DNA from: Atopsyche davidsoni | Lineage: Eukaryota > Arthropoda > Insecta > Trichoptera > Hydrobiosidae | Reading direction: 5' to 3' | Length of the DNA: 64,000 nucleotides | NCBI GenBank assembly: GCA_022113835.1 | Contig: JAILWY010000001.1 | Location: 16,050,501 to 16,114,500, forward strand | Part shown: positions 1 to 64,000 of the stretch, one piece after another | How positions within the stretch are numbered: the first letter of the stretch is position 1 | Layout of the letters: the number at the start of each line of letters is the position of its first letter | Program-made: the position numbers and the translations under genes | Notes under the pieces: model-generated | The model's database searches: none | What the model was told of the DNA's origin: nothing | What the model saw: the letters and a program-made list of their open reading frames with translations, nothing else

Positions 1-913
1 TATATTTTGGTTTTTTACATAGTTATATTTATTAAGTTATTTACAGCCAAACTATATCTCACTAGTATTTTTTGTTGAGAATCACTTGTTGAATTATGAT
101 GTACTTTATTATTCGTTCCAGCTTAAGATTTCTCAAAATTAAATTTTCAGATTTAAGGTTCTTTTTTTTCTTTTTATTAATAAGATTATATTAAATATAA
201 TGTATTAAAATAAATTAGAGTAAATTGGCGTGGAATATTTTGTCCCGCAATTTCTCAACAAATAATGTGAGGATAATTTGAAATATGAAGCGTAAATTAG
301 AAAAATTAATCAGGATTAATATTCTTCGGAGTGAATTATTGAGCCCTCCCCGAGTGCTTTATTATGGCAGTTAATTTCAACAATTGCGAACTGTAAAATG
401 TATAATTACTCGATTCGATTCAAAACATTTTCAAAAAGAATAATTCAATAGATTTTTTTTAACCTAAAACGATAAATTTGCTTTCATTGTTATTTATTTA
501 CTGCTTATTACAGTCTTTTCTCTTCATTTTAGACATGACGAATATCCCATATGTTAAAGACCCCAGACTCAAAATTATAATTTGTGTTTATTTTCAACAA
601 TATAAAGAAGAAAACTATTATCAGATAAGTCTATAAAAGTATATGTTCAATTTTTCTTCTTATAATATAAGTTAGCATTCAATTTTTTTTCAAAATCAAT
701 ATGAAGCCTATAGTGGGTTTGTAACTCGACGAATCGTAGTGTATTTACAGATCCTTCGAATTAATATATATTTTGGCCGACTTTATGATTCAGCAGTTTG
801 CTCGTGTCTAGACTGAAGCTGCTTTGAGCTACCTCAGATATTTCGTGCATTTGACTGAGTAATCAGTCGGAGGTATTCGAGGTTGCTAAGCATAGTTATG
901 TTCTTGTTCCCAG
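1..913 (+). other. Intron of rdgA (5' part outside window)
   Basis: AT-rich sequence without a convincing exon. It ends in a pyrimidine-rich tract and CAG at 911-913 directly before the first rdgA exon seen here. I saw no mobile element in it. Confidence 0.7.
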
Positions 914-1043
914 TCGCTGCAAGCTAAGCTGTCGTTCAGCTCGAAGGAAATCGTGGCCTTGAGCTGCTCTTGGTGCAAGGCAGCCTACCACAACAAGGAG
1001 GCCTGCTTCAACATGCAGAGGATAGGCGAAGAGTGCACCCTAG
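914..1043 (+). CDS. rdgA: rdgA exon: C1 zinc finger
   Basis: Translates as 43 codons plus one base. CSWC, a following His and two further Cys are the zinc ligands of the second half of a C1 domain. Acceptor CAG at 911-913, donor GTAAGA at 1044. The frame continues from an exon outside the window. Confidence 0.92.
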
Positions 1044-4000
1044 GTAAGAAACCACCACAGCTTATTCATTCACCCCTTAATTCATGTTACTTTTAAAGGT
1101 TCGCAGGTGGCAGTAATCTCTTTTACTAAGTAATAAATATCCCGCGTATCCATAGTATATTACTAGTTTATATAAATAGTATTAAGTAATCAATATTTTT
1201 TACAGAGAGTATTTGGTGGAATTCCATTTTAATATTTTGAAGTATATTTTCGTATTAAGCATAATCGAGATGTTACAAGTTAAGTATTATATACTGCTCG
1301 GCGCTCTCGATACTTAATTATTTTGACTAACTGAACTCGGTTCAAGTATTTAAGCTAACATTTCACTCGAGTCATCAATTTGTATTATATTTATTATATA
1401 ATCAGCATTCTTGGGTAGGTTCGATTATTTTTAACGATGGGATAAAAAAATCCCAGTCTATCCTCTGAAGCAAATCTTTGTTTTATTTAGCAATGACCAA
1501 ACATAACGTTAATGCCATAGTTCATGCTTTTCGTTGTTTTGTAGTGACGCTCTAGTACTAAGTCTACAGAATACAGTGTCATGAAGCCGGCCGGAACCGG
1601 ATGCGAGGCAGCGAGGATTCCCCCTCCCCTCCCCTCTCCATCCCCCGTATGGCGCTAGGTCTCTTCCAGCCGGAAACGCTTTTTGGATTATTTTAGATCA
1701 GTCTGTAAATACCCGGTTTTATCTCGTGGAGCGATGTGTGATAAGTGACATGACATTATTTCTTGATTTTATTTTTGCTTTTGGCTACTGCCTTCTTAAC
1801 ATAATTCAGTTGATGCGTGTACGTTTATTTTAGACTTCACAAATAAGGGTCTTTTAATATTTTTTTTAAATACAAAATTAAAAATTTCCAAGCAACTATG
1901 TTCTTCCTAGTCAGAATACCGCTGTGGATGTTCCTTTCATTTTACACGATACGTATCGTTTGCAAGGCACACAGTTCTCTCTGAATAAGAAATATATTCT
2001 AAATAAATAATTTCTCGGACGATATGGAATAACGTCATGCAACAGAAAGATATTTTCCTTTGACATCACAGAACTATTTCATTTATTGATGCAAATTTCC
2101 GTGAAACTAGAGGGCACTCAAACAGTGGCGTAGATAAAACTGACTGGCACAGTGTCTCAAACTAACACCGATTCGATTAATGTGGATGTTTCCCAAATGA
2201 CAGTGCATAAAACAAAAACTTATTAATTATTCAAATAAAAATAATAAAAAATTAATAAAACAAATGTTTATCGTGTTATACTCATCATCATCATCATCGT
2301 AAGGCACGAAGGTAGCAAGTGGAATATAAGCAAATGAGCAAGAGGCTGTGTTGATATTTACCTACTTGACATTCAGTGCACCACTCCGATATCCCATTCG
2401 TTAGATATTGGTTAGAGGCTCACTCCTCCCAGCGAGCGCGCGGTTTCGAACCACAGGCTTTCATATATGTACATGTTATCGGGGAGTCGGTTGATTCATA
2501 TTGCCTCCCAGACTAATCGAGACTATTTGCATTCGCTTGTGGTGATCACTCTGATTTGAAATGTACGTACGAAACAACATACAAGTTCGTGCTCAGGCAT
2601 TCTTTTGGAAAAGCACATGATGCATGTAAATTAAACGAATGTAAAAATGGTCGTATTTTTGATACGCCACAGATATAATACTTACTAGCTACGCACGCGT
2701 CACTAGTCAGATTTAAATAATTTCTTTATGCCACAGTATCGAGTGGACTGATCCGCCATTTTCTTTTTTTTTATATTTCCGAGTCTAATGACATTCCGCT
2801 GCCCCGTATCCAGTTTCCCCGCCTTGTCTCTTTACCATTTCGCCCCGTAATCTTATTTCTCCCTTATAAAATATTCCATAATTAAATAATACCTCTCGTA
2901 TACACTTTAACGTCCTAAAAGGATCCGAAATGAGATTATCTCATCTTCAACTATTCAAAGGACTATTACTACTTGGGTTTCAGAAAAAACGGTTTTCAAT
3001 ATTTCTTGGAAGGTCCTGCTACAAAATTTATTGAAAAAAGCTTTGTTAGAAGGCGAATTGATATCACAAAGTAAACATAGAGAGCATTTTTACATTGTGT
3101 CATATTATCGTTAGATCAATTTCATTATAACTATCTATTTTAAAATTTGAATTTAATGCTAGCGTAAAACTCGAAATAGATGAAGTTGTAAAATTATTTT
3201 TTTATAATTAATATGATATTTATCCGTTTTGGGAGAGCGTATCATGCATTAAAAAGTATAAATATACAAAAACCTATTTCATTAAATTATAGTTTTTTAA
3301 TGAAATTATAAAAAATGTTATTCTGTTATAGTTATTAGAAAAGAGATGATGTGAACTTAATTATTTTAAATACAGAAAATAAGGTAAATCATTTTTTTAT
3401 CCTGAAAGATATTTAATTTTTTGGGTATGTTTTTAATTTTTTTTACAATACAAAAATTTGTATAGTACTTAAAACATATAAACGATTATTTTTATGTAAT
3501 TAAATATCACTTTGAGCATCTGAAATAAGTATAAAAAGAGCAGTATTAGTTTTTGCATATTCTTATGAAGTCGCAGTCATTGTTGTTCTAAAGAAGCAAG
3601 TTTTCCTTTATACCTGCGCAGAGCTCTGGACGCGCCCAATAAAAAAGATAACAGAGTGTTCTGAACCAAATCTTCCGGAAGAGGAAGTTCAAAAGGTTTT
3701 GCGGTCGGCAGGGGTGACGGGGGTGGGGGTGGGGGCAGGGGTGGTTGTAGGAATGGGGGTAGGGGTGGGCGTCAGACGCAGCTCAGCTACACGAACCCCA
3801 CACCCAAGACCCGCTAATTGCTTCATATCCTGTCCAATCCGCTTAGCGAGTTTTGACACTCTTTTACCAACTATCATGAAATTTCTCTTTTAGTGTGATT
3901 CCGCCCATACATATATATTTTTATTTCTAAGAAAGATCTTTTGAATTATGTTTACATTTTACATTCCAACTGTATCGTTCGGTTCAGCTGTTTTAGCAAG

Positions 4001-7000
4001 TTGATTGTTATATTTCCCTCTGCGTGTGAATCCGCCCACTTGTTCATCATTTTATCGCTAACGAAGATCTCTTATAGTTACGCACGTGAACTGTACCTCT
4101 CATCAAATTACCCTTTTTATTCTAAAATATTTCATTTCAATATATAATAATTACTCATCGGTAGATGTAAAATAATCGATAATTTAAAGAGGCATGATGC
4201 ACAATATGCTTTCCGACACCTCGAGATCACATTCATCCGCCACGACACTTAAAAATCACATATTATATATATGAGTTTTGAGACACGCTGTGCTGTTATA
4301 GCGAAATACGAAATATGATATATAATCCCTATATATAAATTGATATGTTATCTGAGAGTTCAGACCTGGCAGCATACAATGCGCATTACCGACACGCTGG
4401 ATTATTGCAAATCCACGTGGCTGCGAGGAATATCGTAAATTTTCTTTAAAAACACATTTTCCTTATTGCTTATGAATTTTCCAACGGAACCTTTTACACC
4501 TGGTCCCGTGCCGGGGCGAACTAACGGCCGAGAAAATACTTGGCTGCATTGTGGAAACTCTGAAATACTTATCGCAACTCTGCACTTCCAAATAGGTCAC
4601 GACTAAAGATCAGAACTTGCTAACGCAAAGCAGGCCCGGACTCATTTTCATAATTCCTTAATTATTATTTCTTGAAGTATTAACTGCAATAAATATAATC
4701 AAGCGTCTTAAGGAACTGTTATGTTTTTATGAATAGTGAAAGCTATGAAAACTAACGAAATAGCGAAAGAGTTCACACCGTCTCAGTGAAAAACATAGTA
4801 ACTTTTACTAACAGATTTAATATATATGCAACTCATTTATTATTTTTTATGTGTATGAAATCACAACAAAGTATTTTAGTGGTAATATTATTTTCGTAAA
4901 GGAATTATATTGAAGTTACATTCGATAAATGTGCAGGTTTATTTATATTTAATGACTTTGGTAGTCATTTTATATTATTTTTGCTATTGGGAACTGCAAG
5001 CGAAAGGTGTGCAGGCAGCGAACAAGAATTGTTCGGTCGTGTACGACTTGTTGCGCTTGCTCTGTCGTGTGCTAGAAATCACAGGAAACATGTATCTGAT
5101 TTCATTTCTCTATTTTTATTATGGGTTTTGTGTAGCTTTACTTTTTTAAGCTAAACTGATTTAAAAAAACAGACTCGTGGTCCAATGCTTATTGCACTTG
5201 CTTACCGACTGTAGGGCGGAAGAAGTTAATCTTTTGTAAAGCAAAAATCAAATAAATCCAATTATAAAATAAGGCTAATTATGGAGATGTTACAATATCA
5301 AACATGACCGCAATTATTTTTGTTTGTTTCAAATAGTTTGCTTTCATCATATTGATAATATTTTTTTCGGACATTTGGCTTGGCTTGTTAAGTACACAAA
5401 AAAATATTAAGGACTGCTTTGTTAAGTATTTATTATTTTTTTCCATTATAAATTTTTAACCTCCGTTATTCAATATCATCAATCAAGTCTTCGGGAGCTG
5501 AGTAATGACCAGAAATAAATCCCGAATTGTTTATTGTGAGGAGCCCAGTGCCCTCTACTTGGTGATTCTCTCGGGAAGCAAAAAACGTTAAAAGGTACGC
5601 TGGGATGTGATTGATCGATGAAAACATACCAAGAAAATTCTGCTGTCTATGCAAAGTTTGAAGTTAATAAATAAGAACGTAAAAGCGATTTCCATTTCAA
5701 AAAAGTTATATAAAAATTATTTAGAAAATTTACTAAAAAATTATAAATGAAAATATGTGTATGTTATATATTTTTGAACTTATTCGAAAATAGGCCTCAT
5801 AGACAACCAAACAAAGCATTATAAAAAAAAATTTGTTCAGTATTTTTATAAATAATGTGAATTAAATATTATAATAAAACTGGTTTCGGCAAAAATTCTA
5901 TATTTAATATTATAATTCATTGTGACTTAATTCATCATATTAAATCTGAAGTCTTTGTGCCCTTGAAGTGCGAATGAGCTCTCATACAAAAATGATCGTT
6001 ATCTCCCTGCCATTTGGCTATGCATATGTAATGTTTAAATATTGCGAATTGGAAGGTAAACTAATCTCTTGTGGATGAGATAAGCACTTTACTATTCTAT
6101 TTTTGTTTAATCATTAACGTTTCGGTCTATATCAGACCTTCATCAGTCAAAACACTTCAGCACAACGACATATGCTATAGGTAGCTGTAAATATTTCTAT
6201 AATGATAAAAGTAGCTTTGTATTTTGTCTTCACTTTTCTCAAAGTGAAGACAAAATACAAAGGTACTTTTATCATTATAATAATGGATCTTCACGAATCA
6301 AATGCCTTGTCCCTCAACAAGTGTAAATATTTCATTGATTATGATTTGAGAAAGACCAAAATATAAATGCGTATTTTAAAATGGTCATTGTAGGTTCTCA
6401 AAGTCAGTCCACATGCTTATCTGTTTCCAGGAACGCAGTCTAAGATTATCGTGCCACCGTCGTGGATCGTGAAGCTGCCGCGACGGGGGAGCTTCAAGTC
6501 GTCGCTGCGCAAGTCCCCGAAGAAGAAAACGGGCTCCAAGAAGAAGCCCAAGGATGCGAAGGGCGAGCAGAAGACCTTCGTGATCAAGCCCATTCCCACG
6601 AGCGGCGCGGCGCCCGTCCTCGTGTTCATCAACCCCAAGAGTGGCGGCAACCAGGGCGCCAAGCTGCTGCAGAAGTTCCAGTGGCTGCTCAACCCCAGAC
6701 AAGTCTTCGACCTGACGCAAGGCGGCCCGGGGCCGGGGTGAGTGCACCCTTTTACCCCTTTATATAATATTTTATTACACTTTTCACTGTCGTGGAAGTC
6801 GCCGTATTATAGTCATGTATCACAAAACTAAAAGATATTATATTCAAACTAGAAATGTAGCCCGTCACAGAATGACGTATTCGATCAACGATGCAATAGT
6901 GTTTGAACATATGTCTGGCTGAATACTCGAATAACTGGGTACTCGAATTTTAAGAAGACGCTGCTCACGTTTGAAATTCTTGACATTTGTGTCACATTCG

Positions 7001-9656
7001 TGTCACAAACAACGCATCACTTTCACTGCGCTGTTCTTTATTTGATGCAGTCTTTATCACGTTCAATTGTGCGATTCTTTTTGAATTACGTTTGCTGTGC
7101 GTAGACGGTGTTATTTTTTTAGGAGGCATTTTGAGTTTTTAATGATGTGATTAATAATTTCTAACGCAATTTCGATAAAAAAATAAAATTGGTACTCGTG
7201 TCAAGCTGACATAAACTGGAAATTTCTAAGAAGCATCAAAATTTGTTTTTTTGTAAATGTTCTAAATTTGAAATTCTCGCGGTGAAAAACAGAATCCTAT
7301 AATTCGTACATATTGAAACTCGCTAAAGCATATTTTATAGTTTTATTCAATTTGTTTATGAATGAAAATATTATCCTATCGTCTTGAAATTCGGCATATA
7401 ACTGCAGAAAAACTTACTGAACTTACGTGCAAAAAATCAGCTTTGTATCTTTTAAGATATTCTATAGAGAACCAAAAAATGAAACATACACACACACACA
7501 CAATGGATATTATTATAGTAGATTGTGATTGTCTTCTTGAACCATTCGAGGTACGTTACTTACGTAAAAGCGTTTATTTAATGGTAATTGAAGATTGTGG
7601 TATTCACTACAGGCGTGTTGTTAAATCTGTCAGCAGAGCGTTCGCAAACATTTTTTTAATGATAACTTAAATCTGAAGTCTCCGGCTCTATTTAAAAAGT
7701 CATGCAATTCATTTATTTTTCAATTGACAAGTTTTTTCGGTAATGGTAATTTGTATAAAAATTTTAAATAAATTGGCTTTTTATTTGAGGTTATGTGACG
7801 TAAAAAATCATTATTTTCATTTATTTTATATTTTAAAAAATAATCAAGCCTGTTTATTGAAATTCTTTGATGTTTTGATTTCTGATTTCTTCGTTACTCA
7901 CAGCAAAAATTTAAAATAAACTTCACGACAATTTTTTAAATTACTTTTTATCAAATACGAGCTTCCTTATTTTGGAGAATATAAAAAAGAATTTATATAA
8001 ACCACCACGGATTTAGTTAAACCCGTTTCCATTTATATTTCACTGAGAAAAACTAGCAATAGTGGCATTGATGCTATAAAGTCTCCCATTGCTTTAAAGT
8101 CATATTTATTTATAAAATGAAAATAAAACTGCATTCGTTACGTTTTATTCATTGTGTAGAAATATGAGGGATATTCTCGGTCATAAAATGGCCCACAAGA
8201 ATAAAAAGGCACGCGAAATGACGGAGCTTTCCCCAACTGAAATATATGACTATTTTCTCTTTTCACGGCGATATTGTTCCCGAAATAAATCCGTCATTAT
8301 TTGCTGAGCGGGTGAGACATTCGCGTCGGTTTGTTTGCCCGTGCGTGCCCCTTCCCCCGCGCTTCTTACAGGGGATGTTTGTGCATGTTCGTAAATTGGG
8401 CTTAAGATTGTCTCCCGCGGCCATTCGGCGGTACGATTAATGAGTTTTTGTGTGAAATGACCGAGTTGACTCGTAACACCATGTGTGTTTATAAGTTCAT
8501 ATGTTAAATAATTGATTTAGCTCTTAACTCCATTTTCTACACGAATGGCATTTTGTAAATAAATTTAGGCTTAGTAATATTTTTACGGGACTCCTGGGAT
8601 GTTTTTGATCTTTTATGCTCATGATTATTATAGAAACTATGCAACTCAATGTAAAATTGGTATTATTAGAGTTGAACGTCTACATGTTTATAACTAAGAA
8701 TATCACAAATTACTGAAGTCCGAATAACAAATATCTTACATTATAAAACAAATTAAATTGTACTTAAAAGTTACGGGGGTTCCCCTGCGCGCTGCGTGCA
8801 ACTTTACAACGAGCTCATTAAATAATAATGCAGGTAACTTTTCCTATAGAACGCGGAAGGGTAACTCACCCCCGCAGACTCATAAGTCACTTCCCCTATC
8901 CTGTCTGGGCCGAATACACTGTGGGATTTTCCCGATAGTCCATTTTGTTCCCGGTCGCTTGTTTGTTTCCCGGGTAATTCCCGGCACCGCATGCCCGCGA
9001 CACGCGAACTGGATATTAAACTCGGCAGCCGTCCTCTTGTTGTTGTTGTCGCACTAATTTTCCACAGTAAAATAAGCAATTATGCACCTACAATGTAGGT
9101 CCTACATGTATAAAAAGTCGTGTGGATAATTTCAATAGGAGCTTTTATTTTTAAATTTTTTGTATACCACAACGATTTTGCTCAATATAACCTGAAAAAA
9201 AATTTCCCCGTGTTTTTAAAATGTTTTTTTTTTTTTGTATGTCTTATCTTTATCTTTTTTGAGCCCTCGAAAAAATCGAAATTCAAATAATCTAAACGAG
9301 GGATTTATTAATTACCCTAATCCCTAAAAGAGGTGGTCTCGAAGCAATAGAGGAAATTGCGGGAGTTTCCGGTTTTATGTATCTTCGGACTTTATTTTGG
9401 CGTGTACAGGGAAATCACAGAGAACTTATCACAAGGCTTTTCTGTCCTCATTTTTTATATTCATATTTAATGCCGAATTTTAAATACATGTGCCATTCGG
9501 ATTTATTGGTTTATTTATTTTTACTTACATACAAGAGAAAACGGTGCTTATTTACAATAGATAAGAATTGAATATGGAGAAAAACACTTTTTTTAAAACA
9601 TTTTTATTATAATTATTATTTAATGAAATAAAAGTTATTTAAACCTAATGTTATAC

Positions 9657-9730
<74 letters not shown>

Positions 9731-12700
9731 TTTTATTGTATTATTTAACTCAGGTTTATAATTTCACTTGGACCATGAGACTAGTCATGCCGCGTACGAA
9801 TTTCTAGCCGAACAAAATTTTTGTTCAACTGACTTTTTTAAGTCAGTGCACCTATGCTGTATAGTTTTGGCACCTGGTCCTGAGATACGATTATATATTT
9901 GCTACAATAAATCACGGCCATAGCCAGTGACACGCTATAATCATAATCTAAACAAGATTAGGTTTAGAGAACTTAATCTTGAGTGATGATTATTGATATT
10001 TTCCCCTGCCCTTTGTGGAGATTTTCCCCGTCACGCCGCACCGTAAATCGCTTACTAAGTCCTCCGGCTGTAGATTTATGCCGCGGGCTGTATTTATGAC
10101 GTGTTGCTGTGTGTTACCAGTAGAGTCTTTTGTCTCTTCTAGCCATTGTTTGCAGGCACTCCGAACGGGCGGATAATTCTCAAATAAATAATTTTCCATA
10201 GGCTGACAGCAATCGGAAATCGAGATATACAATTTGAATATCGATGATATTGTATGGACATCCAAAAAAGGGATGATGACTTTTTAAACATTTTACTGTT
10301 AGCATTTATTTTTTATTTATATTAATACACAGTCATATTTACATTACATTTATATGAATCAATAGATGAAGCTTAGTGATTAATGGTTTGAAATATAAAG
10401 TAGGTTTGTTTACCGGAAACTGCGAGCCGCCGAATTATCAATCGTCGTTTACTTTCGGAGCTCTGACCGCGCAACTTCTGGGATCCCGGCTAATCGATCA
10501 GCCAACTAAAAGCAACTTCTCTTCCGGCCGCTTTATATATTTATGATGAACTATTTATTATACACAATGTGTAGATAAAGTGTGTTACTTTACGTTAGTG
10601 TTAAGTGGCAGGATCTTCAGAAGTTTTTTTTTAGTGTTCAAATGACGCGAGCGTTATACGTCTAATACGATTAATATGAATTTTTTGGTGACAAATATTC
10701 TTTTTAGAGTACAACATCTTCAGATTTTTATTTTACTTATTATATATGCATTTTTTTAACTCTTTGTTTTCCTATTAAAATATTCGATAGTCAGTTATCA
10801 TACATGATATTCCATTTGGTGTATTCTTTATTAAGGCCGTATAAAATTCAATTAAATTATTTCTTGAAGCTCCCTTAAGTTGTAGTCAAAAAAGCCTCGG
10901 AGGTGTGTAGTCTTGAGTCTTAATATGTACATGTGGTTACCGATAGTTATGTGCGAGCATGGTACGTCTATCATTCCATTAGTTCGGGATTTGCTATAAT
11001 ATGATTTTATATTTCTTTTTCGATGACCGCGGTTTTTGCTCCACGTATTTAAGTAATTTGTATTGGGAAATATATCAAACGAGATAGATAAATTGAAAAG
11101 GTTTTACGAAATAAAATTTAGTTGATGTTCCATTCAGCACAAGGGAAAAAATATCCACTGAACGAACCTTTTTTGTTTATAAATACTTATTCATTATACA
11201 TTACAGTAAATATAATTTTGTGTGTGTTTATCAATATATATAATTATTAATTTCATTATTCGATTAAAATGGTGGTCTACGGCCACCACTCGTGTCTTCC
11301 CTGACCAGAATCCGGTGTTTTCTTCTCCCTGGTGTAAAAAAGTTTCCGAAGTAACGCGCCCTGTTCCGGTCTGAACGTTTGCTAAGAAAACAGTTCTAAT
11401 TAATACCTCCTGCGTCCCGGGGACATCCGGGACCTCTGTGGGAACTTTCTTGTTTATTCATTTATTTATTTTTTTGTAATTACGTTTGACTGTCTTCCTT
11501 TTCAAGTTGACGCACAAAAGGTTTTCTACTGTTGCCTCAACTCACATAGCATTAGTTGTTTTCAATCTACTGCCGCTTCAACCGCTACAACTTTGTTTAT
11601 GAATGATCCGCAAGCGATAAATGGCTTCACGGTTTCGACGATATCTATTTGTTGTATGCTTTAAAGTGGTTTTTTTTTTTTTTAGTAAATCTACACATTG
11701 ATGCCTAAATCAATAAAATAGCAGGATGTAGTTTTTTCAGACATTTTAATTAAACCGCTTTTGAAGTGGTACAAAATAACATAAATATACATTTATACAT
11801 ATACTTGACATCCGAATACCCGGTCAGCAGATAAAAGACACCCTAACCGCAAGTTCCGAGAGTTGATCCCGCATTAAAGTTGCAGGGAGATAATCTATGG
11901 CCGGGCTCGGGATCCCCGGCCGGACGATCACACGACTTTCCCAATTCTAAGTTCACCGAGTCTTATGTGATGTTCTACTAGCGAATAAAGGATGGAATAT
12001 TATTTTCTAATATTGCTAATTAAAAATTCATGTCACCAAAAAGATTGACTCGGTTATTTATTACATTCTCAAAAAATGTAGTAAACGTTTTGTTTATAAC
12101 GCTTCATATGCTACGCTTTTTTTAAGGCAATCGTGCTTACATTTAAAATCGTTGTAATCTACTTAGTCATTTGAATATTCTTAATTTGTAGTTCTTCCGT
12201 TGTTTCTAATGCATTTTCAAAAATACCTTCTGTTTTAGGGTTGGAATTCATGACTGAGACAGTGAGAGCTCTTTCGACCTTTCCACTCTCAGTTCAACCA
12301 AACAAGCTTAATTGACCTAATGTAATTTTTAAATTTTACGAATTGCTTTGAATAGTATGAAACAAAAGTTCGCCTTCGAGGTAAAGTTTCAGGAAGTTAA
12401 AGGGGGCGGTTGGATGGATGTGGCATTTTCACCCATTTGAATTATGGTTCGTAGATAACCCCCGAGCTGGAGCAGAGCCATGACCCTAGAAGCTCGACCG
12501 AGCTCGAAAACCTGCCTCCCGAGCCTTGCGTGGGCTTCAACAGTGAATTACAATGATAAAAATAATAAATTTGATTTTTTCAAAACGCAAATGATTTGAT
12601 ACTATTTTTTACAGATTATTACAGGTTCTAAGACGATAGCCAAAAGTTTGTTTTATAAAATATATAGCCGAAAACATTGGAATCTCGCGCCACTGTGCGG

Positions 12701-15700
12701 AGAAAATAACCCGATATTAATCAGCGCAGCAAATATGCTTTCAACAACTCAAGGGTTATTTTTTTTGTTTATTAAGTTCTATTTATTTACACAACTATTA
12801 ATTACTTAATTACCATACATGCCCAATCATATCTCATACAATATTATGGATAGATAATTCTCAGTAAAATTTCATTGAAGTCTTAAACGTTGCTCTTTCT
12901 CGTTCGCTCTCAGCGTTGTGTGTGCGACTGAAAAATATTTTATACGACAGTTTTAAAGTAGTTCTATTTTAAAACTAGCTACTTTAATAGTGCAAATTCA
13001 AAAAGTGGCGTTTTTTTTACCTTCATACAGCACAAAGGACGATAGCATTCGATACAAGAGAATCGGAACATCTTCAAAGCTTCGAATCAAATGCCATATC
13101 GATCCAATTATACAAACAATTTTAATTTATTACAGTGCTAAACGTCGTTCTTTCTCGCTTGCTCTCGGCGTCGTGTGGGGGGCTGAATAGATTTTATACG
13201 GCAGTCTTAACGTGAAACAATAGTGCTTATAGAATTAAAAGTGGCGTTTTCTGGCCTGATGCAGCGCACGGGACGAGGGCACTCGATATGGAAGAGTCGG
13301 AACATCTCCACAGCGAAGTTCCCACTCTCCATTGTGTGCGCAGCTCGTAAAACAAGACACAGAGAAATTCAATTGAAAAGCTAATTTCAGAATAAAAAGC
13401 TCACTCGCAAATGGCTCGAGTGGTGACTACGCGGGTCGGCCATCGCTGGATTCCATTTAAAGAATAAGAAGAGAGTTCGCGTGATTTGCATTCAATTTCC
13501 TTTGCGCTCTTTGTTTTCCGGCCATTAGGGCTGTTCGTTACGGATTTCTGCGAATTGTATATTCGATGATAATTAAATTTGCTGTTAATGATCAAACTTT
13601 TACGTTTTGATTGTTATTGTTTTTAGCTGGCATTTTTGTACAAAATATATTTGTGATTGCATAAAAAGTAAAAATCCAAATTCATTGGAGTATGCTCCAA
13701 ACTCTGAACACATATCTCACCTATGGCTTTATTTATTTTACTTTTATTGTAATATATACCCAGTCTTTGGCTGTAGTGAAATATAAACGTGGGAATCCTC
13801 TTACAGCCAACATCCTCAAGGCGAAAAGCCTATTAAATCCACCACAGCTCTGTAATGCTTTACTGGGTCTACGATTACAATTTTTTTCGTAGTTCACAGG
13901 TTTATGATATTATCAGTTTCGTCTAGACACAAGTTTTCCTCAGCCAGTATTTTTTTTTATTTTTAGTCCGCAAACGGAGGATATTCAAGTTCATTCCATA
14001 AGGGAAGAGCTTTAAAGGCAAATACTGCCATGTCCGACTTGGTACGTCTCCAGTATTTTTCTTGTTTTAAGGAAATTGTAGAATATCTTCTTCAAAGAGC
14101 TTTTTTCTCTAATGATTAAGTGGGGCTTGTTTTCGCGTTTCCAGTGAATTTTTCTCGGTATTATTTTAACAGAATTGAAAAAAAAAATTTCATCATTCGG
14201 ATTTGAATCCGCAAATCAAGATTCAGCTCGCAGTTTTGATAAATTGTAATATATTAATTATATCTTTTTTATTTTTCAACAAAATATTTTTTAAATGTCT
14301 TCCCAAAATATGTGCTGCCCGAGGCGCATTTTCGCCTCCCAGGAACGCCACTGCGTTCACAAGTAACTTTTCTCCGATGCTTGTTTTTCACTGTCCTGCA
14401 GCCATTATCAGGAACACAGGCCGGCCATATTGAATAATTCAGCAGGGGCTCAGCATCCCTAATCAAATGCGGAGTAATTAACGCCGGGCTGCGGGGCGAT
14501 GTGCGCCCGTGATTATATCAGAGATTAATACGCTTAACTGTTGCGGTATTGGCTGTTGATCGAGAAATGCCTGTGCTGAGAGGATTGTGTGTGTCGAAGC
14601 GAAATCTAGTTCTCGACGGCTAAATGAATAATTGCGAACACTGATTTAATTTTCATCATTATTGCTATGGCGGTCGTTGATCGAGGGATGGTCGTGTTCG
14701 GATGAATGTGCGTCGGAGCGAAGTCTACCTCCCGACAGCTGAGTAAATTATTAACACACAATAATAAGTTATAACAATGATTCGCATATTATAAGTAATA
14801 TAAACGGTCTTTATATGCAATGGCGCTGTAAAGCTGTGTAAAGTTAATAACGTCATTGACTGCCATCTAATATGTAATGCGGTATCGCCAATTGCACTTC
14901 GGAGGTCATTCCGATCATAAACACTTCGCCATTCTTTTTTTGCAGTTTTGTTTTGAACTCATTCAAAATTAATCAAACATTGTCTTGGGGTAGCGAAAAA
15001 GACGTTTTTTTCATGTTTTTTCGTTGAGATTCATTACATATCACAACGCATAATTCATAAAATCTATTTTTTTTCAAACGTTTTTTGCACAGTTATAGCA
15101 AGAAAAATCATATTAATTATTATATGCTTAAAGTATGCTTTCGTTCATGCATAATATTTACGTATTTATTAATCCAATAAAACAAAATGGATCAGTTACC
15201 TTTTAAAATTATGTACCGTGGTGCCGTAAATTTTCTCATGTCGAAGGTATCGTAGCATTCCTAGACCCCCTTGGAATTTTAAGTGTCGAGGTGGCCATAA
15301 AACGGTTAAACAGGCGCTCGAATACAAAACACAACATATCATCTATGTTACGCACCCGAAATATTTACATGGATTCATTCATTATACGTGTTATGCTGAG
15401 TGACTTGCTAGGGAGGCGTAAACTGTGGTTTATGTATATGCAGTAATAGTTTATCGTTGCATAGGAATTTAATGGTTATGACATAAAAAAACGGACCGTG
15501 ACGACATTAAGTTATGGCTAACGCAAGCTGCGATGTTCACCCCGCAGTACTGTGAAGTTTTTATTCTTTTCGTGAATCAGTTTTCGACACAGCCGATGGT
15601 ATTGAAAATTGATAATCATATTATATCACCGTAGAGTTATGGAAGCGTTCAAGTTGAGGTTCACGTGCGTGTTAGGTAATAATTAATAAATTTACCAAAC

Positions 15701-18700
15701 TGAATTTCCAGTCTGACGTAGATCGCGCGTGACCCCGCTCACACAAAGGTGCTCCCCTGTCTCTATTGTTAAGTTATTTTTAATGTGGGCAAATGTAAAT
15801 CGTGGGCGAAATTTCATTTGCTATTAAATGTACGGTGCGATTTTGAATCTGAACTTTTTAAATGTTTTCTTTGTGATGATGAGCAGCAGAATTTTCGAAT
15901 TCGCTCGTCGAGGACAATAAAAAAACAAGGCGGAGCATTTTCGTTCATTCTATTCCAAATATCGGAATATTTAATTGCGGATACCCGTGTTGGGTAATGA
16001 ATTCGGGACCTGGGCAAGAAGTTCAATTCATTGCATACAAAAGAAGCACAAAAAATACTTATTATAAAATTTATCCAATAGCTTCAAACTCTTTTACCGT
16101 AAATTTATATTAAAACTTTTATTGAACCCTAGTTATTTGGTTAGTAATTTTTTACTGTCTCTGTGTACCCTTTTTAATTCTCTGATATGACTATAATTTT
16201 GAAAAAAAAATGTATTTTTACTATCATATCGATTAAATTAGTGTGCCACAGCGGTCCTACCAATGCCGGGTCTTATTGCATACGTATAGTGTCAAATAAG
16301 TCGTCACTCAAATAATGTACCTAGGTGTAGTGATAATAATACACGGGGCATGAGGTGCAAGTCTTGATTATAAACAGAGATACAATTCACGGCACCGTGC
16401 GTCCGGTGCGGTGTCCTCTGTCACTTCCAAACCGCAATGCCCAATCATGGGAGTAGCCCCTATGCTGCCAGTGCTCTGGACACCATAGACTACACTAGGT
16501 ACAGGATCACATAGCATGGTGAAAGGTGACGCCTAGATGCAGTGTGCGCTGCACGCTACTGATGTGGGTCTGGTGACAATACTTCCACGGGTGGTTGCAG
16601 TGGTTCTCCTGTTGCAGGCTGGAGCTGTTCCGGAAGGTGCCCAACATGCGCGTGCTGGCGTGCGGCGGAGACGGCACGGTGGGCTGGGTGCTGAGCGTGC
16701 TGGACCGCATCGGGCTGCAGCCGCCGCCCGCTGTGGGCGTGCTGCCCCTCGGCACCGGCAACGACCTGGCGCGCGCCCTCGGCTGGGGAGGGGTCAGTGC
16801 TCTCCATCATCATCATCCATCATCCATCATCCCTTGTAACGCATGTGCCGTAGCTTCATTGCAGTTTCAGTTCTTGGGTTTTATGCCGCGTTTTTGCTTG
16901 AAATTTCCGATGGTACCCCAGTCATCGGGAATTTCAAGTTTCCGATTAGTACCGGTCTAGAAACTGAGGAAATTTAAAAAAAAAAAAATGCGCCATAATT
17001 ACACCCGGTACTCGAGAATGCCGCGCTTCTAACAAAAGCATCGAAAGGGTCTGGTGAAGAAATGTCAATTATTTTTTATTTTGCATTCTATTTAAATGCA
17101 ATGCACTCCTGTTTCTATTTCAATGAATTAATACTAATACCAAATAAATTTCTTCGGCCTTGTATTATGCGTATATTGTAAATCTTGGATATTTGTTTCG
17201 TTTTATTTTTGTTTGAAGGTATCAATTAAACTGAAAGACTAATTCTTTTGAACAGTGATTACCGAGCTGTCAAACACGCCACGTACGTTGCATAAGCTTT
17301 GTTCCGCTAGCTAATCACGCGTGATTCATTTGACGAACTGTAAACATTATTTATTTATCTACTATTACGTATTATATTATTGATTTTTTTATTATTAGTA
17401 AATGGTTTTCAAATGTGTATGCTCAATCGAAGTTGTATTGTATTTCATATCTTATTTCATACGTGATCTCTATGATTTGACTAAACCGAAAAATGAAGGT
17501 TACAGCGAATGTCGATTTGTTAGGGGTACGAGGACGAGCCGATATCCAAGATCCTGGCGAACATCGGAGACAGCGACACGGTGCTGCTGGATCGCTGGGA
17601 GCTGAAGGTGGAGCCCAACCCTGGGGCCACGGACGCCGAGCAGCCCGGCAAGCCAGACCTGCCCCTCAATGTTGTGAATAATTACTTCTCCTTCGGCGTT
17701 GATGCCCACATCGCCCTGGAGTTCCACGAAGCCAGAGGTCAGTCCGTCCATGTATTTACAAGCTTGCGAAAGGTAGAATCAGCAGCCAAGTACACAATGA
17801 CCAGAGTTACTCTATGCATAATATGTTTTGGAAAAAGTTTTCTATATATAATAATACTCATGCTTCGCTTTACGGCTGCTTTTTGGTATGATTTTGAATT
17901 AATATCAGTTTTTATTTATAGCCAAAATTTTTCATAAGCTGTCAAAGTAATGATTAATTTTCATGGCTATTTTTTTAAATTAATTTTTTTTAAATTTAAT
18001 TAATATCATTTTTAATCTAAATCGTGTCACTATGATTTACTAAAATACTCAACCATCTTTTTATTGAGAGCTTAAATTGTACCAACTATTTTGTCTTTTT
18101 ATACTATTTATATTGGATTGTCAGTGTAAACTGTTGCCTCAATATTTTTTTTTATTTTCTATATTGTACCTATGCTAGACTAGGGGCACACACCCCTCAT
18201 TAATGTTTGTGTTATGAATGACCGGGAAATGTCCTCGGCAGGGGCTGGCCGAGCCGGCTAATGGGCTCCCCCACGGGCTCCCCCACCCTCCCCTACTCCT
18301 CTTGAGTCTCTATTCTGAACTTTATTTTGCTCATGAGATTGCTTGCTGTGCAAAATGCTCTTACAGCAGCAATTACCATAAATTATATTGGAAGTGCATT
18401 TTCCTCTTACCTGGGACGCTTTCAATTTTATTCAGTGTTGTGCCCACAATATTTAATTATTTACTTGACAATATTAAATTTGATTACCTGTGATTACTTT
18501 TGAAAATATTTAATAAATCTACATTCTCAAAAAGGTTTATCGGGTAACATTATACTTTTTTAAGTAAATGATTCTCGCACAAAATTTTCCTATCGTTTCA
18601 TGTGTCGTGCTTATGTGCACTAAAAAGCGTACTGTTAACTAAATTTCACATTTAAACAAAATTATTTTATTAAAAAATGTAAAATATGTTCTCACACCTT

Positions 18701-21700
18701 GTCCAACTCTTAAGGATTCGGTTATTTAAAATTAATTTAAATATTTTATTTTTTTTACATAAAAAAAAAGATGTTCTTTGTAAGTTTAGACTTAAATTGA
18801 GCTATAAGAATTTTTGATAATAAATGTTATTCAATATCATTAATCGTTCCTTTTTAAAATTTTCACAAATAAGATTATAAAAAAATATATCAATGGACCG
18901 TCACAATTTGCAGAAGCACATCCTGAGAAGTTTAACTCGAGAATCCGCAACAAGCTATTCTACGGCACAGCGGGTGGGAAGGACCTCATGCAAAGGAAGT
19001 GGAAAGGCCTGGCCGAGCTTGTGACCCTGGAGTGCGACGGGCGAGACCTCACGCCCAAGCTCAAGGAGCATCGAGTGCACGCTATTGTGTTTTTGAACAT
19101 TCCGAGGTATATTCACTTCATAAGTAATTCATCTTATGACATTCATTGTAAGTATTAACATCTATGGCCATATTTTTTCAGTAACTGGCCACACTAATCT
19201 GCAACAAAAATAATCTCTCTTGCCATTCTTATTTCTTTATTATTTATTGTATTTCTTTTGATTTTTTATTCATCTTACTTTCAAAATTAAAGTGTGTTCT
19301 CCAGATAACAGACAAGTTTTTCTGGAGAGGTTTTACATGTGAATGTTCATTTTGCAGCTACGGTGGTGGAACACACCCTTGGAATAAATCAGGAGGAACA
19401 TCGGAACCTTCCACTGAAGACGGAATGATAGAAGTCGTCGGCCTAACTACTTATCAACTTGTTAGTATACTGTTTATTAGTAAATGCTTGTAGTATAATA
19501 TTAATAAATTATAATTATTTAAAATGATTATGTTTTTTAATAAAAAAAATTTGCAATTAAAATATTTTTGAATTATTTTCCAGCCTTTACTCCAAGCGGG
19601 AGGTCACGGAACGTGCATAGCCCAATGTAAAACAGCCAAAATTATCACCTCTAAAACCATTCCCATGCAAGTTGATGGAGAAGCCTGCAAACTGGCCCCA
19701 TCCATAATCACCCTTTCCAGACTGAACCAAGCCACCATGCTCGCCAAGAAAAAGCCTGGTCGTGTCAATGTGCAGTAAGTAGCAATATCTGTAGCTGTAA
19801 GAAATAAGGTGTAACGAAATTTAAAAATTCATGCAAAATATTTGATGATGCTCTAAAACATAACAAATTACATAATTTGATAACAATATACTATTAACAA
19901 TATATCATACAAATTACCATACTACTATTAAAATGAGTAGTAATCCAGAGTTTTCAAAACAGTCAGTCTGTAAGTTTACATATTTTACACAGTTCGACTA
20001 ATCAATCTGTCTTATGATCTTTTTTTTACAGACAAACAGCATTAGAACATTTGAAGTTCTCCATTCATTTGATAACAATGTCAGACTACGAACAACACCA
20101 TTACGACAAGGATCTTCTAAAACAAACAGGTAAATAGTGAACATATTAAATAATGAAAAAACTATTCAGAGTTCAGTTGGCATGGAAGTCTCTTGTTAGA
20201 GACAAGTAGAGTCCGGTGGTTTTCAACCCTCTGATTGTGTATGAAGAATCTTTCTACAAAGTTTTAACAGTCAAACTAACATTCACTCTATCTGGTATTT
20301 ATCTGGTCAACTAGCCTTTTCAATTAGCTCGAGTCTTAAAAGAAGCATTATAAATTGTAAAAATTGAAGAGTATTATTTTTTCTTTCAGCAGAGTGTATT
20401 GGTAATATTGAAGTGAATCCCATCGCAGACTTGGAGCAAGTGAGAGGAATTATAAACAATTTAGTCAAAGACAACCCAAGCTTGCCAACTCTATCAGCTG
20501 ACTGGTGTTTCGTGGACTGTAAGATCATATTTATTATTTCCTTTTTTAAGAACTGCTGATAACATATCACAAACATTGCCCTTGTGCTTTTTTATGTTGA
20601 ATATATTTAACATCAATATTTTATTTAAAAATATTTAGTGTTATTCCAACTTTTTTTTATTTTAAGAACCCTGAGGCAGAATGGCCAACCAAGCAAAGCT
20701 AGCATTGGTAGCTTCAAATTACAACAACTTGGAATAAAACTGAATATTTTTCACTAAAAATATAATGGATTCCACCGAGTACTTTCTGTCAAAAATATTA
20801 AATACATTGTAACATTGTTGTTAAAGTAATAAATGTGTTTTCATTTTATAATGTTGCATTTTCTAATTGAATGTATTCCTACAGCTTGCACTGCAGAGAG
20901 GTTCTTCCGCGTTGACCGTGCTCAAGAAAACTTACATTATGTGTCAGACATCGGTCACGAATGTCTCTTCATCCTCGACACGGGGGTGGCGCCATTGACT
21001 CCAGACACGGAGACGACCACGACTGGTCCTTCTGAATCTTCAGTGGGTCCTATGTCTTTTGATACAACCACCGGGTTGTCCATCTCACTGGACATCTCCC
21101 ACAGCATGGACACTCCAAGCGCTGGAGTCTCTTTGGATGTACCTGACCATTCACATAACAGGTATGGCTCGATTTTCAAGATTTTAAATTGCAAAAGAAG
21201 AAGATGTTTTACTCTTCAGTGTTAAAAAATATTTCGCACCATCAGATATTAGAACCATTCTGACATTCCATTTTGTCCTCGGTGAACATGTTTGATTTGT
21301 AATACTACATATTTATATATATTAGTCAAACTCGCAGAAGACTACTTAATATCATTTGTAGTATGTATTGTAGCATGAAGCTCAAATTAAAAAAAAATTA
21401 GAATAGAGCTAATTTAAAAAATATTAATAATCTAGCCATTTGACTGACCTATCATATTTGTTATATTAAATTTTCATTGGTTTAGTGATATATATTATTA
21501 AGATGGATTGTGTTAAGTCTCATTGTTGACTTCTAATAAAGAAAATGTTTAAAAAAATTTCAGTGAATCTGGAATAGGCAGTCCAGCAAAAACATCAGAA
21601 CTCTTGTCACCGACTACTCCACTATCTCCGATGACTCCCGGCGGTCCACTGCATCCTGGGGTGGGCTCCCTCCATTTGGGAGGCCCTCTTCCCCTTTCAG

Positions 21701-24700
21701 CGCCGCTGCACCCTGTGCCTGAGTCTCCTGGATTGGCCACACCGCCTCAAATCTGCCCAAGCCCCCCTATGAGGAATGCCAAGGACGACTTTCTTCTTCG
21801 TGACACCATCACCCACTTCAAAACGTGAGTTAATTAACATAAGCTTAAATTCTCCAGGTCGTTTTACATCTTATCATTTTCTGTGCAATATCATATACCT
21901 ATCACATTTCTGTTAACTTTTATTGTCTAATGCCTACTTTTTAATATGGAAAACTACTTTTATTTAATTATTAATTTTAATAAATGGACAGTTTTGTTTG
22001 AAATTTTGTTGAAAACAATATGCACAAAAACGCACTTAACTAACCTCATTGATAAAACACATTTTTTGTACTACAAGAGCACTTCTGTATTATGTATAAT
22101 CCTTTTAAAATTGTTTTATTAGATGGTAGTTTATCACTAAGCGCAATTTTGTTGCTGAATCACTTTCTAACACGTTCGCTGCTTAAAAATCTTTGTAAAT
22201 ATACTCTCTTTCCTGATCTTTTTTGCACACTGACTTTGCCTAGTGGAAATCAGTCATGAATGGGATGCAAAGCTCTTACTTCAGATTTAATTTCCTAAAT
22301 CATAATCATATACCTCTCAATGAGTTATTATAGTATATTTCTAAGAGTTACAGTTGCTCTGACATATTGGTCAAGATTTATTTTTTCATTCGCAAAGGTT
22401 TTAAAACAATGTGTGCCTATGTGCGATTTCATCTTTAAAATCAAATCGAGGACACCTCTTTTTTAATTTCAGAATGAAGACGTTTTAATAAAGGAATCAA
22501 TGGTGGTCATTATTTACCCTCGAGCGTTTTAGCTTTCTGTTTATATATGTAAAAATATGCTTGTAATGTGTCACTAACTGATTAACTCAAATACGGCTGC
22601 AGGTTTTATAATAGATACATTTGTTGATCCTTAATATATAAAACAAAATTTTCACTAGTGTTTTAGTTCAATAGAAATGTTGGGAAAGAAAAGAAATAAG
22701 AGTTTAACTACCACAGAAATCTCTGACCGGAGTAGGGCTATCGGAAAAGCTTAGGACAAGTAGAGTCCGGAGACTAACAGCCCTCAAGATGTAATTAGAC
22801 GATTCTTTTCCATAATTGTATTGCTCAAGCTATTTCCACTTGTCTGCTCTACGCAACCAGATCTGGTAGGAGTTCATTGATGCTTTCTACAGGAATGAGT
22901 TTGCTAGTCTCCTCTAAAAACCCAAACCCTCATAAAGCTTCACAGACTTTGCTGGAAGTTCATAAGCACTAACATCATATTAAATGACGATCAATTGAGA
23001 TATTAGTGTGAAAATACATAATTTGAGGTGCACATTGAGGTTTTTATTTTCATTGAATGTGATATGTACACATTTTTACTACATTCATCTGAAAACACAA
23101 CTATTGTCTTAATAGTCTAAAGAACAAAAGTAAATATTGGACTTAGGTACAAACAAGCGTGCAATATATTTTTAATGAAACACAAAGCAAGCACTTCAGC
23201 GCAGCGAACGTGTTGGCAGCACTTTAACTTTGATAGGCAGTTTTTATTTTTTCTTTTGATTTCCATCCTAGTGATGGGTTTCTCACTTCGAACATTGGTT
23301 CTTCACTACTTGGTTTATGCACTCTATGTCTGCTTGAAGCCTTACACTGTTTTTAGAAATCATTGCACCTAATTGTTGCTTGTTGCATGCAGCATTCATG
23401 AAAGATTATTTGGAATAGAACAAGACGTTTTTGGATATAGGTGAGATATGGAATTTCTTATTCTGTTTTCATGGAATTTTTATTTGTGATAATAAAGTAT
23501 TGAGAAATTAATCAGGGTCTTAATTGAATAGAATAATGTAGTCAAATCAACTTGTAATGAATACGAGAGCAAATGACACCAGAACAGCAAACATTTTTGT
23601 TGAATGGAGACAAACTGTGATTAATATATAATTAAGTATTTTAATGGTTCTGTGTAATTTGTTAGTAAAGAGATTTGGCTACATAGGGAAACCAATAATA
23701 AAATAAATAAAAGAATCTGAATAAAATCTTTATAAATACAGCTGACTAAGTTAGATTTTACATATTACGATAATTCTTAAATTATTATTTCAAAATCTTA
23801 ACATTTTTCTGTAGACTTGATGTGCACAGAGGAACATGTGATTCCATTTCTTAAGTGAAAACTAAGAATACAAAATATTGGTGAAAAATCATTATTTTCA
23901 GGTAGGCTTTGATGAATTCATCAGCTGTGATGTTCACAAATTTCACATGTTTCTGGTTAACTAATAATATTTAGTACAGTACTTTTGGCATATGTATCTT
24001 TATTCGGTGACGAGTGGTCTATTTGTGTATTTTAAAATCCAGGAACTTTCGCAATAGTGAATATTAAAAGTTTACATTAAGTTTTCAATCTTCTTTATAA
24101 ACTTTTATAAGGTATTTACTAGTTTTCTGAATTTATAGACTAGTAATAATGCATTGAAATGTATAAAATTCAAAATATATATATACATATATATATACTC
24201 ATTTGCCAATTGAGAGTAGCCTAATTGCTGTAAATTAGAAAATTAAAATAATACTGTAATGTCGCTGTTAGTGAAAACTTTACTAAAGCCATGTAAATAT
24301 TTGCAGATCCCTTTTAGAAAAGACAACTGATGCCGTGTTAAAAGCAGCCAAGATTGGTGACTTGAAAATGGTAAAGATGGAAACCTTTCAAATAATTTAT
24401 AAAACTGTTTTAAAATTTTTTAATCACACAAAAAAAATAACAATGAATTATTTAATTTGTTTGAAATTGTTATTAATATGTTAGTGTTTAAAACAGAGTA
24501 TTGTTGTTGCATTTTCAGTTGAAGGAGTTGCATGCGGCGGGCTATTCCCTGCTGTCCATAGACGCCACGGGGCAGACAGCCCTCCACATCGGAGCTCGGT
24601 ACGGCCATAAGGACATCATCAAGTATCTCATAGCGTGTGCACCCACTGCTATTTTAAATATGCAAGACAACGATAAGTGAGTGATTTCTTGGAATACTAT

Positions 24701-25219
24701 TTTACCTAAATATAAAGCACAATTAAGAATTTCCCTTGAAATCCTATAGCTGGATTCTGAATTTTGATTTATTATCCGTGGAATGCTGGGAATTTCTGCC
24801 ATAAGTTATTTTAAGAACTGTCTCATAAATTAATACATTGTGTTGTCTGTTCCAGAGGACAGACGGCACTACACAAGGCAGCAGCGCACAAGCGGCGAGC
24901 TGTTTGCTGCTTGTTGGTGGCGGGCGGCGCCTCCCTGCTACGACAGGACCTGCGCGGGCATTCACCTCGCCACCTTGCAGCTCTCGCTGAAGACCACGAC
25001 CTCGCCGCCTACCTCGAGAGTGAGTCTCCACTTACAAATCTATGGATTTATGATATGTCCTTATCATCTTTTGAATACTATATTTAATCCGTTTTTTTAA
25101 AATTTAATTTAAGTTCTTATTGGGCGCCCATAAGAACGCTTTTTTTATTTGTTTTACTTTTGATTACAGGTCAAGAGAACTTTCAAGTGGCCTCGGAGGA
25201 TCTGGAGACTGTCGTATGA
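914..25219 (+). CDS. rdgA: Type IV diacylglycerol kinase, RdgA-like (3' part of gene, 16 exons)
   Basis: Phosphorylates diacylglycerol to phosphatidic acid at membranes; in flies RdgA acts in photoreceptor phospholipase C signalling (family knowledge). Coding exons by GT-AG rules and frame: 914-1043, 6431-6737, 16618-16792, 17524-17737, 18914-19106, 19358-19460, 19584-19774, 20032-20129, 20390-20518, 20885-21161, 21564-21824, 23393-23440, 24307-24370, 24519-24676, 24856-25019, 25170-25219. They join in frame to 853 residues. Order seen: end of a C1 zinc finger, a lysine-rich linker, the catalytic domain (INPKSGG; GGDGT at residues 162-166 of this part; GTGND), the accessory domain (NYFSFGVD to the RLNQATM region), a Ser/Thr/Pro-rich linker, about four ankyrin repeats, then ETVV. 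Ankyrin repeats plus a PDZ ligand define type IV (DGK zeta/iota/RdgA). The N-terminus and first C1 domain lie upstream of the window. Confidence 0.93.
1195..1240 (-). repeat. Fragment of dispersed GGAATTCCA repeat family
   Basis: Carries the family word read as GAGAGTATTTGGTGGAATTC followed by ATTTTAATATTTTGAA. The same string, in either orientation, occurs at 20755-20806, 50855-50900, 35775-35805 and 58775-58815, where it is one edge of the hammerhead-bearing element. Confidence 0.6.
2282..2299. repeat. (ATC)n microsatellite
   Basis: Five to six uninterrupted CAT/ATC units inside an rdgA intron. Confidence 0.8.
2408..2455 (+). repeat. Possible tRNA-derived SINE head
   Basis: TGGTTAGAGGC at 2409-2419 resembles a pol III box A and GGTTTCGAACC at 2442-2452 resembles a box B with one extra T. 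The spacing is tRNA-like. I do not see a full cloverleaf, so a SINE remnant is likelier than a tRNA gene. Confidence 0.35.
3704..3771 (+). repeat. G-rich tract with G-quadruplex potential
   Basis: At least seven runs of four or five G separated by one to eight bases, in an otherwise AT-rich intron. Both strands stay open for about 60 codons here, but the products are Val/Gly or Pro/Thr low complexity, so I do not call a gene. Confidence 0.7.
6117..6148 (-). ncRNA. Hammerhead-ribozyme-like motif (Penelope-like end)
   Basis: On the minus strand: CTGATGA at 6146-6140, a stem GGTCT/AGACC closing a GATAT loop, then GAAAC at 6123-6119. This is the order of the hammerhead core (CUGAUGA, stem II, GAAA). 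One extra A lies between core and stem, and the expected cleavage triplet reads GTT, so activity is doubtful. Such motifs are known in Penelope-like retroelements. Confidence 0.5.
6198..6279. repeat. 39-nt inverted repeat (long hairpin)
   Basis: Arms at 6198-6236 and 6241-6279 are complementary except for one mismatch, around a TCTC loop. The hairpin lies 50 bases beyond the hammerhead-like motif and probably belongs to the same element. Confidence 0.8.
6431..6737 (+). CDS. rdgA: rdgA exon: basic linker and start of catalytic domain
   Basis: Encodes [10 protein letters not shown], a lysine-rich stretch, and the catalytic-domain entry [15 protein letters not shown]. Acceptor TTTCCAG, donor GTGAGT at 6738. 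GC content is far above that of the flanks. The lysine-rich stretch resembles the MARCKS-like segment of type IV kinases. Confidence 0.95.
6849..7522 (-). mobile_element. Short non-autonomous Helitron, copy 1
   Basis: On the minus strand the element starts with TC at 7522-7521 after an A, and ends with CTAG at 6852-6849 before a T: the A^T target and CTRR end of Helitrons. A short hairpin (GTCA/TGAC) lies just inside the 3' end. A near-identical copy in the opposite orientation is at 45535-46160. An internal CA repeat (7487-7502) is part of the element. Confidence 0.8.
6985..7129 (-). pseudogene. N-terminal ORF remnant inside Helitron copy 1
   Basis: Starts with ATG at 7129-7127 and reads [20 protein letters not shown] before stopping after about 48 codons. 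The basic start recalls Helitron replicase N-termini, which is inference. The corresponding ORF in copy 2 has almost the same sequence. Confidence 0.5.
9655..9725. repeat. (TA)n microsatellite
   Basis: About 65 bases of almost perfect TA repeats in the large rdgA intron. Length is likely to vary and to be uncertain in assembly. Confidence 0.95.
12883..13318. repeat. Diverged tandem duplication, two ~190-bp units
   Basis: Units 12883-13086 and 13138-13318 share blocks in the same order: CTTTCTCG-x-TCGCTCTC, GTGTG, ATTTTATACG-CAGT, AAAAGTGGCGTTTT, CGGAACATCT. Divergence is perhaps 25-30 percent. No coding frame is preserved across both. Confidence 0.75.
14530..14760. repeat. Diverged tandem duplication, two ~100-bp units
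   Basis: Units 14538-14640 and 14660-14760 align through GTTGATCGAG, ATTGTGTGTGTCG / ATGTGCGTCGGAGCGAA, CTCGACGGCTAA / CCCGACAGCTGA. They are non-coding. Confidence 0.7.
16618..16792 (+). CDS. rdgA: rdgA exon: catalytic core
   Basis: Contains [14 protein letters not shown], the ATP-binding glycine motif of diacylglycerol kinases, and [17 protein letters not shown]. Acceptor TTGCAG, donor GTCAGT. An ATC-rich microsatellite (16805-16832) follows the donor by 12 bases. Confidence 0.96.
16793..17523 (+). other. rdgA intron
   Basis: A 731-bp AT-rich intron; apart from the ATC repeat at its start I see nothing notable. Confidence 0.8.
17524..17737 (+). CDS. rdgA: rdgA exon: catalytic/accessory junction
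   Basis: Begins [11 protein letters not shown], continuing the GWGGGY motif from the previous exon, then [11 protein letters not shown] and [20 protein letters not shown]. These lie at the junction of catalytic and accessory domains. Acceptor TTGTTAG, donor GTCAGT at 17738. Confidence 0.95.
17738..18913 (+). other. rdgA intron
   Basis: A 1.2-kb AT-rich intron. A short repeated GGGCTCCCCCAC pair at about 18263-18288 is the only notable structure. Confidence 0.75.
18914..19106 (+). CDS. rdgA: rdgA exon: accessory domain
   Basis: Encodes [35 protein letters not shown] and VFLNIPR, typical of the accessory domain. Acceptor TTTGCAG; donor GTATAT at 19107 leaves phase 2. Confidence 0.95.
19358..19460 (+). 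CDS. rdgA: rdgA exon: accessory domain
   Basis: Completes [12 protein letters not shown] and continues [15 protein letters not shown]. Acceptor TTTTGCAG; donor GTTAGT at 19461. Confidence 0.95.
19584..19774 (+). CDS. rdgA: rdgA exon: accessory domain end
   Basis: Encodes [31 protein letters not shown] and [14 protein letters not shown], highly conserved in this family. Acceptor TTTCCAG; donor GTAAGT leaves CA, which is completed by the next exon. Confidence 0.96.
20032..20129 (+). CDS. rdgA: rdgA exon
   Basis: Encodes [20 protein letters not shown] and a following His/Asp-rich segment after the kinase core. Acceptor TTTTACAG; donor GTAAAT at 20130. Confidence 0.93.
20390..20518 (+). CDS. 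rdgA: rdgA exon with tandem (NAGNAG) acceptor
   Basis: Encodes [14 protein letters not shown] through ADWCFVD. The 3' splice site reads TTTCAGCAG, so use of the second AG (start 20393) would drop one Ala without changing frame. Donor GTAAGA at 20519. Confidence 0.92.
20755..20806 (+). repeat. Fragment of dispersed GGAATTCCA repeat family
   Basis: TGGATTCCACCGAGTACTTTCTGTCAAAAATATT in pieces matches the 3' edge of the element at 58654-58822 with two or three changes. It sits in an rdgA intron. Confidence 0.65.
20885..21161 (+). CDS. rdgA: rdgA exon: [14 protein letters not shown] segment and Ser/Thr linker
   Basis: Starts [20 protein letters not shown], conserved in type IV kinases, then a Thr/Ser/Pro-rich low-complexity linker. 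Acceptor TCCTACAG; donor GTATGG at 21162. Confidence 0.94.
21564..21824 (+). CDS. rdgA: rdgA exon: Pro-rich linker
   Basis: Ser/Pro/Gly/Leu-rich ([14 protein letters not shown]), ending [15 protein letters not shown] before the ankyrin region. Acceptor TTTCAG; donor GTGAGT leaves AC. Confidence 0.92.
21825..23392 (+). other. rdgA intron
   Basis: A 1.6-kb intron. The string GACAAGTAGAGTCCGG at about 22752 also occurs at about 20203 in another rdgA intron with loosely similar flanks, suggesting a shared old repeat. No exon is seen. Confidence 0.65.
23393..23440 (+). CDS. rdgA: rdgA 48-nt exon, probable cassette
   Basis: Encodes [15 protein letters not shown] between good splice signals (GCATGCAG / GTGAGA). 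Its 48 bases keep frame whether it is included or skipped, since both flanking junctions are phase 2. It adds 16 residues before the ankyrin repeats. Confidence 0.8.
23441..24306 (+). other. rdgA intron
   Basis: An 866-bp AT-rich intron; nothing notable beyond a short TA run at about 24175-24198. Confidence 0.75.
24307..24370 (+). CDS. rdgA: rdgA exon: first ankyrin repeat
   Basis: Encodes [20 protein letters not shown], the start of ankyrin repeat 1. Acceptor TTTGCAG; donor GTAAAG at 24371. Confidence 0.93.
24519..24676 (+). CDS. rdgA: rdgA exon: ankyrin repeats
   Basis: Encodes [32 protein letters not shown] and LNMQDND, clear ankyrin repeat consensus. Acceptor TTTTCAG; donor GTGAGT. Confidence 0.96.
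24856..25019 (+). CDS. rdgA: rdgA exon: ankyrin repeats
   Basis: Encodes [29 protein letters not shown] and [17 protein letters not shown], the last two ankyrin repeats. Acceptor TTCCAG; donor GTGAGT at 25020. Confidence 0.95.
25170..25219 (+). CDS. rdgA: rdgA terminal exon with PDZ ligand
   Basis: Encodes [16 protein letters not shown] then TGA. The last residues (T-x-V) fit a class I PDZ ligand, as known for DGK zeta. Acceptor GATTACAG. Confidence 0.94.
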
Positions 25220-27444
25220 AGGAAGTCGGCTACCGCAGCCGAAAGATCTCACATTGCCTAATCGTCGTTTATCAAATATTTATTCTTGTACTAATAAGCA
25301 GATGTACTCAGGAGAGTGATATTTTTTAAGATGATCTGATACTGGATATCTGTATATTTAAGTATAGATTGCTATTTTATGAGAACTGTACCTATTATCT
25401 ATTACCCGTTGTGTAAGGAAGTGTGGTTTGTACTTCAGTCTTGTTAAAATCATTTTAGTATGTGACTTTTGGAAATGTAAAGAAATTTAGTCAAATTCTC
25501 TGTATTTTATAAATGAAATCGATATCATTACGAGAAATATATAAATTACTCTATAACAGCAATTATCAATATAAATTTAACTATGTAAATTAAATTGTAT
25601 ACTATATAAAAATTAATGACATACGTTTCAAATTATTGTACATATTTTTTTTGAAAGAGTAACTCTTAATTTTATTTCGATAATATCACAGCTTCATCTT
25701 AATTGATGCATCTGGGCTACCTTGTCTACTAATTTACGAAAGGGTTTGCTCTAAATATTTTAGTATTCTGAATCTACGCCATATAGAAAATATTTTATTG
25801 TTAACTCGTGACCTTACTAATTGTTTAAGCTCTTTTAATTCGTAAATATAACATTTTCAAGAGATATTCTTAAAATATTAACATTGATAGAAAGTTATTG
25901 AATATCAAATCGGTATTGTTGTTTAGAAAAGATCGTTTACTCCCAAATTCGGAAAAACTATTTAATTGAACAATGTTCACTGAGCTGTTAAGTACTTTAC
26001 ATGTTACGTAAAACATTATTTCTTAAATTTGATTTTAAATCTAAGAATTATCAATTTGTTTTTAATAGTTTGATCCAAAATACAGATAATTTATTAGAGG
26101 AGCGTTTTTTTTTAAATATATGATACATTTAACAGCTTTGTAATGATGTTCAATTTGATCAGTCTTCCAAAACTTGGGCATTAGTTTTATGTTATTGACA
26201 CTTCACTTTCTGTGTGAAAATAAATAATGCACTTTTTAATTTAATATGACATACCTGCCTACCTACACTTAATATATAACTTTTGTGGATTATTTACTGA
26301 TACGACTCATGAGAATATATTTATAACAATTCTCGCATTATGATGTAGTGGATACGGGGGTCTATAGCTAATAGAGGGTAAAGGTTTGGATTTGTTCAGG
26401 TTCCAACTCTTACCCCAGGATACTAATTTATTTAAGTTAGAATATTGATAAACTATTTTAAGATATTGTAATTGTAAGATACAGCCCACAGTTAAAATGT
26501 GTGGCTTAAGAAAGACAATGCTGTGAGAATATTGTCATTAGTTTTCAAGTGGCCAACGAGTCCAGTTTATTTTCAAGTATTAGTGTCGAGTAGTCGTGCA
26601 TAGAGCAGTTTCATCAGTAGAGCGTAGCTTTTCTGCCTAGGCATTAATGAAGTAAATGTGATTATTTTGCCTTTCTAAGTGTGTAAGTATTCATCCTCGA
26701 TTAAACACTTGCTCTCGCTTGTAACTTCAAAATAAATAATTCACCACTAGTTTGTATTACAGTTTGCATACTCCAACGTCCATTTGGATTTTGTTTTCAC
26801 ACAACGCAAATAGATTAAATGTATAATGGATACCGTTTTGATTCTCTTCATAGATATATTTCTGTTGATTGATGTGTTTTTGTTGATCGATTAAATGTGC
26901 TATATATGAAAATAAATTTAATATTTCACATCGACTTGCAACTTTTAAGCTGTAAATAAAATGACGATTGCTTTGAAAGATATCGATTAAAGCATCTGAC
27001 AATCACAACTGTTATTAATTCTCTGTAAATAAATAACTACGAGGAGCAGCATTGCGTTGCCGAGTTGTGTTGCGGATGGAGTCCGGGAACTTGAGTTTCA
27101 TCAGTTTTTGTGTTGACAGGTTAATCATCAGAATTAAATATTTTTCTACACAGCTCTCTGATAAAGTATAATGTATTATGATGTAAAAATTAATCTATTT
27201 TGTGACCATAGAGGTCATTTAATTTAAAGGCAATCATATTTTTATGAAACGCGTGACTAATCTCGTTGTAAGAGATTTCGTGAAATATGTACGCATTTTA
27301 TCTTAGCTGAGATGTATAGAAAAATTTTACCTTCCTTACGTCTTCAGTGAACTTTCAGTGGTATTAAATAAACACTTTCTGCAATAATAAATTTAAGGAC
27401 ATGTTTGTGTATTAATTAAATTTATAAATCACCACACTATCTTG

Positions 27445-27507
27445 TTATATATTTATATATATATATATATATATATAAAAATATATATACATACATATAT
27501 TTATAAA

Positions 27508-27563
<56 letters not shown>

Positions 27564-27600
27564 TATATATACACACACATAAATACATATATATAGGCTA
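27445..27600. repeat. TA-rich microsatellite with ATAC/ACAC interruptions
   Basis: About 150 bases of TA repeats broken by short ACAT and ACAC units. Confidence 0.95.
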
Positions 27601-29259
27601 TCACATTTTGTAATTAGTAAGCCATCATGTTATGTCGCATTGTTTAATACTAGAAGTAATGGAATTGAGAATTGTAATAATGTAACTCTATAAATGACCT
27701 TATTCGGCTATCTAGAAACCTACTTCAACGTGTGTAATACAAATTTTTCAACTAACCTAAAGAGTTATTAAAGTAATTTTTGATTAACTGTACATACTTA
27801 ATGATAAAACTCATTTCAGGTCTGTTTTTGGTCTTGACACTCGTTCACCCAGCGCAAGCACCGGGAATTTCCCATTTTGTTGACTTACAGGAAGACCGAG
27901 CACTCGCACGTAGATTATCACTCGGTAGCTGGCTCGCCTGCCGACCTTACTATAGAGAGCCTCATGCAACAGACAGAACTCTGAGGAGATCGTATTTAGT
28001 GAATAACTTATCATAGAACATAATTGTAAAAGAGTTTCGAGTGCGCTTGCCTGCTCACAATCTGAACATTCCAGTTGTTGTAAGAGTTCTTATGGTAAAC
28101 TAATGTATTATAAAGCGAGGAGATGGTCACTCGTAATCTTATATTACAGAGATTGGCAGAGAAACGGTATTCAGTTTATTAATTATGACATACCGACAGC
28201 GGAACATAGGACAAATGCTTTATGATGAGGAGTGTACTAATCGTGTGACACAAGCCTCTCACATTCACGCCGGAGACGAAGCCTCCTGTCCTCCGATGTG
28301 ACTCTGAGACGCTCACCTGTGCAATGAATCCGAGAGCCGCTTTCGCCGGTACTTCTGTAAAATTAAATAAAACAAAGAAAATAAATATTTTCGATATATT
28401 TGAATCTGATACTTATAAATTTGTAATCACTAAATTTATTACCTAATAGCACCATTTTTGTCTTGAATTAAGGGTCCAAACTGTGCACTACTCGACTCAA
28501 TTTTCAATTAATATTTCATTTTATTTATTAATACCCAGGTTCTAAGACACCCTGGGCATGTTGCCTGATTTATTGCAAACTCTAATTTGAATTTGATCAA
28601 TTCAATTTTCAAACCGCATATCAACCTCTTACAATTATATGAACTTTCATACGTGCACCTCAGTAATGATTCTTTATACTATGAACTTTACACAGTTGAA
28701 TATCACTTATTTTTGAAATACGAATCTCGAAGCTTATTAATATTGTATTTATTATAAAAATAATTTAAGATGCAAAAAACACAAGCGACCATTGAGTCGA
28801 TCTTGAACTACAATCCTTTATTTATCCATACATGGTAATCTATGAAACAAAAATAACTATTTAATGTCATTTTTGTAACAATACTGTACACACCAATTCT
28901 GTGAAAATATTTGACGGTTTTATTTATTTATTCTAATGGATCCCCACAGTTTCCGCTTAGTGTAAGTGTTTCAAATGTATCATTTGTTTTGTCTTTTGTT
29001 GTTTACTTGGAAAAATTTGCTATTTTTTCCTTACTCTACTTTTAAGAGTTAAAACATGTAATAAAACCCTGTTATTCAAATCATAAAGTATCTTTTATTT
29101 ATACCTTTCATTACATCATAATAAATATTTATATGTAACAATAAGTGGTAAATAATATTTTCAAAAGATCAACTAGTCCGTCCATGGGTATACCTGCAGT
29201 GATGTTGGCGGTTGACTGGCTGGGGTTTTGTTATTATCAATGAGCCATCAAAATTGCAA

Positions 29260-29295
29260 CTTAGTTATATTGGTTGATTAGCCAATATAACTAAG
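29260..29295. repeat. Perfect 14-bp hairpin
   Basis: CTTAGTTATATTGG at 29260-29273 is the exact inverse of 29282-29295, loop of 8. A second hairpin follows with no real gap. Confidence 0.85.
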
Positions 29296-29328
29296 AAAAA
29301 GAATGCACAAACATTGCATTCTTTTTCT
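29294..29328. repeat. Perfect 13-bp hairpin
   Basis: AGAAAAAGAATGC at 29294-29306 pairs with 29316-29328, loop of 9. On the minus strand an AATAAA lies nearby (29351-29346), so the pair could sit near the end of a long QARS transcript; this is inference. Confidence 0.8.
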
Positions 29329-29896
29329 ATTCAGGACACCTGGCATTTATTTGCATGCATGTGAATTTCAGGTGATATAAACGACAAAAGCACTTGGAGT
29401 GCGAGTCAAAGTTAACAAACTTGACAGAGCATTGAACTATCAAACACCATTAAAGGCGACATCAAAATTGAAATCTTGATGGTATATAGAAAACGAAATC
29501 TTGAGAAGATGGCTAGATTTTGATGAGAAGCAACTCAGGGTTCAGCAGCAATAAGGTTTCCTAAATACATAATTCTCATGCCTTATATGTTTCATTCACA
29601 GAACCACAACCAAAAATAATGCAGCCACCCAACAATGAACGGGCTATTTGAAATTAATATAAAATCACAAGTTTCATAACAATGACTACTGGGTTAGTTG
29701 ATCGATTCTCACAACGTGGACAAAAAAGAGCTGCATTCTATGCATTCTGTAATTATAAAAATCAATTCTATTGATGCTATCTAAAATTTAAATAATTAGT
29801 TTAAATATAAAAGTTATAAAAATACTCATTAAAAGTACGGTAACAGTGCGCATCCTTGTTTCTCTGGCCTGGAGTGTGAAGCTTAGATCATTATTA

Positions 29897-29947
29897 TTAT
29901 TGTTTTCCCGTATCTTCTTTCAATGTCACGGTACGGTTGAAAATTGT
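29897..29947 (-). CDS. QARS1: QARS exon 13 (terminal)
   Basis: Encodes [16 protein letters not shown] and TAA at 29899-29897. VTLKEDxGK is the usual C-terminus of animal QARS. Confidence 0.95.
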   Translation of the reverse strand, partial: TIFNRTVTLKEDTGKQ

Positions 29948-32900
29948 CTGAAAAAATATATTGATGATAAATAATACAAATGTTTAAGTAATTTTAGTAA
30001 TAAAAAGTGAGTTATTTCTAATAAATCAAACTGACCTTCTCTGGCGTCGTGTCAAGGTCAACAGAGAAAAAGCCAATTCTCTCAAACTGGAACTTGTCGT
30101 AAACCTTACAGCTCTTGAGAGAAGCATCAGCAATTCCCTTCACAACCCTCATGGAGTCCGGATTGCAGTCAGTCAAGTAGCCTCCGGGCACTTCCGCTGG
30201 GTCTTCGGGATTCTTATGATGGAATCTGTAATGAATCACACCATTGAGAGTTAACATTACATTGTAAATAAGGCAAGAAGGATCTGAAATATTGCTGGCC
30301 AATCACTTACAGAGGTTCATACAATCTAACTTCTATTTCCTGTGGACAGGCCACCCACTGGATGAATGCCTTTGGTTTTGATGCAGTCTCTGTTGCATTT
30401 TCACAAGTACATTCCAATTCTATAGGTTGTCCGGCTTTGTCTTTAATTACATTGGTAACCTGAAATACAACAAATAGTACTAAGAACAACAGTATTTAAA
30501 AAATAAATTACGTTTGATTATATTTCAGTTCTCTCAGCTATCATTTAGCTATTTCCAGACTTCAGAGAAAAGTTCTCTCATACAAAGTGAAGAGAGTTAT
30601 ATATAAATTGTATTTATTAGATTATTTAATATTACAATATTGCATTGGAAATGTAGAGATATTTTAACTAGATTTATATTTTACGTATCAAGGTAATGCA
30701 TGAAATCCAATAGTAATTATTGCGACATTAAAAATACTTTCTTACAGTGATAACATAACCGGTGTGCCTGAGACCAACGTTCTGCTGCAAGGACAGCCTC
30801 TTGTAGCCCTTCTCGGGGTCTTCCTTGAAGTCGGAGTGTTCTATATACACGACACGGTCAAATGTGATCTTGTGGTCCCCTCTCTGAGGTTCGTTGGGGA
30901 AGTTGGGAGCTGACACGAGGACAGGTTTCTCACTCGGGAAGTTCTTGATTGTCACTTTGAGAGGCTCTAGCACAACCAAAACTCTGAAAAGAAAACGTAA
31001 CAATGTATTATAGAAATATACTACTAAAATTGAATTCAATAATTCTTCAGTAGAATATTGTTTTTGGAAATCGTGATAGTTAAACCATTGGAGGAATTGA
31101 AAATTCACACTGCAGCATATGAACCTCATTCAAAATAGATTTGAATTTTATGAATTTTTGATTAAATTACCATTTAAGGAATATTTCCTAATTCTTTGAA
31201 AATAATGAAATTTCAAAGAGGTAACAATATTATTATAACTATAAGCAACGTTTTAAGAGATGATAAAAGGGTTTTTGCCAGTGGGGCTTTTGAGATCAAT
31301 GACATAACAGTGGGGCAAATGATATGCGAGCTTTCAGGATCAAAGCTCACCATACATGACATCAATTTTTTATTATTATTATCATCATATTATATTCATA
31401 TTACTATTTTATCACAATGGGCAATTCATTCCACCAGATATTTTCAAAATTGTTGAACTTTTTTTTTTTTGTAGAAAAATTATATCATAATGGATAACTG
31501 AAAACACAAACACAATATTTCACTACTCATTATGATACAATTACATTGAAATTGAAATATGATAAAACCTTGGTGCAGTTTTGTTGAGGACATCCCTGAC
31601 AGAAGCATCAAGCAGTGCAGGATCCACAGCTCCTTGAGCCCCTGTAACTCCGAGCCCTGCACAGAAGGCGTTGATGGCTTCTGCTGGGTAACCTCGGCGA
31701 CGCAGAGCACTCAACGTGTACAATCTTGGGTCATCCCAATCTAGAAAATATTGAGTGAAATGAACTTTCATACTTCAACAGATTGTCAGGTTTTATTTAG
31801 ACAATATAATTAATGATCTAGAGCTTGGACAGAGCTACACACTCGCCACATGTGACACTAATTGGCTGGTGCAATATATTGAAGTTTGTGTTCATGCTCG
31901 TATTCAGAGAACTCAAACCAACTTTATTTCTCTGGTTTTCTCACCATACTCTTAGGAAATATACTTTTTACACACGTAAATGTATAGTAGATATACAAAT
32001 AGAAGGCAGGAATATTTTCAACCAAAAAAGTTTCTAAATCTTCATAAATTGGTAATAGCTATAGGTGTTTAATAAATTACTAAATAAGATTGAGTGAATG
32101 CCTCAGAAGTGTCAAGTAATTTGGATGAAACTAATTTTGTATGAAGATGAGGTTCTTTTAGTAGTTCTACGGAAATATAATTTTTATACAGCCGAATTAT
32201 AGTCTTTAGGATAAAGATGTCACTGGTGTATTTGATAACAATGTGAAACAAATAATAATTTTAATTAATAAAAATATATTTTTACCACTGACAATGTGTT
32301 CATCGATAAGTTTTCCAATTTTCCTCTTGGATACGACTGTGTAATTGACATTCAGCCTTCCATATTCCCATTGAACGGGACAGAATATATCCAGAGAATT
32401 GCACAACCAGTAATAAGAAGATCTGCAATCAATATAATTTTATTTATAGCTACAAAAATGATAACATTATTTTAATCATGACATAAAAAGTACGGTTCAT
32501 GGAAACCTCTTAGATTGTAAACATAATAGTATGTAATTCTGAGCTAAGCTTTATTAGAGTAATGTTTACTTTATAATAAAAATCTTAATTACCTGCGAGA
32601 TTGGAACTCCTTGGTGCACAGAGAGTGGGTAATATTTTCGATGCTGTCACACAGGCAGTGGGTGTAGTCGTAGGTGGGGTAGATGCACCATTGGCTCCCG
32701 GTACGATGATGAGGAACAAATTTAATGCGATAGGCTACAGGATCCAGTTTACCTTCTTCCAAGGTGACTTTCATGCGGAGAGTTGCTCCACCTTCTTCTA
32801 TTTTACCATTCTTCATATCCTGATACAAAAAAACAATATTAATTTAATATTAGCTTTGGAAGATATGTCACCATTCATACCTCAAATGCCATGGAAATCT

Positions 32901-35361
32901 CAAATTGAAGCCAAACATAAATTAAAGATTTCCTACTTAGTAGCTCTAACCATTGCATAGTAAACGAACCTCAAAGAGTTGCAGACTTTCTTGGATGGCC
33001 CTCTCTCTCCAGGGAGACGGCACGGGGTCAAATCCTCTCATTTCTTCAACAGCTTGATGGCAAACATATGCGTGGCCTCGCTTGATTAGTTCTACTGCCC
33101 ATTCATACAGCTGTTGAAAGTTGTCAGATGAATGTGTCACCATAGCAGGTTTGTAACCTTTACAATTAACAAATAAAAAACATATACAAATGATTTGATT
33201 TTCATACAAGCAACAAAAAAACAGTGGCTTTGACATCTTTTGATAAACCAAAAATTGAACTTTTGAAGTGTTAATATTTTTTTCAATAATTAAAAAAAAA
33301 AATTATCAGCACTAGCTGACAATTTGAATTCTAATATGAATGTGCTTATTTTATAGGCCTGAGTGGAGCTAGATTATTTTTTTGACAGTATGCAAAGTGA
33401 GAAAGTGAGCTAGTTAAGTTATTCCCAGGTTATATTCCATAAAATAGAAAGTTTACAGTCCGTGTATTAAAAATATTTGAAAAATATAAATTAAACAATA
33501 CTTGCCTAGCCACTCCACCATATCTTTAATTCCAATGAAAAATTTCTCTTCTTCTTTCTCAGGGTTGGTATCATCATATCGAAGATAGCATGACCCTCCA
33601 TTAGCTGCTGCATATCCAAAATTTATGTTGATTGCTTTAGCATGGCCGATGTGAAGGATACCATTTGGCTCTGGAGGGAATCGAGTTCTCACTTTTCCAT
33701 TGACGGCCTTCACGTGTTCAGCTAGCAGCTTTTTAGTATTAAGGGTCATAACATAACCGTCAGTTTTAAAATTCTCTCCTGGAAGGTGGAACTTCACTGA
33801 TTTCATCAGTTCGTTTATAGAAGTCGCTCCATCTGTGGCGGCGGTGCCATTGGAGACAGAGTCATCTTTGTTAGATTCTGAAATGCAAAAAAAGTTGTGT
33901 AAAAGAATATATTCATTGAACAAACTTGTTTAAAAAAAAATTTTACTTCTAATATATATGATAAAAATAAAATAAGATATTGGGAAAACCACCTTTGTTG
34001 TTAATTTTTTTATCTGACTTAGGAGCTGCAGCCGCTGGAGTTTTGGTTTTTTTATCAGCCTTGGCGACTAAATCGGCTTCAGTTTTAGATCCGAGAAGGT
34101 CCAAAACCTTTAAAAACGAACATGTAAATATTGCTTACAAACTTTCAATTTTTGCTGAATTTTTAATTTTACATCCATACACATATTAGAATTATCTTCA
34201 AATGAATAATATTAATGAAAATTTCACACTCAAATATAAATTAAAAACAAAACTTCTACATTGAAGTGCAATTCATAATTTTTATAAGTGATACTTGCAT
34301 GTCAGTTAATGATTGTTGAGCAATAAGCAAGCTTAAATAACAATAGCCTGTGGATCTCCAAATTCAATGGAAAATTAATTATTCTGACATATTCTGAGAT
34401 AACCATGTTTTATTGTGTTTACACATACAAGTGAAAAAAATTCAAGGATTAAAGCAAATACGCCAACACCTTAACCCAATAACCCAAAATGGAAAATAAT
34501 TAAAATGAATAGAAAAATTTAGGTACCTGAACATCAACTTCATTTTTGACAGCTTTACCATCAGCCCATGGGAGTTTGACTCGGACAGCTTGCATCAATA
34601 ATCCAGTGTTAAACTTATACCTCTTATCAAGTAGCTCATTGCGGATTTTCGATATCTGAAATTCTCAAGTATCATAAAATACGATATGCGTGCATTTATT
34701 CCTGCACCGTGTACTTTCCAAAGATACAATCACATTACTGAAGATATATTACACATATAATTATTTTTAAATAGAAGCACGCAATCGAAGCAGAAATTAT
34801 AAATAATTGTCAATTGCTTGCGAGAAGTTATTAACAAAGCAAATAAATTAAACAACTGTTCAAATAATACATACCTCTATCTCGACAGCTTGTTCCACTT
34901 GTTCAGGAGTAACGACGACTCCTACACCGCAAGCTTCCTCAAACCCGGCAGTGTTCACTTCACTTTCACTAACGTGAGCCAATAGATACTCCAAAGCGGC
35001 ATCGACTCTTGTTGTAGAGTCCAACTTGGCATTAGCAATGTATTTCAGCACAAACGACAATCTATGAGCAATCTGAGATTTTAATTTTGTTGCTAAATGA
35101 TAGATCAACATGCCACCACCGCCGGGAAGACGGACGCTCTTAACCTAAAAATACAACATTTTTACACGGTAGTAATGACATTTCAAGCAATATATGTAAA
35201 AATAATATATATAATTAATGCCAAGCGAATTGTTATACCTCTTGAGCCGCCGATGCAAGATATTTGGAAACGACTGCATTTTTCAGGGTTTCCTTTGCTT
35301 TTTGTTCACTGAGACCTAAGTTTATAAACAATTTCACCGTTTCGTCTACCGGCAAAGCCAT
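29897..35361 (-). CDS. QARS1: Glutaminyl-tRNA synthetase, cytoplasmic (complete, 13 exons)
   Basis: Joins glutamine to tRNA-Gln with ATP in the cytosol; class I synthetase. Exons in transcript order: 35239-35361, 34875-35144, 34527-34655, 33993-34107, 33506-33877, 32970-33157, 32593-32819, 32286-32422, 31569-31740, 30746-30983, 30311-30459, 30036-30225, 29897-29947. They join in frame to 786 residues, close to the usual animal length (about 775). Residues 1-212 are the animal-type N-terminal appended domain ending in a Lys/Ala linker. The catalytic HIGH motif is at 288-291 ([12 protein letters not shown]) and the KMSKS-class motif is VVSKRK at 504-509. The C-terminal anticodon-binding beta-barrels follow ([37 protein letters not shown]). 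The start is the ATG at 35361-35359, giving [12 protein letters not shown]. It converges on rdgA. Confidence 0.97.
30036..30225 (-). CDS. QARS1: QARS exon 12
   Basis: [19 protein letters not shown] and [15 protein letters not shown], distal anticodon-binding domain. Acceptor ATTACAG, donor GTCAGT. Confidence 0.96.
30311..30459 (-). CDS. QARS1: QARS exon 11
   Basis: [19 protein letters not shown], then [20 protein letters not shown], anticodon-binding barrel. Acceptor ATTTCAG, donor GTAAGT. Confidence 0.96.
30746..30983 (-). CDS. QARS1: QARS exon 10
   Basis: [36 protein letters not shown] and [10 protein letters not shown], proximal anticodon-binding barrel. Acceptor TTTTCAG, donor GTAAGA. 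Confidence 0.96.
31569..31740 (-). CDS. QARS1: QARS exon 9
   Basis: [18 protein letters not shown] and [14 protein letters not shown], end of the catalytic domain. Acceptor TTTTCTAG, donor GTTTTA. Confidence 0.96.
32286..32422 (-). CDS. QARS1: QARS exon 8 with VVSKRK motif
   Basis: [20 protein letters not shown] and [16 protein letters not shown] is the QARS form of the class I KMSKS loop that holds ATP. Donor GTAAAA. Confidence 0.97.
32593..32819 (-). CDS. QARS1: QARS exon 7
   Basis: [39 protein letters not shown] and [19 protein letters not shown], the catalytic core around the glutamine pocket. Donor GTAATT. Confidence 0.97.
32970..33157 (-). CDS. QARS1: QARS exon 6
   Basis: [28 protein letters not shown] and [17 protein letters not shown]. 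Its first two bases complete a Gly codon begun by G in exon 5, which only works with the GC donor there. Donor GTTCGT. Confidence 0.96.
33506..33877 (-). CDS. QARS1: QARS exon 5 with HIGH motif; GC donor
   Basis: Contains [18 protein letters not shown] and [16 protein letters not shown], the ATP-binding fold. The donor is CTAG|GCAAGT at 33506/33505. The nearby GT (33501-33500) would leave the next exon out of frame. Confidence 0.95.
33993..34107 (-). CDS. QARS1: QARS exon 4 (linker)
   Basis: [20 protein letters not shown] followed by a Lys/Thr/Ala linker, the variable hinge of animal QARS between N-terminal and catalytic domains. Acceptor TTTAAAG, donor GTGGTT. Confidence 0.93.
34527..34655 (-). 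CDS. QARS1: QARS exon 3
   Basis: [20 protein letters not shown] and [19 protein letters not shown]-terminal domain. Acceptor ATTTCAG, donor GTACCT. Confidence 0.95.
34875..35144 (-). CDS. QARS1: QARS exon 2
   Basis: Encodes 90 residues of the N-terminal appended domain, including [20 protein letters not shown] and [17 protein letters not shown]. Acceptor TTTTTAG, donor GTATGT. Confidence 0.95.
35239..35361 (-). CDS. QARS1: QARS exon 1 (start codon)
   Basis: ATG at 35361-35359; [18 protein letters not shown] matches the N-terminus of animal QARS. Donor GAG|GTATAA. Confidence 0.95.
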
Positions 35362-35575
35362 TATTACCAGACACTAAAATAAATACAGATATAAACCGCG
35401 CCGTGAGTATTTCCCTACTTCGGTCTCTTGGATGGAGCAGCGTGCATGACGTGCCGGCAGACGGGGACTGCACAATCTCGAGTAGCGAAGATTCGTGACG
35501 TTCGTCCTCTATTGTTTCTGTGCTAGCTGGCTGGTGTTGCCACACGTAGATTTTAATTACCCACATTCATATTTT
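35362..35575 (-). promoter_or_regulatory. QARS 5' UTR and probable promoter
   Basis: Short GC- and CpG-richer stretch just upstream of the QARS ATG, including TGACGT-like words, ending where the hammerhead-bearing repeat begins. No TATA box or start site can be fixed from sequence alone. Confidence 0.4.
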
Positions 35576-35815
35576 AATGATTTTAAATAAAATATTTTTG
35601 TGATTTTTACACATGTTTTATTATATTGGTGACCGGTTTCGCCAACCTTTCAAGTGGGCACTGTCATCGTTTGATAGGGTTTGATTGTTTTTTTAATAAT
35701 GCTTACGTAAAAGTTTGGCGAAATTTTTCCATGTGAAAAAATCACAAAAGTATTTTATTTAAAATATGAATATGAAGTTTCTCCGAGTACTTTCTGTCAG
35801 AAATATTGATTATTT
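35576..35815 (-). mobile_element. Hammerhead-bearing Penelope-like element, copy upstream of QARS
   Basis: Imperfect inverted arms of about 30 bases (ATTTTAAATAAAATATTTTTG at about 35580-35600 in pieces, and its inverse at about 35738-35768) flank a core with GACCGGTTTCGCC at 35631-35643. The right edge holds the family word AGTACTTTCTGTCAGAAATA. No clear target duplication. Confidence 0.65.
35629..35670 (-). ncRNA. Hammerhead-ribozyme-like core
   Basis: On the minus strand: CGATGA, a stem of about six pairs with one mismatch (GCCCAC/GTTGGC), GAAACC, GGTC. The CUGAUGA box is damaged (the T4 equivalent is missing), so this copy is probably inactive. Confidence 0.45.
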
Positions 35816-36477
35816 AAATAAAAAAACTAAATATTTAAAATGAGAGCAACCCCATAATATTATTAGCTCTAATATTAATGCTAAAAAATCAAATATGCAT
35901 ATGTTAAATATTTCCATCTTTTGATTGAACAATAATACAAATGCTATTTTCGCCGTAAAATTTGAAGTCGTCACCAATGTCGTTGAAGATATAATGTTAA
36001 TGAGATGTGGAGATTGCAGGATTGATGTATGGTTGGAAAAATTAAAAGACCGGCGAAATATTTTATGTATTCGTAATATATGTAAAAATACCTGTAATTT
36101 GATTGTAAATAATTAAGATATATCATTGTGGATACACGAATATATTTAAAATTAATGATAAATTCTCAGAACTTGGGCGTAAGTATAAATTTATAATTTT
36201 TTTCTTAAATTTTTAACCATATTGGACGTCTAAACTCCTCAACTTCGCGCAAAATAATGGTGTGGCAAGAATTACCACGAACGCGCCGCTCGTGGCACTT
36301 GAAAGATGGGGATCAGACTTATACTTTTCAAATTGTCCTTGATCCGGATGATGGTAAAAGTCTGATGCAATACCCGACATATTGAAATAAGTTTGTTGGT
36401 TGATGTTTGCAGATTGATAAAATTTTCTCGAAATTAAAAAATTATTGGTAATCCTCCTCGTTCTCTCCATTCTGTTA

Positions 36478-36828
36478 CTTGTGCATGGATGCCATTCTGT
36501 ACCCTAAGTGTGTGTAAAGGATCGGTAATTGTGGAGGGATGTACTCTGGAAGTACCTTGTCGAGGTAGGGGGGCTCCTGCTATTGTTTCTGTAGTTTGCT
36601 GCAGATCTGAGTTTCAGATCTAAAAGCCAGAGCTTTGTATGGAAAGGATTTATAATAATGCTATTGGGCAGCAGCAATACGTAGACTTTTCCAATATAAA
36701 ACTGCTATGTAGAAGGACCCGGGGACCCACTACACTATTTTCTGCTTAGAAAACTATGAACACTGGTCAACTGGTCACTAGCCACCTCTGAGGAGAGGCA
36801 CTTGATGAAGAAGATAATCAATATTTGA
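36478..36828 (-). repeat. ~350-bp dispersed repeat, copy A
   Basis: Its reverse complement matches 62187-62550 over the whole length, sharing TCTTCTTC, GTGCCTCTCCTCAGAGG, CAGTGTTCAT, AAAATAGTGTAG, GTCCCCGGG, CTTCTACA, AGTTTTATATTG, AATAGCATTATTATA, CGATCCTTT and TACAGAATGGC. No coding frame; family not identified. Confidence 0.85.
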
Positions 36829-39213
36829 TTAAAATAATTAATATTTGTGAAGTGAGTATTGTTCACACACAGGTATATAAATAAATAGTTATTTCAGTTT
36901 TCATCATAACAAAAATAATTTTTATTTTTTTAATAATTTCGATACATAATAAATCATAAGAATCATTCACAATACCATTTCTCCTCTGACGATATCTTAT
37001 CTAACAACTTCCTTGTATAAAATGAAAAACATATTTTATCTAGATTCGCTATAAATAATATTAAAATTGAAAATGTTTTCAAATGTATTAGAAAATCAGT
37101 TAAAGATTTACTGAATATTTTGATGCCTATAAAAATAAGTACAATAGTAAGTTCCTATTATTTTTTTAGACTTTACAATTGGCAATACAGTTTATTTGGA
37201 TATGTAGTAGATAATTGTAATAAACAATGTGTTTAATAATGTTGTACATATTTATTTTTATGAGATCTTTTAGATAGCTTACATCAAAGCATATAATTTT
37301 ATCTATTAAATAATATATAAGCAATAAACATATGTTTTGGCATTGTGCATTTTTCTACGTCTGCTATATTTAGCTAATTTATACAAAAATGTATTAACAT
37401 ATATATTTCTAGTGTAGATAAATGGACATTTATATTTTCTTAATGTGTTATAATTTTATATTATTATCTATATGATGAGCACGACATAAGGACTCAAAAG
37501 TATTAGCTACTGAAATATACATATAATTTTTACTAAAGGTATTTTTAAGCCTGATAAATATCTTCTCATTTAAAAAAATAAATATATGGTATTCTCGACT
37601 GTCAGTGTTGTTACATTATTGTCACAAAATAATACATTTGATTTTTATATACCTACCTAAGCAAGAAAAAAGTATCGTTGTACCTGCATCAATTTCAAAA
37701 GAATATTTTTTTTCAATATAGGTACATTGTACCATACACTATTCATAATATATAAAGAGCATCTTTAAACGTAAATTCTTACAACTTGAATATACATTGC
37801 AAATAAAGCCTGGTGCAGTTTCCATAAATTTTACTGCATGCTTAATATTTTTCAGAATGGAATTACTAAAGGTTAAAACCTAAAAGCTTTAATACAAACT
37901 GTACCATAATTTAAATGTCATACAAATATTAAAAATTCTTATACATAAAATTTTTAATAATAATAACAGCTGTGATTAAGTATGTTGTCAATGATTGAAT
38001 GAATGTACACAACTTCAATAAAAAAACTTTTAAACACCAATTCAAAGCTAGACAAATACATATTTTTTTATTATATTTATTCAACATTATATTTATAATC
38101 ATAGAACATTTTTTTTACTTTTATACCAATATATTTAATACCTAACAGTGTTTCTCATTAAAATAATAAATTACTTCAATGCACAAGTGTTTTTTTTTTG
38201 CAACCATTTAAGCGAATCAAACAATGTTTTTATTTTGTTCATTTGATTTTGTGGTCTGTGCTATGATAAAATGTACAATAGAAAGCATAATTATACCTAC
38301 ACAGCACTGCATTAAAACTATGTAGCAAATTCTTTTAAAACCATGGGTAACTTTTAATCTTTTTAAGATTTATTAACAAATACATGGCCAGTTATTGAAT
38401 TTTTTATCTTGACACAGGCCAAAATTCTAATATCTACAAATTTACAAATAAGGTGTTGAGTAATACCAACACTTATAATATCTTGTTCAACAAACAGACA
38501 AGCATTGTATTATTACTGTAGGAGTGTTATTTTTTAAATGTGTTATGAAATAAATGTAATTTGATTGTTTATATTCTTTACTTGGATCAGATAATCTGTT
38601 TATCTCAAAAATTCTATTTAATTACAACATTAACGACAACATCTTACTAATTATTTTTATATGCAAGCTATTTACTTATTTAGAACAATTTCGCAAACCT
38701 GTTTTTTAGTATAAAAATCTACAAATTTATAATAGAAATTTTATTTGACATAGTAAGGATAAAATTCATTTTTGAAAGTTTATCTCAATACAAATTCTAT
38801 GTTTCAATAGTTTTTTATTATTGTACACTCGTGACAAGGCGAGAATTAATCTAAACTTTGGGAAGAAAAAGTTAAATAAATTTTAATTGATTGTACTGTT
38901 AAAAGTATTTATATGCTCGCCAAATTTTGCAAGTTAATGTTATTAAGCTTTATAAGGTTACGGTCCAAGGGAACGCATTGAGTCATGGTAGCAGAACTAT
39001 GTAATTATATGTATTGTTTAAGAGTATACAAGCGTGTTTTAATTGAATTATATGTATATGAAGTAGATATCATGGAACATTTACATATTTGGTGAGACAT
39101 GTGCACATACTATATTTAAAGCGAAGTTACAAAATAAAAAGTGTTTTGCGAAGATACGTACAACATAGCATGTTTATTAGTAACCGTTTGTTGAAATGCG
39201 ATGCAACAGAGTA

Positions 39214-39243
39214 ACGAACACTGTGAATACACATAGTGTTCGT
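39214..39243. repeat. 9-bp hairpin
   Basis: ACGAACACT pairs exactly with AGTGTTCGT across a 12-base loop. Short and possibly chance in AT-rich sequence. Confidence 0.5.
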
Positions 39244-39389
39244 ATTTTACTGTAATCATAGTAACTACTTATGAATGATGGACAAGTTCAGTTTTATAGA
39301 GAATTAGAAAGTAACTACTTACTTTAATTATGTAAGTTTGTGATGAAAAGAAACAAAAATATAGAAAATAAAAAATGCACCATAAAAAA

Positions 39390-39442
39390 TGTTAGTAAAA
39401 TATGACAGCTTTTATTTTCTGATAAACAGTATTTTACTAACA
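39390..39442. repeat. 13-bp perfect inverted repeat
   Basis: TGTTAGTAAAATA at 39390-39402 is inverted at 39430-39442 with a 27-base spacer. Confidence 0.7.
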
Positions 39443-41799
39443 CTTGTGTGGACTGGCCGCAAGCACTAGTTTATTAGGCCTTTTAAAACTACTTACATAT
39501 TTAATAAGTTTTAATATATTTTATTATTTTAAGTTTTGCATCAAATCAGTAATTCAATTATAAAGCAATACAAGATACGCACATTAAATTTAGCTAGATT
39601 ATTTACAGGTAATACATAGGAATCATAGCAATAAGTATATTTTTCTAGCTATCTACAGTACGATTATATACATTGGGCTTTAGGCGGATAAATTTCAAAA
39701 ATAATCAATCATGATTCAATAAACATTTTTTTAATTATATTTTTTATATTTTTCCATGTAAGTATATTATACAGGTAAAAAAAGAAGTTGTCAGTCTTTT
39801 AAGACTCAAATAGAATATTTACAAAAAAATAAAACAATCTACTTACTTTGCTAAATCTTTGGAATATATTAATAAATATGTATACCTAAATATGTTTCTC
39901 ACAGTTATTCTTGTATTTATAAAGACGATATTTTTTACACTAATGTAAATGTTCCAACATTTGATATTACAGGAATGTAATTTGATATCAGGTTGTTTAC
40001 ATATTATCTAGAAATATACAATTTAACATATTTATAATATTCTTTAGTCCTTTCTTTTCACATATCAGTAGGGTAGCACTTAGTTCAAGACGAGATGGTA
40101 GTTTACTTGGTTATTTTTATCATATCTTTTACTACTAAGAAGACACCCAGTTTATTCAAGCATTATGTCATTAGACATATTAAATGCTTGGAGACATTTT
40201 CTCAAATTCTTTTTAAAATTAAATATGTTCAAATTAGTATTTTGGTAGACTGAATGTTTCAGATTTATTTCTTTCCTTATGACAAGAAATAGTCAATATT
40301 AAGGTGTCATGTGTGAATCGATTACCTGAATATTCAATATTTTGATCAAAAATATAATGCGATATGTGTCATTTTAGTAATAAAATATTTTACTGTGGCA
40401 AATATAGTAAAAAATAATCACATTGAAACCAGTTGTATCGTAATGCTTATTAGCACATTACTAAAAGGTGAAAAGAATGGTCAGTTGATTTATAATCTGA
40501 GTAATCTTAAAAATAATACAACATTGCGATATATTTGATTTAAAATTATTAATTTGAAAAAGCACTAGGTATATTTTACACTATGAAATTAAGTATATCT
40601 TTTTTTGTTAGTAATTACCCGTTATCAACAGGGATTCTGGATCCTTCCTGTCACTCTTCCAACGAGAACAAAAAATCTTTTCATTTTTCCTGAAATCAAT
40701 AAGATCTTTTTTATGTTTCAAAGGGATGCTTTGGTTAGAATGGTAGGTTGTGTTTCAGTTATCGTTTGTTCGAAAATTATTTGATATTGATTAAAAGTTT
40801 TATATTTAATTTATATTTCGTTAAGTTTATTTATTTTAATTTATAATATTTAATGTTATTCCGTCACACCTTATACGATACACATTACATATTGTATGAA
40901 TAATAAACTCATTGAATTAAAAAAAAATGGTTTTATGGATATCAAAGTTCTTAAAATTTGGATTATCATGTTTTTGTATTTTGCATGTATGTAATCTGTA
41001 CAACTTACAAACAGTGTACATTTAAACTCATTTTCAACTGAATTGTGACATTTAACCGTCGTAAATTAAAATAGAATATTACTTCCAACACTTTGAGTAA
41101 ATCAAATGATTCAGTTTTTTACTAAACATCAATATGATATAAACATCATCGTATAGTACAAAAGTATGTCTATATCTTAATCAATAAAGATTTTTTTGAG
41201 TAGTTATTTTTATCACTCTCATAATATACCTCATAGACAAAAAAATTGGTATCTTTAATAATATAATTATTTCTACTAGCAGCGCTTCTTATACAGCGCG
41301 TATTAGTTCTTTCAAAGAAAACGGGATTTCAGTTTAACTTGCACTGCACTTATGGTTTTTTTTTAGCAAAAGTGTTTTAATTATATCTATGACAGACTAG
41401 TCAAATTTGTAATACGTTAAAGAGCTTCTTACTTAAACTATTTCTGTAATATCCTTTCCGTTATACTCTTTGCATATTAATATTTGCTTTATTTGATATA
41501 TTAAAAGATGACACGAGCACGAGAAAAATTAGATTTTAGCAGACTTGTTTCCTTGGGTGTTAAGCCGCGCCAAGTTGTGATTATTAATCCATCGTTTCGT
41601 TTCTGATACCCAAAAATTATTGAAGTATGACTGCTAATAAAATATGTTTATTAGCAGTAGCGTGCAGTTGGTTAAAAAGCTAAACAAGCATTTGTATTGA
41701 TTATGTTTAAAACGCTTCGTGTTAGGTTTGTGACTGTAACTAGTTGACGATGTCGTATTCTGTCAACACCCTCACTGCACTAGTGACATTAAAATCAAT

Positions 41800-41841
41800 A
41801 CAGTATAATGCCAACACGAAAGGTTGGCGAAACCGGTCACC
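41800..41841 (+). ncRNA. Hammerhead-ribozyme-like core, degenerate
   Basis: Reads TAATGCCAAC, a 7-base loop, GTTGGC, GAAACC, GGTCACC. Stem II is a perfect six pairs and identical to the 58703 copy, but the CUGAUGA box has decayed. No inverted arms remain. Confidence 0.45.
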
Positions 41842-44800
41842 AATCAATACAGAACCTCATACAGTACTTTCTTCACCCTGGGTTCCCCAAAAAGTAACGT
41901 TACAGAAATTCTGCGTTTTTGGGTTCTATGTCACTTTTTTTTCTTGAAACTTCCAACTAATCGGTCCCAGCACTGAAATCATATTTAGGAATTTTTAAAA
42001 TAAAATGTGACATAACACCTGTGAACGCAGCATTTTTACAAACAATGTCCGCCATAAACTATGAACACATTTGACAATATTATAATTTTTAAGAAGAATG
42101 GCATAGTTACTTGTCTTTAAAATAATTGTGCAAAAGTTTCTAATCCCAAAAATAATGCATTTGATCAAGTAAGTACTTATATAAAACATTCATTTTAATA
42201 TTAATACACATAGATTTCCTGCACATGCATTTGGATTAGCACTACGGATTTCTAAGTAATATGTTTTTTTTAATAAATGCAAGGTTTATTTTTTTAAATA
42301 TCTTAATATGAAAGCAACTCTTTCTTCTTCCGCGACACCGGTGGAAATTGAACGTACACCCCTGATGGGCTGATGTATCAAGGTTGCTGGATGAAGTCCT
42401 CTATAGACTTTGCGACACACCGACAACTGACCAACAAATTGCTACTACGTTTATTTTTTCGATAAAAATGGCACAAAAAATGATTTGTCACACTTGAATA
42501 TTTCACGATTCATGATGACGTAGAAAAAAATTCGGGGATCTTTTCCGTCGTTTCATTTGAAAATTTAGGAATATAGAAGACAATAAACCTGTATGAGTGA
42601 AAAGTGCGGATTTATTAAATTGCTTGATAATATTCATTGGTTAAACCCTTTTTTGCTGTTAAAAAGGTGAGGTAACCGCAGACCATGAAACGTCAATATG
42701 GCGTAACGGCGTATCGCATTGTTGTACATCAAAGTAATATCCTTGTTTTGTGTGAGCTAGTCCTTTGTGTGAACGGGCACAGGAAATACCCTCATAAATT
42801 TCGCTTAATCTAAGGGTAGGAGCTACCTATAAATATAAATAATTATTTTGTTTAATAATTTATAATATATATGGTGTCTTCAATACAGTGAAAACGAATT
42901 TATACAAGGAATTATCTTCAAAGCGATAATATTCTTTTTGTTTCTAATATTATGTACATATTTTTAAAAATATACTAAAATTCTTGAATAATAATAACAA
43001 AAAGCTACTTTTTATTCGTCATTTTGCAAGACAAACATATATACATTTTAATTTCTTTTAGTCATTTGACTGGTTTTCATAATTTTCAACTCTGTGAGAG
43101 TTTACTTTGCACAGCATATTTCAAATAACTCTTCAATTTATTTATGATTTGAAAAGGTGAATCATAATAATCGCTAGTTTGTCGATTGACGCACCAAAAC
43201 AATCATCTTCATTCCCGTCGTCATTGGATAGGTACACTTTGTGTTTGCTTTTATAAAAATGGCTGGCTTTTATTTGTTCCAGTAGGTATCCCTGAGATCG
43301 ATAGAAGGAGAGTGGCTGAAGACAAGAGAAAAAAAATGCGAAGTAGTTCGATTGTAATCTCCAATCGTTGTTAGAATATGTGATAAGAATCGGATGATTC
43401 AGCAACAAACGAGTTCATACTGTATCAACCGTCCGATCATTCGGACACTTTAGGGAGAAAACCCATTAGAGTATGTCGCAGTTCTATCATATCTTCATTG
43501 GATCTTTCCAAGGGCAAGTGATTGTGATTTTCTCGTTAAAAAGTGCTCTTTCTACTATATTTGTCACACCTTAAAAACGGTTTTAGTAACATTGGGCAAA
43601 AATCATAACTCGTCAGATCTATTCATATAAGAAAAAAAACTGGACAGACATACCATATGAGTCCTTCCAAATCATCGAATTTAATAAGTATAAATAATAT
43701 ATCAACTGTTATTGGTTCATAATCGTAGTAAGTTTTTCATTTGATCTACACATGATTTATACGATCGAAAAGTCGTTTTCTATCGATTATTCCAATTTAG
43801 GAAAGGCTTTAATAATTTGACCCAAATATTATCGGTAATTTCCTTTTATAATAACTACTTGTAAGTCGATCTGCAAATACATAAAACCCAAATACGAAAA
43901 TGCGTGTATTATAAAGGATATGCAATGTTTACGTGTTCAATATATTAAGCTTGTGTTCTAGGCCCCTCCAATTCAGCGCACTACTCCGAATTAATCTGAC
44001 CGTTGGATTATCGTGTCACTTTAGGATACGACCTTACGTGGAAATAAAATAAGACAAACAGCCAGTGAAAAACATCAGAAAGTGATACCAAACACATACT
44101 GGGCTAGGTGGGATTGGCACAGACTGTCAGTCAATAGAAGCTAGAGAGTACGAATATGGATGTTTCCACGTTCTGAATTTTATACCTGATTGTAGCGAAT
44201 TAAATATGATCGTATTTAAAATAAAACACATGATCCGCAATGAAAAAAAATAATTTTTAATCAGTTAATCACGTAATCATTATTTACGTATCAATTAATA
44301 ACACAGCTGCAGAGAAAGCGATAATAAATTACGTATACGAAATTGGTCATACTTGCATGAAAATATATTTTACGTGTTAAAAGTGAAACGAAGAGGCTGA
44401 CAATAAAACCGCGCTTTGGCTTTGCATAGTGATGTATCCCAATGCGATACAGTTGCGGGAGAAGGTTTATTACATATTAGATATTGGCTAGATAACGATA
44501 TAAGCCATTATACAAGTTTGTAATGTACAGTAAAACTTGCGCAACTTGCGTTAACCAGGTACTGCAGAGTTGGAAAAAACGTTATAATGGACACAAATAC
44601 CCATTGAGTTATTACGTTGTTAGTGTTCGGTGAACCTACTAGGAGACAATGAAGTTCTTTTCAAAATTATTTATTTTTCATCAAAACCCAACCTTTTCAA
44701 TACAAAAGCATTTTGCCAAAAGTGGAAACTTATACTAGGGTATTTCGCATAACTGCTTTTCCCAATTTCCTTAAAAGCAAGAAATTTTTCTAGAGCGGGC

Positions 44801-45220
44801 TTTGTGCCTCGTTGGCTCATTTGATAAATAAATTAGTTTAATCAAATAAAGTTTAAGTGCGATAGAAGCTTTCTGAAAAGGGGGGGTGTCCTTTAAACAT
44901 AACACTCCATATGGTTGCATAATTAATATTTATTTTGGGGTTTCTGCCAGGAATTAATGGACTTGGCCCCTCGGTGCTGCGCCCGACTTCCAGCGGTGAG
45001 GTCAGTGGTGAGGTATGGGATAGTTCTGGATACAGTTTGAATATATAATACGGAAGCTAGCATCGATATATCATTTGAGTGCCACATTGTCGGCAGCGAC
45101 GGCGTTAGTATCTAGTAGTATTGCGGTGTTTAGGTAACAGGGATGGTGTTAATCTTGCTGTTATACATACTCTTTGAGGCTTTGGTGTACAGAGTTTTTC
45201 TGGGTGGTCGAGGTGTGTCT

Positions 45221-45489
45221 TCAGTAGCTGGCGTTGTTGCCGCGCATGGAGATGCTCATGCGGCGGTCGGCTGTGGGTGGGAAGGCCGAGCAAGGGTTCG
45301 AGGGGTGCGAAGAGTGCGAGGGTGGCGGGAAGCGCCAGCGCCGGGGTCTGGACAGCAAGTGGCCGTCCGTGGAGGCGCGGCCCCTGAAGGGCGTCTCGGG
45401 CGAGGGCGGCCCGCCTGCCCCAGCCGGTCTCGCGCCACCTTCCCCGCCCTCGTCCTCCTCGTCCAGCTCCACTTCAGTCCAACGCCGGC
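45221..45489 (-). CDS. RERG-like exon 6 (terminal, low-complexity tail)
   Basis: Starts within a Gly codon and encodes [13 protein letters not shown], then an Arg/Ser/Pro-rich stretch ending [12 protein letters not shown] and TGA (45223-45221). Acceptor CCCTCAG. Very GC-rich. All three minus frames and the plus strand are also open, so the frame choice rests on phase matching with exon 5. Confidence 0.8.
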
Positions 45490-48400
45490 CTGAGGGCGAA
45501 CAATCATTTAAAAAAAATACGCAATACCCGGATATCTATAATAATAATATCCATTGTGTGTGTGTGTATGTACTCTATAGAATATCTTAACAGATATAAC
45601 GCTGATTTTTTGCATGCAAGTTCAGTAAGTTTTTCCGCAGTTATGTGCCGAATTTCAAGACGATAGGATAATATTTTCATTCATAAACTAATTGAATAAA
45701 ACTATAAAATATGCTTTAGCGAGTTTCAATGTGTACGAATTATAGGATTCTGTTGTTCACCGCGAGAATTTCAAATTCAGAACATTTACAAAAAAAAAAC
45801 AAATTTTGATGCTTCATAGAAATTTCCAGTTTATGTCAGTTTGACACAAGTACCAATTTTATTTTTTTATCGAAATTGCGTTAGAAATTATTAATCACAC
45901 CATTAATAACTCAAAATGCCTCCTAAAAAAATAACACCGTCTACGCACAGCAAACGTAATTCGAAAAGAATTGCACAATTGAACGTGATAAAGACTGCAT
46001 CAAATAAAGAACAGTGCAGTGAAAGTGATGCGTTGTTTGTGACACGAAATGTGCAATGAATTGAAAGAAAAACGTGAGCAGCGTCGTCTTAAAATTAGAG
46101 TACCCAGCTATCCGAGTATTCAGCCAAACATATGTTCAAACACTATTGCAACATTTCTAGTATGATATTAGTAATGATGAGCTGTCCGCAAAGTTTCGAC
46201 GTGGACTCTTAGTTTTCTAGGTTCTTATGTTGGGCAAGAGTTGAGTGAGAGACCTACCCAGAAGCAGGATGGGGGAGAGCGCGGTGCGGGGCGCGTGGCA
46301 GGGCAGGCTGAGGGAGCCGCTGAGGGGCGGCAGAGGGTCGGGGGAGGCGCCCTCGCTGGGGGTGTCGCTGCCGGAGCGCCTCAGCCGGGGACACTTGGCG
46401 TGGACCCTCCAGAATCGGCAAACATCACGAAACACTGACCATACCTTAGGAAAATAACATGCATTGATAATCACCAAATCTGAACATTTCATTATAGATA
46501 TCTTTTTACCTTGGGTTACTTTTTTACTCTGTATTTTTTGTATTGATCGTCTATCTTGTAGTTGAGTATATAACACGCTCACTTGACGACCACAAGGCAA
46601 ATAAACAGTCTACAATTTGAAGCGAATTGGTTCAACAGAAATCACAGCTGTATCAGAAAGCTTTTTAAAGGATCTCATGATCCACGGTTATGTGTGATCA
46701 CCATTGGACCACAGCGCACCTTCAACAAGTTGTTTTTTTTTATATTTTTGTTTGGTATATTGGAATTAAGAAAAATTATGAAGCTCCTATAAACTGCGCA
46801 TTATTTGTAAATATATTTAAGGAAGTGATAAATACTTTCAAGGCTCCTGAAAAAACTTTTAAGGAATCGACGGCAGGGGATGGGCTAACTTTTGCAGCGT
46901 TTCGGATTTTGTGAAATAGTACCAGGAAAAACAAATATTTGCGAAATTCAACGCCTGTCCCAGTTTACTTCCTTTACAAAACCGGAAGGTCACTTCGTTT
47001 AAAAACAACATATTATTTTCGAGTTGTTTTCGTTAGCCTCGCCGGTCTGCGTCATTCGAATTGAATAAAAATAAAATGTGTATTGTGATCGTGCCGACAT
47101 CAACAAGTGGTGGCTTTTGTGTAAATTGAAATCTGCTTGCGATCAGGCCTTTTGAAATGTCATATATATTTTTTTATAATTTACATTATATTAATACCCA
47201 CTTTTGAATCACACTGCATGTTTAATACCAATAAGTGGTAGCTTTTGTATAAATTGAAGTCTATTTACGATCGGATCTTTCTGAAAATGATTTAATTTTC
47301 AGTGCTTTGATTTTTAAATTTGACTTTTTTATTTGAACTTGAAGTTTTTTTATATATATATAGTAATAATATGATAATATTATGAATTTATTTTAGCAAA
47401 GACCTTCTCTAATATAAATCTTATTTTTTTAATAATATTTTTATATTTTCCACATTTCTTCAAGAAATAATTTTTATATATCATAAGCTGACATGATGCT
47501 AAAATGGAAATATATCTAGGAAAATACTGTTCTTGTATACTAATCACCTTTCCAATTTGCCTGTTAGTCAAGAATACTGGATTAATCTCAAGGGTAGGAT
47601 CAATTTAACAACACGGAGTTGATCCCCACGGGGTTGAAACAGCTTCACCTAACTTAGAATTTGATATATGTCTTGCTAATCAATCACCCAAAATTGATCA
47701 AGAAGTAGTTATATATTTTCTATGATAATAAATTGTTTTTCAAAAATAATAATAATAATATTTTTATACTTAAAAAAATTGAATAAATTATGCTCACAAC
47801 GATTAGATATATCAGTTTTGATACCTGGTCAATACTCTCTCGCACAGATATTTCATGAAAACAGACGCAGCCGATCTCCTTGCTCCTCCGCTGGCCATCT
47901 TCCACGGACACCATCCGGTCTCCGCCCTGGTCCGTCTTGTTCCCCACCAGCACCACGGGCACGTCCAGCGCGCTCTCCTGTAGTCCGAACCAAATTCACC
48001 TTATTATATGCTTATGAACTTACAATGAGTGCATCAGGTCTATACAGTAATGTTAGCTTATGACTATACCTGCTCCTGCCTGCAGGAGCTCACATCCTGT
48101 TAACACAGGGTTCTTTTGAGAAAATTTTCGAAATTGACGAAATCAGTGAGGGCATGCTATGTACCAAAATCTGTACATTTATAGGGTTTAGTTTTGATGT
48201 TAAAAGCACGAGAGACTCTGTTTCTACGCAGCCAGAAATAGTATACTTTTGAAATTCTCTCAAGAAAATAATTATGAATTTTATATTAAATTTAACAAAA
48301 CCTACAAATTGTTAATGGTGCAAATTTTTCTGACCGATGTTGACCACAGTGTTTTTTTTTTATAAAAGTCTAGCAGTTATCATAAAACCAACCAAGAGAA

Positions 48401-51400
48401 ACTGAAGATATCTGTAAAAATAAACTCTAATAATTCGTTTTAGTATATGTAATATAATTAGAATGTTAAATTATGCATTAAAATTGTTGCATTATTTGTA
48501 TATTGCGAAACCAGACAACGGTGATTGGTAAAGAGAACTCGTGAAATGTGAAATTCTGAAAACACCGCACAGGCTAATTGAGTTTTTGGGGACCTTTGTG
48601 TTTATTTTATAACAACGCAATACGGAATGAATATATTTACAATAAAACAAGGAATCTATAAAATATTTAATATTGCACAATTTAGGTCAAATGCATTATT
48701 TGTGAAATGTTTTGCTTTTATTCAGTGATTTACCTGAGGGGGAGGGAAAATTTAAAAAATATTTTAAAGTTATAATGAGTAGAATCAATGATCATTATAC
48801 GTGTGCAATTTAATGATAAGTTGATTTTGATTGACTTATAAAGGATAAAGAATTAGGGACCGTCCCAAGTGTTAACAATTTTAAGTACGCCTCTGTTTTT
48901 GTGTAAATATTTTTTATACTAACTAAAAAATAATATCCAAAATACAAATTGAAACTATTCACATTTTATGGCTTCATCAAAATGTCTTTCTGTCTTATTA
49001 TATTTTTTTTATAAAGTTACTATGATCCAAATAGAATAATACAATTTTATTCTAGCTACTTATATTCCAATAAAGTATAACATAAAATAAAATGAATACA
49101 TCAGTAAACAATAATATCTTTAATATCACCCTCGAGACAATAATTTTTCGGAATATTTTGCATAGACGTCGTAAAATGGAAAACATACTAAAATGTAATT
49201 ATTTCCGGCTTAGTGTCGCTACTTGCGGTGATTATATTTCTATTGAAATAAGAAAACATCCCCGAACGTAAAGAAGCGGAGCTAATTCTAATAGCTTGTA
49301 AATAGTATTAAGTAGCTTAGGTGTGGTTAGATTGATAGACAGGACAGAGTATTGAGGGCTTAATTTTGATTATCTATTCTCTCGCCTCAAAGAAACGAGT
49401 TTAATTAAAATTATTCATAAATGCTCAAAAAGCCGGTTAAATTCATATTTGAATTTTCCTATCGCTTCCTTGTAAATTTACAGAATAAAATGTGTTCAAA
49501 ATGTATTCAATCTAAGAATTTGAGCGAAATTATTTTTGTCTTAATAACTTGGGATATATTTTAAATCCGTAATTAATTCATTGAAAAAACATTATTGTTC
49601 ACTCTTAAACGAATTACCACCTTTTCCGTGCTCTTCTTTATTTTATAATACCCCCTTCACCTCATCCCTTGTGGGTCGTACTATCCCGCATCCCCCGGTA
49701 ACAGTGAAAACATGTGATCAGCTGTGTGTAACTTATATAAGCGTTGTTAGACTAGTGACCCTTATTTTTTGTGTAATCCGAGATTCGTAGAAAATGACCT
49801 CGCGTATTTTTGCCATGTGTAAGAATTGATACTTACCTTGAACTGTATTCCACGTCTCTTGTTGGAAAATATTTTATTGAGTAAATAAGTTCAATCTACG
49901 TACTTATTGTCTATTTATGAATACTTTGATTATGTAAATAAGAAAATATGGTAATGTTATAAAACTTTTGAATATTACTTTTGAATGATCAATACTTGTT
50001 GAAAAAAATGTAGCCTTATTTCGCAATTCAATATATTGTTCTCTAAGATCAACAATCTTCTTGGGTTATTGTCTTCCAGGAAATTATTGATGGATTAATC
50101 AGGACTAATTAATTTGTTTGTTTGTTTCGTTCAGATTTAGATAATATTGAAAACAGATATTGTATATTTGTTTATGGTTGAACGTTTGTAAATAAACATC
50201 TGAATGTTTCGTAGAAATTAATATATTACTTCTTGAGTTGTAAATATACACAGCAAAATTTGAGACGAATTAAATTATAAGTATGTACAATAATTTAAGC
50301 TTCATTGAATTAGACGTAAAAAACGTATACTGTTACTAATAAATAATTCAACATTGGGGAATTTAGAAATGGAATAATTAAATATGAAACAGTTTTAGGC
50401 TCTTGTGAGTCAAATTCACCGCAATGGGTTACAGGAAAATATAAAAATAGTAAATATGTTACTTCAATATTTTTTTATAGCTTAGTTTAATAAAAAAATG
50501 TATTAGCGGTATATATTTTTTTAATAAACGGAAGACATTCCGGGGGTTGAGGAAACCTTAACCATACTGCCTTATAAAGTAGAAGACGGCAATAAAAAGG
50601 CAAAACATAAAAATCAAATAAAAGCAATAGCGACTGTATCCACTTTGACATATCTCCGAGTATTGGATTTTTGAACACAAGGATTGATTTTTCATCCATT
50701 TGAACCAGGTCACAATTTTAATCTTTAACACAATTAAAAATCAAAAAAAGCGATCTCAACTTCATGAATTTATTAACGGCAAACAAGTAATAAATAGTAT
50801 TAATATTTGATTATTTATTTTAACTAGGCCACATTGTTTATAAATTTAATATTTTTGACAAAGAGTACTTGGTGGAATTCCATTTTAACTTTTTTTTTGA
50901 ATAAAATATTCACATTGTTTATGTCATCATACCAAGAACAAATAACGTTAGAAGATCTTGAGATTTCTTGGGTGCCATGCTGCGTAGTGGTTTTTATCTT
51001 CGTCGAAAGATAAAAACCACTACAAAGCATAACACACAAAAAAATACTAAGATCATCTTATAAAAAAGACTGCCAAAACCTACGAACACATTGAACAAAA
51101 AGCGTGTTTATCAGAATGTATGAAGGCCCCACCTTTCCGCTGTTGGAGCCGAGTCTGCGGCGCCTCTTGTTGTAGTTGATCAGGAATTTGAGGCGGTTGC
51201 ACTCGTCGAAAGAGCACTTGTCAGTCACGGAGTACACCAGGATGAAGGCCTCCGCCCACCGGATGTTGGCCTCCAACGTCAGGCACTCGCTCTCCTACCG
51301 AGAGGAAACGGAAATCGTTACAGAAGCGACGTTGTTAATCAAACCACCTAGTAATCACAAGATATTATTAGAAATATATAAAATTTGTAAAAATAACTTT

Positions 51401-54400
51401 ATCCATTTTTATATCTATTTATAAACATGTACTTGTAGATATAATATTTCAATATATTTTTTATTGTTTTGTAATGTGAATTTTGAAGCTTGCAAATAAA
51501 ATATTTATTTCTATTTAATTTTGAAATTCCGCTTTGTTTTTCAGTCAAAAAATATCTTTGAGCAAAAACTGGTTGGTATATAAATAGCAGCAAGTATGTA
51601 AAGCATTTTGAGGCAATTGCGGTTTTTTGTACAAAACATATGTTCAAACAAGAAAATTTATAATTATAGCTCAGAAAGAATGGGTTTAATTGTTTCTTTA
51701 CACAGATTAGAACCTTGAATCTCATAGTCGGCAGGTGCGCTAACCACTAGATTACTCCCAGTTATGATATGCGCACTCACATGCGGCTGTCCCGCGGTGT
51801 CTAGGATGTCGAAGTAAACCATCTCGTTGTCCATGACGGTGTGGAAGGCGTAAACCTTCTCGAGGCTGGGGTCGTACTCCCCTATGAACCTCCTGGTAAT
51901 GAACCTCACCACCAAAGCTGAAAAAGTACATGTATAGTATATAAATCGTCAAGTTGTCAAGTCATAGTATATAAATCGAGCTTAGTAAACATAATCCTTA
52001 TTCAAATAGTTAAAAATAAATTTCTTTGCATCATATCGTATTTTTGACAGTCGATAGTAATTTGTTGATGCAAAGTTGTCAGTTATGTTGCTAATATTTG
52101 ATCGAATTCAATTGTGTAGTAATTTGTTAAAATAAATAAAAGAATCGCTCTAAGATTTTTTCAATCCTTACATATTGGATTTCTTTTATCCGGCCCCACC
52201 CTCTGAAGCCTACATTCCAGCTCAAAGGGATTTAAAACGCGACAAATGCCAGCATTTCTTACCATTAGGGGAGAGAAGTAATCTGAAAACTCTCCTTTGA
52301 TTTGTGAGTTGTCACAAGACTAGAATTTTTTTAATAAAGAGCCGGGTGGAATTATTTTATGATAATTAAAACATTGAAGTATTTTACAAATAATTTAATA
52401 TACATATAATCAATACACATGGCTGATTTAATTTTTAATTAAATAAATGCATTCACTAAATAAGATACGGTTAATCCATTATTTAGATTTGCTTTTAGCT
52501 GTACAGGTCTATAATCAATAATTGTGTGATTTAAGTTGTCCAAAAAAAGTATAGAGTATTTGTTAGTTCAGTAAAACAAAAACTATTAGTAATCAAGTAT
52601 ATTTTTTAATTGTTGATTATAAGAATACAAAATGGAAAATTATTTCAAAAATATGATATTATCCAAATGGTGACCGTTACGCTGTTGGTACTCTTCTAAT
52701 CTGGAACGAAGATTGCTGATAACACGCTGACACATAGCCCTCGATATTGCTGCCATTTCTGACCTGATATTTTGTTTCAATTCCGTTAGGTTTGTCGGAT
52801 TATTCTCATAAACCCTACTTTTAAGGTATCCCCATACGAAATAGTCAAGAGGGCTAAGGTCGGGGCTTCTGGGAGGGCACTTGATGTTACCTCTACGTGA
52901 AATGAACTTAATAGGGAATAATTCGTTAACAGCTTCAATTGATTGATCGGATGTATGGCAAGTGGTTTTGTTGAAACCACGTCCTTGAAACTCCTGCAAC
53001 TCTGGGCCCAAAAATTTTCGCAGCATATCGCAATAACGGTCACTAAAACAAATACTCGATACTCTTTATGGACACCCTGTATAAGATATTATTAACTTTT
53101 AGTTTTATTTTTTTAAAGGTTTTATCACTAGGCGACCATTTTTGAGATGGTTTCACTTGCCAGGAGGACAAAACCCTTGATTGTGACCCAATGGTGAAGT
53201 TGTGGAAGGACCGCGGCCCAGTAGTGCGTGTCTTATCACATATTCGTGCGTTGAAATCCACATTTGTCGTTAGCCTTGAGACGCCGGTCCTTGAAGAAAA
53301 CCTTGGACAGGAAAGCCTGCTCGACCTCGTTTTTAAATAAAAATACGCCATTTGGATCAAAAGACTTGTTTATTATGAATTCGCTTTGTCAAGAATTATA
53401 CTATTACCAAGAACTAAGCTCTTAATGATATCTAATTAGTATTTCAAGACAAAGATCACATCTTAGGGCCTTTTGTCTTAATAAATGCCTTACGTGATAA
53501 GCTTTTTGATTATGCTCGAAAACAATATGTCCTTACTTTGATTGGGTCGTTATTCAACGCTGAACTTTTTTTATTCAAAGAATTCAAAATGTTTGTTTTT
53601 TATGAACTAATTTTATTAAAGTTAATTAAAACTATGTATGACGTTTTTTTGGAACGTCATGTTAAAAGCGTAATATAATTATAAAAAGATTTTGATATAA
53701 ACAAAAAAATAAAAAACGTATCTCGGTTATGGATGTATTGTATTTTATACTTAATTGTTATTTGTTTTAAAACAATGGTATTCTTAAATATATAAACTTT
53801 ATTTGGAGGCATCAAGATTTTAAACGTTTAAAGTTTTCATAAAATCGTTAATGGTGCTCATATAAATCAATATCTTTGCCATTAATCACGGCTAACCTAA
53901 GTGGTGTCAGATTTTATTCAAACCTCGTTTACAACTTTGTAAGTAGATTAATACTGTCGTTAATATATTTTCTTGAATATGATATTTGGTCATATTTAAT
54001 TACAATTTTGATGAACGGCTCTTGGCGTGATTCCAAGTATCTGTCTATTAAATATTAATTTAATAACGTGAAAGCCATCTGGAAATCTTCATATATATAT
54101 ATAATACTAGCGGATACCCGGCGCGTTCTACTGCGCTAAATAAAGAAATAAAATACTTTTTTTATTTGTTCGAAAAAAAAAAAAGGAAATTTTGTTTATT
54201 TATTGACTTTTTATCTTAATGCTAGCGGACATATTGAGTTTTTTCGGTAGGTGTGTAAACATAAAAATTTTTTTTTGGCGTTCCAACTCTAAACGCAACA
54301 TAACAGGAATTTTGCGAAAAACAGGAATTTTCTATGTTCAAACCAGCAATACTTAGCGATTGGCCATGAGCCTTGTTGATAGTTATCACAACAGCACAAT

Positions 54401-57400
54401 TTAGGTGGATCTAAGTTACGAATGAGCATCTATGGTGAACCAACTTTTAAAGTTAAGATGTGTGGTGGCATTCCAGATGATTCCAAAGAGTTAAAAATCT
54501 CTATTGGATAGTTGACTCTATTTTGGAACTTCATTATGCAGCAATGTTTTCGCAAAATTATTGTAGATGTGCTCCTCGTTCTTCGACATTTTTTTTCAGT
54601 AAAATAAACACGTTGACCGTTTTCTAAATGAACAGCAAGATTGGATTGAACAGTTGGATATCGTTCGTGAATACTGAAACCAAGAATTCGCCAGACAGCT
54701 TCATTACTGCGACCCATCTGAAATTGAGTGATTTCATAGTTTCTGCCATATGCCTTTGTTAACATATTTGCATATGTCCTTGCATATGAATTTCACGGAG
54801 TTGCAGTGTTCCACATTGATATATGATTGAAATGTTTTTTACAGTATTGGACTGTATGGAACAATCCATATATTATCAATGTCAATATCGACGTTTCTTA
54901 ATTTAATGGTGGTGGTGTATCCTCCATCTTCTGGCTTTCGTAGACCAGTTTGAGTTTCATCGATCAAATCGCGTGGATATCTTTTCGTGCATTTGCCGTC
55001 TTTTATGCAAGGCGAATTCATATGCAACACTCCGCATGGGCCGTGATGTTCTTACAAACAACGTCAAAAAGTATCAGATCTTCACGTCGATTGGGGTGTT
55101 CAGCAGATATAAGATCGATGTCGATTTGAGTTGGAATAATTTTTTCAATTGACGAAACTTGTAATACGAATATTTTCGTATAATAATTTTTTTCCCATAT
55201 ATAAACAGACAAACTCATTATGATAAAACACGTTGTGAATGACAGATTGTGATTTTGTTTTGAAAGTCCGTACGATCTGTCCGCGCGATCTTCACAATGT
55301 TCTTTTTTCAATTTTTTGCGAGGAACGATGTCCACTTTACAGATGTTGAAAATTTTTGTATGGAAAATATCAAAAATCGACCTAATTCTGTTCCGTAAGT
55401 TTGGCAGCCTGTAACGGCAAGTTCATTCTAATATTTACAAACATCAATATCAGTATTTCTCGATTGGTAGCCATGCAGGCAGCCAGCTTCAAGGCATTTT
55501 CGCGTATATGCAATACGCGAAAATGTCAGTTCCTTTTATGAATTGGAAACTTTTGTATGGGATTTTTCTTAATTGAATAAACCAAATTTGATAATCAATT
55601 TTTATAATTTTAGTGGTCTAGATTACTCTCGGTATTTTTGGCTTTCAAATAAACACGGTGTGGGGCTCGTCGGTCGTACGGTTTCAAAGCCTATAGCGGA
55701 CTAACAAACATTTTTAGTGTTTTATATATATAGATAATAATAGGACGCGTAAAATCAATCCCACATTTTAAAAATTATTTTACATTTATTGTATACTTAC
55801 ACCACTAAAATATACAATAATATAAAAAACGCTTTTTGTACATCATTAAATGCAATTAATTTTAAAAATTAAATATTAAGATTCGATGAAAACTACGTTT
55901 ATGAATGTTGTCATATTTTTTTAAATAATGTTCCGATGCTTCTTCGGCCCTTGTACTGAAGTCATATTCTAGGATATTTCAAGGTTTTTCCCTGACTATG
56001 GTCTTATTATTATAACTGAAACGTTTGAACTTTAAAAAAACGCGGCATCACACCCAATAATCTCAATAATTACATAAGCCGCCACAAACATATAATCATT
56101 CGTAAAATACCAAGATTTTAAAACTATCGGGGTAAGTTTGTGCTTGCTAGTAAAATTATCACACCTAGTATATTCAATTGAATGTATAGACAACATTTTT
56201 TTGGAATTAAACAGAGTGCGTAGTATTTTTGTTCAAACAGGTGGCCAAGAATCACGTTTTATCCCGAAAAAAACCATTAGAAAAGAAAATCCGCTTCCAT
56301 TCCCGTGCATTTTTTCAAGTACTCTGTAGTATGTTCGTATTTTTTCACTTGACTTACGATCAATACAACGAGCAGTGTGTTAGTTTTTTATTATTCAATA
56401 TGGCTTCTCGAAGACCTTATATTATTCAAAAAGTAATTTCATTATAAGTTCATGTTGTAGATATTTGTAAAACTTGTTATAAAAAAAATAATATTTCAGA
56501 CTAACATAAAGTACTAAGATTTTTTTATTGAAATTTATGATTTTAAAAAAGAAGAATTGGTTTAAAATACAACACGAGGTAGAAGTAATTTAAATGAAGC
56601 ATCTTTTAGTAATACGTAATACATAATTAATAAAAGTCATTTATTAATAATACGCTACACAAAAACTGTTCCGATATATCTTTAATATTACAACTATCAA
56701 ACTAACCGTTACGAAATATTATTAGGAAAATATCAATATGGAGGTATAGAGAGTAAACGATACGTGGAAAGACGCGATGCTTCAGTTAATTAACTTACTT
56801 CAACCCTCGGACCTGCTCTGCTTTTCTTCGAGCACTTAATATCCTTCCCCCTGTAGCCTCCAACCCCCGTAATTTACTCTAAGCTCCTGTCACCCCCAAC
56901 ATGTTCTATATTTTCCTTCTATTTGTGCACTTATGTTTTTTCTTAGAAAAAGTATCTTGAAAGAATGGAAACGGTTTTGCGCTGAGAATAAAGAGAATGT
57001 GTAAAGGTTTCGAGCTTATAGTTAGACTTAAGTTCCGGTTAGTTTTCTGTTTTACTTAAACCTTTTGCGTAAAGACTTTGAGCCGCGACTTCCGGTGTAA
57101 GAAAATTTTGAAATGATGAAGTCACAAAAACAATGCAAATCGTATAAGCTTATTGTAACAATTATATATTAAGAAAATCTGTACCTAATGCATAGCGTAT
57201 ATACAAATAGCTTTTGTTTATTCTTTAACCTAATTTATTTATATTCTTAATAAAAATTCTAGATTATTACTTCAGATAATACACTGTATTTAATTGCATG
57301 TATTGTCAATACGCAACTGCTAAATAATACGTTTTTTAGTTGGTAATCTTGGATTGAAATAAACGGCTTCGAGGTGAATTGATTTCGGGTTAAACCCTAT

Positions 57401-58338
57401 TTGTCTTCATTTGTAGCGTTGTCTTGTAGTAACGACTTTCGTTTTTTCTCTTATTATGTCATATTTATATTGAACAATATAACACCATTAAAATCTGTAT
57501 TGACACGAGATCGAGAATTTTGCGGCAATATATCTGGTTTTCCCGACATACAAACAATGCTGTAGTTTTTTGCAATCAATACTCGCGGAATTAAAATTTA
57601 TTTTGTTTTTCATGGAAAAGTAACCCTTAAAAAGTACCACACACGTAAAAAAGTTTCTAATGAGTAAACAAATATAAACAGAAAATGTAAATAAAAAATA
57701 TGTTTTATGTATCGACAGCTTCCTAGTACTGAAACACATCAATTAATATTTGGTTTAAAACCTTTGTCCTGTTCCTGGAACGTAAATTATATAAATTTTC
57801 TGGGAACGAAAATCATATCCAATCATGCCAAAAGCTATAAATAGATTAATAAACAAATTATATAACTGGGAAAATATTTATATTAAAATATATTAATGAT
57901 AAAATGATGAGTCGAATTTATTTTGAAACAGATTTGAAATCACATCAAGCGGCTATTGCGGTCTGAGACAGCGACTCTACATGCATAAAATAAAATATAC
58001 TAAGAAAAATTCGCAATATTTTTGTCACAGGTGAGGCTTCAGGACAGGTGTATTGCAAAGATGTTTTACAAATAAACATCTTTGAAATATTTTTTTTCAC
58101 GATACTGGTTGGATTCAAACCCACACCTTCACAACTATCGCGGTCTGGTATTCTGTTGATTGTGCCACGGTGCCGCTTATGCAGTCAAATAATTCTAAGT
58201 AAAAACGATGGATGTAGCTTGTGGAGTCTTACCCGTCTTCCCCACTCCTCCTTGGCCTAGCACCATGACTTTAATGGGTTTGGGCCGCGCCCCCAAGCCC
58301 AGCTTCGCCAGCGATGACTTGGGAGACGTGGTGTTCAT
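45221..58338 (-). CDS. Ras-like small GTPase, RERG/RASL group (6 exons)
   Basis: Predicted GTP-binding signalling switch. Exons in transcript order: 58233-58338 (coding part), 51781-51917, 51133-51294, 47825-47977, 46258-46444, 45221-45489; they join in frame to 337 residues. G1 is GQGGVGKT (28-35), switch I is [10 protein letters not shown] (49-58, Ser where most Ras proteins have the Mg-binding Thr), G3 is DTAGQ (75-79, catalytic Gln kept), G4 is NKTD (148-151), G5 is a loose [18 protein letters not shown] resembles RERG, and the G5 region resembles RASL11/12, so I do not choose a symbol. The last ~150 residues are a Ser/Pro/Arg-rich tail ending MRGNNASY, with no CaaX box, as in RERG. A basic NKRRRRLG insertion precedes G4. 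Confidence 0.9.
45535..46160 (+). mobile_element. Short non-autonomous Helitron, copy 2
   Basis: Starts TCTATAATAATAATATCC after an A, ends ACATTTCTAG before a T, like copy 1 at 6849-7522. About 30 bases holding the 3' hairpin are deleted relative to copy 1. Its left end lies only 45 bases from the 3' splice site of the last RERG-like exon. Includes a GT microsatellite at about 45555-45567. Confidence 0.8.
45916..46059 (+). pseudogene. N-terminal ORF remnant inside Helitron copy 2
   Basis: Begins [20 protein letters not shown], then INLNV-type sequence, and stops after about 47 codons. Matches the remnant in copy 1 almost exactly. Confidence 0.5.
46258..46444 (-). CDS. RERG-like exon 5
   Basis: [18 protein letters not shown], the last GTPase helix, then [18 protein letters not shown] and on into the tail. 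Acceptor TTCCTAAG, donor GG|GTAGGT, phase 1, matching exon 6. Confidence 0.85.
46445..47824 (-). other. RERG-like intron 5
   Basis: A 1.4-kb AT-rich intron containing a diverged direct duplication at 47092-47285. No exon is seen. Confidence 0.7.
47092..47285. repeat. Diverged direct duplication, ~65-bp units
   Basis: 47102-47160 and 47229-47285 share AAGTGGT-GCTTTTGT, TAAATTGAA-TCT and ACGATC-G-TCTTT / GCGATCAGGCCTTTT. Confidence 0.65.
47825..47977 (-). CDS. RERG-like exon 4 with NKxD motif
   Basis: [19 protein letters not shown], then [15 protein letters not shown] and [15 protein letters not shown] is the guanine-specificity motif. Acceptor CTACAG, donor GTATCA. Confidence 0.93.
50855..50900 (-). 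repeat. Fragment of dispersed GGAATTCCA repeat family
   Basis: ATTTTTGACAAAGAGTACTT then GGTGGAATTCCATTTTAA, the inverse of the right edge of the element at 58654-58822. Confidence 0.7.
50985..51022. repeat. Perfect 16-bp hairpin
   Basis: TAGTGGTTTTTATCTT at 50985-51000 pairs without mismatch with 51007-51022; the loop is CGTCGA. It lies 110 bases beyond the donor of exon 3 in the intron. Confidence 0.9.
51133..51294 (-). CDS. RERG-like exon 3
   Basis: [20 protein letters not shown], then [18 protein letters not shown] and a basic [11 protein letters not shown] insertion. Acceptor GGTAG, donor GTGGGG. Confidence 0.93.
51700..51765 (-). repeat. tRNA-derived SINE head next to exon 2 donor
   Basis: On the minus strand TAGTGGTTAGC (51749-51739) is a good box A and GGTTCTAATC (51714-51705) a fair box B, 25 bases apart. 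It starts about 15 bases into the intron after exon 2. No cloverleaf or CCA-ready acceptor is seen, so I call a SINE, not a tRNA gene. Confidence 0.6.
51781..51917 (-). CDS. RERG-like exon 2: switch I and switch II
   Basis: [20 protein letters not shown], then [19 protein letters not shown]. Acceptor TTTTTCAG, donor CAT|GTGAGT. Its first two bases complete the Ala codon after GKT. Confidence 0.94.
52535..53083 (-). mobile_element. Deletion derivative of an IS630/Tc1/mariner element
   Basis: Terminal inverted repeats: right end read inward AGGGTGTCCATAAAGAGTAT; left end GTTGTCCAAAAAAAGTATAG, both continuing into GAGTATTTGTT. Between them lies only the C-terminal part of a transposase. TA flanks the right end; the left end has decayed. 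Confidence 0.8.
52640..53030 (-). pseudogene. Truncated mariner-like transposase
   Basis: About 128 residues including [20 protein letters not shown], the region of the third catalytic Asp in this superfamily, and ending [11 protein letters not shown]. The N-terminal half with the DNA-binding domain and first catalytic Asp is missing, and the segment where QQDGA is expected reads [11 protein letters not shown], without the second Asp. It cannot be active. Confidence 0.85.
54107..55734 (-). mobile_element. Helitron with decayed Rep/helicase coding
   Basis: On the minus strand it starts TCTATATATATAAAACACT at 55734 after an A, and ends GGGTATCCGCTAG at 54107 before a T. That gives the exact A^T insertion and CTRR end of Helitrons, with a GCGC/GCGC mini-hairpin before the end. 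Coding fragments of a Helitron replicase/helicase lie in the right order between them. At 1,628 bp it is far shorter than an autonomous element. Confidence 0.85.
54300..55335 (-). pseudogene. Helitron replicase/PIF1-like helicase fragments
   Basis: Several minus frames carry family sequence: [18 protein letters not shown] and ITAHAEC (about 55145-55020); then, one frame over, [20 protein letters not shown] (about 55045-54985) with [28 protein letters not shown] (about 54715); and [19 protein letters not shown] (about 54400-54340), helicase motif VI. The large middle with most helicase motifs is deleted, and frames shift repeatedly. Confidence 0.8.
58105..58170 (-). repeat. tRNA-derived SINE head
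   Basis: On the minus strand TGGCACAATCA (58167-58157) resembles box A and GGGTTTGAATCC (58122-58111) box B, spaced about 35 bases apart as in tRNAs. The flanks do not form a full acceptor stem. Confidence 0.55.
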
Positions 58339-58362
58339 GTCCCCGCCTGGCGCCAGCCTGCC
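58233..58362 (-). CDS. RERG-like first coding exon
   Basis: ATG at 58338-58336 gives [16 protein letters not shown], then [14 protein letters not shown] 3' splice site (TTACAG) at 58363-58368 shows the exon starts at 58362, so an upstream exon exists. GRLAPGGD is in frame before the Met, so a longer N-terminus cannot be excluded. Donor GTAAGA. Confidence 0.9.
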
Positions 58363-58653
58363 CTGTAACAAACAATTAATCCTCATTTTATACTTATCTT
58401 TTATATGTAGTATTTAAATAATCGATTAACATATGAAATGATGAGAATAGCACAACAAACTTTTCTTTCGACATCGGTGAAATTTGAGCCTACACCTCCT
58501 TCACGTGTGCATCGATAACAAAAACTTCACAGACATACCGAGTGCTTTTCTCTTATATAAAACGATCTTAATTTGAAAAAAATTGTGATTTATCTGTATA
58601 CATCAAGGTATTTAATGCCGGAGACGTATCAATGCAACACTGTTATAGACTCA

Positions 58654-58822
58654 ATATTTTGAATAAAAATACTTGAGTGATTTTCCACATTTTTGTTTTT
58701 ATTAGTGACCGGTTTCGCCAACCTTTCACGTTGGCATTATCAAAAAATCACTTAAGTATTTTTATTCAAAATATTAAAATGGAATTCCACCAAGTACTCT
58801 CTGTCAAAAATATTGAATTTCT
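58654..58822 (-). mobile_element. Short Penelope-like element with hammerhead core and target duplication
   Basis: A 13-bp direct repeat TGTTATAGACTCA (58641-58653 and 58823-58835) flanks a 169-bp unit. Inside, 32-nt inverted arms (58653-58684 and 58744-58775, one mismatch) enclose the hammerhead-like core. The right part has the family word GGAATTCCACCAAGTACT. No coding capacity, so it must be mobilised in trans. Confidence 0.8.
58703..58750 (-). ncRNA. Hammerhead-ribozyme-like core
   Basis: Minus strand: TTGATAA, a perfect six-pair stem GCCAAC/GTTGGC, GAAACC, GGTC with ACTAAT beyond. Order and spacing fit a minimal type I hammerhead with tiny stem III, as in Penelope-like elements. Two core bases differ from CUGAUGA. 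Confidence 0.5.
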
Positions 58823-61771
58823 TGTTATAGACTCATCATTATAAGGTCAGAGATGTCATCATTTTATGTGTATATACTCTGTGTATACTTCATCTTTGAC
58901 AACAGAGATGTCTTTGCTTCAATACGAGACTCTCTTTTTTATATAGTTGATCGAAAAAAAAAATGTTCTTTCACTCTTGAAAAAAATGAGTGTAAAATGT
59001 AGGTCCATTGAATAAATTTTATGATAAAACGAGATGTGTATTATGGTCGCAGAAATTTTCACTCAAATGGAAAAACATATCATAAAAAGAAAAACAAGAT
59101 AAAGTATACTTCCATTCTGCCGACTAGGGTTCATTCTTTCACCCCTATTTACAGTTTTCACTGTAACCTTTAGCCACCATCTAATACGAAGCCTTTTTCT
59201 GTCAACGTCTGCCTTCGTTTGTCTCAAGAGATTCTAATATAAAAATGTATACCCAACACAAGGCTTTAAAAAATACCCATGTAAGGCATTTTACATTTAT
59301 TTTTAACGGGATCGGATTATGTTCAATATGCTAATGGTTTTATAGTATAGTAGATCGTAAAAAAACAATAAGTTATAAAAGTGAATATATAACTGCGGAT
59401 TTTCCATAAAAATATTTTAAAGAATTTTCAAGCAACGGAATAAAATAAAGGGATAAAAACATTTATTTATTTTCATTTTTAAATGTACAACGATGGTACG
59501 AAACGTACTTAGAGCATTCTTCTATTTAAAAACAGTATAAAAATATCAAAATTTTAGTTTTTTTTGTTGTAAAAACATAATATTATATCAATGGTTCTAC
59601 AAAATTCTACCAAGTATTAAAGAAACCCAACGAAAGAATCCAACCGACTATGCCCGAAGAGGTATCAGAAAAAAATTGATGGAAAGAATAATAAAATAAT
59701 AGAATAAAATTCACTGACGAGTTATTTAAATAAATATCGAATACTAAGTGTTTAAAAAAGTATATTTTAAAGAATTTATTTCCATTAAATAAAAATCTAA
59801 CATTAATTCACACTTCTGGAAATCTGTGTTCGGTAAATCGAATGTCTAAAAATTCTGAAATATTTCTTGCATTAAAACAAGCTGTCGGGAACAGGAGTTT
59901 GGAAGTCAAATAGTAAATATTGGATAGACATCCACCATGCCTGACATTTGAATAATTGAATAGTTAATAGAGAGAGGATCACACATCTTCAAAAAGTATA
60001 ATCGTAAATCAGAAAAATCAATTAAAGATCATAGTAAAGTAATTTTTAAAATTGATTTGATATTAAAATCAATCGATTTGGTTTCTAAGTGACGAAAATA
60101 AAAGGTGAGTGTTATGGTTTTTAACTAGTGAGAAACAAGATTTTCGATGGGTTACGGCATTTGAAGACCATGAGAATAAATCCACGACCTATGAAACATC
60201 TAATACAATTTTAAAGAAATCGATTGACTCGTGAAACGACGGGAAAAATTCTCGAATTAGTTTACGACAATTGTGGGATTCGAGCGCTTCTATGGGTTGA
60301 AATTCTAACGGTTTCGGTGGGTTTTCTTTTCTCGTAGACTTTTTTCGTAGTTGAGCCAATTAATTGCATATTGTATACACAATGGACCTGAATGTGAAAA
60401 AAATATGGATCTATTAAAAATATTTCATAATAAATTTTGATGATGAAAAACCATGTTGATTGGGAGTTAAGTTAGAATATACGGACGAATAAAATTAATT
60501 TTATTTCTTTTGTAAACGGCAATGAACTGCCGTAAACGACGAAACTCGTTTATAATAACGCCGTTTAAAGTAACGGCCGATTGAGACGCTCCGTTAATTT
60601 TGCTCAATTCTCCAGGGAAATATCTAGAAAAGATCATTAAAATGGCGATCTTCTCCACTTTCCGCCTGACTTCCGGACGTCTCCGATTACAATAACTGAC
60701 GCTTAATAATTAGGATATAGCAGAAGCGCATCCTCGCGTAGCCAGCAAATTGCAAAACTTTTTTCAGGAAAAGCAAGATGCCCTTTAAAATCTTCAGGGA
60801 TTAAACTAAAAATTAATCCAAGCATTTTAAATTGGACTTTAAAGATAATATAAGGAAAAAGTTTTTTTTCAAGGAGAAAATATTGTTTTGCGTTTATATT
60901 TGTTACAGAAAAATCGTATTTTGTCTTCATGTTTATTGGATACTTTATCAAAACAATATAAGCGTTTACTTTTTACTTGTACTTACCGACTACTTAGTCT
61001 CAAGTTTAAATCAGAAACATCAGACTCAAAGCATTTTCTTTATTTTAAAATACAGTTCAAAGCCGATTTGGATCAGGTTATGTTAGGTCTATGGATTTTC
61101 ATTATAAGCACATACAATAAATTCAACATAGCGAGAGTTTAATTATGTAATTATGAGTTTCAAAGAATAAACAGTTAAAGAATTCAAACGTTCTTGTCAT
61201 GAGACAGTGCCGAGTGCTTTTGATTTAATATAGAGTGTAAAGCTAATCTGGATCAGTCTAGGTTGAGTCAGGCCAAGAGATATAAATGACCAGTAAAAAT
61301 ATAAAATTCTTCATTTTATGAGACCAAGCAGAGAGCTTGTGGTTTATTACAAAGTACGAACAAAGTGCACGGTTAATCTGGGTCATATCCGCTGACATAA
61401 AAATGTGCTTTTGTGTTTCTGATCCCACAAGGCAACAACGGGCCGCTTTTACTATGAATATTAAAATTCGACGGGCTACCAACTTCCCGGAAATGCGCGG
61501 CTCAGGCGAGCTATAACTATAATAATAAAGCTAGAACAACAATATGAAGCTAGATCTTTAGTATAATATATATTTTAAAAAATACTGCAAGTTCGAATTT
61601 TATTTGTCTTCATCGCCATATTTTACTGGCCTCGTGAATTTCAATCTGTGCGAATTCTGAAAAGGATATAATAGATCACTCTTCAAACGAGACACTCAGT
61701 TCTAAAATATTAATATGAGAACGGATATTTTTACAGCGGTGTAATGTGTAGTTTTCAAACGGATATATTTT

Positions 61772-61968
61772 AGGAGGCCCCTACGGACGTCGTCGTTTAC
61801 GAGTCCAATATGTCAAGTAACGAACAGGTCGTTAATAAGCCGAGGATCGCACCCGTTTTAATAATAGCCGGCGATAACGGAGAGGTGCCGTCAAGGCGGC
61901 TGCTCTGGACCAATGTCAAAGTCGAAGCGAAAAACCCCCGAAGGGACTGCAGACCCCCAGTATTATAA
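61772..61968 (+). other. GC-rich open island of unknown nature
   Basis: After TATATTTTAG, a plausible 3' splice site, 62 codons stay open (EAPTDVVVYESNMSSNEQVV ... PSRRLLWTNVKVEAKN) to a TAA, in strongly AT-rich surroundings. The minus strand is also open for over 50 codons. I recognise no protein; it could be a terminal exon or a conserved non-coding element. Confidence 0.3.
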
Positions 61969-62186
61969 AACGAATTGATAATATTTAATCGACAGTATAT
62001 GATGTCCTCTTTTGATGAACAGTATATCTGAAATTACCATTTTTTTGTAACCCCTGGTGAAAATATTCCCAGTGCATGTAATGCATATGAAAAAAATAAA
62101 ATTACACACACGTATAAAAGTTATTTTTACAGATTAATTGAAAATATAAAAGACTGCGTTGTTCACAACGAAATTCTTATAATATC

Positions 62187-62550
62187 TTCTTCTTAAAGTG
62201 CCTCTCCTCAGAGGAGGTTGGCGACCATTCCACTGAGCAAATGCTCATGCTGAACCAGTGTTCATGGTTATCTAAAGGGAAAATAGTGTAGGGGTCCCCG
62301 GGCCCTTCTACACCCCCAGTTTTATATTGCTTCTACCAAATAGCATTATTATATAATCCTTTCCTTACTTTCTCTGGCGTTTAGATCTGATACTCTTCCT
62401 GAAGCAGGCTACAGAAACAACATAAGGAGCCCCCTTCTACTTCAACAAGGTATTCTAGAGCACATCCCTCCACAATCATTCCAAGTCCACTACTCCATTA
62501 CCGATCCTTTAAGCACGCTCAGGGTACAGAATGGCAGCCATATACAAGAA
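62187..62550 (+). repeat. ~350-bp dispersed repeat, copy B
   Basis: The inverse copy of 36478-36828, with the same blocks in the same order and perhaps 75-80 percent identity. It begins TCTTCTTCTTAAAGTGCCTC. Confidence 0.85.
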
Positions 62551-64000
62551 ACATAATGTGATAAACATAAAAGATAATTATTTTACAAAGTAGTGTTGTG
62601 TTGTTACTTCTTTTAAAATTCAGATGACCTTGAATACTGCTCTGAGAGATTTATAAAGATAAATTTTAACAATGAATCAAATACAATTTTTTGTATTATA
62701 AAAATTATAATAAAATAGAATTGCACACAAATTGATGATAGCATAGTGTTATGAAAATCGTTTTCTTAAGCATTGTTTTGGAAATAATAACAATTCTTAA
62801 TTGAATTCGAATTCCACAAACAATAAAAAAAAACTTTGTAATGAAAGTAAAATTTAATCTGTGACGAATTTTTTGAATATATTAAAAACTTAGCTGCACA
62901 AATCAAAATGATGTAGCATTTTTTTGACAAAACTAGTACATACAATAAAGTAGACAAAGAATATATTTTTTATTATATAAGAAAGGTTTTTTAAACAAAT
63001 TTCCATTGAAGAAATCACAATAATTTTAATATTTGGGACTATTTCAATGTTACTTCTCTTTATTGAAGCATAATGGTATATTACAACAATTTATTATGAA
63101 TGATGTCAATGTATGTCATAAATTATATATTTCATATTAAAAATCAAAATGAATTATAATTGAGCTCTGATTTTACTGATCCTTGGACACGAATGTTTTG
63201 TACATGATATTTGATTTATCAATAATATAATTAGATTAAACAGAACTGTTAGACTGAATCCCATTCTGTAACTAGAGTTAAATAAATAAGTAGATTCGAT
63301 ATTCAGACCAAAGAAAGGAGGCTTAGGAATCTATAATATTATTATATCGTTCTGATAGAATTAGATGAATAGAACGAACAAAGACATTACACAGACTTCC
63401 CGCTTTATCAATAGATGTCTCATATTAGCTTATTGGAATATATTTCTCTATATATTTGCGAGTCTCTACGTGTTTTGTAGCTTTTTAGGTTTCAAAGAAC
63501 AAATACGATTAGTCAAATAGACAGAAAATTACCAACACTTCTTAAGATTATCGTTTACTGCATGAAAAAGAACAACGAACTCTTGTGCTTTAATGTAACT
63601 TTGTGTTCTCTTATTTACTTAAAAAATTGTCTATTGAGTTATTAGTAATTTTTAATACTATTAATGCAGATAAGTCCTTACTTGAAAACATCATGAAGAA
63701 ATTGTCAAAAAAAACTCATCTTGTTTGGTAGAATGTTAGTAAAATCATCAAAAATAAGATCATCGTAATCTTTATTGATTTATATTTAAACCACCGATTT
63801 CGTAAGTAAATAACACAAAATATTGTGGTGAGAAGAAATACTGTTTGATTACACTAAGCACTCGCGTTATTTTACAACAAAATTATTGTTACAAATAAAC
63901 CGGCGAATAATTTTCGTTGTTAGCAAAAAAAATATTTAACCAGAATATTTTTTTATAGATTTTGCATTTTGTATTTGTCACTATGTTTTATGTAATAGAC

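Follow-up and report, generated by a model that had tools for sequence, protein, structure and literature searches.

To our knowledge, the mechanism by which Penelope-like retroelements (PLEs) integrate is largely unknown. In the twin priming of L1 elements, the two sides of a break both prime on RNA of the same kind and the resulting cDNAs become joined in inverted orientation, with microhomology at some joints and a scattered position of the second start. At the locus described here, by contrast, both starts are fixed, 48 nt apart, and the twin form predominates. Its closest described relatives are other PLEs. Elements of the Penelope/Poseidon type likewise have a head-to-head inverted pLTR reaching the start of the open reading frame (ORF) and a short target site duplication (TSD) (PMC3846280, PMC11167929), in Pen2a of Adineta vaga one inverted pLTR optionally carries a tail at its 3' end (PMC3846280), and PAc of Anolis has a hammerhead motif and two internal reverse transcription start sites bounding a tail (PMC11167929). 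The anole PLE protein cuts and extends both strands, with reverse transcription starting at two adjacent internal sites (PMC11167929). In comparison with these PLEs, leader-only is the common form of copy here, and unlike ends, counted in two families, appear as a near-rule. While the inverted form has been attributed to self-priming in Adineta (PMC3846280), our evidence speaks against such a snap-back.

The analysed window comprises 64,000 nucleotides of the trichopteran Atopsyche davidsoni (contig JAILWY010000001.1, positions 16,050,501 to 16,114,500, forward strand), and the insertion under study lies at 58641-58835. It is bounded by the direct repeat TGTTATAGACTCA at 58641-58653 and 58823-58835 (in the window, part of an 18-nt repeat family, 89%) and contains inverted arms of 32 nt at 58653-58684 and 58744-58775 with a complementarity of 97%. 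A first-pass annotation of the window had described both features and had read the direct repeat as a target duplication; we concur on all three points. The unambiguous part of the repeat is 11 bp long (58642-58652 and 58824-58834). Its first T and last A could equally be end bases of the inserted element, so that the final A of the left duplication is possibly q99 and the initial T of the right one possibly q147. In these sense coordinates, q1 is the first base of CACTCTGTTTGATAATGCC..., the presumptive hammerhead cut is q45/q46, site 1 is q99 and site 2 is q147, located 48 nt 3' of site 1 on the leader RNA.

Arm 1 (58653-58744, minus strand) corresponds to PLE leader cDNA from RNA site 1 (q99 at 58653) to q8, and arm 2 (58744-58823, plus strand) to cDNA of the same leader from site 2 (q147 at 58823) to q68. 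The opposed cDNAs meet at 58744 in an inner joint q8/q68 with one base in common. Outside the right arm lies a 48-nt tail (58776-58823, plus strand; q100-q147), present on one arm only and corresponding to the N-terminal coding region of the autonomous PLE; the inverted arms are therefore not terminal on both sides. As the copy ends at q8, it is without the TATA-like stretch that the autonomous element has ahead of q1. With its leader origin, tail and TSD, the window copy belongs to the PLEs and almost certainly represents an insertion of their leader. An older insertion of like type is present in the window at 35571-35666 (minus) and 35738-35809 (plus), with ends at q104 and q140 that are again unlike. 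More leader or tail fragments of this PLE lie at 1190-1241 (minus), 20721-20803 (plus), 41805-41854 (plus) and 50842-50906 (minus).

The autonomous parent was found at ~12.2847-12.2878 Mb of contig C1, where the leader occurs on either side of an 839-aa open frame (pLTR-ORF-pLTR; one locus, sampled as L126, L162 and L127). The suggestion of the first-pass annotation that the element is a non-autonomous Penelope relative is thus supported for the Penelope relationship but not for the lack of autonomy, since the same leader fronts the autonomous open frame. The reading frame is open in phase from an ATG at q63 across the tail and into the PLE protein. The L162 ORF (796 residues read) matched RVT_1 at E = 3.7e-11, and the RYVDD, GIY and YIG residues are invariant in an alignment of 11 sequences of relatives. 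The Pfam GIY-YIG model gave no match to the L162 ORF at E <= 0.1; relatives such as P0001 and P0008 carry PF01541, and the GIY-YIG endonuclease is thus assigned by motif and not by model. Protein relatives of the ORF numbered 347 at E <= 1e-10, including Lepidoptera; the best-scoring named ones were from Lepidoptera (Phthorimaea, Euphydryas), followed by locust and beetles, with fish and flatworm lower. A search for solved structures gave no match at E <= 0.001. For the GIY-YIG part of L072, at least 150 genome matches were obtained (150 of 591 candidates scored), nine of them within 839-aa frames. Many of these copies are 98-99% identical, which we take as a sign of recent PLE activity. A scan of viral contigs with the PLE alignment returned 20 loci of 27-41% identity that cover part of the RT only.

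Furthermore, the leader is abundant in the genome of 371 Mb. The 40-nt core occurs at 3,723 + 3,736 = 7,459 places with up to 3 mismatches and the 29-nt tail at 2,207 + 2,216 = 4,423 places with up to 2 mismatches. As the reversed controls of both searches gave 0 matches in the genome, the core is not a chance pattern. When the 195-bp stretch was used as a query, most of the best 40 of 894 candidates begin near query position 13 and finish near 177-189 (L040, unlike most, at 138), and the middle, where the arms meet, varies among the aligned copies. Among ~100 listed core matches, all on C1, opposite-strand pairs less than 500 bp apart were 14 times minus-then-plus, i.e. head to head, and 0 times plus-then-minus; one same-strand pair was present. 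Of the loci selected by their tail, 73 of 90 extend no further than 50 nt upstream of q1 within the fetched sequence, so leader-only copies are the common form. Tandem PLE leader pieces with a step of ~174 bp were observed at G000:C1:1685978-1686180 (L082/L083), a small satellite that may have expanded from a twin-type leader insertion. At four loci (L065, L066, L074, L076) leader copies are adjoined or interrupted by other leader pieces or foreign sequence, and from these insertion clustering may be common.

The outer ends were classified in two samples of this family, both from C1 and the start of C2 of one genome. In the tail-selected sample (90 loci in genome order, L071-L100 and L102-L161), BLAST detected an opposed partner at 71 loci. 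The partner's end falls at q90-112 in 63 of these and at site 2 (q135-150) in none. Checking the target duplications and hit tables by eye revealed further site-1 arms at L073, L079, L123, L134 and L140, and at L074 the site-1 arm is interrupted by another insert, which brings the combination of site 1 and site 2 to 69/90 (63 by BLAST and six by inspection). The sole like-like candidate is L139, with site 2 at both ends and an internal deletion, where no target duplication was found. Departures are L105, which starts at q86, and L072, which starts at q43 and where no TSD was found; L089 has only one arm and a 14-bp target duplication. L107, L126, L146, L152 and L153 extend upstream beyond the fetched stretch, L106 and L127 are internal leaders because ORF sequence directly follows, L082/L083 are the satellite described above, and the remaining loci were left unclassified. 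The core-selected sample, in which ends played no part in the selection, contained 30 loci or 27 distinct insertions after removal of three second hits to an insertion already counted. Both ends could be classified in 18 insertions, and all 18 combine site 1 with site 2; of the remainder, three are without a partner and six have one end elsewhere. The two counts are not independent, as six of the 18 insertions also occur in the tail-selected sample. In this one genome, the pairing of unlike start sites, one at each end, is thus strongly supported as a near-rule.

A second PLE family shows the same layout. Its core CUGAUGAUGACC..GGUCGAAACUAGUC occurs at 228 + 226 places with up to 1 mismatch, and by eye L012 and L091 are family-2 insertions with the same arrangement and a target duplication. 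In a DNA search, the best 40 of 2,509 candidates were all nearly full-length arms with tail. Opposed partners numbered 20, of which 16 end at q105-115 and 4 at q37-81, and all 20 lack the tail; this count leaves out the tandem array at 10.911 Mb of C3 and 19 tail arms without a partner row. In that array (G000:C3:10911058-10912600), about nine family-2 leaders follow each other in steps of roughly 180 bp. The ORF of a family-2 relative (L101, reached via the GIY-YIG family search) is 41% identical to the family-1 ORF, and the leaders differ. At L012 (C26:14744600-14746000), insertions of the two families nearly touch, the family-1 one starting no more than roughly a dozen bases from where the family-2 one ends.

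The inner ends behave differently from the outer ones. Statistics were calculated for 63 pairs, excluding 27 of the 90 tail-selected loci (19 without a BLAST partner and 8 with a partner ending elsewhere); L093 and L094, which share flank and joint and are probably a single duplicated event, were both retained. Site-1 arms end at a median of q4, with 31/63 within q-3..8, and tail arms at a median of q33, with 15/63 in this interval (Mann-Whitney p = 2e-4). The pile-up at q2-q6 coincides with TCACT, an initiator-like motif described from an Adineta PLE (PMC3846280), and we infer q2 to be the RNA 5' end on this basis. Nine site-1 arms and five tail arms extend further upstream, as read-through RNAs would produce. 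The tail arm passes site 1 in 61/63 pairs, so that one stretch of RNA was covered by two cDNAs, be it from two RNAs or by displacement. The 63 pairs contain 57 distinct joints, five of which recur in more than one pair, including q0/q23 in 3 pairs; apart from L093/L094, these could be recurrent joins or result from copying. Joins that carry no inserted bases and have no more than 10 bases in common number 20; in 8 of these the overlap is 3 bases or longer, compared with 5% of random joints, and 40/63 joins have inserted or unaligned bases. Equal inner ends were seen in 16 pairs with 9.0 expected (P = 0.005), and in 5 with 4.0 expected (P = 0.37) after removal of those pairs in which both arms extend to the RNA 5' end. 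Palindromic overlaps of 19-25 nt occur at L086, L124 and L155.

A shared flanking word of at least 8 bp, i.e. a TSD of 8-13 bp, is present in 46/63 pairs compared with 1.5% of shuffled pairs, and with words of 7-13 bp in 48/63 pairs the TSD length is not constant. In 37 flush, distinct TSDs of at least 8 bp, which were used for the analysis of base composition, a T immediately precedes the joint in 27/37 cases on the site-1 side and in 30/37 on the site-2 side, the flanks being 40% T. The leader RNA continues with AAAA past site 1 and AA past site 2. Thus, 1-2 bases of the primer could pair with the template, and the exact insertion boundary is uncertain by at least 1 base. Frangieh et al. report that the anole PLE prefers cutting at 5'-ATT-3' on both strands (PMC11167929); here the last three bases are ATT in 6/37 and 9/37.

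The minus strand of the window insertion contains a hammerhead-like core at 58707-58743 that reads UUUGAUAAUGCCAACGUGAAAGGUUGGCGAAACCGGUC. It comprises stem II GCCAAC/GUUGGC (58735-58730 and 58722-58717), GAAAC..GUC with the presumptive cut at 58707/58706, and the box UUGAUAA with U3 at 58743 and A8 at 58738. The minimal layout known from PLEs is present, as the first-pass annotation had stated, and so are its stem and GAAAC..GUC; the box is not CUGAUGA. An inability to form CUGAUGA/GAAA had been named there as evidence against its reading, and literally this is the case, with U3 and A8 in 84/90 cores of the tail-selected loci. However, according to Perreault et al., C3-G8 covaries to U3-A8 in several natural hammerheads, and such changes are active in vitro (PMC3088659). 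Minimal type I hammerheads of PLEs likewise consist of stem II, GAAAC and GUC with no real helix III (PMC6155905, PMC7229834), and an AUG overlapping A9, as described for the start codon of PAc (PMC11167929), is found in the present core as well. The core differs from minimal PLE hammerheads by U3-A8 in place of C3-G8, by one unpaired extra U ahead of stem II and by a stem I of 2 bp, or 3 where q48 is A (33/90 cores); helix III is absent.

The C3-G8 form of family 1 gave 0 exact matches among 40 with up to 1 mismatch, which instead had U3 with G8, C3 with A8 and once A3 with G8. The family-2 rows listed carry C3-G8, which is not a free test as all of them are exact matches to the C3-G8 pattern. 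In the computed fold, stem II has a pair probability of ~0.91 and stem I of 0.01-0.02, and the free fold favours another pairing. The Rfam search proposed with the earlier annotation found no hammerhead in the window at gathering cut-offs and none on 58600-58900 at E <= 10; the best matches there were microRNA-precursor models fitting the long palindrome, followed by weak matches to snoRNA, T-box and other models. The short stem I, the extra U, the free fold and the silence of Rfam would thus argue against ribozyme activity. The anole PLE ribozyme, for its part, cleaved only in the presence of protein (PMC11167929). Inner ends fall at the hammerhead cut (q43-49) in 1/63 site-1 arms and 3/63 tail arms without a peak, and hence hammerhead-cut RNA is not a favoured template. 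This agrees with work on the anole PLE in vitro, where ribozyme mutants leave insertion unaffected (PMC11167929). Despite this lack of an end pile-up, U3-A8 in family 1 and C3-G8 in family 2 are a hint of selection on the core pair of the ribozyme.

Taken together, the insertion reads, on sequence comparison, as two opposed copies of one leader of ~150 nt with ends at q99 and q147 and a usually variable joint inside a short TSD, and the copies appear to have arisen one by one in separate twin-primed events. We therefore regard the window element as a leader-only insertion that an autonomous Penelope-like retrotransposon made by twin priming, with a probability of roughly 85%. Points against this are the departures at L139, L105, L072 and L089, the family-2 partners ending at q37-81 and the tail arms of that family without a partner row, the slight excess of equal inner ends, the three long palindromic overlaps, the recurring joints and the tail arms that pass site 1. 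That a non-autonomous mini-element, MITE-like or a short Penelope relative, moved here as a unit of 169 bp is highly improbable, even though target duplication, inverted arms, high copy number and a few recurring joints such as q0/q23 would suit it. The earlier annotation's view that the element had moved as a unit is not supported by the count of joints: the window joint occurs once genome-wide, and joints vary while outer ends are constant, from which it follows that the window copy did not multiply as a unit. The tail outside the inverted arms and the lack of the TATA-like stretch also oppose the mini-element. A MITE or terminal inverted repeat element was rejected because of the 48 nt beyond one arm, the variable TSD length and an internal joint not common to the copies. 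We give hardly any credence to an animal retrozyme derived from circular RNA with a canonical type I hammerhead. The size of ~170 nt and the hammerhead-like core resemble one, but retrozymes consist of tandemly repeated units and have canonical helices (PMC7229834), whereas the two copies here lie head to head, stem I measures 2 bp, helix III is lacking and ends are not piled up at the cut.

More serious, though still very unlikely, is the snap-back proposed for Adineta vaga PLEs, in which one antisense strand folds and self-primes into a palindrome (PMC3846280). It would account for the head-to-head orientation, the long overlaps at L086, L124 and L155 and the slight excess of equal inner ends. 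A single template should, however, give equal outer ends, and these lie 48 nt apart in nearly all classified pairs and are unlike in the second family too, while the excess of equal inner ends vanishes without the pairs reaching the RNA 5' end. Twin priming might also be uncoordinated, with site 1 or site 2 picked randomly at each DNA end; in favour of this, the anole protein showed no difference in start site between strands in vitro (PMC11167929). About half of the core-selected insertions would then be alike, and 18/18 unlike has a chance of 0.5^18 = 4e-6 (calculated by hand) under independent, equal site choice. With site 2 at 0/71 BLAST partners and L139 as one candidate by inspection, we consider random choice as improbable as the mini-element.

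For the preferred twin-primed insertion, we infer the following RNA and protein steps. The PLE protein would make a staggered break in AT-rich DNA, and the 3' end of each side would prime reverse transcription within the leader of the PLE's own mRNA, at site 1 on one side and at site 2 on the other. The site-1 cDNA would tend to reach the RNA 5' end (~q2, the A of the initiator-like TCACT), the site-2 cDNA would mostly stop earlier, and the two would be joined head to head, sometimes via microhomology. As the RNA 5' end is only ~98 nt away from one start site and ~146 nt from the other, copying of a monomeric mRNA would yield only a short, probably dead copy, and full copies would require tandem read-through RNA. 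Beyond this, we lean slightly towards the view that PLEs insert by an obligately asymmetric two-headed complex that extends both sides of one staggered break on the leader RNA, always from unlike start sites (tail-less and tailed). If true, the element would be made as two opposed cDNAs, and this one asymmetric step would explain the tail and the inverted pLTR as well as the great number of leader-only copies.

Overall, the window insertion is ordinary in kind, being a PLE insertion, and unusual in what thousands of sister copies show. In the literature searched, with the original Drosophila virilis papers and Craig et al. 2021 lying outside its scope, no statement of a one-site-per-end rule was found; the nearest published one is that the Pen2a tail is optionally on one of the inverted pLTRs (PMC3846280). 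The two-site pattern fits the in vitro work on an anole PLE, where two start sites and both-strand extension are described and where, in the part cited, no account was found of their combination per insertion (PMC11167929). The thousands of short copies constitute a record of single insertion events in one genome, which indicates joint use of the two start sites, each at its own DNA end, and argues against a snap-back. In the monarch butterfly, most Penelope fragments are without the 3' part (3,029 vs 537), which has been read as the result of later deletions (PMC8848866). An alternative reading of this excess is that leader-only insertion would give copies whose 3' part is missing at birth.
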